Below, in pieces: positions 1 to 64,000 of a stretch of DNA of 64,000 nucleotides (position 1 is the stretch's first letter; every line of letters starts with the position of its first letter). The DNA is from Thiovibrio frasassiensis (GTDB taxonomy: Bacteria; Desulfobacterota; Desulfobulbia; Desulfobulbales; Desulfurivibrionaceae). Made by a program: the position numbers and the translations under genes. The stretch spans positions 2,013,530 through 2,077,529 of the forward strand of contig NZ_JAPHEH010000001.1 of the NCBI RefSeq assembly GCF_029607905.1, read 5' to 3'. Under the pieces are notes generated by a model. That model saw nothing but the letters and a program-made list of their open reading frames with translations. It was not told where the DNA came from and did not search any database.

Positions 1-17
1 AGGTATAGCGAGAGCAG

Positions 18-770
18 ATGTCCTTGCGGCAAAGCCTGGGGATTGTACTCCAGGTTAAAGATTATGGTGATTCCGACAAGATTGTCACCCTTTATACCCT
101 GGAACACGGCAAAATTGTGTTGATCGCCAAAGGCGCCAAGCGCAGTAAGATCCGTTTTGTCAACAAGCTTGAGCTTTTTTCCCTCCTCTCCGTCCTCTTT
201 GCCCCAAATCGTCACAGTTCGCTGATGCGCCTGGATCAGGCCGAGTTGCTGGATTCCTTCCCCCGGCTGCGAGAGAACTATGCGCTGTACGCCGCAGCCT
301 CCCTGCTGTGTGAGCTTGTCCTGCACTGGACCAGGGAGCATGATAGTGATGCAGAGCTTTTTCGTTTACTTGGCTGGGGTATCGAGGGACTGGCTTTGGC
401 AGAAGGGGCGGTGCACCGGAGGATTATTTTTTTTCACGTCAAGATGCTGGAGATCCTTGGCTATCGGCCTGACCTGACTGGGTGTCTTGATTGCGGTCTT
501 TTGGGCGGTCCCGGGATATTGTATCGTTTCAGCTCCTTACGCAACGGTTTGGTGTGCAGCCGTTGCCAACCCCAGGCTACAGGCAATAACTCTTCACCCC
601 TTTCCATCCAGACCATCCAGCTGTTGCGTAAGGTGCAGGATATGGAGCAAGACAAACTGGCGCGGCTCCATTTTTCCCCGGCGGCCCTCAGGGAGGCCAT
701 CGATTTGTTGAAACGGCATGACAACCATCTCTTGCAGCGTGAAGTGCAGTCCTGGAATTTCTTGGGCTGA
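18..770 (+). CDS. recO: DNA repair protein RecO
   Basis: This 250-residue protein is the recombination mediator that, with RecR, helps load RecA onto SSB-coated single-stranded DNA in the RecF pathway. The N-terminus (about 1-80) has the OB-fold pattern of RecO, including the early GIVLQVKDYGDSDKIV stretch and the GAKRSK motif near residue 39. Two CxxC pairs (C156/C159 and C180/C183) form the zinc-finger-like element found in many but not all RecO proteins. Length is normal for the family. It ends just before a convergent flavoprotein gene, so it is the last gene of a unit that begins outside the window. Confidence 0.93.
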   Translation: MSLRQSLGIVLQVKDYGDSDKIVTLYTLEHGKIVLIAKGAKRSKIRFVNKLELFSLLSVLFAPNRHSSLMRLDQAELLDSFPRLRENYALYAAASLLCELVLHWTREHDSDAELFRLLGWGIEGLALAEGAVHRRIIFFHVKMLEILGYRPDLTGCLDCGLLGGPGILYRFSSLRNGLVCSRCQPQATGNNSSPLSIQTIQLLRKVQDMEQDKLARLHFSPAALREAIDLLKRHDNHLLQREVQSWNFLG

Positions 771-774
771 TAGG

Positions 775-1353
775 TTATTCAGCCTTGATTTTCTGAAGGA
801 CCCAGGCCATGTTGCGTCCCAGGTCGCGCATGGTTTTCATGCCTTCCTCGTCCTTGGTCACCTCGCCCGGCTCCCTGCCAATGCCGATGTTCCAGTAAGA
901 GGAGCCCACCACGATCATTTGGCCGATCAGGAAAAAGGCGTTGAGGGAATTGAATACCTGATAGGCCCCGGCCCGACGGGCCGCAACCACTCCGGCCCCG
1001 GCTTTGCGCTTGAACAGATCGCCGTTGGCCCGGGAAACCATGCCGCACCGTTCGATCAGGGCTTTCATCCCCGCGGAAACATCGGCGAAGTAGGTGGGGG
1101 AGCCGAGAAGGATGCCATCGGCTGCGATCATCTTCTCAAGACAATCATTGATGATGTCATTTCCCACGGCGCAGCGATTGTCCTTGTTCTTGAAACACTG
1201 ATAGCAGGCGATGCAGCCTGAAATCGGCTGGCCTGATAACTCCACCAGCTCTGTGTCGATTCCCTGTATGGACAATTCGTTCAGGGCGGTATTCAGCAAT
1301 GTTGCGGTATTTCCACCCTTGCGGGCGCTTCCGCTAAAAGCGACGACTTTCAT
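775..1353 (-). CDS. Flavodoxin-like iron-sulfur flavoprotein / NADPH-dependent FMN reductase family
   Basis: A 192-residue flavodoxin-fold redox protein. The N-terminal motif (GSARKGGNT, residues 8-16) is the FMN-phosphate loop of the NADPH-dependent FMN reductase family. It is followed by a compact cysteine cluster (C47, C50, C53, C61) like that of archaeal and anaerobic iron-sulfur flavoproteins, which would hold one [4Fe-4S] cluster. The start at 1353 is chosen because GAGGAG lies a few bases upstream; an in-frame upstream ATG at 1395 lacks such a site. Such proteins move electrons between ferredoxin and small acceptors in anaerobes. The physiological partner cannot be read from the sequence. 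It converges on recO. Confidence 0.82.
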   Translation of the reverse strand: MKVVAFSGSARKGGNTATLLNTALNELSIQGIDTELVELSGQPISGCIACYQCFKNKDNRCAVGNDIINDCLEKMIAADGILLGSPTYFADVSAGMKALIERCGMVSRANGDLFKRKAGAGVVAARRAGAYQVFNSLNAFFLIGQMIVVGSSYWNIGIGREPGEVTKDEEGMKTMRDLGRNMAWVLQKIKAE

Positions 1354-1433
1354 GGTATGCTCCTCGGACGTTATGCTGCGTTTAGGGGGTACCATGATAG
1401 TGTAATCGAGATTGAAAAAGAGAGGAAATGATT

Positions 1434-1471
1434 TTGAAAAAAACCAGTCGGGGAAGAGCCCCGACCGGTTT
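1434..1471 (-). terminator. Intrinsic terminator of cbpB
   Basis: On the reverse strand a 12-bp stem with one mismatch (arms 1441-1453 and 1459-1471, five-base loop) is followed by a run of T residues. It lies 14 bases beyond the cbpB stop codon and closes the cbpA-cbpB transcript. Confidence 0.85.
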
Positions 1472-1484
1472 CAATAAGACAAGG

Positions 1485-2876
1485 TTACTTCCAGCAGTAG
1501 GATATTTCTGTCTCACTCTGCCAGCTGTCCCAGAGATAGGCCTCCTCCCGTTGTTGGGCAATGGTCCGGAAGGCATAGCGAACCTGCTCCTCAAAGAAGC
1601 TGCAGTAGGGGCTTGGCGCATTGATGTCGCCGGACACCTTGTAGATCTCAGCCGGGCAAGGAGCCCCGCAGAAATGCCGGATGGCGCATCCTGCGCAGGG
1701 GAGAATCTTTTCCACCTTCCGGTTCGTCACCTCTTGAAAGGGCTTGCTGGCCAGAATATCAACAGGGTCATCACGGAAGATGTTTCCGCCGGAGAACTCG
1801 TTCATGCCGATGAATTCACTGCACGGCACGACCTCGCCGTCAGCGGAAACGGCAAAAAAGCAACGGCCGCCGCCGCAGGGAGAGATGTCGCACATCAACC
1901 TGCGTCCGGTCGGGCCGATAACTCCCGCCAGGACATTGGCGAAGTTGGCGATGACAAGTTTTCTCCCGGTTTGTTCAAAAAGCTTAAAGGAGTGGTCCAG
2001 CGCCTTGAAAAAAGCCTCGGCCAGGACATGGTTGTCCGGTTTCAGGTCCATGCCGCCTTGGCGGGTGCAGCGCACCGGATTGAGCATGACAACCCGTACC
2101 CCAAGGTCGTGGTAGAAGTCCACCATTTCGGTCAGGGTGTGCACGTTTGCTTGCGTAACCGTGGTTATGACATTGAGGGCAGGATAATCGACGAGTTTTT
2201 TGATCACCGAAACAACGGTGTCGAAGTATCCGTTGCCCTGCCAGTTTTTCCTGGTGCTGTTGGCGATCTCTGCCGTGGGGGCATCCAGGGAAAGACCGAT
2301 GCCGACCCCGTGATCTCTTAAAAAGCTGATTGCGCTATCATCGAGCAGGGTGGCATTGGTCTGGATGCCGAAATGGAACTCGTCTTTATATTTGGCAATT
2401 GCGGCAAACACGGCATCTCTTGCAACCATGGGCTCGCTGCCGTGAAAGATAAGCTGCGGCTTTACCCCCTCCGGCAAAACCTTCCGGAAGTGTTGCAGTA
2501 AACGCTCAAGAGCGAGCATCAGCTTTTCCTCTCCCATGTCGATGCCGTTTTTACGCATCTCTTCCGGGAGGTAGCAGTAGCTGCAGTTCAGGTTGCAGCG
2601 TTCGGTGGGATTCACATACGCGGCGGAGAGCTTCAAGCCCGAGCGCAGGTGGTCCATTTCCGTGTGGAATTCCGACTCACGGGCCATGAAATCGTGGGCC
2701 ATGGAGCCGGCCAAGGCCTGGGGCAGGTCATCCCTGTCAACCAGAGCCCAGTATGCCGTGTCCGCCTCGACAACCGCAACTCGGTCGGGATCGCCGATCT
2801 CCAGCACGGAAAAATTCGGGCCATGGCCGGTGTTGGCGAAAATGGTTGCTGCTGTCTGTGTGTCTGCGTGTTTCAT
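1485..2876 (-). CDS. cbpB: Peptide-modifying radical SAM/SPASM enzyme, CbpB type
   Basis: A 463-residue radical SAM protein that probably modifies the short peptide encoded just upstream. The SAM-binding cluster motif CNLNCSYC (C94, C98, C101) follows an N-terminal segment of about 90 residues. The central half is a TIM-barrel-like radical SAM core with GIQTNATLL and GIGLSLDAP. The C-terminal third is a SPASM-type domain with many cysteines (around CDISPCGGGRC, then VVPCSEF, CAGCAIRHFCGAPC and a final YC) that should bind auxiliary [4Fe-4S] clusters. The start is set at 2876, where the ATG overlaps the cbpA stop by one base (TAATG), indicating translational coupling. A longer in-frame reading to 3236 would run across the terminator and riboswitch and is rejected. 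The family name rests on my memory of the 'cobopeptide' radical SAM family. The chemistry is unknown. Confidence 0.8.
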   Translation of the reverse strand: MKHADTQTAATIFANTGHGPNFSVLEIGDPDRVAVVEADTAYWALVDRDDLPQALAGSMAHDFMARESEFHTEMDHLRSGLKLSAAYVNPTERCNLNCSYCYLPEEMRKNGIDMGEEKLMLALERLLQHFRKVLPEGVKPQLIFHGSEPMVARDAVFAAIAKYKDEFHFGIQTNATLLDDSAISFLRDHGVGIGLSLDAPTAEIANSTRKNWQGNGYFDTVVSVIKKLVDYPALNVITTVTQANVHTLTEMVDFYHDLGVRVVMLNPVRCTRQGGMDLKPDNHVLAEAFFKALDHSFKLFEQTGRKLVIANFANVLAGVIGPTGRRLMCDISPCGGGRCFFAVSADGEVVPCSEFIGMNEFSGGNIFRDDPVDILASKPFQEVTNRKVEKILPCAGCAIRHFCGAPCPAEIYKVSGDINAPSPYCSFFEEQVRYAFRTIAQQREEAYLWDSWQSETEISYCWK

Positions 2877-3004
2877 TACTTGCCGTTCGCCTCTGGTTTT
2901 GTTTCCGCAGTGGGGGCGAGGAGGATGTAATGGGAAAGTCCGGTCCCCTGGCCGATTAGATTGCAGCGTCGACGGTACGAGATAATCTCTTTCTGTGTTT
3001 TCAT
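2876..3004 (-). CDS. cbpA: Putative modified-peptide precursor, CbpA-like
   Basis: A 42-residue peptide with one cysteine (C14) in a basic RRRCN context, then a glycine-rich core (GQGTGLSHYILL, residues 18-29) and a polar tail. It has an excellent ribosome binding site (AAGGAGAACACC before the ATG) and overlaps cbpB by one base. It lies directly downstream of a riboswitch-linked terminator. A tiny gene coupled to a radical SAM/SPASM enzyme is the layout of a RiPP-type precursor and maturase pair. The GTGLSHYI core matches what I recall of the CbpA family. No exporter or protease gene is seen beside it, so whether the product is exported is open. Confidence 0.78.
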   Translation of the reverse strand: MKTQKEIISYRRRCNLIGQGTGLSHYILLAPTAETKPEANGK

Positions 3005-3040
3005 GGTGTTCTCCTTTTTTATTGTTGAACTGTGAGCATA

Positions 3041-3080
3041 AAAAAACCCGGAGAAACCCCCATGGGAGCTTCTCCGGGTT
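3041..3080 (-). terminator. Riboswitch-linked intrinsic terminator upstream of cbpA
   Basis: On the reverse strand an 11-bp perfect stem (arms 3045-3055 and 3070-3080) is followed by seven T residues. It sits between the cobalamin riboswitch and cbpA, about 36 bases before the cbpA start. It is therefore the likely expression platform: ligand binding would favour this hairpin and stop transcription. Confidence 0.88.
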
Positions 3081-3129
3081 CTGTTTCCATAGGAATACCC
3101 AGACGAACAGCATAATACATACAGCAAAA

Positions 3130-3296
3130 ACATTCGCATCAGGTCTTCTGGCTTTCGGATCGTCTGCTGGCCTGCGGCCTTCCCCCCAAGTAGAGCCTCT
3201 GGGAGTGACCGGGAAATTCCCTGTGCTGACCAGCATCCCCGATTACAGCGGCGGGACCGCCACGGATTTACACCGTGTTCCGGGATGATGCAATGT
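3130..3296 (-). promoter_or_regulatory. Cobalamin (B12) riboswitch
   Basis: Read on the reverse strand this stretch carries the ordered conserved blocks of the AdoCbl-type riboswitch: a CGGTG...AAATCCG hairpin, GCGGTCCCGCCGCTGTAA, a GTCACT core, GGGGAAGGC, and GAAGCCAGAAGACCTG at its 3' end. It precedes a terminator and then cbpA-cbpB. Expression is therefore expected when B12 is scarce. Boundaries are approximate to about ten bases. Confidence 0.92.
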
Positions 3297-3491
3297 TCAC
3301 TATTTTTTTCTATAAACCATTTTTGCCCGGTGGTTGTCAAGTGTGGCAGTGGATAATTTTGAAATAGAGAGGGGCAACCAATTTGCGGCTAATATGGTTT
3401 GGACATTAGGCCCACGGAGAAGAAATGGTTTCTCGGTATGTTTTTTCGGGGATTGGTTGGCGTTAAATCGGGCCAAGATCGTAAGCCGTCC

Positions 3492-3520
3492 TTGACTGTG
3501 ACCCCAAAGTTGGTTATTTT
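3492..3520 (+). promoter_or_regulatory. Sigma-70-type promoter of tRNA-Leu(UAG)
   Basis: A -35 box TTGACT (3492-3497) and a -10 box TATTTT (3515-3520) are separated by 17 bases. They lie 11 bases before the first base of the tRNA gene. Confidence 0.65.
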
Positions 3521-3531
3521 TCCATGTTCAA

Positions 3532-3615
3532 GCGAGAGTGGCGGAATTGGTAGACGCACTGGTCTTAGGAACCAGCGCCTTTGGTATGGGGGTTCGACTC
3601 CCCCCTCTCGCACCA
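3532..3615 (+). tRNA. tRNA-Leu (anticodon UAG)
   Basis: An 84-base class II tRNA. The acceptor stem GCGAGAG pairs with CTCTCGC, the anticodon loop is CTTAGGA, a long variable arm follows, the T-loop is GTTCGACTC, and CCA is encoded. Confidence 0.97.
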
Positions 3616-3749
3616 TAAGAAAACAGCTCTGACGTCAAGGTCGGAGTGTCGGTAGATATTTTATTCATCCCGTGAGGAGGAACCCGCGAAGATGTTCCTG
3701 CACTGGATGACTGTGTTGTCGAAAATGTTTGAAACAAGGAAGGTGTTGC

Positions 3750-5045
3750 ATGCAGATCAATGTTGAAGACGTGAGTGCGCTTACCAAAAAAATGACCATA
3801 ACTCTGCCGGAAGCGCAGGTTGCCCAGGAACTTGAGTCCACCTATAGAAAACTGAACTCAGAAGTCTCATTGAAAGGGTTCCGTAAGGGCAAAATACCCC
3901 GGCAAGTGCTGGAAAAAAATTATGGACCGAAGGTTGAGTATGACGTGGCTGAAAAGTTGATTCAGGAATCATATTTTGATGCCCTGGAGAAAAGCAAGAT
4001 CGATGCGGTTGTCCACCCTGACATCCGTGAACAGAAGTTTGCCGAGAATGGTACTTTTGTTTACATCGCAGAGGTTGATGTCCGGCCCCAGTTCGAACTG
4101 GGCGAGTATAAGGGGCTCGAGATCGAGCAGGCCGCCCTTGAGGTGACCGACGAGGAGATAGCCCAGGAGCTTGAGGCCCTGCAGAAGCAGATGGCTCCCC
4201 TGCAAAGCGTTGAAGACCGAGCCATTGAGCTGGGGCATCTGGCTGTGGTTGATTTCCAGGGCTACCACAACGGCAATCCCATCAAGCAGGTGGTTGGCGA
4301 AAATTATTCCGTTGATGTCGGTTCCGGTCAGTATGGCAAGGAGTTTGAAGAGAAGCTTCTTGGCTTGAAAAAAGGCGAGGAAGCTTCGCAGGAAATAGAT
4401 TTTCCGGCAAATTTTGCCAATCCGATTCTGGCCAGCAAGAAGGTAGAGTTTAAAATCAATGTCAAGGATGTGAAGGAGCGGGTGCTCCCTCCCCTTGATG
4501 ACGAATTTGCCAAGGAGGTCGGGGAGGAATTTGCCACCCTTGAGGCGCTCAAGGGTCATATTCGGGAGAAGAAGCTGCTTGCCAAGAAGGATGCCCAGCG
4601 GGGCGATCTTACCGACAAGTTGATGAAGGCGCTGATCGAAGCCCATGAATTTGAGATTCCGCCTCGGCTGGTGGCCTATGAAATCGAGTCAATGATTAAA
4701 GAACTGGAAAGCAACCTGGAGCGGCAGGGGATGACCCTGGAAGCCGCCGGGTTCAACCGGGATGCCTTGGTCGAACAGTATAAGCTTGCGGCGCAGTCAC
4801 GGGTCAAGGGTGATTTCCTTTTGAAAAAGGTCGCGGAAAAGGAAGGGCTTAAGCTGGAAAATGAAGACATCGATAAAGGGTTTCAGCGCATCTCCGAGCA
4901 GTACAACATGCCGGTCAGCGAAGTGAAGAAATATTTTTCCAGCAGGGATGACCTGCTCCCCTTCATGGCAGAGCTGTTGAACGAAAAAATATTGAGTTTC
5001 CTGCTTGATGCAGCCAAGATGAAAATCGTCCCGGCTGCTGCCTAG
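3750..5045 (+). CDS. tig: Trigger factor, ribosome-associated chaperone and peptidyl-prolyl isomerase
   Basis: A 431-residue trigger factor that binds near the ribosome exit tunnel and shields nascent chains. The ribosome-binding signature GFRKGKIPR lies near residue 45. The central FKBP-type isomerase domain (about 150-240) and the long alpha-helical C-terminal domain follow in the usual order. The start at 3750 is chosen because AAGGAAGG lies six bases upstream and the product begins MQINVEDVS like family members. It is followed after 39 bases by clpP and then clpX and lon, the classic proteostasis cluster. Confidence 0.96.
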   Translation: MQINVEDVSALTKKMTITLPEAQVAQELESTYRKLNSEVSLKGFRKGKIPRQVLEKNYGPKVEYDVAEKLIQESYFDALEKSKIDAVVHPDIREQKFAENGTFVYIAEVDVRPQFELGEYKGLEIEQAALEVTDEEIAQELEALQKQMAPLQSVEDRAIELGHLAVVDFQGYHNGNPIKQVVGENYSVDVGSGQYGKEFEEKLLGLKKGEEASQEIDFPANFANPILASKKVEFKINVKDVKERVLPPLDDEFAKEVGEEFATLEALKGHIREKKLLAKKDAQRGDLTDKLMKALIEAHEFEIPPRLVAYEIESMIKELESNLERQGMTLEAAGFNRDALVEQYKLAAQSRVKGDFLLKKVAEKEGLKLENEDIDKGFQRISEQYNMPVSEVKKYFSSRDDLLPFMAELLNEKILSFLLDAAKMKIVPAAA

Positions 5046-5084
5046 GGTGTGAGCGATCCACTAACTTCTAGAAGGAGCATGTTT

Positions 5085-5705
5085 ATGAATCTCGTCCCCA
5101 TGGTTGTTGAACAGAGTCCCCGCGGTGAGCGGGCCTATGATATCTATTCCCGGCTCTTGAAAGAGCGGATCATTTTTTTGGGTTCGGCCATAAATGACGA
5201 GATAGCCAATATAATCATCGCCCAGATACTTTTTCTTGAGGCCGATGATCCGGACAAGGATATTACTTTTTATATCAACTCCCCCGGTGGCGTTGTGACG
5301 GCCGGTATGGCTATCTATGACACAATGCACTACGTGAAATGTGACATCGCTACCCTGTGCATGGGGCAGGCGGCAAGCATGGGCGCGGTACTCCTTGCCG
5401 CAGGCACCGAGGGAAAACGGTATGCCTTGCCGAATGCGCGGATTATGCTGCACCAACCCATGGGTGGTTTTCAGGGGCAGGCCTCCGATATTGACATCCA
5501 CGCCAAGGAGATCTTGCGGATGCGGCAGTCCCTGAACACCATTCTGGCGCATCATACCAAGCAAAAGCTCAAGAAGATTCAGGTTGATACAGACCGGGAT
5601 TTTTTCATGGGAGCCGAGGAAGCCAAGGCCTATGGCGTAATTGACAAGGTGCTGCTGAAACGGGCAAATCCTGAAGAGGAGAATAGTCATGGCAAAAGAT
5701 CATAA
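5085..5705 (+). CDS. clpP: ATP-dependent Clp protease proteolytic subunit
   Basis: A 206-residue serine peptidase that forms the double-ring proteolytic chamber used by ClpX. The catalytic serine lies in [11 protein letters not shown] and the catalytic histidine in MLHQP. The oligomer-forming head domain is complete. The start at 5085 is preferred because GAAGGAG (5071-5077) lies seven bases upstream and the product begins [10 protein letters not shown] like homologues; the ATG at 5079 is too close to that site. It overlaps clpX by 17 bases. Confidence 0.96.
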
Positions 5706-6954
5706 CGGAGAAGTAGAAGTCACCTGTTCCTTTTGCGGCAAAAGTCAGGAGGAGGTCAAGAAGCTGATCGCCGGGCCGACGGTGTATATCTGCAACGAAT
5801 GCATTGATCTGTGCAATGAGATCGTCAGTGAGGATCGCCAGCAGGCCTTGGAGTCTCAGTTGGAGGCGTCGACCCTTAAGCCTTATGACATCAAGGCCCA
5901 TCTTGACGAGTATGTTATCGGGCAAGAACATGCCAAAAAGGTTCTCGCCGTCGCGGTACATAATCATTACAAGCGCATCGAGGCCCAAGGAAGCAACGAC
6001 GGCAGCGATGTCGAATTGCAGAAAAGCAATATTCTCCTGGTCGGCCCGACCGGTAGCGGTAAGACGCTTCTGGCCCAAACCCTGGCTAAGATTCTCAATG
6101 TTCCTTTTGCCATGGCCGATGCCACGACCCTGACCGAGGCGGGTTATGTCGGCGAAGATGTGGAGAATATTCTCGTCAATCTTCTGCAGGCAGCGGACCA
6201 TGATATCCAGCGGGCCAGCCGCGGGATCATCTATATCGATGAAATCGACAAGATCGCCCGGAAATCAGACAGTGCCTCCATCACCCGAGATGTCTCCGGG
6301 GAAGGGGTGCAGCAGGCCTTGCTGAAGATTATCGAGGGGACGGTGGCCAGTGTGCCTCCCAAAGGCGGGCGCAAGCATCCGCAGCAGGAATATATCAAGA
6401 TTGATACCACCAATATTTTGTTTATCTGCGGCGGGGCCTTTGTCGGCCTTGATAGTGTGATCAAGCAGCGGACCGGCACCAAATCCATGGGGTTTGGCGC
6501 CAAGGTTGTCGGCAAGCCGAAGAAGACGGTGGGAGAGATCCTTGCCCGGGTCCAGGCGGAGGATCTCCTCCGTTTTGGTCTGATTCCGGAACTCGTTGGC
6601 CGCCTGCCCGTGGTGGCGACCATGGAGGAGTTGGATGAGGAGGATATGGTTCGTGTTCTACGGGTGCCGAAGAACGCCTTGACCAAGCAGTATGAGCGCC
6701 TTTTTGCCTTTGACAATATCCGTCTTCGTTTTACCGAGGGCGCGCTCAAGGCCATTGCCCAGCAGGCGATCAAGAGAAAATCCGGAGCCCGCGGCTTGAG
6801 AACGGTCATGGAGCAGGCGATGCTTGATATCATGTACGAATTGCCCTCCAAGGAAAACGTGCGGGAATGCGTGATCAGTGAGCAGGTGGTTCTGAATGGC
6901 GATTATCCGGTGATCTTGTACGATAACGATGTGGAAGCGAAGAAAAGTGCTTGA
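5689..6954 (+). CDS. clpX: ATP-dependent Clp protease ATP-binding subunit ClpX
   Basis: A 421-residue AAA+ unfoldase that feeds substrates to ClpP. The N-terminal C4 zinc domain is present (CSFCGK then CNECIDLC, residues 11-44). Walker A is GPTGSGKT, Walker B is [10 protein letters not shown], and the GYVGEDVE pore-loop region follows. The ClpP-docking loop appears as SMGFGAK, and sensor 2 as GARGLR. GAGGAG precedes the ATG, which lies inside the clpP 3' end. A second, diverged ClpX-like gene is present at 52948. Confidence 0.97.
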
Positions 6955-6998
6955 GTTGGCGAGCAGACCGTTAACCCCTCTAGGGTGAATTAAACATT

Positions 6999-9410
6999 AT
7001 GGCTGAGTTTGATCCTGAGCAGAATGTTGCCTATCCGATGATGCCCCTGCGGGATATCGTGATCTTTCCCTATATGGTGGCACCGTTGGTGGTTGGCAGG
7101 GAGCGGTCTATAAAGGCTCTTGAGGAGGCGATGGCCAAGCGTTCCGAGATTTTTTTGGTCACCCAGAAAGATGCTGCCGAGGATGATCCCAGCGAAGAAA
7201 GCGTGCATATGGTGGGAACCGTTGCCACGGTTATGCAACTGCTCCGTCTCCCCGATGGGACGATAAAAGCCCTGGTTGAAGGTAAGAGAAGGGGCAGGAT
7301 TATTAAGCACCTGCCCAATCCGGACTACTTTGTCGTGCAGCTTGAGAGCGACGAGTCCGAGGAGGAATCCGGTCTTGAAGCCATCGCCTATGTGCGTGAG
7401 ATCCAGACAAGTTTCAAGGAGTATGTCAAATACAACAAGAAGGTGCCGGCCGAGGTGATCAAGTCCCTTGCCCGCATTGAGAGTCCGGCAAAATTTGTGG
7501 ATGTTCTGGCCGCGCATCTGCCCCTGAATGTGCAGGAAAAACAGGAGATCCTCGAGAATTTTTCGGTTGTCGACCGGCTGGAACAGGTTTTGGCCCTTAT
7601 CCATAAGGAAATTGAGATCGCTGAGCTTGAGGAGGTTATCCGGGCTCGGGTGAAGAAAAAAATGGATAAGACCCAAAAGGATTATTTCCTTGCGGAGCAA
7701 CTCCGTGCCATCCAGAAAGAGATGGGGGGCAGCGAGGATGGGTCTTCCGAGCTTGAGGGGCTGGACAAGGCGATACAGGAAAAAAATCTTCCCGAGGCGG
7801 CTCGCGCCAAGCTGGAGCAGGAATTCAAGAAGCTGAAGATGATGCCGGCCATGTCCGCCGAGGCGACGGTGGTGCGGAACTATATCGACTGTATACTGAG
7901 CCTGCCCTGGCAGGAAAAAACCGAAGAAAAAATCGATATCCTGGAGGCGGAGAAAGTCCTGGCTCAGGACCATCATGGCCTTTTAAAGCCTAAGGAGCGG
8001 ATCCTTGAATATCTAGCGGTGCAGGCCCAGGTTGAGAAAATCAAGGGGCCGATTCTTTGTCTTGTCGGCCCGCCCGGCGTAGGGAAAACCTCTTTGTGCA
8101 AGTCGCTGGCCCGCGCCATGGGCCGCAAGTTCGTTCGTCTCTCTCTTGGTGGGGTTCGTGACGAGGCCGAGATCCGAGGGCATCGCCGCACTTATATTGG
8201 GGCCTTGCCGGGGAAGATTATCCAGTCCATGCAGAAGGCCAAGGTTGTGAATCCGGTTGTCTGTCTCGATGAGGTGGACAAGATGAGTATGGATTTTCGG
8301 GGGGATCCTTCCTCCGCCCTCCTTGAGGTGCTGGACCCGGAACAAAATTTCGCTTTTAATGATCATTATCTTGATCTCGACTATGACCTTTCCGGGGTTT
8401 TTTTCGTGACCACCGCCAACAATCTCCATTCAATCCCGGCCCCGCTTCAGGACCGGATGGAGGTGATCAAACTCAATGGCTATACGGAAGAGGACAAGCT
8501 GAACATCGCCCAGGGTTTTCTGGTGCCGAAACAGCTGGAGGCCAACGGTTTCGGCCGCGAGGATATCACCTTCAACGATGGGGCGATTCTTGAGATTATC
8601 CGGAGATACACCCGGGAAGCCGGGGTGCGGAACCTCGAACGCAACATTGCCTCGGTGTGCCGCAAAGTGGCCCGGGACCGACAAAAGAAAAAGACGGAGA
8701 AGCGGTACCGGCTGAACGACACTGCCATTGCCAAGTATTTGGGCGGGGTCAGGTACCGTTTCGGTCTGGCAGAGGAGCGGGACAAGATTGGCCTCACCAC
8801 CGGCCTGGCCTGGACTGAGGTGGGAGGTGAGTTGCTGCAGATCGAAACGGCGCTGATGCCTGGGAAGGGCAAGCTGACCGTAACCGGAAAGCTTGGCGAT
8901 GTCATGCAGGAATCGGCCCAGGCTGCCTTGAGCTATGTGCGGACCCGGGCCTTGCAACTCGGTCTGTTGCCGGATTTTTATCAGAAACTTGATATCCATA
9001 TCCATGTGCCGGAAGGGGCCATCCCTAAGGATGGGCCATCGGCCGGGATTACCATGGCGACCTCGATGGTTTCCGCTTTGCTGAAGCTTCCTGTCCGGCG
9101 GGATATTGCCATGACCGGTGAAATTACGCTGCGCGGCAGAATCTTACCCATTGGTGGGCTCACCGAAAAACTCCTTGCCGCGCGACGGGGGAATATCAAG
9201 CATGTCCTGATCCCTCGGGAGAATGCAGCTGACCTGAACGAAATTCCAGCCAAGATACTCAAGGATCTCACCGTGGAACTGGTTGATCATGTCGACGAAG
9301 TTCTGGTAAAGGCCTTGGTGCTGCAGGATGGGGAGCCCCTTTTTAAGGAGATTCCTTTTGGCCACTTGGGCGTAGAAGGGGTGCTTCCCGCAAACGATGT
9401 GGCGCATTAA
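6999..9410 (+). CDS. lon: ATP-dependent protease Lon
   Basis: An 803-residue LonA protease that degrades damaged and regulatory proteins in the cytosol. The N-terminal LON substrate-binding domain (about 10-205) starts with [13 protein letters not shown] coiled linker follows, then the AAA+ module with Walker [10 protein letters not shown] and Walker [11 protein letters not shown]. The C-terminal Ser/Lys protease domain has the catalytic serine in [11 protein letters not shown]. Length matches the family. It ends the tig-clpP-clpX-lon cluster and is followed by a terminator. Confidence 0.97.
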
Positions 9411-9443
9411 TGGTGGTATGATCGTTGCCGTCAGGCAGAGGAG

Positions 9444-9477
9444 GCCGGAGGCAGTATCGTCTCTGGCTTTTATTTTT
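9444..9477 (+). terminator. Intrinsic terminator after lon
   Basis: A seven-base stem with one G-U pair (GCCGGAG at 9444-9450 and CTCTGGC at 9461-9467) is followed by a T-rich run (TTTTATTTTT). It lies 34 bases after the lon stop. Confidence 0.62.
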
Positions 9478-9498
9478 GGTCTGCGGTAAGTTTTTTCC

Positions 9499-9528
9499 TT
9501 GACGGATCATGGGGTGCAAGGGTATATC
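9499..9528 (+). promoter_or_regulatory. Promoter of the tRNA-Val/tRNA-Asp pair
   Basis: TTGACG (9499-9504) and TATATC (9523-9528) are spaced by 18 bases and sit 16 bases before the tRNA-Val gene. Confidence 0.62.
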
Positions 9529-9544
9529 TTGCCACACTTCATGT

Positions 9545-9620
9545 GGGCGAATAGCTCAGCTGGGAGAGCATCGGCCTTACAAGCCGAGGGTCACAGGTTC
9601 GATCCCTGTTTCGCCCACCA
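9545..9620 (+). tRNA. tRNA-Val (anticodon UAC)
   Basis: A 76-base tRNA. The acceptor GGGCGAA pairs with TTCGCCC, the anticodon loop is CTTACAA, the T-loop is GTTCGATCC, and CCA is encoded. Confidence 0.97.
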
Positions 9621-9625
9621 CAAGA

Positions 9626-9702
9626 GGAGTGGTAGTTCAGTTGGTTAGAATACCGGCCTGTCACGCCGGGGGTCGCGGGTTCGAGCCCCGTCCACTCCGC
9701 CA
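9626..9702 (+). tRNA. tRNA-Asp (anticodon GUC)
   Basis: A 77-base tRNA. The acceptor GGAGTGG pairs with CCACTCC, the anticodon loop is CTGTCAC, the T-loop is GTTCGAGCC, and CCA is encoded. It starts five bases after tRNA-Val, so the two are co-transcribed. Confidence 0.97.
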
Positions 9703-9712
9703 TAAAAAAAAT

Positions 9713-9749
9713 AAAGGGATTAGCCATTACAGCTAATCCCTTTTTTTTT
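9713..9749 (+). terminator. Intrinsic terminator of the tRNA-Val/tRNA-Asp transcript
   Basis: A stem of about 12 bp (AAAGGGATTAGC against GCTAATCCCTTT) with a seven-base loop is followed by nine T residues, 11 bases after tRNA-Asp. Confidence 0.92.
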
Positions 9750-9930
9750 AACCAAATTTTTGGTGTTTTTTTTGTCTTTCATTGGCGCAAGTGCTTGACA
9801 CCTCCCGTCTCCCGTGAGTAACATAAAAAACTTTTTGGATGGTGCAAGCCGATAATCGGCCAAGGCATGGTGATTGCCGCAATCGTTTGTTGCCAAACGT
9901 TTTGCTGCGCCTCGCATGCAAGAGGACCCT

Positions 9931-10719
9931 ATGATCCGTTATCTGGAAAAAATTGGAAATAATACCGTGTGGATCCTTGAGGATCTGGGGCGCATGGGTT
10001 TTTTTCTGATGCGGGGTCTTGGCGGTGTATTCAAAAGGCCGTTTCGTTTTTCCGCCATGATACGGCAGGTTCGCCTCATCGGCGCCAATTCCTTCTGGGT
10101 CATCTTTTTTATCGCAGGTTTTACCGGCATGGTCCTTGGTTTGCAAGGTTACTATACCTTGCGTAAGTTTGGCTCGGAAGGCGCGTTGGGATCGGCGGTT
10201 TCGCTCTCCTTGATCCGTGAGCTTGGCCCTGTCTTGACCGCGTTGATGGTTACCGGGCGTGCAGGTTCGGCAATGTGCGCTGAAATCGGCATCATGCGCA
10301 ACAGCGAGCAGCTCGACGCCTTGGAGTGCATGGCCGTTGACCCTTTCCGTTATCTCATCACCCCGAAGTTCCTCGCCACGATTATCTCTGTTCCGATTCT
10401 CACCCTTTTTTTTAATGTTGTCGGCATTTTCGGCGGCTTTCTGGCCGGATGCGGCTTGCTCGGTGTTAATCCCGGGGCATATTGGTCCGGGATGGAGCAG
10501 AGCGTTGTGAATCAGGATATAAACATGGGCATCATAAAGTCCTTTGTCTTTGCCCTGTTGATCGTCTGGGTGTGTGCGGGAAGGGGGTATTATGTTCACG
10601 TTATCCGTGGGGCAGGTTTCGGGGCTGAGGGAGTGAGTAAGGTTACAACGCAGGCGGTTGTCCTCTCTTCAATCGCGATTCTTATCTGGGATTATCTGCT
10701 TACGGCGATACTATTATGA
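9931..10719 (+). CDS. mlaE: MlaE-type lipid ABC transporter permease
   Basis: A 262-residue inner-membrane permease of the Mla system, which moves phospholipids between the outer and inner membranes. Five or so hydrophobic segments are visible. Family motifs include GFTGMVLGLQGYYTL, the ELGPVLTALMVTGRAGSAM block and the EQLDALECMAVDP coupling region. The start at 9931 (MIRYLEK) is chosen because AGAGGA lies just upstream and the hydrophobic pattern then matches MlaE; an upstream in-frame start at 9874 lacks a ribosome site. It overlaps mlaF by four bases and heads a five-gene mla operon. Confidence 0.93.
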   Translation: MIRYLEKIGNNTVWILEDLGRMGFFLMRGLGGVFKRPFRFSAMIRQVRLIGANSFWVIFFIAGFTGMVLGLQGYYTLRKFGSEGALGSAVSLSLIRELGPVLTALMVTGRAGSAMCAEIGIMRNSEQLDALECMAVDPFRYLITPKFLATIISVPILTLFFNVVGIFGGFLAGCGLLGVNPGAYWSGMEQSVVNQDINMGIIKSFVFALLIVWVCAGRGYYVHVIRGAGFGAEGVSKVTTQAVVLSSIAILIWDYLLTAILL

Positions 10720-11483
10720 GTCAGGCAGCTATTCAGTTCAAAGATGTGGTGAAATCATTCGGACGGCAGATCATTCTTGACAGTGTGAATCTGACGATTA
10801 AGGCTGGTAAGACCACGGTTATTGCCGGGCCCAGTGGCCAGGGGAAAAGCGTTACCATGAAGCTCATCCTGGGGCTCTTGCGACCTGATTCCGGTCAGAT
10901 TCTCATTGGCGGGCAAGACATTTCCAGGATGCGCGGCAAGGCGCTGAACGGGATTCGGACTAAATTCGGGGTCCTGTTTCAGGGATCAGCGTTGCTTGAT
11001 TCGTTGAGTGTTTTTGCCAATGTTGCCTTGCCGCTGGAAGAGCGGACAAAGTTGGGCCGCGAGGAAATCCGGGAGCGGGTCCTTACCACCTTGGCACAAC
11101 TTGGTCTTACGGGGCACGAGGACAAATATCCGGCTCAGTTGAGCGGTGGCATGAGAAAACGGGTGGGGTTAGCCAGGGCGTTGATGTTGCACCCGGAAAT
11201 AATGCTTTTTGATGAACCGACGACGGGGCTGGATCCCGAAAACTCCTTGGAGATTTACAAACTTTTTCTGGAGACCCAGAAAAAATTCGGATATACCTCA
11301 ATTATTGTAAGTCATGATATTCCCAAGGTATTTAATTTGGCGGATCAGGTTATTCTGGTCAATAAGGGCAAGTTCACCACCTTTGCCAGCCCTGAAGATA
11401 TTCAACAGAGTGAACTTCCCGATATTCAGGCCTTTGTGCAGTACACTATGGGGAAGATTTATTTAAGCAGGGAGATTGAATAA
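10716..11483 (+). CDS. mlaF: MlaF-type lipid ABC transporter ATPase
   Basis: A 255-residue ABC ATPase that powers MlaE. Walker A is GPSGQGKSV (about residue 40), the Q-loop is VLFQGSALLDSL, the ABC signature is LSGGMRKRVG and Walker B is IMLFDEPTTGLDP. The glutamine in the P-loop (GPSGQGKS) is typical of Mla ATPases. It begins inside the end of mlaE (ATGA overlap) and is followed by mlaD after six bases. Confidence 0.95.
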   Translation: MSQAAIQFKDVVKSFGRQIILDSVNLTIKAGKTTVIAGPSGQGKSVTMKLILGLLRPDSGQILIGGQDISRMRGKALNGIRTKFGVLFQGSALLDSLSVFANVALPLEERTKLGREEIRERVLTTLAQLGLTGHEDKYPAQLSGGMRKRVGLARALMLHPEIMLFDEPTTGLDPENSLEIYKLFLETQKKFGYTSIIVSHDIPKVFNLADQVILVNKGKFTTFASPEDIQQSELPDIQAFVQYTMGKIYLSREIE

Positions 11484-11489
11484 AGGGTT

Positions 11490-11939
11490 ATGAAGAAAAT
11501 AAATTTTGATGCGATGGTTGGCCTCTTTGTCCTGGCCGGATTTCTGGCTTTTGTGTACATGTCTCTGCAATTGGGGGAGTTTTCTGTTTTTTCCATGGAA
11601 AAAACATACTCTGTGCAGGCGACATTTGAGAATGTCTCCGGCTTGAAGCGTGGTGCTCTTGTTGAAATGGCCGGGGTTAACGTGGGTAAGGTAAGCACTA
11701 TCGCATTGGGTGAAAATGATCGGGCCCAAGTACATCTTCAAATCAACAACGGTGTTAAGATTACCGATGATGCCATCGCCTCCATTAAAACCCAGGGTAT
11801 TATTGGGGATAAATATATCAAGATCAGTCAGGGTGGTTCGGAAGATGTGTTGGTCGATGGCGGTGTTATCTCGGAAACGGAATCCGCGCTTGATCTTGAA
11901 GAATTGGTGAGTAAGTACATTTTTGGTAAAGTTGAGTAG
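11490..11939 (+). CDS. mlaD: MlaD-type substrate-binding protein with MCE domain
   Basis: A 149-residue periplasmic protein held by one N-terminal membrane helix (about 8-28). It carries a single MCE/MlaD domain (about 38-115) that would form a hexameric lipid channel on the MlaFE complex. The family pattern VQATFENVSGLKRGALVEMAGVNVGKV is easy to see, as is GIIGDKYIKI. It sits directly after mlaF and is separated from mlaA by about 185 bases. Confidence 0.93.
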   Translation: MKKINFDAMVGLFVLAGFLAFVYMSLQLGEFSVFSMEKTYSVQATFENVSGLKRGALVEMAGVNVGKVSTIALGENDRAQVHLQINNGVKITDDAIASIKTQGIIGDKYIKISQGGSEDVLVDGGVISETESALDLEELVSKYIFGKVE

Positions 11940-11984
11940 TGATGGTGCCTCGCATTGCGTGTGAGGTCTTAGATTTTTTAGGAA

Positions 11985-12026
11985 CAAAACAGTTGGCTGG
12001 GCTGGTATAGTATTTCTACTGTTTTG
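11985..12026. repeat. 9-bp inverted repeat in the mlaD-mlaA gap
   Basis: CAAAACAGT (11985-11993) and ACTGTTTTG (12018-12026) are perfect inverted repeats separated by 24 bases. There is no following T run. It may be an operator or an RNA stem inside the operon. Nothing else is recognised in the 185-base gap. Confidence 0.45.
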
Positions 12027-12124
12027 CTCGGGGATATCATAGACGTTCCAATTGCTTTACTTTAGTTGAGGATGAATGATCTCTTCGTCTGGGTGTATGC
12101 AAATTTTGGGGACAGAGGACGACC

Positions 12125-13222
12125 ATGAAAAATCGTGATTGTTTTGCGCCACAACTGTGCCGGGTATGTTTCTGTTGTCTGGCCATCTGGTTTTGTTCTT
12201 TCAGCATGGCCTTGGGTCAGGAATTTACCCTTGACGATGAATCGGCCTTGGGAAATGGGCAGGATATCGCTTTGGCCTCGGATCCTTTGGAGCCCATGAA
12301 CCGTGTCTTCTTTCATTTTAACGATAAGCTGTATTTTTGGGTGCTTAAGCCTGCATCCCAAGGATATGCCTATATTCTTGCTGAAGACGTCCGGATGTGT
12401 GTGCGGAGTTTTTTTAAAAATCTTCTTGCTCCGGTTCGGATTGTGAACAACCTCCTTCAGGGAAAAGTTGCGGACTCTGGCGTCGAAACCGCTCGGTTTA
12501 TTTTAAACTCCACTCTTGGTATTGCCGGTTTGGCCGATACTGCAAAAAATGAGTTCGGTCTTTCGCCCAAAGATGAAGATCTGGGTCAAACCATGGGGGT
12601 GTATGGTATTGGCGAAGGCATCTATATCTGTTGGCCTGTGTTTGGGCCGTCGAATGTGCGGGACACTCTCGGGCTAGCCGGGGACTTTTTCCTGAGTCCG
12701 ATCTCCTATCTTGCCATGTCGGACACTGGGGCTGGGGTGGCTGTAAATACCGGGAGGGAGGTAAATAATACCTCCCTTACTATCGGGGATTACGAAGATT
12801 TCAAGGAATCCGCCATTGATCCGTATATAGCCTTGCGGGATGCTTACCGTCAGTATCGGAACAAGAAGATCAGTGATATTGCTGTGGGGGGCGACTCTGT
12901 CTATATTTCTTCCTTGGCTAAGACAGAAAAAACATATGTCCAAGTGATGCCCGGCCCGATAGAGTCAGACGTGGAATCGGTGCCGGTTGCATCGGATGAT
13001 TTTTTTGTTCAGGTTGGTACTTCGGTTGACGCGGAGCAGGTTCTGGCAATGCGGCAAACCTTGCTCGCCATGAACGAAGAGCCGGTTGTCACGGTGTATG
13101 ATCGGGGAGACTATAACTTTTATGCTCTGCAGGTGCCTGCTGGGAAAAAGTTTGAGTTCGCCAAGCAGGAGGAGCAAAAACTCTGCGCTGTTGGGTTCAG
13201 CGAAGCAAGGGTTGTGCAATAA
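12125..13222 (+). CDS. mlaA: MlaA (VacJ) family protein with C-terminal SPOR-like domain
   Basis: A 365-residue secreted protein. Residues about 55-255 match MlaA, the outer-membrane ring that removes misplaced phospholipids: DPLEPMNRVFFHFNDKLY near the start, then GVETARFILNSTLGIAGLAD, DLGQTMGVYG and GPSNVRDTLG. The last 75 residues (291-365, from FFVQVG) resemble a SPOR peptidoglycan-binding domain, which ordinary MlaA proteins of about 250 residues lack. The N-terminus (1-31) is a signal peptide, but I see no clear lipobox cysteine, unlike the usual MlaA lipoprotein. It lies between mlaD and mlaC. Confidence 0.87.
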   Translation: MKNRDCFAPQLCRVCFCCLAIWFCSFSMALGQEFTLDDESALGNGQDIALASDPLEPMNRVFFHFNDKLYFWVLKPASQGYAYILAEDVRMCVRSFFKNLLAPVRIVNNLLQGKVADSGVETARFILNSTLGIAGLADTAKNEFGLSPKDEDLGQTMGVYGIGEGIYICWPVFGPSNVRDTLGLAGDFFLSPISYLAMSDTGAGVAVNTGREVNNTSLTIGDYEDFKESAIDPYIALRDAYRQYRNKKISDIAVGGDSVYISSLAKTEKTYVQVMPGPIESDVESVPVASDDFFVQVGTSVDAEQVLAMRQTLLAMNEEPVVTVYDRGDYNFYALQVPAGKKFEFAKQEEQKLCAVGFSEARVVQ

Positions 13223-13258
13223 TTTACGGATCCCATGGAATTGATGGTAGAGGCAGAA

Positions 13259-13891
13259 ATGAAAAAGAGTACTCGTTGGTATCTGAAGTTTTTTCCGGTG
13301 TTTTTTTTGGCAATCGCAATCCCGGTTTTGCTTAAGGGGGCATCCTCTGCTGCGGCAACCGATCCAGTTGTTTTTATGAAGGATGCGGTTGACGAAATTA
13401 TATCTATTCTTCAGGATGAAAAGCTTGCCGTGCCGGCTCGTAAGGCGGAACGAAAAAACCGTGTGGTCACTATTGTCGAAAAGAAATTTGATTTTCGCGA
13501 GATGTCCATGCGTGCCTTGGCGAGGCATTGGCGGGACAGGACTCCTGCTGAACAGGACCGTTTTGTTTTTTTGTTTAAGACGCTTCTTGAAAACACATAT
13601 ATAGCCAAGATAGAGACTTATTCCGGGGAGAAGGTTGTTTTTAAGAAAACAACCGTCCAAGGGAACAAGGCCATTGTTTATAGTGATCTCATTCGCAAAA
13701 ATATAGAGACCCCTGTTAATTACAAGCTGAAAAGCAATGATAACAGCTGGATGGTCTATGACGTGGAAGTCGAGGGCGTGAGCCTGGTGAACAATTACCG
13801 GACGCAGTTTGCCAGTATCCTCAGCAAGGAGAATTTTGCCGGACTTATTGCCAAGCTCGAAGAGAAGGTCAATAAGGGGGCTGCTGAGTAA
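13259..13891 (+). CDS. mlaC: MlaC-type periplasmic phospholipid-binding protein
   Basis: A 210-residue periplasmic shuttle (Ttg2D/MlaC family) that would carry phospholipid between MlaA and the MlaFEDB-like complex. A signal peptide covers about residues 1-30. The mature part shows the family pattern FDFREMSMRALARHWRDRTPAEQDRFVFLFKTLLENTY and YKLKSNDNSWMVYDVEVEGVSLV near the C-terminal half. The start is placed at MKKSTRW (13259), since it gives a clean signal peptide. It follows mlaA by 36 bases. Confidence 0.9.
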   Translation: MKKSTRWYLKFFPVFFLAIAIPVLLKGASSAAATDPVVFMKDAVDEIISILQDEKLAVPARKAERKNRVVTIVEKKFDFREMSMRALARHWRDRTPAEQDRFVFLFKTLLENTYIAKIETYSGEKVVFKKTTVQGNKAIVYSDLIRKNIETPVNYKLKSNDNSWMVYDVEVEGVSLVNNYRTQFASILSKENFAGLIAKLEEKVNKGAAE

Positions 13892-13897
13892 ACACCA

Positions 13898-14371
13898 ATG
13901 GGGATTGCTGGAGAAATGCTTTTTGGGAGATACAGGCCCGAGGAGCTCACTGATATATTTTCTTTTTTATCCGCTGAAGAGATGGGGGAATTCTTCGCCT
14001 ATCTTGAGTTGAGAGAGTGGCAGTCGGCTGAAATTGTGATGAAAAGTGGGGAGTCCGGTGATTTTATGGGCTTTCTGGTCGAAGGGAAGCTTGCGGTGAA
14101 GATGGAGGCAATATTCCACGGGAAGTTCATCCTGGTTGCCGTGCTTGAACGGGGAAGTTTGGTCGGGGAAACTTCTGTTGTCGAAGAAGGGTATCGACAC
14201 GCAACCGTTGTCGCTACGGAGCAGAGTCGAGTTCTGATTCTTTCTCGTGAAAACATGGAGCGGATGCTTGGGGAGGCCCCAGCCCTTGGCTTGAAACTTT
14301 TACGACGGATTATCCATGTGCTTGGGCATCGCCTGGGCAAGGCGAGCGATCGTCTCTCCAAGTTGCTCTAA
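13898..14371 (+). CDS. Cyclic-nucleotide-binding-domain protein
   Basis: A 157-residue protein consisting almost entirely of one cNMP-binding (CAP-ED-like) domain. The beta-barrel region runs about 35-125 (EIVMKSGESGDFMGFLVEGKLAVKM, then RGSLVGETSVVEEGYRHATVVA), with a C-terminal helix (RRIIHVLGHRLG). There is no helix-turn-helix, so it is not a full Crp-type regulator. The phosphate-binding cassette (GSLVGETSVVEEGYRHATV) lacks the exact RA pair of cAMP binders. It starts six bases after mlaC and is probably co-transcribed with the mla genes. Its role there is unknown. Confidence 0.82.
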   Translation: MGIAGEMLFGRYRPEELTDIFSFLSAEEMGEFFAYLELREWQSAEIVMKSGESGDFMGFLVEGKLAVKMEAIFHGKFILVAVLERGSLVGETSVVEEGYRHATVVATEQSRVLILSRENMERMLGEAPALGLKLLRRIIHVLGHRLGKASDRLSKLL

Positions 14372-14472
14372 TTTCATGTAGCAACGCCTTTTTGTCCCAT
14401 TTGTTGTCCATTGCTTGAGAAGATCCCGTTGGGCGAGGGTATCAGTCAAAAAAGTTTTGGCGGTGAATTCTC

Positions 14473-14500
14473 TTGACAAATGACCGTGTTTCTTTATATT
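14473..14500 (+). promoter_or_regulatory. Promoter of the yceD-rpmF-plsX-fabH operon
   Basis: A consensus -35 TTGACA (14473-14478) and a near-consensus -10 TATATT (14495-14500) are spaced by 16 bases, 38 bases before the yceD start. Confidence 0.78.
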
Positions 14501-14537
14501 GATCTGTTTCGTTTTTTGCATTCTGAATAGGTGATGT

Positions 14538-15056
14538 GTGCAGATCAGGTGGGATGAAATACCGGCTGAAGGGATTTTTTTTCGCATTGAGGACGGGGGG
14601 TGGGTTCCTCGCGACGAGGTTGTCTGTCAAGCGCCGCCCCTATGCACCGTTTCTCTGAAAAAAGAAGCGGGGCGGGTTTTGTTTGCGGGCACCTTGCATC
14701 TTTCCGTTGTTCTGGATTGTGATCGGTGTCTTGATTCTTTTGTCTATGCCTTGGCTGAGGAGTTTGAGGTCGTTTTTGAGATGCTTGCCAAAGAAGAAGA
14801 GGCAGGGATCGCTGCGGAGCACTGTTGCAAGAGCAGTGAACTGGATGTCGTGTTTCTTGCCGAGCCGGTAGTGGATGTTTTTTCTGTGCTTGTGCAGCAG
14901 TTGTATCTGGCTTTGCCCGAGAAAAGGCTGTGCAGTGACAAATGCTTGGGGTTGTGCCCTGAGTGCGGGGTAAACTTGAATCGTTGTCCGTGTGATTGTA
15001 CTCAAGGGACGGGGGCATCCCCTTTTCAGATTTTGGCAAAATTAAAGGTTCAGTAG
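14538..15056 (+). CDS. yceD: YceD family (DUF177) protein
   Basis: A 172-residue protein of the YceD/DUF177 family, which is almost always encoded just before rpmF and has been linked to 23S rRNA maturation. The middle shows LDCDRCLDSFVYALAEEFEV. The C-terminus has the paired cysteine pattern CSDKCLGLCPECGVNLNRCPC, probably metal binding. The start is GTG at 14538, with AGGTGAT directly upstream. The gene is followed by rpmF after about 150 bases, in which I recognise nothing specific. Confidence 0.87.
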   Translation: MQIRWDEIPAEGIFFRIEDGGWVPRDEVVCQAPPLCTVSLKKEAGRVLFAGTLHLSVVLDCDRCLDSFVYALAEEFEVVFEMLAKEEEAGIAAEHCCKSSELDVVFLAEPVVDVFSVLVQQLYLALPEKRLCSDKCLGLCPECGVNLNRCPCDCTQGTGASPFQILAKLKVQ

Positions 15057-15209
15057 TATTTTTTTGATGCCAATCAGGGGATTGTTTCCAATTATTTCCC
15101 TCTGCGGAGGAGAAACCGTTTCCTTTTTGCTGAACCTGTTGAATTTTTTTGAAAAACCCGTTACAGACAACAAGCTGTAACCGAGATCTTTCCAATTGGA
15201 GGAAAAGTA

Positions 15210-15392
15210 ATGGCCTTACCGAAAAGAAGACATTCCCATTGTCGTACCAGAATTCGTCGTTCCCACGATGCTCTTTGCGGTGTCACTGTTGCCACCTGTG
15301 CTGCCTGTGGCGAGCCGAAGCTGCCGCATCGTCTTTGTCCTAGCTGCGGGGCATACAAGGGGCGTACTGTTGTCAAGCTGACTGAAGAGTAG
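15210..15392 (+). CDS. rpmF: 50S ribosomal protein L32
   Basis: A 60-residue L32. It begins MALPKRRHSHCRTRIRRSHD and carries the zinc-ribbon cysteines of the C+ form (CAACGEPKLPHRLCPSCG). GGAGG lies just upstream of the start. It sits between yceD and plsX, the order found in many bacteria. Confidence 0.97.
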   Translation: MALPKRRHSHCRTRIRRSHDALCGVTVATCAACGEPKLPHRLCPSCGAYKGRTVVKLTEE

Positions 15393-15403
15393 TAGAGCTT
15401 CCC

Positions 15404-16462
15404 ATGGCGTTGCATATTGCCCTGGATGCCATGGGCGGGGACCGAGGCCCTGAAGAACTGGTTTCCGGGGCAGTCATGGCTGCCCGCGAGTATGACCTTG
15501 AGCTCAGTTTGATTGGAGATCAGGGTCAGCTCGGGGCCATTTTGGCTCGCCTTGACAAACCTTCCACCCGGATTCATCTGGTGCACGCCTCCCAGGTTGT
15601 TGGCATGGATGAATCCCCCTTTGACGCCATCCGTAGAAAAAAAGACTCCTCCATCATGAAGGCTTTTGCTCTCCACAAAGAGGGCAAGGTTGACGCTGTC
15701 GTCAGTGCCGGTAATTCTGGCGCTACCCTGGCTGCGGCCATCAAGTTGCTTGGGCGGCTGGAGCACGTTTCTCGCCCGGGAATCGCGGGTATTTTTCCCA
15801 CCTTGAAAGGTCCGGTTGTGATGATGGATGTCGGGGCAAACGTTGATTGCCGTTCCCTGCACCTTTTTCAGTTCGGGGTCATGGCCGCCGCTTTCTCGCA
15901 AGTGCTGTTCGGTTTGGATCGTCCCCGTGTCGGTCTGCTCAGTATCGGCGAAGAGGGCGGCAAGGGCAATGTCCTGGTAAAAAAATCCCACGAACTGTTT
16001 CAGCAAAGCTCCTTGAATTACATTGGCAATGTCGAGGGGAGGGATACCTTTCAGGGAGATGTTGACGTCATGGTTTGTGACGGATTTGTCGGCAATGTCT
16101 GCCTGAAGCTCAGCGAGGGGTTGGCCGAGGCGGTCATGGGGATGCTGGGTGAGGAGATTGCCAAGAGCTTCAAGGCAAAGCTCGGGTATCTGCTCGCCAG
16201 GGACGCCTTTGTTTCCTTTAAAAAACGGGTTGATTATGCCGAGTATGGCGGGGCGCCCTTGCTCGGCATCCGGGGCAACGCCATTATCTGTCATGGGCGT
16301 TCCAGTGCCGTGGCAATAAAGAATGCTATTCGGGTTGCCTCGGAAATGGTCCGCAATAAGGTCAATGACCGAATTGTCGAGCTCCTTTCCCTGCATCAAC
16401 CCCTGGTGCAAGAGGATGACACTCTCATGGCGAAAGCTACTGTTTCCGAGGTAATTCCATGA
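15404..16462 (+). CDS. plsX: Phosphate acyltransferase PlsX
   Basis: A 352-residue cytosolic enzyme that converts acyl-ACP to acyl-phosphate for phospholipid synthesis. The start LDAMGGDRGP and the later VSAGNSGATLAAA, VMMDVGANVDC and CDGFVGNVCLKLSEG blocks are PlsX hallmarks. It overlaps fabH by four bases (ATGA), so the two are translationally coupled. Confidence 0.96.
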   Translation: MALHIALDAMGGDRGPEELVSGAVMAAREYDLELSLIGDQGQLGAILARLDKPSTRIHLVHASQVVGMDESPFDAIRRKKDSSIMKAFALHKEGKVDAVVSAGNSGATLAAAIKLLGRLEHVSRPGIAGIFPTLKGPVVMMDVGANVDCRSLHLFQFGVMAAAFSQVLFGLDRPRVGLLSIGEEGGKGNVLVKKSHELFQQSSLNYIGNVEGRDTFQGDVDVMVCDGFVGNVCLKLSEGLAEAVMGMLGEEIAKSFKAKLGYLLARDAFVSFKKRVDYAEYGGAPLLGIRGNAIICHGRSSAVAIKNAIRVASEMVRNKVNDRIVELLSLHQPLVQEDDTLMAKATVSEVIP

Positions 16463-17436
16463 GTCGTGCGATGATCATCGGGACAGGCTCCTGCCTGCCG
16501 GAAAGGATCCTTACCAACGAGGATCTGGAAAAGATGGTCGATACCTCCGATGAGTGGATCACCACTCGAACCGGCATCAAAACCCGGCATATTGCCGGAG
16601 CCGGGGAGGAAACCTCCAAGCTGGCCAGCGTGGCGGCCCGACGCGCCCTGGACATGGCCGGGGTTACCCCGGCAGAGGTTGACATGATCGTCGTCGGGAC
16701 GATTTCCTGTGAAAAGGCCATGCCTTCCTGTGCCTGTCTGGTTCAGAAAGAGCTGGAAGCGGTCAACGCCTTTGCTTTTGACATCAATGCCGCCTGTTCG
16801 GGCTTTCTCTACGGGCTTGATCTCGCCGACAAATATATTCGTGCCACTCCGGACATGAAAATCCTGGTAATCGGGGCGGAAAATCTTTCCTCCCGGACCA
16901 ACTGGCAGGACCGCAATACCTGTGTGCTTTTCGGTGATGGTGCCGGGGCGTGCCTGGTAACCGGAAGCGATCAGGAGCGGGGCATTTTGGCGAGTAAGCT
17001 GTATGCCGACGGCCGTTTGTGGGAGTTGCTCCATATGGACAGCGCCCCCAGCCTGAATCCTGATCTGTGCGGCCAGCCAAGCGATGGCCCCTTTATCAAG
17101 ATGGTGGGGAAGGATGTCTTTCGTTACGCGGTCCGGGCCATGGCGGACGCCATCACCGCAGTTCTTGAAAAAGAAGATCTTGCCATCGAGGACATCTCCC
17201 TCGTTGTTCCGCATCAGGCCAATATCCGTATCTTGAAAAGCCTGGCCGATCACCTCCGTGTCCCGCTCGAAAAAATCTATATTAATGTGCATAAATATGG
17301 TAATACATCGGCGGCTACCGTGCCGATTGCCATGGACGAAGCGAACCGGGAAGGCCGATTGCAGCAGGGGGATCTGCTTCTCATCTGCACTTTTGGCGGC
17401 GGCTTTACGTGGGGCGCAGCCCTGGTGAGGTGGTAG
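16459..17436 (+). CDS. fabH: Beta-ketoacyl-ACP synthase III
   Basis: A 325-residue condensing enzyme that starts fatty acid chains from acetyl-CoA and malonyl-ACP. The catalytic cysteine is in AACSGFLYGLD (about residue 113), the histidine in VVPHQANIRI and the asparagine in NVHKYGNTSAATVPIA. The start GTGSCLPERILTNEDLEKMVDTSDEWI motif region is complete. In many genomes fabD follows fabH. Here an acyl-CoA dehydrogenase and etfBA follow instead. Confidence 0.96.
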   Translation: MSRAMIIGTGSCLPERILTNEDLEKMVDTSDEWITTRTGIKTRHIAGAGEETSKLASVAARRALDMAGVTPAEVDMIVVGTISCEKAMPSCACLVQKELEAVNAFAFDINAACSGFLYGLDLADKYIRATPDMKILVIGAENLSSRTNWQDRNTCVLFGDGAGACLVTGSDQERGILASKLYADGRLWELLHMDSAPSLNPDLCGQPSDGPFIKMVGKDVFRYAVRAMADAITAVLEKEDLAIEDISLVVPHQANIRILKSLADHLRVPLEKIYINVHKYGNTSAATVPIAMDEANREGRLQQGDLLLICTFGGGFTWGAALVRW

Positions 17437-17494
17437 GCCGTTAGGTGTGCCATTAGCAGGCGCATAAAAAAGTAATTGAGGATAAGGGGGCAGA

Positions 17495-18652
17495 GTGGAT
17501 TATTTCTTGAGCGAAGAGCAGCAGATGATCGTTGATGTTGCTCGGCAGATTACCGATGAAATGATTATTCCGCAAAGGTCGGAATTGGATGAAACCGAAG
17601 AATATCCCCGGGATATCCTGACCGCCATCGCCAAGGCCGATTTGTATGGCCTCTATATCCCTGAAGAATATGGTGGCCTTGGTGGGGGGTGTTTTGATAT
17701 TGTCCTCGCCCTTGAGCAGTTTGCCCGCGGTTGTACCGGGGTGGCCACCGCTTTTGCCGCCAGCGCCTTGGGCGCATACCCGATTCTTATTTCCGGCAGC
17801 GAAGAGTTGAAGCAGAAATACATGCCTCTCATCGCCAGCGGTGAGAAATTGGCAGCCTTTGCCCTTACCGAAGCCAATGCGGGCAGCGATGCCTCCGGCA
17901 TCCAGACCACCGCAGTGCTCGACGGCGACGAATGGGTCCTAAACGGCACCAAGCAGTGGATCACCAATGCCGGCGAGGCCCAGATCTATACGGTTATCGC
18001 CATCACCGACAAAAGCAAGGGGCCCCGCGGCGCCACCATGTTTGTGGTCGAGGATACCGACCCTGGGTTTTCTTACGGAGTCAAGGAAAAGAAGCTGGGT
18101 ATCCGTTGCTCTTCCACCCGGGAGCTGATCTTTAAGGACTGTCGCATTCCCAAGGACCGGGTGATCGGTCGGATCGGCATGGGCTTTATCACCGTGATGA
18201 AGACCCTGGATCAGTCCCGTCCTGGCATTGCCATCCTCGGCGTTGGCCTGGGGCAGGGTGCTCTGGACGAGGCGGTGACCTATGCCAAGCAGCGGGTGCA
18301 GTTCGGCAAGCCCATTATTTCCTTTCAGGCGGTGCAGCATATTCTCGCCGATATGGCCATCCAAGTCGAGGCGGGTCGGGCTCTGGTGTACTCCGCGGCC
18401 AAGCATATCGACGCCCATAAAAATGACATGTCCAAAGCCTCCTCCATGTGCAAGGTGTTTGCCACCGACATGGCGATGAAGGTCACCATCGATGCCGTCC
18501 AGGTCCTTGCCGGCTATGGCTATATGCGTGATTACCCGGTGGAGAAGATGATGCGTGACGCCAAGATCCTCCAGATCTACGAAGGCACCAATCAGATTCA
18601 GCGGAATGTTATTGGTCAGGAACTCAACAAGGAGTATATGAGGTCCGCATGA
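17495..18652 (+). CDS. Acyl-CoA dehydrogenase
   Basis: A 385-residue FAD-dependent acyl-CoA dehydrogenase of the short/medium-chain, butyryl-CoA-dehydrogenase type. The FAD and substrate motifs AFALTEANAGSDASG and WITNAGEAQIY are present. The catalytic glutamate is in LQIYEGTNQIQRNVIG near the C-terminus. The start is GTG at 17495 after AAGGGGGCAGA. It overlaps etfB by four bases, which points to a dedicated Etf partner. Substrate length cannot be read from the sequence. Placement between fabH and fabG suggests lipid turnover, or supply of starter units or enoyl reduction. Confidence 0.92.
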   Translation: MDYFLSEEQQMIVDVARQITDEMIIPQRSELDETEEYPRDILTAIAKADLYGLYIPEEYGGLGGGCFDIVLALEQFARGCTGVATAFAASALGAYPILISGSEELKQKYMPLIASGEKLAAFALTEANAGSDASGIQTTAVLDGDEWVLNGTKQWITNAGEAQIYTVIAITDKSKGPRGATMFVVEDTDPGFSYGVKEKKLGIRCSSTRELIFKDCRIPKDRVIGRIGMGFITVMKTLDQSRPGIAILGVGLGQGALDEAVTYAKQRVQFGKPIISFQAVQHILADMAIQVEAGRALVYSAAKHIDAHKNDMSKASSMCKVFATDMAMKVTIDAVQVLAGYGYMRDYPVEKMMRDAKILQIYEGTNQIQRNVIGQELNKEYMRSA

Positions 18653-19428
18653 AGATCATCGTTTGCGTAAAGCAGGTCCCGGATGCCAAGGATGTCCGCT
18701 TGGACCCCAAGACCAACACCCTCTCCAGGGAAGGGGTGCAAGCCATTATGAACCCCTTTGACCGGCATGCCCTTGAGGAGGCGGTTCGTCTGAAGGAACT
18801 CCACGGCGGCACGGTAACCGTGATCAGCATGGGTCCTCCCCAGGCGGAAGAGATGCTGCGTGAAGCGGTGTCCTGCGGGGCGGATGAGGCGGTGCTTGTT
18901 TCGGATCGCGCCTTTGCCGGGGCGGATACCTGGGCGACCACCTATACCCTGTCCCAAGCCATCAAAAAGATCGATGATTTTGATCTCATCCTCTGCGGCA
19001 AACAGGCCATTGATGGGGATACCGCCCAGGTGGGTCCCGGATTGGCAGAGCGTCTTGATATCCCCTTTGTCGCCTATGTGCGCAAGATCAATGACTGTAC
19101 CGCGAATACCATCCGGGCAGAGCGTTTGATGGATGACGGTTACGATCTGGTGGAGGTCCCGCTGCCCGCGTTGTTTACCGTGGTCAAAGAGATCAATGAA
19201 CCCAGGATTCCTTCCCTCAAGGGAAAGATGAAGGCGAAAAAGATCGATATCACCAAGATGAGCGCGGCGGATATCGAGGCAGACCCGGAGCAGTTGGGGC
19301 TTAAAGGTTCTACTACCCAGGTGGTTAAAGTCTTTTCTCCTGAACTGAAAGGGGCGCGGGCCATGCTGGCCGGTACGGCAAGTGAGCAGGTTGCTCAGCT
19401 GTATGAGAAATTGTCGCCCCTTCTGTAG
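18649..19428 (+). CDS. etfB: Electron transfer flavoprotein beta subunit, bifurcation-type
   Basis: A 259-residue EtfB. The N-terminus MKIIVCVKQVPDAKDVRLD is typical of the family. The stretch GKQAIDGDTAQVGP (about 117-130) matches the signature described for electron-bifurcating Etf groups, where a second FAD can be reduced by NADH. It starts inside the acyl-CoA dehydrogenase stop. A 108-base structured repeat separates it from etfA, which is unusual for an etfBA pair. Confidence 0.93.
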   Translation: MKIIVCVKQVPDAKDVRLDPKTNTLSREGVQAIMNPFDRHALEEAVRLKELHGGTVTVISMGPPQAEEMLREAVSCGADEAVLVSDRAFAGADTWATTYTLSQAIKKIDDFDLILCGKQAIDGDTAQVGPGLAERLDIPFVAYVRKINDCTANTIRAERLMDDGYDLVEVPLPALFTVVKEINEPRIPSLKGKMKAKKIDITKMSAADIEADPEQLGLKGSTTQVVKVFSPELKGARAMLAGTASEQVAQLYEKLSPLL

Positions 19429-19429
19429 A

Positions 19430-19537
19430 CTTAGGAGCCGTTACGAAATAATGTTTAGATTTTAACTGTTTCGTTACGGCCCTTTATGCCGGGATTATGG
19501 CTTTTTAATGTTACGGCTTCGTAAATGACGGCCTTAG
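19430..19537. repeat. Structured dispersed repeat between etfB and etfA
   Basis: This 108-base element begins CTTAGGAGCCGTTAC and ends GACGGCCTTAG, so its ends are imperfect inverted repeats. Inside are two hairpins: CCGTTACGAAA against TTTCGTTACGG (one mismatch), and TTACG-GCTT-CGTAA. A shorter relative in opposite orientation lies at 61643-61696. It looks like a REP/MITE-class element that has entered the operon. Confidence 0.7.
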
Positions 19538-19553
19538 ACGAACGGAATTCTCT

Positions 19554-20747
19554 ATGCTACAGATTGATATAGAAGCCTGTATTGGTTGCGGTGTCTGTGA
19601 AAGTACCTGTACCTTCGGGGCCATCAAGGTTGAAGGCGGGGTCGCCGTCGTCGGTGAGACCTGTACCCTGTGCGGCAGTTGCGTGGATGTCTGCGAGGTC
19701 GGCGCGCTTTCCATCGAGCGAGAGGAAAAGGCAATTCAGGGTAACTTGGCCGATTGGTCCGGCGTCTGGGTCTATGCGGAATGCCGTCATGGCAGGCTCG
19801 CCCCCGTTGCCACGGAACTGCTCGGGGCCGGGCGTAAGCTGGCCGAAAAAAGAGGGGTTTCCCTTTCCGCTGTTCTCTTGGGTTCACAAATCGACGGCAT
19901 GGCCGAAGAGCTCATCGCCTACGGCGCCGACAAGGTGTTTGTCGTTGATGATCCGGCCCTGGCCTCTTTTACCGATGACGCCTATGGCAACGCCTTGAGT
20001 GCCCTGGCCAAAAAACATAAGCCCGAGATTATTCTCGCAGGCGCCACGGCCATTGGTCGATCCTTTATCCCCCGGGTGGCCACCACCCTGGCCACCGGCC
20101 TTACCGCCGATTGCACGGATCTGGCAATCCGCGATGAGGATGGGGCACTGCTCCAGACCCGTCCGGCCTTTGGCGGCAACATCATGGCCACCATTGTCTG
20201 CCCGCATACCCGCCCGCAGATTTCCACGGTTCGACCGTTGGTGATGAAGCCCCTTATCAGGGATGCAGCCCGCAAGGGTGAAATCATTGCAGTGAATCTG
20301 GACCCGGCCACCCTGAAACCCCGCATCAAGGTGCTTGAATCGGTGGTTGAAGATCTGGACCGGGTGAACCTTTCCGAGGCCGATATCGTCGTGGCTGGCG
20401 GCCGGGGGTTGGAAAATGAGAAGGGCTTTGCCATGATCCGCGAGTTGGCTGATGTGCTGGGCGGGGCGGTAGCCGCCTCCAGGGCTGCGGTGGACAGCGG
20501 CTGGATTCCTTATCCCCATCAGGTTGGGCAAACCGGTAAGACCGTGGCTCCCAAAATCTATATTGCCTGCGGGATCTCCGGCGCCATCCAGCATCTGGTC
20601 GGGATGCAGTCCGCCGACACCATTATCGCGATCAATCGTGATGCCGATGCCCCGATCTTTGACGTGGCAACCTACGGCATTGTCGGAGATGTGTTCGAGA
20701 TTGTGCCCAAGCTTATTGAGAAATTCAAGGAAAGGAAGAACTCATGA
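19554..20747 (+). CDS. etfA: Electron transfer flavoprotein alpha subunit with N-terminal ferredoxin domain
   Basis: A 397-residue fusion. Residues 1-58 form a 2x[4Fe-4S] ferredoxin domain with two CxxCxxCxxxC motifs (C9/C12/C15/C19 and C37/C40/C43/C47). The rest is EtfA, with the FAD-binding C-terminal domain visible as [49 protein letters not shown] and [21 protein letters not shown]. Such ferredoxin-fused EtfA proteins occur in anaerobes, often in bifurcating complexes. It overlaps fabG by four bases. Confidence 0.94.
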
Positions 20748-21487
20748 GTCTGAATGGGAAAGTTGCTGTAGTAACCGGGGGCAGCAGAGGCATTGGTCGG
20801 GCCATCTGTCAGCGCCTGGCGTCTCTCGGCGCCACGGTCATCGTCAACTTTGTGAGCAACCCGGCGGCGGCGGAAGAGACGGTGCAGAGTATCCGGACTG
20901 CCGGCGGCAAGGCCGAAGCGAGCCAGTTTAATGTAGCGGTCCCGGCTGAGATTGAAGCGGCTTTCAAGACGATTATCGATACCCATGGCCGGGTGGATAT
21001 CCTGGTGAACAATGCCGGGATCACCCGGGACGGACTGCTCATGAAGATGAAGGATGAGCAGTGGGACGAGGTGCTCAACACCAATCTCAAGGGCGTTTTC
21101 CTCTGCACCAAGGCGGTGAGCCGGGGGATGATGAAGCAGCGCTGGGGCCGGATCATCAATATCACCTCGGTGATCGGTTTTGCCGGCAACGCCGGGCAGG
21201 CCAACTACGCCGCCGCCAAGGCAGGGATTGTCGGTTTTACCAAATCCGTAGCCAAGGAACTCGCCTCCCGCGGAATCACGGTGAACGGGGTGGCACCGGG
21301 CTATATTGTTACCGATATGACCCGGGATCTTTCCGAAGAGGTCACCAATACGATCAAGGGGGAGATCCCCATGGGGGTGTTGGGCGAGCCGGAGGATATT
21401 GCCGGAGCTGTTGCCTATCTGGCGTCTGACGATGCGCGCTATGTGACTGGACAGTTTATCCATGTCAATGGCGGCATGTTTATGTAA
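20744..21487 (+). CDS. fabG: 3-oxoacyl-ACP reductase
   Basis: A 247-residue short-chain dehydrogenase/reductase that reduces beta-ketoacyl-ACP with NADPH. The cofactor motif TGGSRGIG (about 11-18), NNAG, the catalytic serine in ITSVIGF and the YxxxK pair in YAAAKAG are all present, as is the FabG-type end GQFIHVNGGMFM. It overlaps the etfA stop by four bases, so the Etf module and the fatty-acid module are joined in one unit. Confidence 0.95.
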   Translation: MSLNGKVAVVTGGSRGIGRAICQRLASLGATVIVNFVSNPAAAEETVQSIRTAGGKAEASQFNVAVPAEIEAAFKTIIDTHGRVDILVNNAGITRDGLLMKMKDEQWDEVLNTNLKGVFLCTKAVSRGMMKQRWGRIINITSVIGFAGNAGQANYAAAKAGIVGFTKSVAKELASRGITVNGVAPGYIVTDMTRDLSEEVTNTIKGEIPMGVLGEPEDIAGAVAYLASDDARYVTGQFIHVNGGMFM

Positions 21488-21668
21488 TATATTGTAAAAG
21501 AAATTTTGCTGTTTTCGTAAAAAGGGAACGATGACACTGGTCCGTAACATAAATTGAATGGTTACAAGGTGACCACTGTTGTGATCGTGGCTTTTCGAAG
21601 TTTTCGTTTATCCGCGATTTCAACAAATCTTGGTAAGATGTTACCGTAAACAAGGAAGGAGAAAAAAC

Positions 21669-21902
21669 ATGTCTGTACAGGAAAAACTCATTGATATCAT
21701 TGCCGAGCAGCTGAGTGTTGATAAAGACAAGGTTGTGCCGGGTGCCTCTTTTATTGATGATCTGGGCGCTGACTCCCTTGACCTGGTTGAGTTGATCATG
21801 GCCATGGAAGAGGCGTTTGATATTGAGATTGCCGATGATGTTGCGGAAAAAATCACCACCGTGCAGAACGCCATCGACCATATCAGCAAGGTTACCGGCT
21901 GA
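21669..21902 (+). CDS. acpP: Acyl carrier protein
   Basis: A 77-residue ACP. The phosphopantetheine serine is in [26 protein letters not shown] lies upstream of the start MSVQEKL at 21669; an in-frame earlier start at 21630 is not supported. A 181-base gap after fabG suggests its own promoter, though I could not fix one. fabF follows. Confidence 0.97.
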
Positions 21903-22017
21903 TCCGAACAGTTTTTTCGGAACGAGGTGTTTCGCGGTAACAATTGAGGACTGACCTTGGTGGGTTCGTTGCCTGCCAAGGCTGTTCTTTCTCTGCAAAC
22001 AGATGGTGAGGATCAAC

Positions 22018-23265
22018 GTGGGCAGAAGAGTCGTGGTTACAGGAGTTGGCTTGGTTACTCCCCTGGGAACAGGCGTGGAGAAAACCTGGAGCGCTCTGTG
22101 CGCAGGCAAGAGCGGCATCGGCCCGATTACCCGGTTCGACGCCAGTGAGGTCGGGGTGAATATCGCCGCCGAGGTCAAGGATTTTCAGGTTGAAGACCAT
22201 ATCGACAAAAAGGTCGCCAAGCATCTGGACCTCTTTGTCCAGTATGCTGTCGCCGCAGCCGGAGAAGCCTTGCGCAATGCCGACCTGCAGATTACCGAGG
22301 AAAATGCGCCCCGGATCGGCAGTATCATGGGCTGCGGACTCGGCGGCTTGCCCACCATAGAAAAGTACCATCAGGTGGCCATGGAAAAGGGAACGAAACG
22401 GATCACCCCCTTTTTTATACCAATGGTAATCCCCAATATGGGTGCCGGGCAGATCTCCATTATCTACGGCACCAGGGGACCGAACCTGTGTCTCACCACC
22501 GCCTGTGCCGCGGGAACCCACGCGGTGGGCGAAGCCTTTCGCTCCATCGTCAATGATGAATGCGATGTGGCCATTACCGGCGGCAGCGAATCGGTGATCT
22601 GTCCCTTGGCGGTTGGCGGTTTTCACGCAATGAAAGCGCTTTCCACCCGCAATGACCAGCCGGAAAAAGCCTCCCGCCCCTTCGACCGGGACCGGGACGG
22701 CTTTATTATCTCCGAAGGGGCCGGTGTGCTCATTCTCGAAGAATTGGAGCATGCCCTGGCGCGCGGGGCCAAGATCTATGCCGAGGTGGCCGGGTACGGC
22801 CTGAGCAGCGATGGTTACCATATGGCTGCCCCGCCTGAGGATGGCAACGGAGCCTCCCGCTGCATGGAGATGGCTCTCAAGGATGCGGGGATGCAGCCGG
22901 AAGACCTTGACTACATCAACGCCCATGGCACCTCGACCCCGCTGAACGATGTGGTGGAAACCCGGGCCATTAAGACGGCCTTCGGCGACCATGCGTACAA
23001 GCTGGCCATCAGTTCGACCAAGTCCATGACCGGCCATATGCTGGGGGGGGCAGGGGGCATCGAAGCGGTTTTCACCGCTCTGGCCATCAAGCATCAGATC
23101 GCCCCGCCGACCATGAATCTGGAAAATCCCAGCCCTGAGTGCGACTTGGATTATGTTCCCAATCAGGCCCGCAGCATGAAGATCCGGGCCGCCATGTCCA
23201 ATTCCTTCGGCTTCGGCGGAACCAATGCGGTTCTGATCATGAAGCAGTACGAGGCGAAACCGTGA
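22018..23265 (+). CDS. fabF: Beta-ketoacyl-ACP synthase II
   Basis: A 415-residue chain-elongating condensing enzyme. The active-site cysteine is in TACAAGTHAVGEAF and the two histidines are in NAHGTSTPLND and KSMTGHMLGGAGG. I place the start at GTG 22018 (GRRVVVTGVG), because it aligns with homologues and GAGGA lies five bases upstream; an ATG at 22003 in the same frame remains possible. It overlaps rpiB by four bases. Confidence 0.95.
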   Translation: MGRRVVVTGVGLVTPLGTGVEKTWSALCAGKSGIGPITRFDASEVGVNIAAEVKDFQVEDHIDKKVAKHLDLFVQYAVAAAGEALRNADLQITEENAPRIGSIMGCGLGGLPTIEKYHQVAMEKGTKRITPFFIPMVIPNMGAGQISIIYGTRGPNLCLTTACAAGTHAVGEAFRSIVNDECDVAITGGSESVICPLAVGGFHAMKALSTRNDQPEKASRPFDRDRDGFIISEGAGVLILEELEHALARGAKIYAEVAGYGLSSDGYHMAAPPEDGNGASRCMEMALKDAGMQPEDLDYINAHGTSTPLNDVVETRAIKTAFGDHAYKLAISSTKSMTGHMLGGAGGIEAVFTALAIKHQIAPPTMNLENPSPECDLDYVPNQARSMKIRAAMSNSFGFGGTNAVLIMKQYEAKP

Positions 23266-23684
23266 AGATTGCCATCGGTTGCGATCATGGGGGGATCAGC
23301 CTGAAGGGAGAAATCGTCCCGCTTCTTCAGGAGCTGGGGCATGTGGTTGATGACAAGGGCTGCTTTGCCACCGAGTCTGTTGATTACCCGGATTTTGCCA
23401 AGGCTGTCTGCGCGCAGGTGCAGAACGGCAGTTGTGAGCGTGGGATTCTGATTTGCGGCACCGGGGTCGGGATGTCCATGGTGGCCAACCGTTTCGAGGG
23501 GATTCGCGCGGCTCTCTGTAATGAGCTGTTTACCGCCCGGATGAGCAGGGAGCACAACGACGCGAATGTGCTCTGCATGGGGGCCAGGGTCGTTGGCCCC
23601 GGTCTGGCCGTGGAAATAGTTCGGGAGTGGGTCAGCACGGAATTTGCCGGGGGCAGGCATCAGCGTCGGATTGACATGTTCTAG
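23262..23684 (+). CDS. rpiB: Ribose-5-phosphate isomerase B
   Basis: A 140-residue RpiB/LacAB-family isomerase that interconverts ribose-5-phosphate and ribulose-5-phosphate. The N-terminal IGCDHGGISLKGEI, the CGTGVGMSM loop and the RMSREHNDANVLCMGARVVG block are characteristic. The start is a GTG that overlaps the fabF stop (GTGA). The neighbouring glyA and rib genes all draw on related central precursors. Confidence 0.94.
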   Translation: MKIAIGCDHGGISLKGEIVPLLQELGHVVDDKGCFATESVDYPDFAKAVCAQVQNGSCERGILICGTGVGMSMVANRFEGIRAALCNELFTARMSREHNDANVLCMGARVVGPGLAVEIVREWVSTEFAGGRHQRRIDMF

Positions 23685-23732
23685 GAAAATGGCTCGCCCT
23701 GTTGCGGGCCCATGCACGCTGTTACATTGCGC

Positions 23733-23771
23733 GGCCGGAATTACCTGGAGTAATTTTTCGGCCGTGATTAT
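23733..23771 (+). terminator. Strong hairpin between rpiB and glyA, possible terminator
   Basis: GGCCGGAATTAC (23733-23744) pairs with GTAATTTTTCGGCC (23750-23763) around a five-base loop, and a T-rich stretch (GATTATTTT) follows. The T run is interrupted, so it may attenuate rather than stop transcription before glyA. Confidence 0.5.
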
Positions 23772-23830
23772 TTTGTCTCAATATTGCGGGCGCGATTTTC
23801 AACCCATAACTAACCAGGAAGGATACTGCA

Positions 23831-25087
23831 GTGTCGTACTTGAAAGAGAGTGATCCAGATGTGTACCGTTCCATCCGCCATGAGCTGGCACGACAGAGTA
23901 ATCAGCTGGAACTGATTGCTTCGGAGAACATTGTCAGCGAGGCGGTTCTCGAGGCCCAGGGCTCCATTTTCACCAACAAGTACGCCGAGGGGTATCCTGG
24001 GAAGCGGTACTATGGCGGCTGCGAATATGCCGACCAGATCGAATCCCTGGCCATCGAACGGGCCCTGAAGATCTTCGGTGCCGAATACGCCAATGTGCAG
24101 CCCCATTCCGGCAGCCAGGCCAATATGGCGGTCTATTTTGCTTCGCTGCAGCCGGGAGATACGGTGCTGGGTATGGATCTGGCCCACGGCGGCCATCTCA
24201 CCCACGGAGCCGGGGTGAATTTTTCCGGGCAGCTCTATAAATTTGTTTCCTACGGGGTGAGCCGGGAAACCGAGCGCATCGACATGGCTGAGGTGGAGCG
24301 CGTTGCCCTTGAGCATCGGCCGAAGATGATCGTGGCCGGGGCGAGCGCCTATCCCAGGATTATTGATTTTGCCGGCTTCCGTGCCATTGCCGACAAAATC
24401 GGCGCCCTGTTCATGGTGGACATGGCCCATATCGCCGGGCTGGTGGCGGCCGGGGTGCATCCCTCGCCGGTGCCCTATGCCGATTTTGTCACGACCACCA
24501 CCCACAAGACCCTGCGGGGGCCGCGGGGCGGCCTGATCCTTGCCAAGGCAGAATTCGGCAAGAAACTCGACAGCAAGATCTTTCCCGGTATCCAGGGTGG
24601 CCCGTTGGTGCATGTCATCGCCGCCAAGGCAGTCGCCTTTAAGGAGGCCATGGGAGAGAAATTCAAGCAGGATCAGGCCCAAGTGGTCAAGAACGCCCAA
24701 GCTTTGGGGGATGGGTTGGTCCGGCACGGCTTCCGTCTTGTTTCCGGCGGCACCGATAACCACCTGCTCCTGGTCGATCTGACCAACAAGGGGGCAACCG
24801 GTAAGGATGCGGAAGTGGCCTTGGAAGAGGCAGGGCTTACCGTCAACAAAAACGCCATTCCCTTTGACCAGCAGAGCCGTTTTGTTACCAGCGGGGTGCG
24901 CATCGGTACGCCGGCTGTGACCACCCGCGGTCTTAAGGAGCCGGAGATGGCCAAGGTTGCAGATTGGATCAACCGGGCCATAGAGAATCGTCAGAACATG
25001 GAGGTCCTCAGCGGCATCAAAGCCGAGGTCCGCGCCCTGTGCGATACCTTTCCCCTCTATCCGGACATGGAACGGGACAACGGGTAA
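23831..25087 (+). CDS. glyA: Serine hydroxymethyltransferase
   Basis: A 418-residue PLP enzyme that interconverts serine and glycine and loads one-carbon units on tetrahydrofolate. The PLP lysine is in [14 protein letters not shown] (about residue 226). [22 protein letters not shown] and [13 protein letters not shown] are family hallmarks. The start is GTG after AAGGATACTGCA. It is followed six bases later by a dCMP deaminase, which fits a one-carbon and thymidylate grouping. Confidence 0.96.
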
Positions 25088-25093
25088 GCGATT

Positions 25094-25543
25094 ATGACAG
25101 AGACCCGCCCTTCCTGGGACGAATATTTCATGTCCATCACCGAGATGGTGGCCCAGCGTGCCACTTGTCTCCGCCGCAAGGTGGGCGCCATTCTGGTGCG
25201 GGACAAACGCATCATTGCCACGGGCTATAACGGCGCCCCGGCCAAGGTGAGCCATTGTCTGGATATCGGCTGTCTCCGCGAGCAGCAGGGCATTCCCTCC
25301 GGGGAGCGGCATGAGCTGTGCCGGGGGTTGCACGCCGAGCAGAACGCCATTATCCAGGCGGCCCTGCACGGTTTCAGCGTCGAGGGCGCTACCCTGTACT
25401 GCACCAATATGCCCTGCGCCATCTGCAGCAAGATGCTGATCAATGCACGAATTGAAAAAATCTATTATAAAGAGGGCTATGCCGACAGCCTTTCCTCGTT
25501 GCTGTTGGCGGAAGCCAAAGTTCCGGTTGTTCAGTTGGGGTAA
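25094..25543 (+). CDS. Deoxycytidylate deaminase (ComEB family)
   Basis: A 149-residue zinc deaminase that makes dUMP from dCMP. The zinc and catalytic motif is LHAEQNAI with the partner PCAICSKML. The extra cysteine/histidine segment [26 protein letters not shown] is typical of dCMP deaminases rather than plain cytidine deaminases. It lies between glyA and nrdR, both tied to deoxynucleotide supply. Confidence 0.9.
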
Positions 25544-25595
25544 GTTGTACATGGCGCAAATCTTGCCCCGGCGCTAATCTCGGTAAGGCGAAGTT

Positions 25596-26066
25596 ATGAA
25601 ATGTCCGTATTGCGGTCATCTGGAAAATCGGGTTGTTGACTCCCGCCTGAACAAGGAATTTACCATCACCCGTCGTCGCCGGATGTGTGATGCCTGCAGT
25701 CGCAGGTTTACTACCTACGAGCGGCTTGAAGTGACCATGCCCATGTTGATCAAGAAGGATGGGCGGCGCGAGGCCTGGGATCGGCACAAGGTGGTGGAAG
25801 GTCTGCAGAAGGCGTGTGAAAAACGGCCGGTCAGCATGGAGCAGATCGATGAGTTTGTCGATTCCCTGGAGCGGGAGCTTCAGGATATGGGCGAACGCGA
25901 GATTCCGGTGAAGCTTGTCGGGGAGCGGGTCATGGACGGATTGCGCAAGCTCGACGGCGTGGCCTATGTCCGTTTCGCCTCGGTCTACCGGCAGTTCAAG
26001 GACTTGAGCGAGTTCATGGCCGAGTTGAAGGACATGCTCGGCGGCCCGGAAGAAATACCGGAATGA
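25596..26066 (+). CDS. nrdR: Transcriptional repressor NrdR
   Basis: A 156-residue regulator of ribonucleotide reductase genes. The N-terminal zinc ribbon is [17 protein letters not shown] with CDACSRRF, and an ATP-cone domain follows from about residue 46 ([24 protein letters not shown]). Length is standard. It overlaps ribD by four bases, an arrangement common in many bacteria. Confidence 0.96.
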
Positions 26067-27163
26067 AAGACGACCGCGCCTGGATGCAGCTGGCCATCAG
26101 GGAGGCGAGAAAAGGGCTCGGCCGCACCTCGCCCAACCCTTGTGTCGGCGCGGTGGTTGTCAAAAATAACAAGCTCATTGCCACGGGGTTTCACGAAAAG
26201 GCCGGAACCCCCCATGCCGAGGTGCATGCCCTTCGGGGCGCCGGGGTACAAGCCAGGGGCGCCACCATTTATGTGACCTTGGAGCCTTGCAACCATACCG
26301 GACGGACTCCTCCTTGCACCCAGGCCATTTTGGCGAGCGGCATCAAGCGGGTGGTGGTCGGGATGCTCGACCCCAATCCGCTCGTGGCGGGGGGAGGCTG
26401 CAAGACTCTTGGTGCTCAGGGGGTTGAGGTTGTCCATGGCGTGTTGGCCGAGGAATGCCGGGGCTTGAACCGACCTTTTATGAAGCATGTCACCACCGGC
26501 TTGCCCTGGGTGCTCATGAAGGCCGGGATGAGTCTGGATGGGCGCTTGGCCCTTGCTTCCGGCCAGTGCGCTTGGATCACCAACGAGCAATCCCGGCGTC
26601 AGGTGCATCGGGTGCGGGACCGGGTGGACGCCATCCTCATCGGCAGCGAGACAGCCCTGTGCGACGATCCGGCGCTCACCACCAGATTGCCTGGCCGCCG
26701 GGGCAGAGACCCGTTGCGGGTTATTTTGGACAGTGCGCTTAGGCTGCCGGTTTCTGCCAAAATGCTGCAACAGGAGTCCTCTGCCCCCACCTGGATTTTT
26801 TGCGGGCCGGAGGCGGATGTGAAACGGGCCGAGGCCTTGATTAACGCAGGCGCGGTCATCAAGCAGGTCAGGCTCGATGAAGCAGGCCAGCTTGATCTTG
26901 GTGCAGTGCTGTGCGAGCTTGGCCGCGCGCAGCTCACCAGCGTTCTGGTCGAAGGTGGTAGCCGGGTGCATACCGCTTTTTTGCGGGCCAATCTGGTGGA
27001 CGAGGTGAATATCTTTGTTGCCCCGATCTTTCTCGGCAACGACGGAGTGCCGCTGGTGGATACCTTGGGGTTGCAGCAGGTTGCGGACGCTCCCCGCTTC
27101 AGCACTACCAGGGTGCGGCGGTTTGGCAACGATGTGCTGATCGAAGGGCTGATGGAAAAATAG
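26063..27163 (+). CDS. ribD: Bifunctional diaminohydroxyphosphoribosylaminopyrimidine deaminase / 5-amino-6-(5-phosphoribosylamino)uracil reductase
   Basis: A 366-residue two-domain riboflavin enzyme. The N-terminal deaminase (1-145) has the zinc motif PHAEVHAL and [13 protein letters not shown]. The C-terminal reductase (about 150-366) shows [14 protein letters not shown] and [14 protein letters not shown]. It starts the rib gene run ribD-ribE-ribBA-ribH and is coupled to nrdR by overlap. No FMN riboswitch is seen. Confidence 0.95.
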
Positions 27164-27187
27164 CTGATAGCTGGCAGCTGATAGCTG
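27162..27187. repeat. Tandem 12-bp repeat over the ribD stop
   Basis: AGCTGATAGCTG occurs at 27162-27173 and again at 27176-27187. The first copy covers the ribD stop codon. It is a short low-complexity repeat of a type often seen between bacterial genes. Confidence 0.75.
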
Positions 27188-27204
27188 ACCGCTTAGGAAA
27201 AAAT

Positions 27205-27864
27205 ATGTTTACCGGGATCATACTGGGGCAGGGCAGAATACTGGAAAAAAGACCGGTCGGTGGCGGGATGCTCTTTGCCATCGGGGCGGATTTTGCTCTG
27301 CCCGATCCCGAGGAAGGCGAATCCATTGCGGTCAACGGCGTCTGTTTGACGGCCAAAGAGATAAGTGGCCGCCGCTTTCTCGTCGATGTTTCGCCGGAAA
27401 GCCTGAACCGCACCAATCTCGGCCAGTTGTCCGTGGGAGGTGTGGTCAACCTGGAACGGGCTCTGCGCCTCACCGACCGGCTGGGCGGGCATATGGTCAG
27501 CGGCCATGTGGATGCCACGACCCCCATGCTTACCCGCAAGCCGGTTGGGGAGTTTGTCCTCTTCAGCTTCCAGGTTCCGGCGGGTTTTGGCAAGTATATC
27601 ATTGAAAAAGGCTCCATCGCCATTGACGGCATCAGTTTGACCGTCAACACCATCGATGAGTCGGCTTTTTCCGTTTCCATCATCCCCCATACCCTCGGGG
27701 TTACGACCCTGGGTGCATTGCGGCCGGGGAGCGTGGTCAATATTGAAGTGGATTTGATCGGTAAGTATGTGGAAAAATTGCTCTCCGCCAAGGACGCTGA
27801 CGGCGGGGGGGTGGCATCAAGAATTAATTCCGCTTTTTTGGCTGAACACGGTTTTTTGCGATAA
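27205..27864 (+). CDS. ribE: Riboflavin synthase alpha subunit
   Basis: A 219-residue riboflavin synthase with the usual internal duplication of two lumazine-binding barrels. The N-terminal [10 protein letters not shown] and the [11 protein letters not shown]-like segment ([15 protein letters not shown]) recur in the second half as [26 protein letters not shown] links the halves. It dismutates two molecules of the lumazine produced by RibH. It follows ribD and precedes ribBA. Confidence 0.95.
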
Positions 27865-27909
27865 ATACACGGGCAGCCAGCAGGCGGCGAAGGCTTTGAG
27901 GTGAAGAAT

Positions 27910-29133
27910 ATGGCGGTGAGTTCCATTGAAGAGGTGATTGACGAGATCCGGGCCGGGAAGATGATCATCCTGGTTGACGACGAGGATCGCGAGAACGAAG
28001 GCGATCTGTACATGGCCGCGGAAAAGGTCACCCCCGAGGCGATCAATTTCATGGCCACCCATGGCAGGGGGCTTATCTGTCTGACCCTGACCCCGGATCA
28101 TCTCGAGCAGCTGCAGATCCCGATGATGGTGCAGAACAACAAGTCTCCCTTTGAAACGGCTTTCACGGTGAGCATCGAGGCCACCACCGGGGTTACCACC
28201 GGTATCTCGGCGGCGGACCGGGCCAGGACCATTCTGGTTGCGGCCGCTCCCGATGCCAAGCCCAGCGATATCGTCAGCCCGGGGCATATCTTTCCCCTGC
28301 GCGCTCGGCGGGGCGGGGTTCTGGTCCGTACCGGCCAGACCGAGGGTTCGGTTGATCTCTCCCGCTTGGCCGGGCTGCATCCTTCCGGAGTGATCTGTGA
28401 GATCATGAAGGAAGATGGGACCATGGCCCGGATGCCCGATCTGGAGATCTTTGCCAAGGAACACGATCTCAAGATCGCCACCATTGCCGATCTCGTTGCC
28501 TACCGGACCCGGGAGGACAAGCTGGTCCATCGGGCCGCCGAGGCCAAGATCCCCACCCGCTACGGCGATTTCCGGACCATTGTCTACACCAATGATGTGG
28601 ATGAGCTTGAACATGTTGCCCTGGTTAAGGGGGAGATCGATCCCAACAAAGAGATCATGGTCCGGGTGCATTCCTCCTGTCTGACCGGCGACGTCTTCGG
28701 CTCCAAGCGCTGCGACTGCGGCGGGCAATTGCACAGCGCCATGCGCATGGTCGAAAACGAGGGGGCAGGCATTGTTCTCTACATGCAGCAAGAGGGAAGG
28801 GGAATCGGGTTGATCAACAAGATCAAGGCGTATGCCCTGCAGGAAGGGGGCATGGACACGGTTGAGGCCAATGTGCATCTGGGCTTCAAGGCCGACCTGC
28901 GCGACTACGGAATCGGCGCCCAGATCCTCCGGGATCTCGGGGTCCGCAAGATGCGGCTGATCACCAACAACCCCAAGAAGATCGTCGGTCTCGAAGGGTA
29001 TGGCCTCAAGGTCACGGGGAGGCAGTCCATCGAGATGGTGCCGGAACCGGAAAATATCGATTATCTGAAGGCCAAGAAGGATAAGCTTGGTCATATGCTG
29101 GATCTTTTTACCGGCTCCAAGGATACAAAATAA
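27910..29133 (+). CDS. ribBA: Bifunctional DHBP synthase / GTP cyclohydrolase II
   Basis: A 407-residue fusion that makes both riboflavin precursors. The N-terminal DHBP synthase domain has [17 protein letters not shown] and [10 protein letters not shown]. The C-terminal cyclohydrolase II (from about 205) has the zinc cysteines in [20 protein letters not shown] and the [11 protein letters not shown] motif. The start is placed at the ATG at 27910, since GAGGTGA lies five bases upstream; a GTG at 27901 is less likely. Confidence 0.95.
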
Positions 29134-29170
29134 CAGTTAAGTCTTTAGTCCACCTTTTGGAGGAAAAACG

Positions 29171-29638
29171 ATGCCCAAATTTTTTGAAGGAAAACTGCAA
29201 GTCGAAGGGAAGAAATTCGGGATTGTTATTGCCCGTTTCAATTCGTTTATTGCCGAGCGTCTGCTGGAAGGCGCCCTGGACACCCTGATGCGTTCCGGGG
29301 TGAAGGACAAGGAGATCGAGGTGGCCAGGGTTCCCGGGGCTTTCGAGATTCCGCTGGTCGCCCAGAAGATGGTCAAATCCGGCCGCTATGACGCAGTGAT
29401 CTGTCTCGGTGCGGTGATTCGCGGTTCCACCCCCCATTTCGATTTCGTGGCCAACGAGGCGACCAAGGGGATTGCCCAGGCCAGCATGGAGTCCGGGGTG
29501 CCCATTATTTTTGGGGTGCTTACCACCGACTCCATCGAGCAGGCCATTGAACGGGCCGGCTCCAAGGCCGGGAACAAGGGCTCCGAGTGCGCAGCCACCG
29601 CCATCGAGATGGTCAATCTTTTGCCGCAGCTCGCCTGA
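29171..29638 (+). CDS. ribH: 6,7-dimethyl-8-ribityllumazine synthase
   Basis: A 155-residue lumazine synthase. It shows [32 protein letters not shown], the [14 protein letters not shown] motif with its phosphate-binding loop, and [26 protein letters not shown] precedes the start. It completes the riboflavin set and is followed six bases after its stop by nusB, a very common pairing. Confidence 0.96.
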
Positions 29639-29644
29639 TTATTC

Positions 29645-30058
29645 ATGGGCAATCGACGCAAGGCAAGGGAACTTGCCCTCAACGCCCTGTTTCAGGGGGA
29701 GATGACCGAAACCTCGGCAGTGGAGAATTTTCCGCTGCTCTGTGAGAATTTCGAGATCAATAAAAAAGCCATCCCCTACGGTCAGGAGCTGGTAGAGGGC
29801 ATCACCGACAACTGGGAGGTGATCAACGCCAAGATCGCGGAAAGCGCGGTAAACTGGCGGGTCAGCCGCATGTCGGTGCTGGATCGTAACATCATCCGGC
29901 TGGCCGCCTACGAGCTGATGTACAAGGAGGAGGTGCCGCCGCGCGTCGCCATCGACGAGGCCATTGAGCTGGCCAAGCGCTACTGCGGCGAGGATTCTCC
30001 CGGTTTTATCAACGGTATCCTTGACGCCATCCTGAAAAATATCGGCAAGGAAAAATAG
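29645..30058 (+). CDS. nusB: Transcription antitermination factor NusB
   Basis: A 137-residue all-helical protein that, with NusE, binds boxA RNA in rRNA operons. It begins GNRRKARELALNALFQ and ends with the conserved RVAIDEAIELAKRYCGEDSPGFINGILDAI. It is the last gene of the long co-directional run from yceD. Confidence 0.95.
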   Translation: MGNRRKARELALNALFQGEMTETSAVENFPLLCENFEINKKAIPYGQELVEGITDNWEVINAKIAESAVNWRVSRMSVLDRNIIRLAAYELMYKEEVPPRVAIDEAIELAKRYCGEDSPGFINGILDAILKNIGKEK

Positions 30059-30112
30059 CCTGTGCCTCAGGCACGCTGGCGCTCCCATTACAGGAACTGA
30101 TCTGCGAGCATA

Positions 30113-32248
30113 ATGGCAAAAGGGAACAACCAGCAGGAAAAACCAACGCTTGGGCGAGAGATACTTTCCGTATTCGGGGTGTTTGCCGCCCTTTTTCTGC
30201 TCCTCTGCTTGCTCAGCCACACCACGCCGGACCCCTCGGGTCAGATCCTTGCCTCCAACTGGGGCGGGGCGGTGGGCCAGTTTGTGGCCGGGCTGCTCAT
30301 GGATCTTCTTGGAATCACCGCGTTCTGGCTCCCTTTTCTCTTGCTCTTTTTCTCCATCCGCATTTTTTCCCCTGATTTCACTCTCGAGACCCTGCCCCTG
30401 ACCGTGTTCGGCTGCACCGGGATTCTCCTGGCCAGTGCGGGGCTCAGCGGGTTCACTTCGCTGGCCTCTTTTACCGTTTTTGCGCACACCTATCCGGTGG
30501 CCGGATTCTTAGGCACTCTTCTGGCCCAGTACGGTCAGCTGCTCTTCGGCGGTCCCGGTTCCTTCCTCTTGTTTCTCGTGGTGCTGCTGATCTCCCTGAT
30601 GCTGATCAGCAGCTTCTCCCCCTATTCCCTTGGGAACCGCTTGCGTGCTTTTGTCCTCAGCCGCTGGACCTCCAGGCAAGCGGCTGAAGCGAACAACTCA
30701 GCCGGACAGGGCAAGAAAGGGGAGGTCGCCGCCTCTGCCGCAGCCGCAAGCCCGTCCGCAGATGATTCCATTGTGCCCAAGGTGCATGCCCCGGTTAAGC
30801 TTGAGGTCGGGGCAGAGGACGACTCCTTCCGCCTCCTGCCCGCGGCCAGCGGAGAATACCGGCTTCCGCCCTTGTCCCTGCTGGATAAGCCGGGAAACAC
30901 CGAGGTGGTGGTGGACCGCGAGTACTACTATGCGGTCAGTGCCGAACTGGAAGAAAAGCTTAATGATTTCGGGGTGGTGGGAAAGGTTGTCGGCATCTCC
31001 CCCGGTCCGGTCATCACCACCTATGAATTTTCTCCGGCGCCTGGGGTCAAGATCAACAAGATCATTGCCCTGGCCGACGATCTGGCCCTGGGGCTCAAGG
31101 CCGAGAGTGTCCGCATCGTCGGCTCCATTCCCGGCAAGGCCGCGTTGGGGATCGAGATTCCCAACCCGACCCGCAATATCGTCTATGTCCGCGACATCTT
31201 CGCCCATGAAAAATTCCAGAAGGCCGCCTCCCGGCTCACCATCGGCTTGGGCATGGATGTTGTGGGCAATCCGGTGATCGCCGATCTGGCACGGATGCCC
31301 CATCTGCTCATCGCCGGGGCCACCGGCTCGGGCAAGAGCGTGGCGGTCAATACCATCATCTGTTCGATTCTCTTTCGGGCCACGCCCGAGGAGGTTCGTC
31401 TGCTGCTGGTGGATCCCAAACGGATCGAGCTCTCCTGTTACGAGGATATCCCCCACCTCCTGCACCCGGTGGTGGTGGACCCCAAACTGGCGAGTCGGGC
31501 CCTGCTCTGGGCGGTGCGGGAGATGGAGCGGCGCTACCAGCTGATGGAAGAGGCCAAGGTCAAGAGCCTGGCCAGCTACAACGCCGAGGCCGCGGAAAAG
31601 TTGCCCCTGATCGTTATCATCATCGATGAGCTGGCCGACCTGATGATGGTTTCCTCCCGCGAGGTCGAGGATTCCGTGGCCAGGCTGGCCCAGATGGCCA
31701 GGGCCGCGGGGATGCACCTCATCCTCGCCACCCAGCGCCCCTCGGTGGATGTGCTCACCGGCTTGATCAAGGCCAACTTCCCGACCAGGATGTCCTTCAA
31801 GGTCTCCTCCAAGATCGATTCCCGCACCATCCTGGACGGCAGCGGGGCCGAGCACCTGCTGGGAGCCGGCGACATGCTCTTCATGCCCCCCGGCACCAGC
31901 AAGCTGCAGCGGATCCACGGCGCCTATATCTCGGATAAGGAAACCGAGCGGATCGTGACCTTCCTCAAGGAGCAGGGCGCTGTGCGTTACGATGAAAGCG
32001 TGCTGAAGCTCGCCGAGGAAGCCGAAGCAGGAGAGGGCGACGAGGGTGGGGAGTTGGACGAGAAGTATGACGAAGCCGTGGCCTTGGTCTGCGAATCGGG
32101 CCAGGCCTCCATCTCCATGGTCCAGCGGCGGCTGCGGGTGGGGTATAACCGGGCGGCCCGGATGATCGAGCTCATGGAAAAGGAAGGGGTGGTCGGGCCT
32201 GCGGACGGCTCCAAGCCACGCGAGGTCTTGGCGAGAAAGTCATATTGA
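30113..32248 (+). CDS. ftsK: DNA translocase FtsK/SpoIIIE
   Basis: A 711-residue septal DNA pump. Four hydrophobic segments lie in residues about 20-185. A short acidic and alanine-rich linker leads to the alpha/beta motor, with Walker A GATGSGKSVAVN and Walker B LPLIVIIIDELADLM. The C-terminal gamma winged-helix (about 650-705: ISMVQRRLRVGYNRAARMIELMEKEGVVGP) recognises polarity sequences on DNA. The linker is short compared with enteric FtsK. About 95 bases of AT-rich sequence follow before the next gene. Confidence 0.96.
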   Translation: MAKGNNQQEKPTLGREILSVFGVFAALFLLLCLLSHTTPDPSGQILASNWGGAVGQFVAGLLMDLLGITAFWLPFLLLFFSIRIFSPDFTLETLPLTVFGCTGILLASAGLSGFTSLASFTVFAHTYPVAGFLGTLLAQYGQLLFGGPGSFLLFLVVLLISLMLISSFSPYSLGNRLRAFVLSRWTSRQAAEANNSAGQGKKGEVAASAAAASPSADDSIVPKVHAPVKLEVGAEDDSFRLLPAASGEYRLPPLSLLDKPGNTEVVVDREYYYAVSAELEEKLNDFGVVGKVVGISPGPVITTYEFSPAPGVKINKIIALADDLALGLKAESVRIVGSIPGKAALGIEIPNPTRNIVYVRDIFAHEKFQKAASRLTIGLGMDVVGNPVIADLARMPHLLIAGATGSGKSVAVNTIICSILFRATPEEVRLLLVDPKRIELSCYEDIPHLLHPVVVDPKLASRALLWAVREMERRYQLMEEAKVKSLASYNAEAAEKLPLIVIIIDELADLMMVSSREVEDSVARLAQMARAAGMHLILATQRPSVDVLTGLIKANFPTRMSFKVSSKIDSRTILDGSGAEHLLGAGDMLFMPPGTSKLQRIHGAYISDKETERIVTFLKEQGAVRYDESVLKLAEEAEAGEGDEGGELDEKYDEAVALVCESGQASISMVQRRLRVGYNRAARMIELMEKEGVVGPADGSKPREVLARKSY

Positions 32249-32343
32249 TTTTTTTTGCAGGCAGCTTGTAATAATTTAATCAATGACTAAAATACAGGAC
32301 AGCGATGTTCTGTTTTTTTATAGGATTTTGGTGAGGAATGCAT

Positions 32344-32532
32344 ATGAGAGTGGCTGGATCGCCCATTGATATAACCAAGGTCCGCACGGTTGTGTACCAC
32401 ATGCCGGACGGCCAGCAGTTTTCCATCAACATGGAAGGCATTGAGCAGTTTGTCGAGCTCGGACCGGGTCGGGTTTGCGACACCTCGGAGATCGACGGGG
32501 TGCTGCATTTTTTCCCCCGCGGCAACGCCTAA
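32344..32532 (+). CDS. Small protein of unknown function
   Basis: A 62-residue soluble protein with no family I recognise. Its middle (TVVYHMPDGQQFSINMEGIEQFVELGPG) suggests a small beta-rich fold. The start at 32344 is favoured because GTGAGGA lies six to seven bases upstream; the ATG at 32338 is too near that site. It precedes the PHP phosphoesterase by about 30 bases and may be co-transcribed with it. Confidence 0.6.
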   Translation: MRVAGSPIDITKVRTVVYHMPDGQQFSINMEGIEQFVELGPGRVCDTSEIDGVLHFFPRGNA

Positions 32533-32563
32533 TCCCAGGGTAATTCCCTTAGCCACAAAACCA

Positions 32564-33319
32564 ATGCTGATCAACACCAAGAGCGACGGCCATGTTCACA
32601 CCCGGCTCTGCCATCATGCCAGCGGCGAGATGGAGGAGTATGTCCGAGCCGCCATCTCCAAGGGGCTTGAGGAGCTGATCTTTCTCGAGCATCTGGAATG
32701 CGGCATCCATTACCCTGAAGACACCTGGCTGAGCGAAGAAGATTTTGTTGTCTACCAGCGCGAAGGTCAGCGGCTGCGGCAGGTTTATGGGGATAGGATT
32801 TTTATCGGGATCGGGGTGGAGGTAGGCTACAACCCCAAGCAGGTTCCTGCGATTCTTGATTTTCTCAAACAGTACCCCTGGGACCGGGTCGGTCTCTCCT
32901 TCCATTATTACGAGATTAAGGGGCATCACTACAATGTGGTGAGCCGCCGCAAGTTCAATCTGGAGCCCCTGGGCAAGCACGGGGTGGAGCGGGTGATCTC
33001 CGACTATTTCTCCACCCTGCTGGAAGCGGTTTCTCTTCTGCCCGCTACGGTGCTCTGTCATCTCGATGCGGTGCTTCGCCATCATCCCGAGGTGCAATTT
33101 AATGCTGCACATCAGCGGCAGATCAGGGAGATTTTTCAGGCAATGCGGGAAAAGGGCATGGCTCTGGAGGTCAATACCTCCGGGTTTTCCCATCGGGGGG
33201 AGCAGTATCCGGCGCAACCGATTCTTGAAGAGGCGATTGCCTTGGGGGTTCCGCTGGTGGCTGGGTCCGATGCGCATCGGCCCGGGGAGGTGGGGCGGTT
33301 TTTTGAGCGGTTGGGGTAG
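32564..33319 (+). CDS. PHP-domain phosphoesterase, histidinol-phosphatase-like
   Basis: A 251-residue PHP-family metal-dependent phosphatase. The metal-binding motifs are SDGHVHTRLC at the start, LEHLECG, the HYYEIKGHHY region, CHLDAV and the final GSDAHRPGEVG. These fit the HisK-like branch that hydrolyses histidinol phosphate, but the substrate is not proven. hisB lies far away at 57.7 kb. No strong ribosome site is seen, so the exact start could differ slightly. Confidence 0.82.
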   Translation: MLINTKSDGHVHTRLCHHASGEMEEYVRAAISKGLEELIFLEHLECGIHYPEDTWLSEEDFVVYQREGQRLRQVYGDRIFIGIGVEVGYNPKQVPAILDFLKQYPWDRVGLSFHYYEIKGHHYNVVSRRKFNLEPLGKHGVERVISDYFSTLLEAVSLLPATVLCHLDAVLRHHPEVQFNAAHQRQIREIFQAMREKGMALEVNTSGFSHRGEQYPAQPILEEAIALGVPLVAGSDAHRPGEVGRFFERLG

Positions 33320-33338
33320 GCTCGGCATTGCCCCATAG

Positions 33339-33992
33339 CTATCGCTGTGCGGGTTCCATGCCGAGATGCAATCCCAGCCCGAGGGTTGCGGTGCTCAGCA
33401 TTTGGATGAGGTGGAAGAGACCGTTGTGATCAAAGGGGATGAGAAGCTGGAGCGAGAGATTGCTTGCCTGCACTGCGGCTGCGGCCAGGTTGAGGAGGAT
33501 TGCCAGGGCAACAATGGCGGCGCCTTTTAGGCGCTGGCTGGCGGCGAGAAAGGTGTAGATGGCCAGGGTGCTTAGCAGAATCGTCGCCGCGTAGACGATG
33601 AAGACGATGAACTTTCCGCCCAGCAGCGCGGTCAGGCCGAGAAAGGCTGCGCTTACTCCGATGGACCATGGAACAAGGCGCTTCGCTGCCAGTTTACCCC
33701 GCCAATCCGCAACACCCCCCACGAGGAAGAGAACCACGAGAATTCCCAGGCTCAGGTAGAGAGGGGCCCATAGTGCTATGCGCATGGACTTTGGCATCTC
33801 TAGGGCGTGGATCAGGGCGCCGAGGGAGGAGGCGGTTGCGAGGAGGGCAAAGGCTGAGCACCAGAGGTTGATTCGCCAGCGGTTTGTGGGTGTTGAGCGG
33901 AAGAGGAGGGCGATGATTATGGTGCACTCGATGGCGAGGAGGGCATCGGTGGCGCTGGTGGTTAGTTCGGTTGGGGAGGTGGTGAGGGGCAC
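33339..33992 (-). CDS. Multi-pass membrane protein of unknown function
   Basis: A protein of about 217 residues with six or seven hydrophobic segments spread over its whole length. Examples are TDALLAIECTIIIALLF, WAPLYLSLGILVVLFLVGG, FIVFIVYAATILLSTLAIY and GAAIVALAILLNLAAAAV. There is no recognisable catalytic motif. The frame stays open to 34142, but that upstream part lies in an interspersed repeat and reads as low-quality protein, so a GTG start at 33992 is proposed without strong ribosome-site support. The inverted repeat CTCGGCAT/ATGCCGAG near 33321-33366 overlaps its 3' end. Confidence 0.6.
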   Translation of the reverse strand: MPLTTSPTELTTSATDALLAIECTIIIALLFRSTPTNRWRINLWCSAFALLATASSLGALIHALEMPKSMRIALWAPLYLSLGILVVLFLVGGVADWRGKLAAKRLVPWSIGVSAAFLGLTALLGGKFIVFIVYAATILLSTLAIYTFLAASQRLKGAAIVALAILLNLAAAAVQASNLSLQLLIPFDHNGLFHLIQMLSTATLGLGLHLGMEPAQR

Positions 33993-34019
33993 TGATGGCT
34001 CGTTTGGTTGGCGAATGAA

Positions 34020-34215
34020 TGGGATTGATTGTTCATTTCTTTGCTTGCCCAAAGAAACGAACCAAAGAAAGGGCACCCTGTGTCTCTTGTCCCGCCGAAG
34101 GCGGGATGCCCTGCGTTCCTCGATGCCGCCGGGATGTTGCAAACTCGGCTACGCCTCAAACAGTGCAACCTCCCTTTTCGGCGGCCTCTCCGGTACTCGG
34201 CTGCGTGCCAATGGG
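34020..34215. repeat. Interspersed repeat-like intergenic element
   Basis: The stretch containing GCCCAAAGAAACGAACC, AAAGAAAGGGCACC and CCGCCGAAGGCGGGAT has a composition and wording I recognise from repeats scattered between genes in many proteobacteria, often misread as tiny proteins. The hairpin CCCGCC-GAA-GGCGGG is inside it. It fills most of the 255-base gap between two unknown reverse-strand genes. Copy number here cannot be judged from one window. Confidence 0.5.
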
Positions 34216-34246
34216 AACATATGGGAAATGCAGTAGTATTTATATG

Positions 34247-34813
34247 TTAATTTTTCTTCTCCATGATTTTTCTGATACGTTCCAACTCTTCAACAATTGG
34301 ATCGTGATTACCTTCGCTGCCCAAGTACCCCCGAAGATCTATGCAGTGTCGCTCTTCGATCTTTTTTCCTAGGTATTCGTAAGTTGCTGTGACAGTGAAC
34401 TGGACGGGGCAAGCATCCATTTTTCCTTCTTTGCCAAACAGCACCCAGGCCTGTCCCAAAGCAAAGGTCAGTTCTGTGTCGGGCGGAAAGCTATCCATTG
34501 GTGTCGTGAAGGCGCTCTTATTGCGAAGGTTCTTTTCTGGGCGATCAGTCTCGCCAAATTGAAAGAAGTCTCGGTCCAATCCGAGGCAGAGATTTTCTGC
34601 GCCTGTCCTTCCAGTGTTGGCAATGCGAAGGTAAAGGAATGGTGTGTGAGGTCGAATAAAGGATGAAACCGTGACGTAAGGACGGAACATCGCCTCTGAC
34701 TGATTTCGGATTGCTTCAACCGATGATTCACTTGCTTTAGTCATGCGGTGCGTCAGATATGCGTATATCGCGGTGATGAACACCAAGATTGCCGTCAAAT
34801 ATTCGATTACCAC
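34247..34813 (-). CDS. Single-pass membrane protein of unknown function
   Basis: A 188-residue protein with one N-terminal membrane helix (about 3-22, EYLTAILVFITAIYAYL) and then a short helix. The soluble domain reads as an immunoglobulin-like beta fold (FRPYVTVSSF, LYLRIANTGRTGAENL, FTVTATYEYLGKKIEERHCIDL). A charged C-terminal helix follows. Similar anchored proteins are scattered in accessory regions of many bacteria. No function is assignable. It is lower in GC than its neighbours, hinting at acquisition. Confidence 0.65.
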   Translation of the reverse strand: MVIEYLTAILVFITAIYAYLTHRMTKASESSVEAIRNQSEAMFRPYVTVSSFIRPHTPFLYLRIANTGRTGAENLCLGLDRDFFQFGETDRPEKNLRNKSAFTTPMDSFPPDTELTFALGQAWVLFGKEGKMDACPVQFTVTATYEYLGKKIEERHCIDLRGYLGSEGNHDPIVEELERIRKIMEKKN

Positions 34814-34859
34814 ATCGTCTCCAAGTGAAGCCTAAGATGTAATTTTACGGGGCTACCTT

Positions 34860-35246
34860 TTATGCCAAGCTGATCATCAGCGGAATAACATGCAGCTTCT
34901 TGGAAACGGTCTGGGTGGTGCCGAGTTTCCAGTCGGTGCAGGTGGCTTTGTCGCCTAGGAGGGCGTCGATCTCCGCTGTCAATCCCTTGAGGTTGATGAT
35001 GGGGTGGCGGCTGAATACCTCGGGCAACCCGTAGGTGAGGTTGCAGGCCAGGCATCTGCCGGGGCGTTCGTGGAGTTCGAGGCCGAAGGTGAGGATGTTT
35101 GCCGCATGTCCCTTATAGACTAAGCGGATGTCGTAGGCCCCTTCTTCGGCATCGCCGAACAGGGCGTCGAAAAAGGCGTTGGCGCGGTCTGCCGGAAAGA
35201 GGGTCTGCAGGGTTTGTTCGGTAAAAATATCCTGTACGGTGTTCAT
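34860..35246 (-). CDS. Conserved Desulfobacterota protein of unknown function
   Basis: A 128-residue soluble protein. I recognise the pattern FPADRANAFFDALFGDAEEGAYDI, then a CLACNLTYGLPEVFSRHPIINLKGL segment and the end KLHVIPLMISLA, from a family common in sulfate reducers. That family is sometimes carried in databases under an inappropriate animal homeobox name. The CxxC pair at about residues 64-67 could bind metal. The function is unknown. ATTTCTATTTCC precedes the start on the coding strand's complement, and no operon partner is evident. Confidence 0.72.
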   Translation of the reverse strand: MNTVQDIFTEQTLQTLFPADRANAFFDALFGDAEEGAYDIRLVYKGHAANILTFGLELHERPGRCLACNLTYGLPEVFSRHPIINLKGLTAEIDALLGDKATCTDWKLGTTQTVSKKLHVIPLMISLA

Positions 35247-35382
35247 TTCTATTTCCTTGGATTTATGGAAAAAGTTGTCTTGCTGGTCTCTGATTTTTGT
35301 AACTCCTTAATCTACCAGTACGGCAGGAAAATTAAAACTTTTTTGTCGATTGCCCGCCTGTTCTTGTGTTAGAGTTGCCGCC

Positions 35383-37623
35383 ATGCAACCCACCCTATTT
35401 CCCATGGAACCAAAGCCAAAGCCCCAGCCTGCACCTTCTGCCAGCCAGATCAGCCGCAAGGCTCTAAACGAGGCGCAATACGAGGCGGTGACCACTGTGA
35501 GTGGTCCGGTGCTGGTCATTGCCGGGGCGGGCAGCGGCAAAACCCGGACCCTGGTCTATCGCCTGGCCCATCTGGTCGAGCAGGGCGTGCCCCCGGAGCA
35601 GATCCTGCTCCTTACCTTTACCCGCAAGGCGGCCCAGGAGATGCTCCATCGGGCCAGTATGCTGCTGGACGATTCCTGTCGGCGGGTGATGGGCGGCACC
35701 TTTCATGCCACGGCCAATCTGCTGCTGCGCCGCTACTGCCGACATCTCGGCTATGAGTCGAATTTTACCATCATCGACCAGTCCGATGCCGAGGGCATCG
35801 TCAATCTCCTCAAATCCTCCCTGAATCTGGGCGGCGAGAACAAGCGTTTTCCCTCCAAGCGGGTGGTGATCTCCATCTTGAGCAAGTCGGTGAACAAGGG
35901 GATGGGGATCGAGGAGCTGGTCGAGGCCGAGTACGGCCATTTTCATGATTTTGCCGACGATCTGCAGACCATTGCCCTCCATTACAAGCGGTTCAAGCTT
36001 GAGCACAGCCTCATGGATTACGACGACCTGCTGGTGAACTGGCGTCGGGTTCTGGAGGAGTTTCCCGAGGTGCATGCCGAGCTGGCCAACCGCTTCAGCC
36101 ACATCATGGTGGATGAGTACCAGGACACCAACCCCATCCAGGCGGGTATCGTCCGGCTGATGGCGGCCAAGCACAACAACGTGATGGTGGTGGGCGATGA
36201 TTCCCAATCCATCTACAGCTTCCGGGGCGCGGATTTCCGCAACATCATGGAGTTCCCCTCGCTCTTTCCGGACACCCGCCTCATCCGACTGGAGGAAAAC
36301 TACCGCTCCACCCAGAAGATCCTCGACCTGACCAACGCCATCATCGAGAAGGCGCAGGAAAAATATACCAAGACCCTGTTCACCAATATCACGGGCGGGG
36401 AAAAGCCCGTGGTCTACGGGGCCAGGGATGAGGCCACCCAGGCCCGTTATGTGGCGGAAAAGATCGTGGCCCTGCGCAATGCGGGCGAGCCTCTTGATGA
36501 GATGGCAGTACTCTTCCGCTCCGGTTTTCATTCCTACAAGCTGGAGCTGGAGCTCACCCATCGACAGGTCGAGTTTGAAAAACGCGGCGGCCTCAAGCTC
36601 AACGAGCTGGCCCATAACAAGGACGTCATCTCCTATCTGCGGGTGGTGGCCAATCCCCATGACCATCTCTCCTGGAACCGGCTCCTGCTGCAACTCGACA
36701 AGGTGGGGCCCAAGACGGCCCAGAACATCCTGAGTCGGGTCAAAAGCGCGGAAGACCCCCTGGCGGCCCTTAAAGAGTATCCGGCCGGCAAAACCTGGAA
36801 GGAGGGTTTGGCGGATCTGCTGGAGATGCTCGAATCGATCCGGCAGCAGGGCATGAGCATGGGCCAGATGTTCGAGCGGATCATGGACTACTATGAGCCG
36901 ATCTTTGAGCGGCTGTACCACGACGATTATCCCCGCCGTCGGCGGGACCTGGACGAGTTGGGAAGGGTGATGGGCGGCTATGTCGAATTGCAATCCTTTC
37001 TCGACGACGCCTCCCTTGATCCACCCCAGGCCGGGGCGGTGGAGGAGGATGGCGGCAAGCGACTGGTGCTCTCCACCATTCATTCGGCCAAGGGGCTGGA
37101 ATGGGACACGGTCTTTATCATCAACCTGGCCGAGGGGCGCTTTCCCTCGGCTCAGGCCGTGTTGCCCGCGCATAAGGAAGAGGAGCGGCGCTTGCTCTAT
37201 GTGGCCGCGACCCGGGCCCGCAAACAGCTCTATCTGGTCTATCCCCAGGAGGTCATGTCCTACGATTCCTCCTCGGCGGCGGGCGGCCCTTCTCCTTTTT
37301 TGCAGGAATTGCCCCATGCCCTGACCCAGGCGCCTGTTGCTACTGCTTGGCAGCATCAGTCTGTGGCCTATGGTGCGGAGCAGGAGGAGCGGCCCGATTA
37401 CAGCATCCCGCCGCTGCGGTCTTCCTATCCGCCCGGGCTGTCCAGTTCGGCGGGGGTTGCCCCGGCCCAGAAAATCAAGCTCGGCAACCGGGTGCGGCAT
37501 CCGTTTTTCGGGGAGGGGGTGGTGGAAAAGGTCGTCAGCCCCAAGTCGCTGGAGGTGCTCTTTGCCCGGCACGGGCGCAAGACCCTCCATCTTGATTATG
37601 CCAAGCTGGAGTTGGTGGAATGA
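35383..37623 (+). CDS. UvrD/Rep/PcrA-family ATP-dependent DNA helicase
   Basis: A 746-residue superfamily 1A helicase. After a short proline-rich leader come the Q-motif (LNEAQYEAVTTVSGPVLVIAG), Walker A GAGSGKT, motif Ia LTFTRKAAQEM, motif II VDEYQDTNPIQ, motif III GDDSQSIYSFRGAD, motif IV RLEENYRS, motif V HSAKGLEWDTVF and motif VI VAATRARKQLYL. The C-terminus has a PcrA/UvrD-like tail (GNRVRHPFFGEGVVEKV) that may contact RNA polymerase. It overlaps folC by four bases. Whether it replaces UvrD or Rep in this organism is unknown. Confidence 0.92.
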   Translation: MQPTLFPMEPKPKPQPAPSASQISRKALNEAQYEAVTTVSGPVLVIAGAGSGKTRTLVYRLAHLVEQGVPPEQILLLTFTRKAAQEMLHRASMLLDDSCRRVMGGTFHATANLLLRRYCRHLGYESNFTIIDQSDAEGIVNLLKSSLNLGGENKRFPSKRVVISILSKSVNKGMGIEELVEAEYGHFHDFADDLQTIALHYKRFKLEHSLMDYDDLLVNWRRVLEEFPEVHAELANRFSHIMVDEYQDTNPIQAGIVRLMAAKHNNVMVVGDDSQSIYSFRGADFRNIMEFPSLFPDTRLIRLEENYRSTQKILDLTNAIIEKAQEKYTKTLFTNITGGEKPVVYGARDEATQARYVAEKIVALRNAGEPLDEMAVLFRSGFHSYKLELELTHRQVEFEKRGGLKLNELAHNKDVISYLRVVANPHDHLSWNRLLLQLDKVGPKTAQNILSRVKSAEDPLAALKEYPAGKTWKEGLADLLEMLESIRQQGMSMGQMFERIMDYYEPIFERLYHDDYPRRRRDLDELGRVMGGYVELQSFLDDASLDPPQAGAVEEDGGKRLVLSTIHSAKGLEWDTVFIINLAEGRFPSAQAVLPAHKEEERRLLYVAATRARKQLYLVYPQEVMSYDSSSAAGGPSPFLQELPHALTQAPVATAWQHQSVAYGAEQEERPDYSIPPLRSSYPPGLSSSAGVAPAQKIKLGNRVRHPFFGEGVVEKVVSPKSLEVLFARHGRKTLHLDYAKLELVE

Positions 37624-38957
37624 TGCAATATCAAGAGGCGTGGACCTTCCTCGATAACCTGCAGTTTTTTAAGATCAAGCTCGGCCTTGAGAGCATGAGC
37701 CAGTTTCTTGAGTCGGTGGGCAATCCGCACCGTGCTCTGCGTTTTCTGCATGTGGCGGGCACCAACGGCAAGGGCTCCGTCTCCACCACCCTGCGGGAGA
37801 TTCTGACCCGGGCGGGCTACAGGGTGGGGCTGTACACCTCGCCGCACCTGAGCTGTGTGCGGGAGCGGTTTCGCCTCGATGACCGCTTTATCTCCGAAGA
37901 GGAGTTCGCCCGCCAGGCCGGTGTGATCCGCGAGGTGCTGGGGGAGCGGCAGATTACCTATTTTGAGTTCGCCACCGCCCTGGCCCTGCTCTGGTTTGCC
38001 GAAGAGCAGGTGGATGTGGCCATTCTGGAAGTGGGCATGGGGGGCAGGCTTGACGCCACCAATGTGGTCACCCCGTTGGTCTCGGTGATCACCAATGTCA
38101 GCATGGATCATGAGCAATACCTCGGCAATACCCTGGCTGCGGTGGCCTACGAAAAGGCCGGGGTCATCAAGCCGGGCGTGCCTGTGGTTGCCGGCGTATC
38201 CGCGGATGAAAGTCTGGCGGTGGTGGAGGAGGTGTGCCGGGAGCGCAAGGCCCCCTTGTTTCTGCTGGGCAGGGAGTTTGCTACCCTTCGCGGTGAAGAG
38301 GGAGGTTGGGAATATCGAGGCATCGACTCCAGCCATTCCCTGACCGGGCTCCAGTGCCGCCTGAAAGGGGGCTACCAGATCGGCAACGCGGCTCTGGCTC
38401 TGGCTGCGCTGGAATTGGTCTCCGGGGTTTTGCCGGTGGACGGCGAGGCGATCCGGCAAGGGCTGCTCTCCGTGGCCTGGCCCGGGCGGTTGGAGTATTT
38501 CTGCCTTGCCGATGGCAAACAGGTGGAGTGTCCGGCAGAGTCCGCAACCGATCAGACGCCCACGCTGCGTCGTTATCTGCTGGATGGGGCCCATAATCCC
38601 GCCGGGGTCGAAAGCCTTCTCGATGCCCTGGTCAGCGAATTCAGTTACGTCCGGCTCATTCTCGTCTGGGGTTGCATGGCGGACAAGGATGTTGCCGCCA
38701 CCCTTACGGCCATTGCCCCGCTGGCGGACCGCATCATCTTCACCCGTCCTGAAAGCGAGCGCTCGGCAACGGTGGCGCAGCTCACCGCCATCCTGCCCGA
38801 AGAGGATCGCGCCAAGGCGCAGGGCGCGGCAACGGTCGCTGAATCCTTGGCCATGGCCGCTGATCTGGCGGACAGCGGTGATCTGATCTGCGTGGCCGGC
38901 TCTCTCTATTTGGTGGGGGCAGCGCGCAAGATCCTTTTGGGCGAGGTGGCGCCATGA
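37620..38957 (+). CDS. folC: Folylpolyglutamate synthase / dihydrofolate synthase
   Basis: A 445-residue Mur-ligase-fold enzyme that adds glutamate to folates. The ATP loop is HVAGTNGKGSVS (about residues 43-54). YTSPHLSCVRERFRLDD, VGMGGRLDATNVV, the NVSMDHEQYLG block and LDGAHNPAGVE are diagnostic. The gene overlaps the helicase upstream and the HNH gene downstream by four bases each, forming a tight three-gene unit. Confidence 0.94.
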   Translation: MMQYQEAWTFLDNLQFFKIKLGLESMSQFLESVGNPHRALRFLHVAGTNGKGSVSTTLREILTRAGYRVGLYTSPHLSCVRERFRLDDRFISEEEFARQAGVIREVLGERQITYFEFATALALLWFAEEQVDVAILEVGMGGRLDATNVVTPLVSVITNVSMDHEQYLGNTLAAVAYEKAGVIKPGVPVVAGVSADESLAVVEEVCRERKAPLFLLGREFATLRGEEGGWEYRGIDSSHSLTGLQCRLKGGYQIGNAALALAALELVSGVLPVDGEAIRQGLLSVAWPGRLEYFCLADGKQVECPAESATDQTPTLRRYLLDGAHNPAGVESLLDALVSEFSYVRLILVWGCMADKDVAATLTAIAPLADRIIFTRPESERSATVAQLTAILPEEDRAKAQGAATVAESLAMAADLADSGDLICVAGSLYLVGAARKILLGEVAP

Positions 38958-39268
38958 GTGGGGAGGAAAATTGCTACGGCGAGGGGGTGGCTGAGGAGGA
39001 TATCCGCCGCGAACGTGCCAAGGCGAGGGAGATTCGAAAAAGCAGATGGTGGCAGACCAAGCTCTCGCTGGGTATCTGCTACTATTGCGGCAAAAAGACC
39101 CCGGCCAAGGAGCTCACCATGGACCACATCGTTCCCCTGGCCAGGGGAGGGACAAGCTCCAAGGGGAATCTTGCGGCCTGTTGCAAGGAGTGCAACAATC
39201 TGAAGAAAACCATGCTGCCCATTGAGTGGGATCTGTACATGGAGCGGTTGGAGAAAAGTGAAAAATGA
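38954..39268 (+). CDS. HNH endonuclease-domain protein
   Basis: A 104-residue protein with a basic N-terminus and a compact HNH fold. It has CYYCGKKTPAKELTMDHIVPLARGG, then NLAACCKECNNLKK. Two CxxC pairs for structural zinc and the catalytic histidine pair (DHIVP) are intact. It starts inside the folC stop (ATGA). Small HNH proteins of this sort occur as stand-alone housekeeping genes in many Desulfobacterota. The substrate is not known. Confidence 0.85.
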   Translation: MSGEENCYGEGVAEEDIRRERAKAREIRKSRWWQTKLSLGICYYCGKKTPAKELTMDHIVPLARGGTSSKGNLAACCKECNNLKKTMLPIEWDLYMERLEKSEK

Positions 39269-39358
39269 AAAGTTAAGAGTGAAGAGTTAAAGGCAGGGCT
39301 TTAATACCTGGGCTTTTCGCTGTACATTTTTCATTTTGCATTTTTAATTTTTCACTTT
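39253..39358. repeat. AT-rich inverted repeat between HNH gene and phosphofructokinase
   Basis: The left arm GAAAAGTGAAAAATGAAAAG (39253 onward) is matched by AATTTTTCACTTTC ending at 39358, with related TTTTTCATTTTGC units between. The repeat lies between convergent genes and may act as a two-way terminator. It is composed of repeated short AT-rich words of a kind common between bacterial genes. Confidence 0.6.
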
Positions 39359-39360
39359 CT

Positions 39361-40455
39361 TCAATCCCCAAGGCATATCCCGATTTCCCGGGCGGTGAGG
39401 ACCTTGTCGCTGTCCAGCGGCACCTTTTTTCGGCCCTTGATCGCCTCGGCCAGGGGTACGGCGATAATATCCGTGGCGGCCAGCGCCACCATGTGATCGA
39501 AGATCTCCTGCTCGGCCAGCCGCACCGCCGCGCCGCCAAAACGCAGGGCCAGCATCCGGTCGAAGGTGGTGGGCGAGCCGCCGCGCTGCAGGTGCCCCAG
39601 CACCAGGGAACGGGTGTCCTTGCCGGTTTTTTCCCGGATCTGTTGCGCCACCCATTCGCCTACCCCACCCAGCAGCACCTCCTGCCGACCCACCGCGCAT
39701 TGTTCCGTGGCCTTATGGATGACCTCGGTGTCTTTGGCCCGAGCCCCTTCGGCCACCACGACAATGGCGTAATGTTTATGGTGCAGCTCGTTGTCGTTGA
39801 TCTTGTTGCAGACCGAATCGAGGTTGAAGGGAATCTCCGGGATGAGGATGACATCGGCGCAGCCTGAGATCCCGGAGTTGATGGCAATCCAGCCGGAATC
39901 TCGTCCCATGACCTCGACCACCATGACCCGGTCGTGGGATTTGGCGGTGGAATGGAGCTTGTCAAGGGCATCGGTCGCCGTAGCCACGGCGGTGTCGCAG
40001 CCGAAGGTTCTGTGGGTGGCCTGCAGGTCGTTGTCAATGGTCTTGGGCACCCCGATCACCGGCATCCCTTTTTCCGTGGCGAAACGGTGGGCGATCTCCA
40101 GGCTGCCGTCGCCGCCCACGGCAATATGGCAGGAAAAACCCATCCTGGTGAAATTCTGCATAACCCGGTCGGAAACATCGCGGAGCTGCACCTCGCCGGC
40201 CAGGTTTTCCACCGGCATGGCGAATGGGTTGCCTTTATTGGTAGAGCCGAGGATGGTGCCCCCGGTGGGGGTGATGTCCTCAACCATCTCCGGAGTGAGG
40301 CGGACAAGTTCGTCCGGGTCAAGCAGCCCTTTGTAGCCGCCGTGACTGCCATATACCTCCCAGCCCCGGTAATGGGCGGATTTGGTCACGGCGTAGATTA
40401 CAGCGTTCAGGCCCGGGGCGTCGCCGCCGCCGGTGGATATGACAATTTTTTTCAT
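39361..40455 (-). CDS. pfkA: 6-phosphofructokinase, group III type
   Basis: A 364-residue phosphofructokinase that phosphorylates fructose-6-phosphate in glycolysis. The N-terminal loop is STGGGDAPGLNAVI, the phosphoryl-donor site is GGDGSLEIA, the catalytic region is PKTIDNDLQATHRTFG, and MGRDSGWIA and GHLQRGGSPT follow. The donor residues are glycine at the position equivalent to E. coli G104 and lysine at the position equivalent to G124. This mixed pattern occurs in both ATP and pyrophosphate enzymes, so the donor is uncertain. The start at 40455 is preceded by GAGG; an extra in-frame start lies at 40476. Confidence 0.93.
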   Translation of the reverse strand: MKKIVISTGGGDAPGLNAVIYAVTKSAHYRGWEVYGSHGGYKGLLDPDELVRLTPEMVEDITPTGGTILGSTNKGNPFAMPVENLAGEVQLRDVSDRVMQNFTRMGFSCHIAVGGDGSLEIAHRFATEKGMPVIGVPKTIDNDLQATHRTFGCDTAVATATDALDKLHSTAKSHDRVMVVEVMGRDSGWIAINSGISGCADVILIPEIPFNLDSVCNKINDNELHHKHYAIVVVAEGARAKDTEVIHKATEQCAVGRQEVLLGGVGEWVAQQIREKTGKDTRSLVLGHLQRGGSPTTFDRMLALRFGGAAVRLAEQEIFDHMVALAATDIIAVPLAEAIKGRKKVPLDSDKVLTAREIGICLGD

Positions 40456-40561
40456 CTGTTCGGCCTCGTATACCAACGGAGAAAAGAGTTCTGTTCTTTG
40501 GGGGAAATTCTTTCTTTATTTATAGCGTGAATCGCCCGGAGCGTAAAACAAAAAACCAGCC

Positions 40562-40590
40562 TTGACTTATGGGTCTATATTTCTTAATTT
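40562..40590 (+). promoter_or_regulatory. Candidate promoter of the HesB-like selenoprotein gene
   Basis: TTGACT (40562-40567) and TAATTT (40585-40590) are spaced by 17 bases, about 95 bases before the start codon. The surrounding words (CTTGACT and GGGTCTATAT) partly recall Rrf2/IscR-type operators, which would fit an iron-sulfur assembly gene. This is not firm. Confidence 0.45.
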
Positions 40591-40683
40591 ACTACATAAG
40601 AAAAAGCTGAAAATCCATTTTTCTTGCCGGCCTCCTAAAGCCGGATATTTTTTTATGAACCATTTTGACGAGGAGATCATAGG

Positions 40684-41031
40684 ATGCTTGAAGTAACAGA
40701 GCAGGCGGTTGTCAAACTGAAAGCGTACCTGGCCGATAATAATATCGATTCTGCCGTACGTGTAGCCTTAATGCAGGGTGGCTGAGCAGGCCCCTCTTTG
40801 GGATTGGCTCTGGATGAGCCAAAAGAAAATGATGCGACGTTTGAACATGGCGGGATTAAATTCCTCCTCGACAATAATCTCAGCAATCAGTGTGGGGTCA
40901 TCAAAGTAGACTTCATCGAGGCCGGACCCCGTTCCGGTTTCGGCATCTCCTCGGCCAAGCCTCTCGGCGGCGGTGGCGGTGGGAGCTGCGGCAGTTCGTG
41001 CGGCAGCGGCGGTGGTTCCTGCGGGGGCTGA
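40684..41031 (+). CDS. IscA/HesB-like selenoprotein (in-frame UGA read as selenocysteine)
   Basis: A 115-residue iron-sulfur carrier-like protein whose codon 34 is TGA (40783-40785). Without readthrough the product would stop at 33 residues. With it, the whole IscA/HesB fold is continuous: MLEVTEQAVVKLKAYL, then VALMQGG-U-AGPSLGLALDEP, TFEHGGIKFLLD, and VDFIEAGPRSGFGI. Selenocysteine replaces the first of the three conserved IscA cysteines. C70 and a glycine-rich tail with C102, C106 and C113 supply other possible ligands. GAGGAG precedes the start. A SECIS-like hairpin follows the UGA, and selB lies 4 kb downstream. A HesB-like selenoprotein family has been described before in related bacteria. 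Confidence 0.9.
40783..40822 (+). promoter_or_regulatory. UGA codon and bacterial SECIS-like hairpin
   Basis: After the TGA at 40783-40785 a perfect 7-bp stem (TTGGCTC 40804-40810, GAGCCAA 40816-40822) closes a five-base loop TGGAT. The loop G at 40812 lies 27 bases after the UGA, within the range usual for bacterial SECIS elements, which SelB must bind. Confidence 0.82.
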
Positions 41032-41054
41032 TTGTTTTGCTTTGTCCTTGTTTT

Positions 41055-41086
41055 AAAAAAACCCTGGCTCCGGCCGGGGTTTTTTA
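41055..41086. terminator. Bidirectional terminator between selenoprotein and cytochrome genes
   Basis: An eight-base stem (ACCCTGGC against GCCGGGGT with one wobble, four-base loop) is flanked by A residues on the left and T residues on the right, so it can end both convergent transcripts. Confidence 0.82.
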
Positions 41087-41452
41087 TTGGGGCGGCTTGC
41101 GGTTGTCTTTGATGAAAACGGAGAGGTAGGCGATAAGATCGCGCATCTCCTCGCCGTTTTCCGGAATTGCCTCCCCGCGGAGGGCCACCTCGATGCAGAA
41201 ATTGATCACCTCGGCCAGACCGGCAACGGGGTTGCCCATGACAAGATAGTGCTTCCTGCTCAGGGTCTCCGGGCTGAAATCCCTTCCGTCCCTATGACAG
41301 GTGAGGCAGCTTTTTCCCGAGGTGCCTCCCCCGAGTCCGGGGCTTTCAAAGAGCAGTTTCCCGTGCGCACCATCTGCGCCAAGGCAGCTGCCGGCGGCGA
41401 GCAAGACACTGGATGTTGCCAGAAGGGTGATGGCCATTTTCATCCGTTTCAT
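41084..41452 (-). CDS. Monohaem c-type cytochrome-like protein
   Basis: A 122-residue secreted protein with a signal peptide (about 1-25, ITLLATSSVLLAAGSCLGA). It has one haem-attachment motif CLTCH (C49, C52, H53). The candidate sixth ligand is the methionine in LVMGNPVAGLAEV. A C-terminal helix (MRDLIAYLSVFIK) completes a cytochrome-c fold. It would sit in the periplasm as an electron carrier; the partner is unknown. It converges on the selenoprotein gene across a shared terminator. Confidence 0.83.
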   Translation of the reverse strand: MKRMKMAITLLATSSVLLAAGSCLGADGAHGKLLFESPGLGGGTSGKSCLTCHRDGRDFSPETLSRKHYLVMGNPVAGLAEVINFCIEVALRGEAIPENGEEMRDLIAYLSVFIKDNRKPPQ

Positions 41453-41582
41453 TTTCCTTCCCCCTCCCGAATCGTGTTGTCCGTAGAACAGCGGTATGCA
41501 GAAAACTCCTATGATTTTTCCTCATTTCAAAGATACTGTATTATGAAAAGGGTGTGGGGAAAAAAGATCAAAGGAGTGGCTT

Positions 41583-42182
41583 ATGGCACTGGATAAAGGC
41601 GCACGGGATGCAGGCCTGACGGAGGAACAGGGGAAAGCGCTACTTTGGTTGGCGCGCGAGACCATTGCCCGGCAACTTGGGAAAGAGGGGCGGGAACCGG
41701 ACCCTGATATTGCGGCGTGCTTGCGGGATCAAGCCCTTCAGGAGAAGAGGGGAACCTTTGTCACCTTGAAAGAGCATGGGGAGTTGCGTGGCTGCATCGG
41801 CACCCTTGTCGGCATTGACCCTATTGTCGAGGGGGTGAAACGCAATGCCCTGCATGCCGCCTTTGACGATTCCCGCTTCAGCCCGGTTGAGGAAGAGGAG
41901 CTGGCCGCAATTGAGGTGGAGGTCAGCATCCTCACCGAGCCGACCCCCTTGATCTATGCGACTCCGGAGGAGCTGCTTGCTCGTTTGCAGGTTGGGGTTG
42001 ATGGGGTCATTATCCGAAAGGGGGGGCAGGGTGCCACCTTTCTGCCCCAGGTCTGGGAGCAGCTGCCCGCGCCTGAGGATTTCTTGAGCCACCTCTGTCG
42101 GAAGGGTGGTTTGCCCGCCGAGGTCTGGCGCTCTGGAACTCTTGAGGTGTTGACCTATCGGGTGCAGTATTTTGAGGAGTAG
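41583..42182 (+). CDS. amrA: AMMECR1-domain protein, AmmeMemoRadiSam system protein A
   Basis: A 199-residue AMMECR1-family protein. It has FVTLKEHGELRGCIGTL, then NALHAAFDDSRFSPVEEEEL, and the C-terminal QVGVDGVIIRKGGQGATFLPQVWEQLPAPEDFLSHLC region. The family is usually encoded with a Memo-like dioxygenase and a radical SAM protein; neither is adjacent here. AAAGGAG lies upstream of the start. The biochemical function of the family is unsettled. Confidence 0.9.
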   Translation: MALDKGARDAGLTEEQGKALLWLARETIARQLGKEGREPDPDIAACLRDQALQEKRGTFVTLKEHGELRGCIGTLVGIDPIVEGVKRNALHAAFDDSRFSPVEEEELAAIEVEVSILTEPTPLIYATPEELLARLQVGVDGVIIRKGGQGATFLPQVWEQLPAPEDFLSHLCRKGGLPAEVWRSGTLEVLTYRVQYFEE

Positions 42183-42287
42183 GGTGAAACGGAGCGATAA
42201 AAACGAAACGTTCCCCGGCTGGCTTGGCGGATGGCTGTTGATTTTTGCAAGGTGATATGGTACACCGCCGTTTGATTTGAGTGCCAT

Positions 42288-42374
42288 GCCTGGGTGGCGG
42301 AACTGGTAGACGCAAGGGACTTAAAATCCCTCGGGGGCAACCCCGTACGAGTTCGATTCTCGTCCTGGGCACCA
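42288..42374 (+). tRNA. tRNA-Leu (anticodon UAA)
   Basis: An 87-base class II tRNA. The acceptor GCCTGGG pairs with CCTGGGC, the anticodon loop is CTTAAAA, the long variable arm CGGGGGCAACCCCG follows, and CCA is encoded. Confidence 0.97.
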
Positions 42375-42384
42375 TAATCATGAT

Positions 42385-42421
42385 AAGGGTTTTTGGGCCT
42401 TGGCCCGGAAGCCCTTTTTTT
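42385..42421 (+). terminator. Intrinsic terminator after tRNA-Leu(UAA)
   Basis: A long stem formed by AAGGGTTTTTGGGCC and GGCCCGGAAGCCCTT, with a two-base loop and G-U pairs, is followed by seven T residues, ten bases after the tRNA. Confidence 0.88.
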
Positions 42422-42547
42422 CGGTTCTCCGTTGCCCTTCGAGGAAAAATCGAATAGGAATGGACCTGGATGATGTCGTGCAGAATGCTTGCTCGAGGGC
42501 AATCTGGAATAATCTGCGCCAGGAGTTTTGGCCATTGGGGAGGAAGA

Positions 42548-43084
42548 ATGATGAGTGAAAAACAGCCAACCATTGACATAATCGCCGAGATTTTCTGTCA
42601 GGCCGTGAAGAGAACCCTGGACAAGAGCACGCAAAAGTCCATCAAGTTTTCCAAGACGATTCAGGTTATTCCCAAGGTGAGTCTGCGGCCGGAAATCGGC
42701 TGTTTTGTCCAGTTTGCCGGGGATTATAACGGCTTGGTGGTAGTGAATTTTTCCGCCGGAGCCGCCATGGAGCTCTATCGGAGCTACATGCTTGCCATGG
42801 GGATGCCGGAGAGCGATCTGGCCCAGGATTCGACCTCCGCCGAGGTGGTTGACACCATGGGGGAGATGACCAACCAGTTCATGGGCAAGGCCATGCAGAT
42901 GGTGGAAGGCAAGTTCGATCTTACCTCCTATATCGGTCAGCCCAAGGCCTTGGCTTTGAACACCGCGATTACCCTTACCCCGGATCTGGATTTCCAGGAT
43001 AACCGGCGGCTGGTATTCAGTCTGGATACCCACCGATTTTATATGGAAATGGCCTTGGAGCGCACGGAATTTATTGCTCTTTGA
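42548..43084 (+). CDS. CheX-like / DUF3334-type protein
   Basis: A 178-residue soluble protein. The pattern FVQFAGDYNGLVVVNFSAGAAMELYRSYM, then AEVVDTMGEMTNQFMGKAMQMV is that of the CheX/CheC-like phosphatase fold (conserved E and N in the long helix), closest in my memory to the DUF3334 group. Members may dephosphorylate response regulators or act as adaptors. GGGAGG lies just before the start; a second ATG at 42551 is equally possible. It stands alone between a tRNA terminator and its own terminator. Confidence 0.75.
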   Translation: MMSEKQPTIDIIAEIFCQAVKRTLDKSTQKSIKFSKTIQVIPKVSLRPEIGCFVQFAGDYNGLVVVNFSAGAAMELYRSYMLAMGMPESDLAQDSTSAEVVDTMGEMTNQFMGKAMQMVEGKFDLTSYIGQPKALALNTAITLTPDLDFQDNRRLVFSLDTHRFYMEMALERTEFIAL

Positions 43085-43110
43085 GCGTGTGCCTCAATCA
43101 ATTCATAAAA

Positions 43111-43136
43111 AAGGCTGCCTGCGGGCAGCCTTTTTT
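43111..43136 (+). terminator. Intrinsic terminator after the CheX-like gene
   Basis: AAGGCTGCC pairs with GGCAGCCTT around a four-base loop and six T residues follow. Confidence 0.92.
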
Positions 43137-43279
43137 GTGGGCAGCCGCGAAAGGACCCCTGGCCGTCAGGGAGTGCGGGCGGGCTTTTGCCTTTCAAAAC
43201 AGACGGTCTTACAGTATAAGATAAAGTTCCCCTATGAATCCGTTCATTTTTGCTTTTCTTATATACTTGGAGGTGCGTC

Positions 43280-44242
43280 ATGTCGAAGTGCAGCAGTGGA
43301 ACCTGTGGCAGTAAAAAAGCGAGTGGCTGCGGCTCCGCCGATGCGGCGGTGGCCCAGCAGAATACGGCAATCGCCGCCTCTCTGGATCGGATCAAGAATA
43401 AGATCCTGGTGATGAGCGGCAAGGGCGGGGTCGGGAAGTCCACCGTCTCGGTAAATCTGGCCTTGGGCCTTGCCGGCAAGGGATACAAGGTCGGCCTCAT
43501 GGACGTTGACCTCCACGGTCCGGATATCGTCCGGATGCTCGGCATGCATGGCCGGATGGACGGCGAGCTTACCAAGGACGGCAAGATGCCTCCCCTGGAA
43601 TATAACAACAAGCTCAAGGTCATCTCGCTTGAAAGCATGATGGAGAACCGGGACGATCCCATCATCTGGCGCGGTCCCCTGAAGAATCAGGCGATCCGCC
43701 AGTTTATCGCCGATGTGAACTGGGGCGATCTGGATTATTTGATCATCGATGCCCCCCCCGGCACCGGGGATGAGCCCATGACCGTGGCCCACACCATCAA
43801 GGATGCCAAGGCCCTGGTTGTGACCACCCCCCAAAATATTGCCCTGGCCGATGTGCGCAAGTCCATCAATTTTTGCAAGCACGTTTCCATGCAGATCGTC
43901 GGCATCGTCGAGAACATGAGCGGCTTTGTCTGTCCGCACTGCGACAAAACGGTGGATATCTTCAAGACCGGCGGCGGCGAGGTCTTGGCCACGGAGTTTT
44001 CCGTGCCCTTTCTCGGCCGGATTCCTGTTGACCCCAGGGTGGTTATCGCCGGGGATGACGGCAAGCCCTATCTCTCTTCCGGCGGGACGAGCCCTGCTGT
44101 TCAGGCCTTTGAAGCCTTTCTGGCCAAGGTGGAGCAGGAGCTTCCGGTCAGGACTGCGGCCGCCTCCATTCCCATGGCCAAGGCTGGATCGAGCTGCGGC
44201 TGCGGCGGGGGGCCATGCAACCCAACCACCTGTGACTGCTGA
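43280..44242 (+). CDS. mrp: Mrp/NBP35-family iron-sulfur cluster carrier ATPase
   Basis: A 320-residue P-loop ATPase that carries Fe-S clusters to apoproteins. The deviant Walker A GKGGVGKST lies near residue 47, followed by LMDVDLHGPDIVRMLG, the DYLIIDAPPGTGDEP motif and the CPHC pair at the dimer interface (about 216-219). The N-terminus (CSSGTCGSKKASGCGS) and C-terminus (SSCGCGGGPCNPTTCDC) are both cysteine rich, as in many anaerobe versions. GGAGGTG precedes the start at 43280. Confidence 0.92.
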   Translation: MSKCSSGTCGSKKASGCGSADAAVAQQNTAIAASLDRIKNKILVMSGKGGVGKSTVSVNLALGLAGKGYKVGLMDVDLHGPDIVRMLGMHGRMDGELTKDGKMPPLEYNNKLKVISLESMMENRDDPIIWRGPLKNQAIRQFIADVNWGDLDYLIIDAPPGTGDEPMTVAHTIKDAKALVVTTPQNIALADVRKSINFCKHVSMQIVGIVENMSGFVCPHCDKTVDIFKTGGGEVLATEFSVPFLGRIPVDPRVVIAGDDGKPYLSSGGTSPAVQAFEAFLAKVEQELPVRTAAASIPMAKAGSSCGCGGGPCNPTTCDC

Positions 44243-44253
44243 GGTTTTTGAAT

Positions 44254-44892
44254 ATGATTGTCAAACAGTTGACCGTGGGTTCCATGGCAGTCTGCTGCTA
44301 TGTGGTGGGCTGCGAGGAGACAAAGAAGTGCGGGATCATTGATCCCGGCGGCAACGAGGAGAAGATTCTCGCCCTCTGTCGGGCTGAAGGGCTCAGCGTT
44401 GAAATGATTCTCTGCACCCACGGCCATCCGGATCATGTTTGCGGCAACGCTGTGATCCAGAAGGCCACCGGCGCCCCCATCCTCATGCATGCGGCGGATG
44501 CCGAGTTTTTTGCCCGGCCGGAGATCATTGACTATTTCTCCATGCTCGGCCTGCCCCCTTCGCCGCCTGCGGACCGGACCGTAACCGATGGCGAGGAAAT
44601 CCTCATCGGCAAACTCACCCTGACCGTTCTCCATACCCCTGGGCATACCCCGGGCGGGATCTGTTTTTACGGGGCGCCCCATCTGTTTACCGGCGACACC
44701 CTCTTTGTCGAAGGGCTGGGGCGGACCGATTTCCCCGGCGGCGACAGCAATCAGCTGCTGACTTCCATCCACAAGAAGATCCTGGCTTTGCCCGAGGAGA
44801 CCGTGGTCTGGCCGGGGCATGGCTATGGCGGCGCCAAATCCACCGTGGGCGAAGAGGCTCGCCACAACCCGTACCTGAAAGGGAACTGGTAG
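44254..44892 (+). CDS. Metallo-beta-lactamase-fold hydrolase, glyoxalase-II-like
   Basis: A 212-residue MBL-fold protein. The binuclear metal motif is [12 protein letters not shown], with later ligands in [17 protein letters not shown] and WPGHGYG. The family includes glyoxalase II and persulfide dioxygenase-like enzymes. In anaerobes its substrate is usually unknown. It lies between mrp and selB with gaps of 11 and 3 bases, so all three are probably co-transcribed. Confidence 0.88.
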
Positions 44893-44895
44893 CAG

Positions 44896-46824
44896 ATGCG
44901 GGAGATTGTCCTCGGCACGGCCGGCCATGTGGACCACGGCAAGACCAGCCTGGTCCGAGCCCTTACCGGCATCGACACCGACCGGCTCAAGGAAGAGAAG
45001 AAGCGGGGCATCACCATCGAGCTCGGCTTCGCCTTTCTTGATCTGCCCTGCGGCCATCGCCTCGGCATCATCGATGTGCCCGGGCACGAACGCTTTGTGA
45101 AAAACATGGTGGCCGGCGCCACCGGCATTGATCTGCTCGCCTTTGTCATTGCGGCGGACGAAGGGATCATGCCCCAGACCCGAGAGCATTTCGAGATCTG
45201 CCGTCTGCTCGGGGTGAAACGGGGGCTGGTGATCCTCACCAAGAAAGATATGGTGGATGCGGAGTGGCTGGAGCTGGTGCGGGAGGATGTCCGCCAGTTT
45301 CTGGCTGGCAGTTTCCTGGAAGACGCCCCCATGGTCGCGGTTTCCTCCACCACCGGCGAGGGACTCGACGAGGTCCGCGAGGTTCTCGACACCCTGGTGC
45401 GGGGCAGCGAGTTTTCCGAGGCCCATGGCCCGTTTCGGCTGCCGGTGGATCGGGTTTTCAGCATGAAGGGGTTCGGCGTAGTGGTTACCGGCACCTCCAT
45501 CTCGGGCCGGATCGGAGTGGGCGAAGACATCACTGTCTATCCCCAAGGGCATACCGCCAAGATCCGCGGCATTCAGGTGCACGGCCAGGATGTGGAGCTG
45601 GTCGAGGCGGGCAAGCGTACCGCCATCAACATCCAGGGGTTGGACACCGAGATGATCAGTCGGGGCAACATGCTCGCTACCCCAGGAACCCTTGCCCCCT
45701 CCTTTCTTCTGGACGGAGATTTTTTCTATCTCTCCGGGAACGCCAAACCTCTCAAGAATCGAAGCAGGGTGCGGATCCACATCGGCACCGCCGAGATCAT
45801 GGGTCGGGTGGTGCTCCTGGAGGATGAGGAGCTGCTCCCGGGCAATCGGGCCAACGTGCAGCTCCTGCTTGAGGAGCCCTTCGGCGCCTGGCCCGGGGAC
45901 CGCTATGTGGTGCGGAGCTATTCGCCGGTGGCCACCATCGGCGGCGGCGGGATCTGGAACGGCTCCCCGCCCAAACGGCGCCGCTTTAAGGAAGCGAACA
46001 GCGAGATCTTTGCCCTGTATCAGGAAGGATCCGCCGAGGATATCTCCCTCCTGCATTTGAAGGAGGCCGGGGTTGTCGGACTCACCTTCGATGCGCTCTG
46101 CGTCAAAATGGGGCAGTTCGGCAAGCGTTTCCGTAAGCTGCTCGACGGGCCTATCTCCAGCCGGAAGATCATCATGGTCGATTCCGATCGGCAGCGCATG
46201 ATCGCGGCGGAAACCTTCGAGGGGATGAGTGCAAAGTTGACCAAGATCCTGGCCGATTTTCACCGGGACAATTCGATGAAGCCGGGCCTCTCCAAGGAGG
46301 AGCTGCGTTCCAGGCTGCATCATGACCTGGATCAGAGACTTTTTCAGCTCTTGCTCAATACCCTGGTCAAGCAGGGGACCATCGCGGTCGAGGAGTCCGT
46401 GGTCAGGCTGGCGGATCATCGGGTATCGCTGAAGGCGGACGCCCAGGATATCCGTGCCGAAATGGAGTCTTTTTACGGCGAGGCGGGGCTGACACCGCCC
46501 ACCGTGCGCGAGGTGCAGGAGCGTTTTGCCAAGTATCCCGGCCCCTTGGTGCGTGAGGTCCTTGAGTTGCTGGTCCGCGAGCAGGTGCTGGTCAAGATCA
46601 GTGAGGATCTCTATTTTCTGGGCCGGGCCATCACCGAACTGCAGGAAAAATTGGTGGCCTTCATCAAAAAGGAAGGCGAGATCGATGCCCCGCGCTTTAA
46701 AAATCTCACCGGCTTGACCAGGAAGTTTTCTATCCCATTGCTGGAGTATTTTGATAAAATCAAGGTAACCATTCGGGTTGGCGATCGCCGTCTGTTGAGG
46801 GAGACTCGGTCATCGGCACAATAA
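44896..46824 (+). CDS. selB: Selenocysteine-specific elongation factor SelB
   Basis: A 642-residue GTPase that delivers Sec-tRNA to UGA codons marked by a SECIS hairpin. The GTPase domain has [19 protein letters not shown], the selB-type [19 protein letters not shown] and [17 protein letters not shown]-Tu-like domains II and III follow, and the C-terminal third holds winged-helix repeats (about 440-640) that bind the SECIS RNA. Its presence near the selenoprotein at 40684 supports recoding. selA, selC and selD are not in the window. Confidence 0.95.
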
Positions 46825-48482
46825 GCGGCAATACCGGCGGCTTGAAAACCGCCCAGCTGAAAGGGCTTGAGCGCATTGCCGGTCGTCGGGTTTCTCCGGA
46901 TATGATCATCAGTCCGGAGCTGGCAAAAGAAATCTGGACCGTTGCCCTTGAGCTCGGACGGCAGATTGGCGTGTTGCTCAGCCGATCCGGGCAGGTCGAG
47001 GCGGTCATGGTCGGGGATCATCGCTCCATCATGATTCCGTCCCTGAAGCAATTCCGCTCCTCCGGCGGGCGTCTTAAGGGCTTGCGCTGTGTGCATACCC
47101 ATCTTTCTGGCGAGGATCTCAGCGAAGACGACTTGATGGATCTGCTTTTCCTGCGGTTGGATATGATGAGTGTGGTGAAGATGGATCAGGGCGGGGCAAC
47201 CCGGCTCTATTCCGCCCATCTGGTGCCGCAACCGGTGGCGGGCCGCAACTGGCTCTTGCTGCCGCCTGAGATTCCCAGCCAGCAGTTCCGCTGCCGGGAT
47301 TTCATTACCTCGCTTGAGGATCAGTTTGCCAAGGCCAGGCCGGTGCGGGAGATTGATCTGGGGCGGGACCGGGCAATTCTGATCAGCGTGACCCCGCTTT
47401 CCAAGGGCAAGGCCCAGGAGTCCATGGACGAGCTTGTCGAGCTGGCGCGCTCCGCTGAGGTAATCGTGCTCGACACCGTGGTGCAGCGGAGGGAAAAGAT
47501 CAATCCCCGCTTGATCTTGGGCAAGGGCAAGCTCGGCGAGATCATGCTGACTGCGCTACGGCTCAATGCCAATCTGCTGATCTTTGACCAGGAGCTGAAT
47601 CCTTCCCAGGTGCGATCGATAACCGACCACACCGAACTGCGGGTTATCGATCGCACCCAGCTGATTCTCGATATCTTTGCCCGGCGGGCCTTGAGCCGGG
47701 AAGGCAAGCTGCAGATCGAGATGGCGCAGCTCAAATACATGTTGCCCAGACTGACCACCCGTGACGACGCCTTGTCCCGGCTTACCGGCGGCATCGGCGG
47801 ACGGGGCCCAGGGGAAACCCGCCTTGAGGTGGACCGCCGCCGTATCAATGATCGGCTGGGAAAGCTGGGCAAAAAATTGAAAGAGGTCAGCCGTGAGCGG
47901 GAACAGCGGCGGAGCCGGCGCCGCAAAAAGGACTTGCCGGTTCTCTCGCTGGTCGGCTATACCAATGCCGGAAAGTCAACCCTGCTCAACACCCTGACCA
48001 AGAGCACCATTGTCGCCGAGGACAAGTTGTTTGCCACCCTGGATCCGACCAGCCGGAGGCTACGCTTCCCCGAGGACGTGGAGGTCATCATCACGGATAC
48101 GGTGGGCTTTATCCGCAATCTTCCGGAGGAGCTGCTCAAGGCCTTCAAGGCGACCTTGGAGGAACTGCACGAGGCTGATGTGCTCGTGCATGTTATCGAT
48201 CTTAGCAATCCGCGCTGCGGCGACCATATCCGGGTGGTGGAGGAGTTGCTGCGGGAGCTTGAGCTGGACAATCTCCCCTGCCTCAAGGTTTTTAACAAGA
48301 TTGATCTGGTGGCGCCGGAGGGAGTGGCCGAGCAGCTGCGGCTCCACGAGGGGGTTGCCCTAAGTGCTCGGGATGCCAAAAGCTTTGGTCCTTTTTTGGA
48401 CAGGGCCAGGAGCATGGTGCTGAAAAAATGGCAGGTGCGCAGGGAAGAAGGGGTTGGGGTTGAGGATTTAGCGGAAAGCTGA
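46812..48482 (+). CDS. hflX: GTPase HflX
   Basis: A ribosome-splitting GTPase of about 556 residues. An N-terminal extended domain (to about 185) precedes the HflX core: ELARSAEVIVLDTVVQRREKINPRLILGKGKLGEI, DRTQLILDIFARRA, GIGGRGPGETRLEVDRR, then the G domain with GYTNAGKSTLLN, DTVGFIRNLPEELLKAF and FNKIDLV. The conserved N-terminal SGNTGGLK is encoded upstream of the first TTG (46842). No ATG, GTG or TTG exists between that TTG and the in-frame stop at 46755. GAGGGAG (46797-46803) sits eight bases before ATC 46812, which I give as the tentative start inside selB. Confidence 0.88.
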   Translation: MGTISGNTGGLKTAQLKGLERIAGRRVSPDMIISPELAKEIWTVALELGRQIGVLLSRSGQVEAVMVGDHRSIMIPSLKQFRSSGGRLKGLRCVHTHLSGEDLSEDDLMDLLFLRLDMMSVVKMDQGGATRLYSAHLVPQPVAGRNWLLLPPEIPSQQFRCRDFITSLEDQFAKARPVREIDLGRDRAILISVTPLSKGKAQESMDELVELARSAEVIVLDTVVQRREKINPRLILGKGKLGEIMLTALRLNANLLIFDQELNPSQVRSITDHTELRVIDRTQLILDIFARRALSREGKLQIEMAQLKYMLPRLTTRDDALSRLTGGIGGRGPGETRLEVDRRRINDRLGKLGKKLKEVSREREQRRSRRRKKDLPVLSLVGYTNAGKSTLLNTLTKSTIVAEDKLFATLDPTSRRLRFPEDVEVIITDTVGFIRNLPEELLKAFKATLEELHEADVLVHVIDLSNPRCGDHIRVVEELLRELELDNLPCLKVFNKIDLVAPEGVAEQLRLHEGVALSARDAKSFGPFLDRARSMVLKKWQVRREEGVGVEDLAES

Positions 48483-48626
48483 AGCATGGCTGAAGGGGTA
48501 AGCCCCCCGCATGAGGAAAAGCTGGTATGAGCCCCCTGCCTTTCCGGGGCCTTTCCGTGCTGTCTCTTCTGCTGAGCGGTCATCTCGATAACGATGATAT
48601 TATGTTGCAACAACGGCTAATGGATT

Positions 48627-49211
48627 ATGTGCACACTCTTGAGTAAACGATATCTGCGCGGTGTTGCTTCTCTGCTGCTCGCTCTGGCCATTTTCTTTGG
48701 GGGCGGGGAGTCCGCGCTTGCCCAGAATGCGACCATCGAGGAGTTGATTGTTACCAACTCCAGTACGGACCTGCTTTTGTTTCTCACGGTCAATAATGCC
48801 TTTACCAAACAGATGGAGGAGGGGATCAGAAACGGTATCCCGGTGACCTTCAGCTTTTATGTGAAGCTGGAACATAAACGGATGTGGATGAATCAGGAGT
48901 TCGTTTCCCTGCAGTTTGACCATACCCTGAGCTACGATACGCTGAAAGAGGAGTACAGTATTGTCCGTTCGGAGCTGCCGGGACAGACATTCCGCACCAA
49001 AACCCTGGGTGAGGCGAAAAAAGCCATGGCCCAGCTCAATGGCCCTCCGATATCGCCGCTGAAGCTACTGCAGCCGGAGGCGGGATACCTGCTCAGGGTG
49101 AAGGCCCGGCTGGCGGAAAAAACCCTGCCGCTCTATTTTCACCATGTGATTCCCTTCTGGAGCCTCTGGGATTTTGAAACAGAATGGTACACCGTGGAAT
49201 TCAGGTATTAG
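48627..49211 (+). CDS. DUF4390-type secreted protein
   Basis: A 194-residue exported protein with a signal peptide (about 1-32). The body matches what I recall of the DUF4390 family: IEELIVTNSSTDLLLFLTVNNAFTKQMEEGIRNGIPVTFSFYVKL, then a WYTVEFRY end. Members sit directly upstream of NtrY-like kinases in many proteobacteria, exactly as here (gap of one base). It may be a periplasmic partner of the kinase. The 144 bases before it hold no other recognisable feature. Confidence 0.83.
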   Translation: MCTLLSKRYLRGVASLLLALAIFFGGGESALAQNATIEELIVTNSSTDLLLFLTVNNAFTKQMEEGIRNGIPVTFSFYVKLEHKRMWMNQEFVSLQFDHTLSYDTLKEEYSIVRSELPGQTFRTKTLGEAKKAMAQLNGPPISPLKLLQPEAGYLLRVKARLAEKTLPLYFHHVIPFWSLWDFETEWYTVEFRY

Positions 49212-49212
49212 C

Positions 49213-51447
49213 ATGGATGCCACCCAGGAGGAGGTCCTCACGAAAGACCGGTTGCGCCGAAAAAAGCGCATTCGTCTGATCATCCTTTCCTGCCTCGTTC
49301 TGATCCCTCTGCTGACCTATTTTGAAACCAGGATCGTACAACTGGGAGCCATCCCCTTTCCGGTCAGCGGCAATGTTCTGATCTTCGTCCTCATCAATTT
49401 CAATATCCTCCTGCTGCTGTTAATGGTTTTTCTGGTGCTCCGCAATCTGGCCCAGCTCGTTTTTGAGCGGCGGCGCCGTTTTTTGGGGACAAAGCTTCGT
49501 TCCAAACTGGTGATCGCCTTTGTTTCCATGTCCTTTTTTCCTACCGGTCTGCTTTTTTTTATCGCCCTGCAGTTTGTTTCCACCAGCATGGATTACTGGT
49601 TCAATATCAATGTTGCCCAGTCCCTTGAAGAATCCATCTCCATCGCCAAGAATGTTTACCAGGAGGCGCAGGACCAGGTTGACCGCCAGGCGCGTCTTAT
49701 CGCGGAACGGTTGGAAGCGAAGCGGTACGGCGATATTGGTGTGGAAAATCTGAGCCCTGTGCTGCAAGAGATCATGAAAAGCCATGGCCTGGCCGGAATC
49801 GAGGTGGTCTCAGGACAAAGAGAGGTCTTGGCCCGTGCCTACCGGCCGGAGATCATCAGCGAAGGTGTCCCGGAAATTCCGCTGAACATGCTGCGGAACG
49901 CGCTGGCCGACAGTAAGGAACAGTTAACCATTCAGCCGGTGGCGGCCGGGGAATTGGTGCGCGGGGTCAGCCCGGTACGGATTGGCGGTACCGATGGTCG
50001 TTCGGGGGTGCTGATTGTTTCGCTGCTCATTCCCCAGGAACGGGTCAGGCGGATGCAGACCATCTCCGCCGGGTATGAGGGCTACAAGCAGTTGATGATT
50101 CTCAAGGCCCCGATTAAAACCAGTTTGCTGGTCATGCTGCTGATTGTCACCCTGCTGATTGTCTTTTGCGCAATCTGGTTTGCCTTTTATGTGGCCGGCG
50201 GCCTGACCGGGCCCATCGGCAGATTGGCTGAGGCGACGCGGCGGGTGGCAGAAGGGGAGCTGGACTTTGTTCTGGAAAAGACCTCTGGCGACGAGATGGG
50301 AACCCTTGTTGATTCCTTCAATCGGATGACCAGCGATCTCTCCGCCAGCAAGCGGCAGCTCGAAGAGGCAAATGGTGCCCTGCGCCAGGGCAATCTTGAT
50401 GCCGAGACCAGACGGCGTTACATGGAGATTGTCCTGCAGAATGTGGCGGCCGGGGTTATCTCTCTCGATGAGCACGGCCGGATCACCACGATCAACCGCT
50501 TTGCCGAGGAACTTCTCCGTATTGACCGCGGTGGTTTTGAAGGCAAGGAATATCGCACGGTACTCAGGCCGGAGCATCGGGCGGTTCTGGAAGGGTTCCT
50601 TTTCGAACTGGCCAAAAGCGGCAAGTCGTCCCTGGAAAGACCGCTGCGCCTCACGGTGGGTGATGAGACCTTTTCGCTGCGGGTGAATCTCACCCGACTG
50701 GAAGATGAAAACAATCAGCCCCTTGGCGTGGTTCTGGTGTTTGATAACCTCACCGAGCTGGAAAAGGCGCAGCGGATGGCGGCCTGGCGTGAGGTGGCGC
50801 GGCGGATCGCCCATGAGGTGAAAAACCCGCTCACTCCCATCCAGCTTTCCGCCCAGCGGCTTCGCAAGCGCTATCTTGATCGGCTGGCCGGGGATCAGGA
50901 GGTGTTTGATGTCTGCACCAAAACCATTGTCAATCAGGTTGACGAGCTGAAAAAACTGGTGAGCGAATTCTCCAGTTTTGCCCGCATGCCCGCAGTGCAT
51001 AAAGCCATGGGCAATATTGCCGAGATGGCCAATGAGGCCTTCGTTCTCTATCAGGAGGCCCATAAAAACCGGCAGTTTCGCTTGCGGGTGGAGGGGCCGA
51101 TTCCGCTCTTTTCCTTTGACGTCAAACAGATGAAGCGGGTGCTCGTGAATCTTCTCAACAATGCCGTGGCTGCCACCGTTGAGAACGGGGTGATCGAAAT
51201 TGTTCTCGCCTGCGAGAAAGAGCGCAATGTGGTCATTCTCGAGGTGCGCGATAATGGCTCCGGGGTGAGCGATGAGGACAAGTTGCGGCTTTTTGAGCCG
51301 TATTTTTCAAGAAAAAAGACCGGCACCGGCTTGGGGCTGGCCATAGCCAGCACGGTGGTCGCGGACCATCACGGCTATATCCGGGTCAAGGACAACGAGC
51401 CCCAGGGAGCCCGGTTCATTATCGAGTTGCCCCTGGACAATGGCTAG
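49213..51447 (+). CDS. ntrY: NtrY-like membrane sensor histidine kinase
   Basis: A 744-residue sensor kinase. Three N-terminal hydrophobic segments (about 18-36, 45-80 and 100-125) and a periplasmic domain of about 170 residues lead to another membrane helix near 305-335. A HAMP domain (GPIGRLAEATRRVAEGELDF), a PAS domain (about 420-520), the phospho-acceptor motif RRIAHEVKNPLTPIQLSAQ and the ATP domain with LLNNAVAAT and RKKTGTGLGLAIA follow. The start at 49213 lies one base after the DUF4390 gene. It is paired with the NtrX-like regulator downstream. Confidence 0.92.
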   Translation: MDATQEEVLTKDRLRRKKRIRLIILSCLVLIPLLTYFETRIVQLGAIPFPVSGNVLIFVLINFNILLLLLMVFLVLRNLAQLVFERRRRFLGTKLRSKLVIAFVSMSFFPTGLLFFIALQFVSTSMDYWFNINVAQSLEESISIAKNVYQEAQDQVDRQARLIAERLEAKRYGDIGVENLSPVLQEIMKSHGLAGIEVVSGQREVLARAYRPEIISEGVPEIPLNMLRNALADSKEQLTIQPVAAGELVRGVSPVRIGGTDGRSGVLIVSLLIPQERVRRMQTISAGYEGYKQLMILKAPIKTSLLVMLLIVTLLIVFCAIWFAFYVAGGLTGPIGRLAEATRRVAEGELDFVLEKTSGDEMGTLVDSFNRMTSDLSASKRQLEEANGALRQGNLDAETRRRYMEIVLQNVAAGVISLDEHGRITTINRFAEELLRIDRGGFEGKEYRTVLRPEHRAVLEGFLFELAKSGKSSLERPLRLTVGDETFSLRVNLTRLEDENNQPLGVVLVFDNLTELEKAQRMAAWREVARRIAHEVKNPLTPIQLSAQRLRKRYLDRLAGDQEVFDVCTKTIVNQVDELKKLVSEFSSFARMPAVHKAMGNIAEMANEAFVLYQEAHKNRQFRLRVEGPIPLFSFDVKQMKRVLVNLLNNAVAATVENGVIEIVLACEKERNVVILEVRDNGSGVSDEDKLRLFEPYFSRKKTGTGLGLAIASTVVADHHGYIRVKDNEPQGARFIIELPLDNG

Positions 51448-51516
51448 AAAACCGTCCCCCATGCCATGCAGGGCATGGTATATTGGGCATAGCTGGCAAA
51501 TTTTAGTGAAACGACA

Positions 51517-51544
51517 GTAGCGAAGCGACGGTAGCGAAGCGACG
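51517..51544. repeat. 14-bp tandem duplication abutting the ntrX start
   Basis: GTAGCGAAGCGACG occurs twice in direct succession (51517-51530, 51531-51544), ending at the base before the ntrX ATG. It occupies the place where a ribosome binding site would be expected. Confidence 0.9.
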
Positions 51545-52915
51545 ATGGCAAAGAAAATCCTTATCATAGACGACGAAGCAAGTATCCGTGATTCCCTGTC
51601 CGGGATTCTCACGGACGAGGGGTTCCACGCGCTCTCCGCGGAGGATGGCCAGCACGGCCTTTCCCTCTTGGAGGAGGAGCGGGTGGATCTGGTGCTTCTC
51701 GATATCTGGATGCCTGGGCTTGACGGGCTCGAGGTATTGAAACGAATCAAGGAGTCCCATGCCGAATTGCCGGTGATCATGATCTCCGGCCACGGCACCA
51801 TAGAGACGGCGGTGCAGGCAACCAAGATGGGGGCCTATGATTTTATTGAAAAGCCGCCCTCCTACGACAAGATCATTCTTTCCATCAACAATGCCCTGGA
51901 TCTCGCCCGCCTCAAAAAAGAGAATCTCATCCTGCGCCAGCAGAGTCAGCGCGCCACGCAGCTCACCGGCAAATCACCGGCCATGGCGGAGCTCCGGCAG
52001 TTGGTGGAGCGGGTGGCTCCCACCGAGGCCTGGGTCTTGATCCGGGGGGAGCATGGCACCGGCAAGGAGCTGGTGGCCCAGAGTATCCACCGCTTGTCGA
52101 AAAACGCGGCCAAGCCGATGATCGAACTGAACTGCGCCGCCATTCCTGAAGAGCTGATCGAGTCCGAGCTGTTCGGCCACGAGAAGGGGTCGTTTACCGG
52201 AGCCACCGCCAGTCGGCGGGGGAAGTTTGATCTGGCGGACGGCGGGACCCTCTTTCTGGATGAAATCGGCGATATGAGCCTCAAAACCCAGGCCAAGGTG
52301 CTGCGCATTCTCCAGGAACAGAAATTTGAGCGGGTGGGCGGCTCGAAAACCATCCAGGTCGAGGTTCGGGTCCTGGCCGCGACGAATAAGGATCTGGAGC
52401 AGGAAATCGAAAACGGCACGTTTCGGGCGGATCTTTTTTACCGGCTCAATGTGGTGCCCATTCAGGTGCCGCCGTTGCGGGAGCGCCGCGAGGATATTCC
52501 CCTGCTGGTCGCTGATTTTTTGGCAGACAACGCGAGGAAGGGGTTGGGGGATAAGAAGTTCAGCCCAGAGGCGCTGCAGGCCATGATGCATCACGGCTGG
52601 CCGGGCAATGTCCGCGAATTGCGCAATTTTGTCGAACGGGTCATGATCATGTGCCCGGCGGAAACGGTGGATGAGGGTATGGTCGGGCGGCTGCTCGGTA
52701 TTGCGCCGGGAGAAGGTGCGCCCTTTGTTGCCGGACTTGATGTCCAGTACCAAACCGTGAGCTACAAAGAGGCCAAAAGGATTTTTGAGCGGGATTTTCT
52801 CAAGACCCGTCTTGCCGCGCATGACGGCAATATTTCCCAGACTGCGGAACAAATTGGCCTGGAGCGGAGTCATCTGCACAGGAAGATGAAATCCTTGTCC
52901 CTGGACGAAGAGTAA
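51545..52915 (+). CDS. ntrX: NtrX-like sigma-54-dependent response regulator
   Basis: A 456-residue response regulator. The receiver domain (1-120) has IDDEASIRDSL, the phosphorylated aspartate in VDLVLLDIWMP (about residue 54) and the lysine in FIEKPP. The AAA+ domain has a modified Walker A GEHGTGKEL, the sigma-54 contact loop GSFTGA (usual form GAFTGA) and FLDEIGDMS. A Fis-type HTH ends the protein (GNISQTAEQIGLERSHLHRKMKSL). It responds to the upstream kinase. Note the repeat that replaces a normal ribosome site. Confidence 0.93.
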   Translation: MAKKILIIDDEASIRDSLSGILTDEGFHALSAEDGQHGLSLLEEERVDLVLLDIWMPGLDGLEVLKRIKESHAELPVIMISGHGTIETAVQATKMGAYDFIEKPPSYDKIILSINNALDLARLKKENLILRQQSQRATQLTGKSPAMAELRQLVERVAPTEAWVLIRGEHGTGKELVAQSIHRLSKNAAKPMIELNCAAIPEELIESELFGHEKGSFTGATASRRGKFDLADGGTLFLDEIGDMSLKTQAKVLRILQEQKFERVGGSKTIQVEVRVLAATNKDLEQEIENGTFRADLFYRLNVVPIQVPPLRERREDIPLLVADFLADNARKGLGDKKFSPEALQAMMHHGWPGNVRELRNFVERVMIMCPAETVDEGMVGRLLGIAPGEGAPFVAGLDVQYQTVSYKEAKRIFERDFLKTRLAAHDGNISQTAEQIGLERSHLHRKMKSLSLDEE

Positions 52916-52947
52916 GTGTTGATTGTCCCGAAACCAGAGAGGATGCC

Positions 52948-54705
52948 ATGAGCGAATACGACGCCACCCTTCCCGACCAGAAGGAGTTGGAAAAGGAAAT
53001 CGGGGAGTATCTCAGCAAGAAGTACGGGCAGAAGGTGAAGATCATCTCCAGCGGTCTGCTGCCCATGTCCCAGAGCGAGGAGAGCGACTCGGGTAAGCCC
53101 AGCAAGGCTGGGGCGGCGGATTTTCATTTCGATACCAATCCGGAAGAGCTCATTGCCTATCTCGACGAATATGTGGTGCGGCAGGATGAGGCCAAGGCCA
53201 TTCTTGCCACCAAGATCTGTACCCATTTCAACCGGATCAGCTACGCCCTGGCGAAACCGCGGCAGGCCAGGCGCAGCATGGGGCAGATCAAAAGCAATGT
53301 TCTGTTGATGGGGCCGACCGGGGTGGGCAAGACCTTTCTGATCAAGCTTATTGCCCGGCACCTTGGGGTGCCTTTTATCAAGGGCGACGCCACCAAGTTC
53401 AGTGAAACTGGGTATGTGGGCGGGGATGTGGAGGATCTGGTCCGCGATCTCGTTCGCGAGGCGGACGGGGATATTGATCGGGCTCAGTTCGGCATTATCT
53501 ATCTGGACGAGATCGACAAGATAGCCTCAAGCCCGTACAGAATCGGGGCCGATGTTTCCCGGACCGGGGTGCAGCGCGCGCTGCTCAAACCCATGGAGGA
53601 AACCGAGGTCGAGCTCAAGGTGCCCCACGATCCGGTCTCGCAGATCGAAGCCATCGAACAGTACCGGGCTACGGGCAAGCGCGAGCGGCAGGTGGTCAAT
53701 ACCAAAAATATTCTTTTTATCACGAGCGGCGCCTTTGCCGGGCTTGAAGATATCATTAAGAAGCGGGTACAGCAGCAATCCATGGGCTTTGAGAGCTCCG
53801 TCTCCTCGGTGAAAACCGGTGGGCGTTTTCTCAAACAGGTCAAGGCGGAGGATCTTGTCGAGTTCGGCTTTGAAAGTGAGTTTGTCGGGCGTCTGCCTGT
53901 TATCGCCGTGCTCGATGAACTGAGTGAAGATGATTTTTACGAGATTCTGGCGAATCCTAACAGCTCCATCGTGGTTGCCAAGAAACAGGATTTCCGGGTA
54001 TACGGGATCAGTCTGCAGTTTGAAGAGGAAGCACTGCATGAACTCGCCAGACTGGCCAAGCAGGAACGAACCGGAGCCCGGGGGCTGGTAAGCGTCATGG
54101 AAAAGGTTCTCCTCCATTACGAGAAAAAGCTCCCCTCCACCAGCATCCGCCATCTGGTGGTGGGTGTGGAAATGGTGCATTCTCCGGCCGCGGTACTGGA
54201 AAGGCTGCTGCGGGACGAGGGGGTGCAGGCGGAGCATCGTACCCGTTTTGAGGCGTTGCAGGCTGCGGAATTTGAGCGGTTGACCGCTTTTATTCTCAAG
54301 CGGATGGGGAGTTATCTCGAAGACCATCAGGTGCTGACCACGCCAACGCGACTGCAGCTCATGGCCAAGGAGAGTCAGGATCAGGATGTGGACCCCCGCG
54401 AGGTCTGTGACACCTTTATTCGTTTCGTTCAGGCCATCCATGATTCGGAGATGGAGATCAGCGAAAAATGCGGGGTCAAAGTGCTCTTCAGCGAAGAGGC
54501 GGTTGATCGGCTTTTGACCCGCGAACCGCGGACCCTTGAGGCCATTCAGGCCGCATGCGCCCAAATTCTGCAGGCCATGGAATATGGCCTGCGCCTCATG
54601 GGACAGAAAAAAGGGGTTGCGCAGGTGGTTGTACCCAAGGAAGGAGTCGATGCGCCGGAGCGGTATATCAATACCCTGGTGGGAGAAACCTTTAAAGTTG
54701 AATAG
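52948..54705 (+). CDS. Second, diverged ClpX-like AAA+ ATPase
   Basis: A 585-residue AAA+ protein related to ClpX. It lacks the N-terminal zinc domain; a short N-terminal region of about 65 residues takes its place. The core matches ClpX: AYLDEYVVRQDEAK, Walker A GPTGVGKTFLIKL, GYVGGDVEDLVRDL, Walker B IIYLDEIDKIAS, and sensor 2 GARGLVSVME. A loop with SMGFES stands where ClpX has its ClpP-docking loop. After about residue 415 comes an extra C-terminal domain of some 170 residues that I do not recognise. It follows the NtrX-like gene by 32 bases and precedes hemB. Whether it works with ClpP is unknown. Confidence 0.87.
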   Translation: MSEYDATLPDQKELEKEIGEYLSKKYGQKVKIISSGLLPMSQSEESDSGKPSKAGAADFHFDTNPEELIAYLDEYVVRQDEAKAILATKICTHFNRISYALAKPRQARRSMGQIKSNVLLMGPTGVGKTFLIKLIARHLGVPFIKGDATKFSETGYVGGDVEDLVRDLVREADGDIDRAQFGIIYLDEIDKIASSPYRIGADVSRTGVQRALLKPMEETEVELKVPHDPVSQIEAIEQYRATGKRERQVVNTKNILFITSGAFAGLEDIIKKRVQQQSMGFESSVSSVKTGGRFLKQVKAEDLVEFGFESEFVGRLPVIAVLDELSEDDFYEILANPNSSIVVAKKQDFRVYGISLQFEEEALHELARLAKQERTGARGLVSVMEKVLLHYEKKLPSTSIRHLVVGVEMVHSPAAVLERLLRDEGVQAEHRTRFEALQAAEFERLTAFILKRMGSYLEDHQVLTTPTRLQLMAKESQDQDVDPREVCDTFIRFVQAIHDSEMEISEKCGVKVLFSEEAVDRLLTREPRTLEAIQAACAQILQAMEYGLRLMGQKKGVAQVVVPKEGVDAPERYINTLVGETFKVE

Positions 54706-54752
54706 GAGCCGGGGGAAGATCTTCGCCGGCTGAACCAAGGAGAGCATAAACC

Positions 54753-55727
54753 ATGATTTTTCCTGAATACCGAGCCCGCAGGCTCAGACAGAACGAAACC
54801 TTTCGGGCGCTTGTCCGTGAGACCACTATATCTCCGGCCAATCTGGTCTATCCGCTTTTTGTCATGCCCGGCAAGGGTATTCGCGAAGAAGTATCCTCCA
54901 TGCCGGGGGTGTTTCGGATATCCGTTGATCAGTTGGCCAAGGAAGCCAAAGAGTGCATGGGGTTGGGGGTGAACTCGGTTCTTCTCTTCGGTCTGCCGGA
55001 GAAGAAGGATTCGAAAGGTTCAGGCGCGCACGCCAAGGACGGCATCATCCAGCGGGCCATCAGGGAGCTGAAAAACACGGCGCCTGCGCTTACGGTCTGT
55101 ACGGATGTGTGTCTGTGCGAATACACCAGCCATGGCCATTGCGGGATCATTATTGATAAGGTGGTGGATAATGACTCTACTCTTGAGGTGTTGGCCAGGA
55201 TTGCGCTCTCCCACGCTCAGGCCGGGGCCGACATGGTGGCGCCTTCGGACATGATGGATGGTCGGGTTGCCGAGATCAGGGGTATTCTTGATGAGAACAA
55301 TTTTCACATGCTGCCGATCATGTCCTATGCCGTAAAATATGCCTCCGCATTTTACGGACCCTTCAGGGATGCGGCTGAATGCGCTCCCCAGCATGGCGAC
55401 CGCAAGAGCTATCAGATGGACCCGGCAAATGTGCGGGAGGCCCTGCGGGAGGCAACTCTGGATGTGGAAGAGGGGGCGGATATCCTGATGGTTAAGCCGG
55501 CCATGGCATATCTGGACATCATCAGCCGGTTGCGTGATGAATTCGACCTGCCCATCGCCGCCTATCAAGTGAGCGGCGAGTATGCCATGATCAAGGCGGC
55601 CGCGGCCAATGGCTGGCTCGATGGGGAAAAGGTTATGCATGAAAGCCTGCTCAGCATCAGGCGGGCAGGCGCGGATATCATCATCACCTACTTTGCCAAG
55701 GAGATGGCTCGATTGCTCAACGGATAG
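54753..55727 (+). CDS. hemB: Delta-aminolevulinic acid dehydratase (porphobilinogen synthase)
   Basis: A 324-residue enzyme joining two aminolevulinates into porphobilinogen for haem, siroheme and cobalamin. The N-terminus [19 protein letters not shown], the zinc-site cysteines [16 protein letters not shown], the [15 protein letters not shown] lysine region and the second catalytic lysine in [13 protein letters not shown] are all present. The zinc-type cysteines are intact. AAGGAGAG precedes the start. Confidence 0.96.
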
Positions 55728-55758
55728 GCCAGGGGGGCTAGAGATGTTTTTTCTGGAG

Positions 55759-55773
55759 CATGCCGGGGTGCAT
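55759..55773 (+). repeat. 15-bp inverted repeat, copy 1 (comEA 3' side)
   Basis: CATGCCGGGGTGCAT here is the exact reverse complement of 56085-56099. The two copies bracket comEA, 18 bases from its stop codon and 35 bases from its start codon. Confidence 0.85.
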
Positions 55774-55791
55774 TGACTCTCGTTCTGTCCC

Positions 55792-56049
55792 TTACTTTGT
55801 TACCGTAATCTCGCTGCCAAGTTTTTCCACGATCTTGGGGCCGATACCTTTCACCTTGGCCAGTTCTTTTGTTGATTTGAACTGGCCATTTTTTTGTCGG
55901 TACTGGACAATGGCTTGCGCCTTGGCCGGGCCAATGCCCTGCAGGTTGGTGAGTTCCTGAGGGGTTGCTTTGTTGATATCCACGGCGCCAAAAGCGACCG
56001 TTGCCCAGCATAAACATCCGCACAGCGTTGAAAGAAAAATTTTCAGCAT
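55792..56049 (-). CDS. comEA: ComEA-type helix-hairpin-helix DNA-binding protein
   Basis: An 85-residue exported protein with a signal peptide (1-20) and one tandem helix-hairpin-helix domain: DINKATPQELTNLQGIGPAKAQAIVQY and KSTKELAKVKGIGPKIVEKL. Such periplasmic proteins bind double-stranded DNA and take part in natural uptake, though in many non-competent bacteria their role is unclear. GGAGGAAACC lies directly before the start. No other competence genes are in the window. The gene is bracketed by a 15-bp inverted repeat. Confidence 0.88.
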   Translation of the reverse strand: MLKIFLSTLCGCLCWATVAFGAVDINKATPQELTNLQGIGPAKAQAIVQYRQKNGQFKSTKELAKVKGIGPKIVEKLGSEITVTK

Positions 56050-56084
56050 GGGTTTCCTCCTGAAAGAATAATGCAGAGTGCACC

Positions 56085-56099
56085 ATGCACCCCGGCATG
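56085..56099 (-). repeat. 15-bp inverted repeat, copy 2 (comEA 5' side)
   Basis: ATGCACCCCGGCATG, the reverse complement of 55759-55773. It is itself partly self-complementary (CATGC/GCATG). Confidence 0.85.
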
Positions 56100-56129
56100 G
56101 TTCTGTTGTCCGCGAAGAAGACAGTTGTC

Positions 56130-56173
56130 GCCTAACACACGGATGCCTTATTGATGGTATCTGGATGTTAGGC
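56130..56173. other. Hairpin with integron attC-like boxes
   Basis: GCCTAAC (56130-56136) and GTTAGGC (56167-56173) fit the RYYYAAC and GTTRRRY boxes of attC sites and extend to a 9-bp perfect stem. A second inner pair (GATGCC with GGTATC) is separated from the outer pair by spacers, giving the two-box layout of attC. At 44 bases it is shorter than usual attC sites and no integrase gene is seen, so this may be coincidence. Confidence 0.35.
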
Positions 56174-56260
56174 GGATGTCAAGGGGGGGAGTACGGAAAA
56201 GCGTATTCCGTGGAAGAGGGCGGAATCCGCTTTTGCCCTCACTGGCAGCCCGGGGAAGGA

Positions 56261-57022
56261 TTACTTGGTTGCGGGGGGGGTGATATTCAGGGGTGCGAGA
56301 GGAGTAAGCAGGTAGTCGGTTCGCACATTGCCAAGGCTTGCGAAGATGGTGGCTTTGAGGGCGGGGTCCTTTTCATAGAGGGGGGTGAGCCAAGTCCGGA
56401 TCGTTTCCCTGCGCGAGTCCGCGGCAAGAGGACAGGGGTTGGTCACAGGGGTTATGCCCAAGCTTTGTCCAAGTTCGACGATTTGTTTTTTTCCCACCAT
56501 GGCCAAGGGACGGATCAGGGCCAGCTTGCCAGCAAACAGCTCCTGCTTTGGCGCCATGGCACTGAGATTGCCGCCGTAAAACAGATTGAGGAAAAACGTC
56601 TCGATGATGTCCTCCTGATGGTGACCGAAGGCGAGTTTGTTGCAGTGATGTTCATCCGCCAGCGAGAAAAGCCGGCTGCGGCGTTGGCGGGCGCAATGAT
56701 AGCAGCCGCTTTTGCCATTTTCGGCAAGGAGCGCCTTGTGCCCGAATTCGGTCCGCTCAAGCAGCATGGGCAGGTCGATGCGGCGGAGTTGTTCCTTGAC
56801 CAGATCGTATTCCACGCCGCCGAAGCCCATGTCGAGATGGACCGCCAGAAGCTCATAGCGGATCGGGGCCTTGTGACGCCATTCCTTCAACAGCCAGGCA
56901 AGGACCAGACTGTCGATACCGCCGGAAACCGCAATCATCACCCTGTCGCCATCGGCCAGCATCTGGTAGAGATGCATGGCCCGGCCAACAAGGTGATTGA
57001 ATTGCTTGGGGAGGGCGAACAC
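56261..57022 (-). CDS. ttcA: TtcA-like PP-loop tRNA thiolation protein
   Basis: A 253-residue adenylating sulfurtransferase of the TtcA/TtuA superfamily, which makes 2-thiocytidine in tRNA in the best-known case. The ATP loop is AVSGGIDSLVLAWLL (about residue 33), with the cysteine pair CYHCARQRR, a FGHHQEDIIETFFLNLFYGG segment and NPCPLAADSRR, which together can hold a [4Fe-4S] cluster. The start is set at a GTG (57022) just after the upstream lipoprotein gene, as the KQFNHLVGRA segment matches the family start. No good ribosome site is seen. Confidence 0.85.
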   Translation of the reverse strand: MFALPKQFNHLVGRAMHLYQMLADGDRVMIAVSGGIDSLVLAWLLKEWRHKAPIRYELLAVHLDMGFGGVEYDLVKEQLRRIDLPMLLERTEFGHKALLAENGKSGCYHCARQRRSRLFSLADEHHCNKLAFGHHQEDIIETFFLNLFYGGNLSAMAPKQELFAGKLALIRPLAMVGKKQIVELGQSLGITPVTNPCPLAADSRRETIRTWLTPLYEKDPALKATIFASLGNVRTDYLLTPLAPLNITPPATK

Positions 57023-57030
57023 GGGCAGGA

Positions 57031-57666
57031 TTATTTTTTCAGATAGGGGCAGTCGGCAATTTTTTGTTTGAAGCCTTCTCGGGCAAGTTGCTCGGCACTG
57101 AGCCATTTTACGCCGCGCTTTGCCTTTTTGAAAAACTGGAACATGTCGGCAAGCAGGGGTTGCTGGGTCTCGTCGAACGCACCGGAACATAAGGTTTTTC
57201 CGGTTTCTGCCTGGATGAGTTTGTAGGTAAAGGAGACAGAGGCCGGGCTGACAATGGAATATTCAGACCCTTCCCGCTCGGTAAAGCGTTGCAGGGTGCA
57301 GAGAAGGACCGCATCAGCAACCTTGGTCTTGCAGATGGTAACGACCGCACTCGTTCGGCAACGGGCCATGTCCTTTTCAAGGGCATCGCGTTGTCCCGGC
57401 GTGAGGAGGGCGATATCTTCGCGGTTAGAGAAATATTCCGCCAGCATTGTGTCTAGGAGTATCTGTCCTTTTTCAAGTTGTTGCATCTCTTTGGCCGGAC
57501 GATTGCTCTGGCCATCCATGCTGATTTCCACAGGAAGCACAACGATTGTTTTAATTGGCGCCAATTCCTCGGCCTGGATCTGAACGGTTTTTTGTGCGCA
57601 GCCGGAAAGCAGGGTGAGTACGGTCAGGCTTGCCAGAAAAACGGTATACGGTTTGCAGAGTGTCAC
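57031..57666 (-). CDS. Lipoprotein of unknown function
   Basis: A 211-residue putative outer-membrane-associated lipoprotein. The signal (about 1-25) ends in the lipobox LLSGC. The body begins with an IKTIVVLPVEISMDG strand typical of TolB-like or CsgG-like lipoprotein domains, then YFSNREDIALLTPGQRDALEK and a DAVLLCTLQRFTEREGSEY segment. The start GTG at 57666 has GGAGAAACC upstream. It sits between hisB and the TtcA-like gene on the reverse strand. No specific function can be given. Confidence 0.78.
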   Translation of the reverse strand: MTLCKPYTVFLASLTVLTLLSGCAQKTVQIQAEELAPIKTIVVLPVEISMDGQSNRPAKEMQQLEKGQILLDTMLAEYFSNREDIALLTPGQRDALEKDMARCRTSAVVTICKTKVADAVLLCTLQRFTEREGSEYSIVSPASVSFTYKLIQAETGKTLCSGAFDETQQPLLADMFQFFKKAKRGVKWLSAEQLAREGFKQKIADCPYLKK

Positions 57667-57688
57667 GATGGTTTCTCCAGTGTAAAAA

Positions 57689-58288
57689 TTATAAGGAGCC
57701 CTTGGATGAGACGGGGCCTTGGGCGCGGGGATCAATAGTCGTTGCCTCGTCAAGGGCCCGGCCCAGAGCCTTAAAGATTGCTTCGAGAATATGATGGGTA
57801 TTTTCGCCATGGGCCATTTCCACATGCAGGGTCAGCCCGCCATGCAATGAAAAGGCGCGGAGAAACTCTTTGGCCAGCTGGGTGTCAAAGTCGCCGACCT
57901 TCTGTTCAAGATAGGGCACGCCATAATGAAGATGCGGCCTATTGGAGCAATCCAGGGTCACCCGGACCAGGGTTTCATCCATGGGTAGGGCACTGAAGCC
58001 GTAACGTTTGATCCCGGAAAAATCCCGCAATGCTTTTTTCAGGGCCTGTCCCAAGCAGATCCCGAGATCTTCCACAGTGTGATGTGCGTCAACCTCGGTG
58101 TCGCCGGTGGCTTGGATGGTAAGATCAAAAAAACCATGGACGGTAAAAAGGGTGAGCATGTGATCCATGAAAGGCACTCCCGAGTTGCACTGGGCTTGGC
58201 CTGTGCCGTCAAGGGCGAAAGAAAGGACTATGTCGGTTTCTTTGGTTTTGCGTTGCACTTCGCTTTGCCGGGCTCTCTGTGCTGCCAT
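57689..58288 (-). CDS. hisB: Imidazoleglycerol-phosphate dehydratase
   Basis: A 199-residue manganese enzyme of histidine synthesis. The family repeats GVPFMDHMLTLFTVHGFFDL, DAHHTVEDLGICLGQAL, HGGLTLHVEMAHGENTHHILEAIFKALGRAL are intact, with the metal-binding histidine clusters. It is a single-domain protein, without the phosphatase fused in enteric HisB. No other his genes are close by, apart from the PHP phosphoesterase 25 kb away. About 295 bases separate it from tRNA-Gly. That stretch holds only the tRNA promoter. Confidence 0.94.
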   Translation of the reverse strand: MAAQRARQSEVQRKTKETDIVLSFALDGTGQAQCNSGVPFMDHMLTLFTVHGFFDLTIQATGDTEVDAHHTVEDLGICLGQALKKALRDFSGIKRYGFSALPMDETLVRVTLDCSNRPHLHYGVPYLEQKVGDFDTQLAKEFLRAFSLHGGLTLHVEMAHGENTHHILEAIFKALGRALDEATTIDPRAQGPVSSKGSL

Positions 58289-58526
58289 GGGGTCGCTCCT
58301 GCAAGTATCCGGCTGTTTGCACTGAAGCCGGGAACGTCAGTTAAAGAAAAGATAAGTAAAAAAAGAAGAATGATAGTATATACCAAGATGAAGCTGCTTC
58401 CGGCAATAGGAATCCCCATCTTTCTCAGGGAAAAGATTGTAATAACAAAATATTATCGATCTTTCCGGGGCTAGGGGGAGATGGTGCTGCAATGGATATA
58501 TTTATCCCGGGCGTTCAGGTTTTTTG

Positions 58527-58555
58527 TTGACAACCTCTTCCCGCATTGTTATACA
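58527..58555 (+). promoter_or_regulatory. Promoter of tRNA-Gly
   Basis: TTGACA (58527-58532) and TATACA (58550-58555) are spaced by 17 bases, 29 bases before the tRNA. Confidence 0.75.
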
Positions 58556-58584
58556 TCTTGCGTTTTTCACAGTGTAAACAATGA

Positions 58585-58659
<75 letters not shown>

Positions 58660-58792
58660 CATTTTGATTGAGGCTCCTTTTTTGTGGGCCTATTTGCATT
58701 GACCGACAGCCCGTCCTGCATTTTTTCATGGCAGAGCGGGCCATTTTGACTTATATTGTTGTATTCTTTTATGGTTTTGCGAGGGCTTTGAA

Positions 58793-59221
58793 ATGAAGAC
58801 TTATTTGACCCCGGTCAAAGATATTGAGCGTAAGTGGTTGATCGTTGATGCTCAAGATAAGGTACTTGGACGTCTTGCTTCCGAGATTGCGACGCGTTTG
58901 CGCGGCAAGCACAAGGCAAATTACTGCACCTTTCAAGATGTCGGTGATTTTGTCATCGTAGTCAATGCGGACAAGGTCCGTCTGACCGGAAAGAAGTGGG
59001 ATGACAAGATCTATCGTCATCACTCCGGTTTTATGGGTGGTTTGAAGGAAAAGACCGCCAAGGTCCTTCTGGAGCAAAAGCCGGAAGAACTCTTGCGCAA
59101 GGCTGTTCGTGGCATGTTGCCCAAAAACACCTTGGGGCGGCATCAATTGAAGAAATTAAAGGTATATGCCGGAACGGAGCATCCCCATACCGCCCAGCAG
59201 CCTGAGTCTCTGGAATTATAA
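58793..59221 (+). CDS. rplM: 50S ribosomal protein L13
   Basis: A 142-residue L13. It shows [69 protein letters not shown] in pieces along its length, and ends with [23 protein letters not shown]. It is followed by rpsI, the universal pairing of these two ribosomal protein genes. Confidence 0.97.
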
Positions 59222-59314
59222 AGCTGAGTTGAGCAGCTTGCCTGCTTAAACGAAACTTATGCCCTCTGGGTATAAAATCCTGCACTGTATACAACAGGAT
59301 ATTGGAGCTTGAAC

Positions 59315-59710
59315 ATGGCAGATAATAGTTTTTACGCGACCGGAAAAAGAAAGACCGCTGTGGCCAGGGTATGGTTGAGACCGGGTTCCGGTAAAGTCCA
59401 AGTCAACAAGATGACTGTGGAAGATTATTTCGGCGGTGGTTTTGACTACATGCAGAAAATTTCCAAGCCTTTGGCTTTGACCGACACCGCAGCAAAATTT
59501 GATATTCTCGCCACCTTGACCGGCGGCGGCAAGATCGCCCAGACCGAGGCCTTGCGCCATGGTATCTCCCGGGCTCTGCTGATTGTTGATCCCGAGCATC
59601 GTGCACCCTTGAAAAAAGCAGGCTTTCTGACCCGCGATCAGCGCGCGAAAGAGCGGAAAAAATACGGTCAGAAGGGGGCCAGGGCGAGGTTCCAGTTCTC
59701 CAAGCGTTAA
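59315..59710 (+). CDS. rpsI: 30S ribosomal protein S9
   Basis: A 131-residue S9. [20 protein letters not shown] opens it, [20 protein letters not shown] is central, and the basic tail ends RARFQFSKR, which reaches into the ribosomal P site. The start at 59315 has GGAG six to seven bases upstream; an upstream TTG is not used. A strong terminator follows. Confidence 0.97.
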
Positions 59711-59760
59711 TCGTTGTCTGGTATTGGATTTTCAATATCACCGACACTATTGTGTATCTC

Positions 59761-59801
59761 ATCAGGGGAAGGCGCTCATCGCTCTTCCCCTGATTTTTTT
59801 T
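59761..59801 (+). terminator. Intrinsic terminator after rpsI
   Basis: An 11-bp perfect stem (ATCAGGGGAAG at 59761-59771, CTTCCCCTGAT at 59784-59794) is followed by a run of eight T residues. Confidence 0.93.
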
Positions 59802-59848
59802 GGCCTGTGTCAGGCCTCTTTTAGGTTCGAGACTGAGTGGAGAAGAAG

Positions 59849-60880
59849 ATGCTAAAAGTCGGCATTGTCGGTGCATCCGGCTATACCGGGGCGGAACTTG
59901 CCCGGATACTGTGCAATCATCCCGAGGTGGAGCTGACGGTGGCGACCTCCCGGCAATACGCGGGAAAACCCCTTTCCCATGTGTTTCCCAGCCTGCAGGG
60001 ACGGGTGGACATTCTCTGTGAAGATCTCCAGGTTGAGGCGCTTGTCGACCGGGCGGATTTTTTCTTTACCGCAGTACCCCATCAGACCGCCATGGATATC
60101 GTGCCGCAGTTGATAGCCGCAGGGAAAAAAGTTGTCGATCTCTCCGCTGATTTTCGCATCCATGACGCGCAGGTCTATGAGCAGTGGTATCAGGCCCACA
60201 GTGCCAAGGATCTGCTTGCTAGCGCGGTGTATGGCCTGCCAGAACTGCATCGGGACGCGATTTGCAAATCGCAGCTGGTTGCCAACCCCGGCTGTTACCC
60301 AACCAGCGTTATTCTGGGGCTGGCCCCGTTGCTCAAGTCCGGGCTTGTTGATCCTGAAACCATTATTATCGACTCTAAATCCGGGGTTTCCGGGGCAGGC
60401 CGGGCGGCGCAAACAGGGGCGCTCTTCTGCGAGGTGGCCGATGGCTTCAAGGCGTACAAGGTGGGCGAGCATCGCCATACCCCGGAGATCGAGCAGGAGT
60501 TGGGCGGATTGTGCGGTAAGCCGGTGACGGTATCCTTTACCCCCCATCTGGTGCCGATGTCGCGGGGCATTCTCAGCACGATCTACGCCAAGGCGGTCAA
60601 GCCGCTTTCCGGGTTGAGCGAGTTGTATCAGGATTATTACCGGGACGAGGAATTTGTCCGCGTCTGTCCAACTGGTCAGTATCCGGCGACCCAGTACATT
60701 AGGGGCAGCAACTATTGTGATATCGGGACCAAGTTTGATCCGCGCACCGGCAGGGTGATCATCCTCTCCGCCATTGATAACGTGGTCAAGGGTGCCTCCG
60801 GCCAAGCTGTGCAGAACATGAACCTCATGTGCGGCTTTCCGGAAAATACCGGGCTGAGAATTGTGCCCCTTTTTCCATAA
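59849..60880 (+). CDS. argC: N-acetyl-gamma-glutamyl-phosphate reductase
   Basis: A 343-residue NADPH enzyme of arginine synthesis. The nucleotide loop [17 protein letters not shown] opens the protein, VDLSADFRI follows, the active-site cysteine lies in [11 protein letters not shown] (about residue 150), and [13 protein letters not shown] and [16 protein letters not shown] are conserved. The start at 59849 has GGAGAAGAAG just upstream. truA follows four bases after the stop. Confidence 0.95.
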
Positions 60881-60884
60881 CGCA

Positions 60885-61646
60885 GTGCGAAACATCAAGC
60901 TTGTCCTTGCCTATGACGGGACCGGCTATGCCGGCTGGCAGAGACAGTCGGGTCAGCCCTCCATCCAGCAAACCCTGGAAGAAGCTATTGTCCGTTTGAC
61001 CCAGGGTCCGGTACTGCTCCACGGGGCTGGGCGTACCGATGCCGGGGTGCATGCTGAGGGGATGGTGGCCAATTTTCAGACAGAGGCGTCTATCCCTCTC
61101 CTTGGCTTGGTGAAGGGGTTGAACAGCATGCTGCCCGAGGCAATTCGGGTGCTGAGCGCTGAAAAGGTTGCCAATGATTTTCATGCGCGCTATAACGCCA
61201 CGGGCAAGGTGTATACATACACCTTTATGGCCACGGAGATCATGCCGCCGTGCTTGCGGCTCTATGCCGCTCAGGTTCGCGACCCTTTTGCCTGCGATGC
61301 CGTTCGTCTCTGTCTGCCGATGCTGGTCGGCACCCATGATTTTAGCAGCTTTGAGGCTGTCGGCTCTCGCGATCTCTCTCGCGCCGGTTGCAGAGGTGCG
61401 GTACGGACCATCTTTGCCGCTTCTTTGGCTGAGCAGGAAGAAGCCATGCCGGTCTGTCGACTGATTATCTCCGGGGATGGCTTTTTGCGGCACATGGTGC
61501 GCAACATTGTCGGCACCCTCTTTGCTGTGGGGCGTGGGCGGTTAACCCCCCTTGATTTTCAAGAGATTGTTGCGGCCCGCGATCGAAGCCTGGCCGGTCC
61601 AACAGCGCCAGCCAAGGGATTGACCTTGAAGAGGGTTTTGTACTAA
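60885..61646 (+). CDS. truA: tRNA pseudouridine(38-40) synthase
   Basis: A 253-residue pseudouridine synthase acting on the tRNA anticodon arm. The catalytic aspartate is in GAGRTDAGVHAEG, and AYDGTGYAGWQRQ and FLRHMVRNIVGTLFAVGRG are family marks. The start is GTG at 60885. Its last codons overlap the start of a dispersed repeat at 61643. Confidence 0.94.
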   Translation: MRNIKLVLAYDGTGYAGWQRQSGQPSIQQTLEEAIVRLTQGPVLLHGAGRTDAGVHAEGMVANFQTEASIPLLGLVKGLNSMLPEAIRVLSAEKVANDFHARYNATGKVYTYTFMATEIMPPCLRLYAAQVRDPFACDAVRLCLPMLVGTHDFSSFEAVGSRDLSRAGCRGAVRTIFAASLAEQEEAMPVCRLIISGDGFLRHMVRNIVGTLFAVGRGRLTPLDFQEIVAARDRSLAGPTAPAKGLTLKRVLY

Positions 61647-61696
61647 GGCCGTGTTGTTTTGCCAAGTAACTTGCTTATGTTGTAACGGCTCCTAAG
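61643..61696. repeat. Dispersed repeat, short copy after truA
   Basis: A 54-base element beginning CTAAGGCCGT and ending GTAACGGCTCCTAAG. In reverse orientation its ends match those of the element at 19430-19537 (CTTAGGAGCCGTTAC and CGGCCTTAG). The truA stop codon lies inside its first bases. Confidence 0.65.
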
Positions 61697-61759
61697 TTTT
61701 GTTGGCTTCGTGGGGTGACTGCCGGAGCCTTTTTTCAAACGCCATGACAAGGAACGAAA

Positions 61760-62968
61760 ATGGAAGCGGAAATTATTACTCTTGCGGCACGAGTCAAGCA
61801 GATCAAGCCTTCGCCTACCCTTGCCGTGAACGCCAAGGCCAAGGCCTTGAAAGCGGCTGGGGCTGATATCCTCAATTTCAGCGTGGGTGAGCCGGATTTC
61901 GATACTCCGCCCCATGTCTGCGAGGCAGGGAAAAAAGCCATTGACGAAGGGTTCACCCGTTACACCGCAGTGCCGGGCATCCCGGAGCTGCGCGAGGCCA
62001 TCAGCCAACGGTTGGCCCAGGACAAGGGTTGGAGCTATACGCCCGAGCAGATTCAGGTCTGTTGCGGCGGCAAGCACGGGCTTTACAATATGGCCCAGGC
62101 CCTGTTCGGTCCCGGCGATGAGGTGCTGATCCCGACCCCGTACTGGGTGTCCTATCCGCCCATTGTCTTGTTGGCAGGCGCCACCCCGGTTGAGGTGCCG
62201 CTCTCGGAGGAAAACGGTTTCGACTTGAGCGAGGAACTGCTCAGTCGCTACGCTACCCCGAAGACCAAGGCCATTATCCTCAATAGCCCTTCCAACCCCA
62301 CCGGCGCTGTCTTTTCCGCCAAGGCCCTTGAGGCGGTGGCCAAGTTGGCTCTGGCCAATAAATGGCTGATCATCTCCGACGATATCTACGATACCATCGT
62401 TTATGGCGACGGTACGCTTCCCCATATCCTGGATGTGGACAAGCGTCTCGCGGCCCAGACCCTGGTGCTCAACGGCGTGTCCAAATCCTTTGCCATGACC
62501 GGCTGGCGCATCGGCTATACCGCCGGACCCAAGCACATTATCGCGGCCATGAACAAGATCCAGAGCCAGAGTACTTCCAATCCGACCTCCATCTCCCAGA
62601 AGGCGGCGTTGGCCGCGGTGAGCGGGCCTCAGGATTTTCCGATCATGATGCGGGATGCCTTTGTTCCGCGGCTTGATTTCATCATGGGGGCTTTGGCTGA
62701 TATTCCAGGTGTGACCTGCGTACGGCCCAAGGGCGCATTTTACGTGTTCCCCAACATCTCCGCTTATTTGGGCCGGAGTTTCAATGGGAAGGTAATGGCG
62801 AACTCGGTTGATCTGGCGGATTATTTGCTGGATGAGGCCTTGCTGGCCACGGTGCCGGGTGCGGCATTTGGGGCGGATAATTTCATCCGTTTCTCCTTTG
62901 CCACGGCAATGGGGACCATTGAAGAAGGGATGAGGCGGTTGGCTGAGGCGTTGGGGAAACTCTCGTAG
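61760..62968 (+). CDS. aspC: Aspartate aminotransferase, class I fold
   Basis: A 402-residue PLP aminotransferase. ARVKQIKPSPTLAVNAKAKAL and LNFSVGEPDFDTPPHV open it. YTAVPGIPELREAI and NSPSNPTGAVFS follow, and the PLP lysine is in NGVSKSFAMTGWRIGY (about residue 240). The sequence fits the bacterial 1-gamma/1b subgroup, which transfers amino groups from aspartate (or related donors) to 2-oxoglutarate. Exact substrate range is inferred. The 113-base gap before it holds the dispersed repeat. Confidence 0.92.
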   Translation: MEAEIITLAARVKQIKPSPTLAVNAKAKALKAAGADILNFSVGEPDFDTPPHVCEAGKKAIDEGFTRYTAVPGIPELREAISQRLAQDKGWSYTPEQIQVCCGGKHGLYNMAQALFGPGDEVLIPTPYWVSYPPIVLLAGATPVEVPLSEENGFDLSEELLSRYATPKTKAIILNSPSNPTGAVFSAKALEAVAKLALANKWLIISDDIYDTIVYGDGTLPHILDVDKRLAAQTLVLNGVSKSFAMTGWRIGYTAGPKHIIAAMNKIQSQSTSNPTSISQKAALAAVSGPQDFPIMMRDAFVPRLDFIMGALADIPGVTCVRPKGAFYVFPNISAYLGRSFNGKVMANSVDLADYLLDEALLATVPGAAFGADNFIRFSFATAMGTIEEGMRRLAEALGKLS

Positions 62969-63036
62969 AAGACTGGTAAGGATCAGCTGGGGAGTTTTTC
63001 ATCGCTGTACGGTTTTTTGTAAACTGTAGGCGATTC

Positions 63037-63062
63037 CACGGGGGGGCAGATGCCCCCCTGTG
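63037..63062. terminator. GC-rich hairpin between convergent genes
   Basis: CACGGGGGGC and GCCCCCCTGTG form a strong stem with a short loop between the aminotransferase and the reverse-strand small gene. There is no T run, so its role as a terminator is only likely. Confidence 0.4.
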
Positions 63063-63072
63063 ACGGGTTGAC

Positions 63073-63267
63073 TCAGCCTGGGCCGTAATCATTGGGTGCT
63101 GCTTCGCTCAAGGCCCAGGTCCAGCTGTCCAGAGGGCGCTCTTTCGAGACCGCCTTTTGGCCGTTCTGGGAGTAACACTGGTAGACCCACTCCCCACCTT
63201 TATTGAAAACCCTGATAAGTCCATGATTGGCGTGTGTGAACCACCCTTCAGAATATGTTCCGTCCAT
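63073..63267 (-). CDS. Small protein of unknown function
   Basis: A 64-residue soluble protein rich in aromatic residues (WFTHANHGLIRVFNKGGEWVYQCY, then SWTWALSEAA). I do not recognise a family. GAGAGAGGGG lies upstream of the start, which supports translation. It is downstream of, and on the same strand as, the DtxR-family regulator, 55 bases away, and may be co-transcribed. Confidence 0.6.
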   Translation of the reverse strand: MDGTYSEGWFTHANHGLIRVFNKGGEWVYQCYSQNGQKAVSKERPLDSWTWALSEAAPNDYGPG

Positions 63268-63322
63268 GTGCCCCTCTCTCTTTCCTGATGGTTATCTCTT
63301 TATAATCCCGCCTGCCACATTT

Positions 63323-63814
63323 CTATTTTTCAAGACAATGGGCAATACATTCCTTGCATTTCTTCTCGGTTTTTCCGGTCTGGCAGTACTTGCTGAATCC
63401 TGAGATGAGATCGCTGCCGCCTCGTGGGCATTGTTCGATGAAGCTGACGAACTGGGTCAGCCGGTCGATGATCTCCTTGGGCGCGGCATGTTCAATCTTG
63501 CAGGCCCCTTCTTCCGCTACTTGTTCCCCAACGGCGAGGACCTTGATAAAAAAATCCTTGAGTGCCCGATGCCGGAGGATAACATCCTTGGCCATTTCCT
63601 GCCCGGCTGGGGTGAGGGTGATAACCTCATAGGGTGCATAATTGATCAGACCCTTTTGGGACAGGGAGCGAAAGGCTTCGGTCACGGAGGAACGGCTCAC
63701 CTTGAGGGTGCTGGCGATCTCTTTAGCCCGGGCCACCTGCTTTTCGGCGATGATGTGGAAGATGGTCTCCAGATAGTCTTCCAGGCTGGCGCTGAGTCGT
63801 TTCGGAGTGGTCAT
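63323..63814 (-). CDS. DtxR/MntR-family metal-dependent transcriptional regulator
   Basis: A 163-residue regulator. The N-terminal winged helix (SLEDYLETIFHIIAEKQVARAKEIASTLKVSRSSVTEAFRSLSQKGLI in segments from about 9 to 56) is that of DtxR-family iron or manganese repressors. The dimer and metal-binding part follows (HRALKDFFIKVLAVGEQVAEEGACKIEHAAP). The C-terminus is unusual in carrying four cysteines (CQTGKTEKKCKECIAHC), which could bind an extra metal or Fe-S cluster. An imperfect palindrome upstream may be its own operator. Confidence 0.87.
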   Translation of the reverse strand: MTTPKRLSASLEDYLETIFHIIAEKQVARAKEIASTLKVSRSSVTEAFRSLSQKGLINYAPYEVITLTPAGQEMAKDVILRHRALKDFFIKVLAVGEQVAEEGACKIEHAAPKEIIDRLTQFVSFIEQCPRGGSDLISGFSKYCQTGKTEKKCKECIAHCLEK

Positions 63815-63912
63815 TGGCTTTGGGCGGTTGTCCTCTGTGCGCGGAGGGGAAAAAAGGGTTTTGCAAGGTCAGGAAGCGATAAAATCCCTCTGTTCGTCTT
63901 TTGGAAATATTA

Positions 63913-63926
63913 TTAGGACGGACTAA
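63913..63926 (-). promoter_or_regulatory. Candidate DtxR-type operator
   Basis: TTAG-GACGGA-CTAA is a dyad with half-sites like those bound by DtxR/IdeR-family repressors. It lies about 100 bases upstream of the regulator start and could serve it or a divergent gene beyond the window edge. Confidence 0.35.
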
Positions 63927-64000
63927 CAGTATTAAGGACTGGAGTGGTTGTCAAGTTTTATTGGTCGAAACTGGAGGGAGTTTGGGAAAGTTCCTTAAAC

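Follow-up and report, generated by a model that had tools for sequence, protein, structure and literature searches.

The window, a 64,000-nucleotide stretch of the genome of Thiovibrio frasassiensis, a relative of the sulfate reducers, to which the coordinates below refer, carries at 40684..41031 (+) a gene of the IscA/HesB family. Translated with TGA as selenocysteine (Sec), the gene encodes a protein of 115 aa, with Sec34 (codon at 40783..40785, +) in a UAGP motif. A second UGA, at 41029..41031 (+), is the stop codon, and 77 of the 99 homologues with Sec also end on TGA. The reading frame and the in-frame TGA at codon 34 were as an earlier note on this DNA had described them. That note had also expected automated calling to split or lose the gene; an ordinary list of open reading frames (≥50 aa) does hold, in this frame, only the fragment following the TGA (40798-41031, 77 aa, TTG start). 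The TGA is followed by a stem-loop at 40804..40822 (+), by the Cys70 codon (40891..40893, +) and by a flexible Gly/Ser/Cys tail with C102, C106 and C113 (40966..41028, +).

The start codon is preceded by a Shine-Dalgarno-like GAGGAG (40670..40675, +), invariant in 15 aligned same-genus leaders. Further upstream, a promoter-like TTGACT-N17-TAATTT (40562..40590, +) was read by eye in the alignment of the upstream region; a consensus promoter scan did not report it. Terminator-like hairpins were found in the leader (CCGGC/GCCGG and a T run, 40627..40654, +) and 3' of the gene (41066..41081, +). The terminator scan of the whole stretch gave three sites, against 1.3 in shuffled sequences, so that for the leader hairpin it is the conservation that counts, not the scan. 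The leader of this gene (40595-40683) and those of the 16 same-genus relatives examined hold a hairpin whose stem has 5–7 bp, four or more of them G-C; its loop varies, and a T run comes after it, ~40 nt ahead of the start codon. The leaders were searched one by one, because loop gaps in their alignment shifted the 3' arm out of register. A similar hairpin was found in L054, from another genus, and none by the same search in L055-L060. Since the same-genus sequences are close, the conservation of the hairpin counts moderately. One possible reading is that it represents an attenuator.

Head-to-head with the gene lies a 6-phosphofructokinase gene (39361..40476, −; TIGR02483, 440.9 bits). Of 14 Sec-gene loci taken from further families in the order, 12 also had a phosphofructokinase gene nearby, in one case 2.3 kb away and with ORFs in between. 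At the other two loci it was not found within the stretch examined, which for one of them included just 853 bases upstream. Seven neighbours of the gene were scanned, and none belonged to a resistance or transport family. Elsewhere in the window there is a cobalamin riboswitch (3143-3281, minus strand, 68.3 bits).

Selenocysteine machinery

The earlier note had named the absence of selA, selC or selD from the genome as an argument against selenocysteine. All three are present, as is selB, in a genome of 2.84 Mb that is 95% complete. The selA match scored 616.5 bits and the selD match 378.1 bits, the latter gene having one in-frame TGA of its own. At the selD locus (L069) a stem-loop was predicted after this TGA. 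The tRNA-Sec (selC) scored 72.5 bits, with a cut-off of 47; twelve further matches were below the cut-off, and matches also occurred in all 14 control genomes, five of these over the cut-off.

The gene for the Sec-specific elongation factor, selB, is inside the window (44896..46824, +; TIGR00475, 375.9 bits, cut-off 242.25), 3.9 kb downstream of the IscA-like gene. It is part of a stretch (43280-46824) of tightly packed Mrp/ApbC-type, MBL-fold and SelB genes, in which the Mrp protein is rich in Cys at both ends, resembling the tail of the IscA-like protein. Within the genus, linkage of the gene to selB was seen in seven loci (L040-L043, L046, L047, L052). It was not seen in L044, L045, L049 and L053, where the stretches reach 4.8 to 6 kb past the gene; in the genome of L049, selB is ~8.4 kb from the gene. 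The linkage to selB is looser than the pairing with phosphofructokinase. In a class search covering 257 genomes, many of them incomplete, SelB was over the cut-off in 214.

Family membership and distribution

The read-through protein matched the NCBIfam model NF038090 (IscA_HesB_Se) with 143.1 bits (cut-off 85) over residues 1–102, which places it in this family. The match to PF01521, over residues 2–82, barely reached the cut-off (26.6 vs 26.3 bits). Both matches run across the TGA, confirming that homology continues beyond it, and the comparison of homologues likewise showed protein conservation past this codon. The protein was below the cut-offs of TIGR00049 and of the IscA, SufA and ErpA equivalog models. 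It was also below that of TIGR01911 (HesB_rel_seleno; 39.5 vs 66.35 bits) and therefore belongs to the NF038090 branch.

In its own taxonomic family, the TGA was present in a match from 25 of the 27 genomes searched; 24 of these matches exceeded the cut-off, and the remaining one was a fragment at a contig end. One of the two further genomes had a fragment that the contig end cuts off ahead of codon 34, and the second had no more than a weakly matching protein of the canonical IscA-like type. In the class search, whose 257 genomes all belong to one order, 228 had an NF038090-type match over the cut-off, and both TGA copies and stop-free copies were present among the matches listed. The 29 named loci were mostly from Deltaproteobacteria or Desulfobulbaceae assemblies, the three far ones being from Bacilli, Anaerolineales and an archaeal assembly. 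The relative in the Bacilli assembly (L066, 2114-2392 of that locus) carries a TGA at the corresponding position, and its C-terminus has a short CC where the tail would be. Its scores are below the cut-offs of both NF038090 and TIGR01911, so that it falls between the two.

From the fetched loci we obtained 143 distinct gene matches, of which 132 were kept (99 Sec, 33 Cys) and 11, with scores below 120 bits, were dropped. All 132 kept homologues had either TGA (99) or a Cys codon (33) at position 34. One far relative outside the kept set, the second match in the archaeal L068 (33 bits), seems to have neither. Cys70 is found in 98 of the 99 Sec homologues and in 22 of the 33 Cys homologues. The Gly/Cys tail, taken earlier for an oddity of this gene, turned out to be a trait of the whole family: all 99 Sec homologues have three or four Cys in a Cys-rich tail that follows the last strand.

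The bacterial SECIS stem-loop

The element at 40804..40822 has stem arms at 40804-40810 and 40816-40822, enclosing the 5-nt loop UGGAU (40811-40815). The 7-bp stem and the G-containing loop were as previously proposed, but not the distance of 27 bases from the TGA: counted from the UGA, the stem begins after 18 nt and the loop after 25 nt. A review, in its available text, lists for bacterial SECIS elements a loop of 3–9 nt, an upper stem of 4–16 bp and a G at loop position 1 or 2. The same text gives a UGA-to-loop spacing of 16–37 nt and a minimum free energy of ≤ −7.5 kcal/mol. The element agrees with all these values, the fold of the stem region having a minimum free energy of −15.4 kcal/mol for 48 nt.

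The fold energy of the single sequence was unremarkable, with z values of −0.70, −1.19 and −2.47 in three windows, and with 49, 23 and 3 of 200 shuffles as good. Rfam, at gathering scores, gave six matches in the window, none of them to a SECIS family, which we take as no evidence either way. Because folding of one sequence was indecisive, the Sec genes were compared with the Cys genes. Codons +8, +9 and +11 after the Sec codon, which form the stem tip and the loop, were GCT, CTG and GAG in all 99 Sec genes, with zero synonymous change, and codon +10 was GAT (95) or GAC (4). Cys genes with the same residues vary at these codons (GCT in 4/24, CTG in 17/31 and GAG in 12/25). Relatedness does not account for the freeze, as elsewhere in these Sec genes the codons for Ala, Leu and Glu do vary (entropy of 1.67 bits at Ala +1, 1.79 at Leu +5 and 0.94 at Glu +20).

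The inner five stem pairs could form in 99/99 Sec genes vs 1/33 Cys genes. For all seven pairs, 673 of 693 cells were filled in the Sec genes, and 105 of 231 in the Cys genes. The loop in the Sec genes was UGGAU (95) or UGGAC (4). Changes within the stem mostly preserved pairing: Pro CCA to Ser TCA, in ten genes, gives a G-U pair, and in one Sec gene both sides changed, with T-A replacing G-C. The basal pair was open in 19 of the 99 Sec genes and the next pair in one. In minimum-energy folds of 52 nt, the inner five pairs were kept in 67 of the 99 Sec genes; in the other 32 they were replaced by other pairings, often with bases just past the UGA. When nt 19–45 were folded alone, 97 of the 99 reached −7.5 kcal/mol or lower. 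The best evidence for a selenoprotein is the RNA, with its stem-loop codons that are frozen in Sec and not in Cys genes. These codons also map the bases that the cognate SelB probably requires.

Sec and Cys forms

The genome carrying the window also encodes a Cys paralogue of the same protein family (L039). Among the matches listed, a TGA copy and a stop-free copy were close on one contig in G062, G070, G071, G072, G074, G090 and G095. Adjacent Sec and Cys copies within one genome were observed in L073, L089, L139, L141, L057, L060 and L085. On a tree of 131 rows and 111 columns, in which 62 of 126 inner branches were open, parsimony counts seven or more switches between Sec and Cys, of which well-supported branches force only two. 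The Cys copy in L082 has TGC and an intact SECIS inner stem; that in L073 has TGC and one stem pair broken by a GAG to GAA change. From their sequences, both seem to have arisen recently from Sec copies. For Desulfitobacterium hafniense, a figure legend in PMC1794560 had already described the remnant of a SECIS in a HesB-like gene with Cys.

The Cys paralogue L039 sits behind HdrA-type and MvhD/FlpD genes. An HdrA/MvhD-type arrangement was found in four of the 12 Cys-gene regions fetched (L182-L184, L186), and a large gene lies upstream in another four (L179-L181, L185). In L179, whose large gene was the sole one scanned, it had flavin, Fe-S and molybdopterin-oxidoreductase domains, which we read as formate-dehydrogenase-like from the sequence. 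Two Cys copies beside phosphofructokinase were present in L189, and in L187, L188 and L190 none of the genes named above adjoined the Cys copy. L188 and L190 had an ORF 33–35% like an unnamed ORF near L039. The Cys paralogues behind Hdr/Mvh or large-enzyme genes are possibly dedicated Fe-S helpers.

Predicted structure

A structure model based on an alignment of 22 sequences had a mean pLDDT of 81.8. It was confident for most of residues 1–90 and disordered from residue 96 on (pLDDT <50), with Sec34 in a stretch of lower confidence (block 31–40, mean 75). Its best PDB matches in Foldseek were E. coli IscA, SufA and the [2Fe-2S]-bearing IscA 1x0g, with E values of 1e-7 to 1e-6, and the predicted model thus has the IscA fold of A-type carriers. 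When the protein is aligned to PDB 1nwb and to E. coli IscA, residue 34 falls on their first conserved Cys, which agrees with the earlier placement of the TGA at the first cluster-binding Cys.

A-type carriers have three Cys ligands, the last two as a C-terminal CxC. The protein in the window has Sec34 and the tail cysteines C102, C106 and C113, without a CxC. The Gly/Ser/Cys tail occupies the place of the C-terminal CxC of IscA, and its last 13 residues are beyond the NF038090 match. A canonical A-type protein with a C-terminal CGCG is encoded elsewhere in the same genome, so the protein with Sec is an extra copy.

Proposed function and alternatives

As judged from sequence comparison, it is almost certain that the gene product is a selenoprotein of the IscA/HesB selenoprotein family, a strongly supported assignment. 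The reading of codon 34 as Sec in place of the first Cys, put forward in the earlier note, is supported, neither the homologues nor the sel genes having contradicted it. We propose that the stem-loop immediately 3' of the UGA at codon 34 brings in SelB carrying Sec-tRNA, so that ribosomes decode this UGA as selenocysteine, and that the UGA at the end terminates the protein. The RNA element is evident from its conservation; that SelB does the decoding we infer from the sel genes present and from precedents in bacteria. In the opposing view, the TGA would be a genuine stop, would stem from a sequencing error, would mark a pseudogene or would specify another amino acid; in its favour is the terminal codon, likewise a TGA, which functions as a stop. 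This view is very hard to reconcile with the TGA that 25 of the family's 27 genomes have at this codon, with protein conservation that persists after it, with a stem-loop that is frozen in the TGA copies and varies among the Cys copies, and with the complete Sec machinery in the genome, and we give it next to no weight. We reject a stop, another amino acid and a pseudogene in view of the Sec/Cys exchange and the TGA-specific stem-loop.

From its predicted fold, the protein most likely works as an A-type carrier of Fe-S clusters (or iron). The selenolate of Sec34 would take the place of the first Cys ligand, and the flexible tail would supply the other ligands and pass the cluster on, perhaps with the assistance of Cys70. 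Sec would probably be a faster-exchanging or more easily re-reduced ligand. Both the carrier function and the Fe-Se ligation are suggested by the modelled fold and the ligand position. Taken as a whole, a selenoprotein and A-type carrier with a selenolate cluster ligand seems to us somewhat favoured, at slightly better than an even chance. Counting for a carrier are C70 in 98/99 and three to four tail Cys in 99/99 Sec genes, as well as the Cys regions behind HdrA/MvhD-type genes (4/12) or behind a large gene (4/12). Counting against it are the looser tail that replaces the compact CxC of IscA, and the gene's own neighbour, a phosphofructokinase and not an Fe-S assembly gene. The marginal PF01521 score, the TIGR00049, IscA, SufA and ErpA scores below their cut-offs, and the alternative pairings in 32 of the 99 folds of 52 nt also weigh against this explanation as a whole.

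A different role for the same selenoprotein would be that of a redox protein, in which Sec34 would cycle by forming a selenenylsulfide to either Cys70 or one of the tail cysteines. The retention of these cysteines in the Sec genes (C70 in 98/99, tail Cys in 99/99) suits this role, and the available text of PMC13188914 considers most uncharacterised selenoproteins to be probably redox proteins, which also counts against a carrier. Yet the motif is UxGP, neither UxxC nor CxxU, the predicted fold is that of IscA/SufA and not thioredoxin-like, and Sec34 matches the position of a cluster ligand. We regard a redox protein as possible, if rather unlikely. Sec34 and the Cys-rich tail might also form a soft-metal site unrelated to Fe-S clusters, for instance for stored iron, mercury, arsenic or selenide, as the several soft ligands in a flexible tail would allow. 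The seven scanned neighbours without a resistance or transport family do not fit such a site, and the phosphofructokinase neighbourhood, kept across families of the order, better fits a housekeeping gene; we consider this improbable. Against the A-type carrier also stands the archaeal HesB-like selenoprotein, whose function was called unclear and whose mutant was said to be unimpaired in nitrogen fixation, in the available text of PMC11097638.

Building on the A-type carrier, we tentatively sketch a broader picture, which as a whole is doubtful: a natural Fe-S carrier with a permanent selenolate ligand, kept across the order, the tandem Sec and Cys copies of some genomes maybe being swapped by selenium supply and the same-genus leader hairpin maybe attenuating transcription on selenium or Fe-S status. 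What selenium does at the metal-ligand site of a carrier-like fold, and not in a classical redox motif, is the question that the gene poses. Since the order offers both Sec and Cys forms in nature, in several cases adjacent within one genome, this role is directly testable. The value of the gene is that of a test case, the selenoprotein itself being of a catalogued family. Worth following are the repeated Sec/Cys exchange with tandem pairs, the pairing with phosphofructokinase, the leader hairpin, and the Cys paralogues by Hdr/Mvh genes.

Comparison with known systems

The earlier note was right in recalling that HesB-like selenoproteins had been described in surveys. In the available texts, Table 1 of PMC1794560 counts 11 of them, PMC1914089 includes DVU_1382 of Desulfovibrio vulgaris, and UxGP is listed as their motif in PMC13188914. 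Methanococcus maripaludis has a HesB-like selenoprotein that is reported to have been identified through mutagenesis together with 75Se labelling (PMC11097638, available text); its function was called unclear, and nitrogen fixation was said to be unimpaired in a disruption mutant, given as an unpublished observation. With these survey entries and the archaeal 75Se report, the gene in the window belongs to a known kind and is an additional member of an already catalogued selenoprotein family. In the literature searched, of which coverage was partial, we recognised no mention of a Sec-ligated A-type carrier or of tandem Sec/Cys HesB pairs.

With the HesB-like selenoproteins of the surveys, as far as their available texts describe them, the protein in the window shares the relation to HesB/IscA, the UxGP motif and the Deltaproteobacteria hosts. 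It differs in belonging to the NF038090 branch and not to TIGR01911, the model to which reviews, in their available text, tie the HesB-like selenoprotein family. The M. maripaludis protein, likened here by its published description, is also an IscA-related selenoprotein, but the archaeal SECIS is of another kind. The match to NF038090 IscA_HesB_Se runs through the Sec position, and nothing in the protein excludes membership. With IscA, SufA and ErpA the protein has the predicted fold and the first ligand position in common, and it differs from them in having Sec for Cys and the tail for the CxC.
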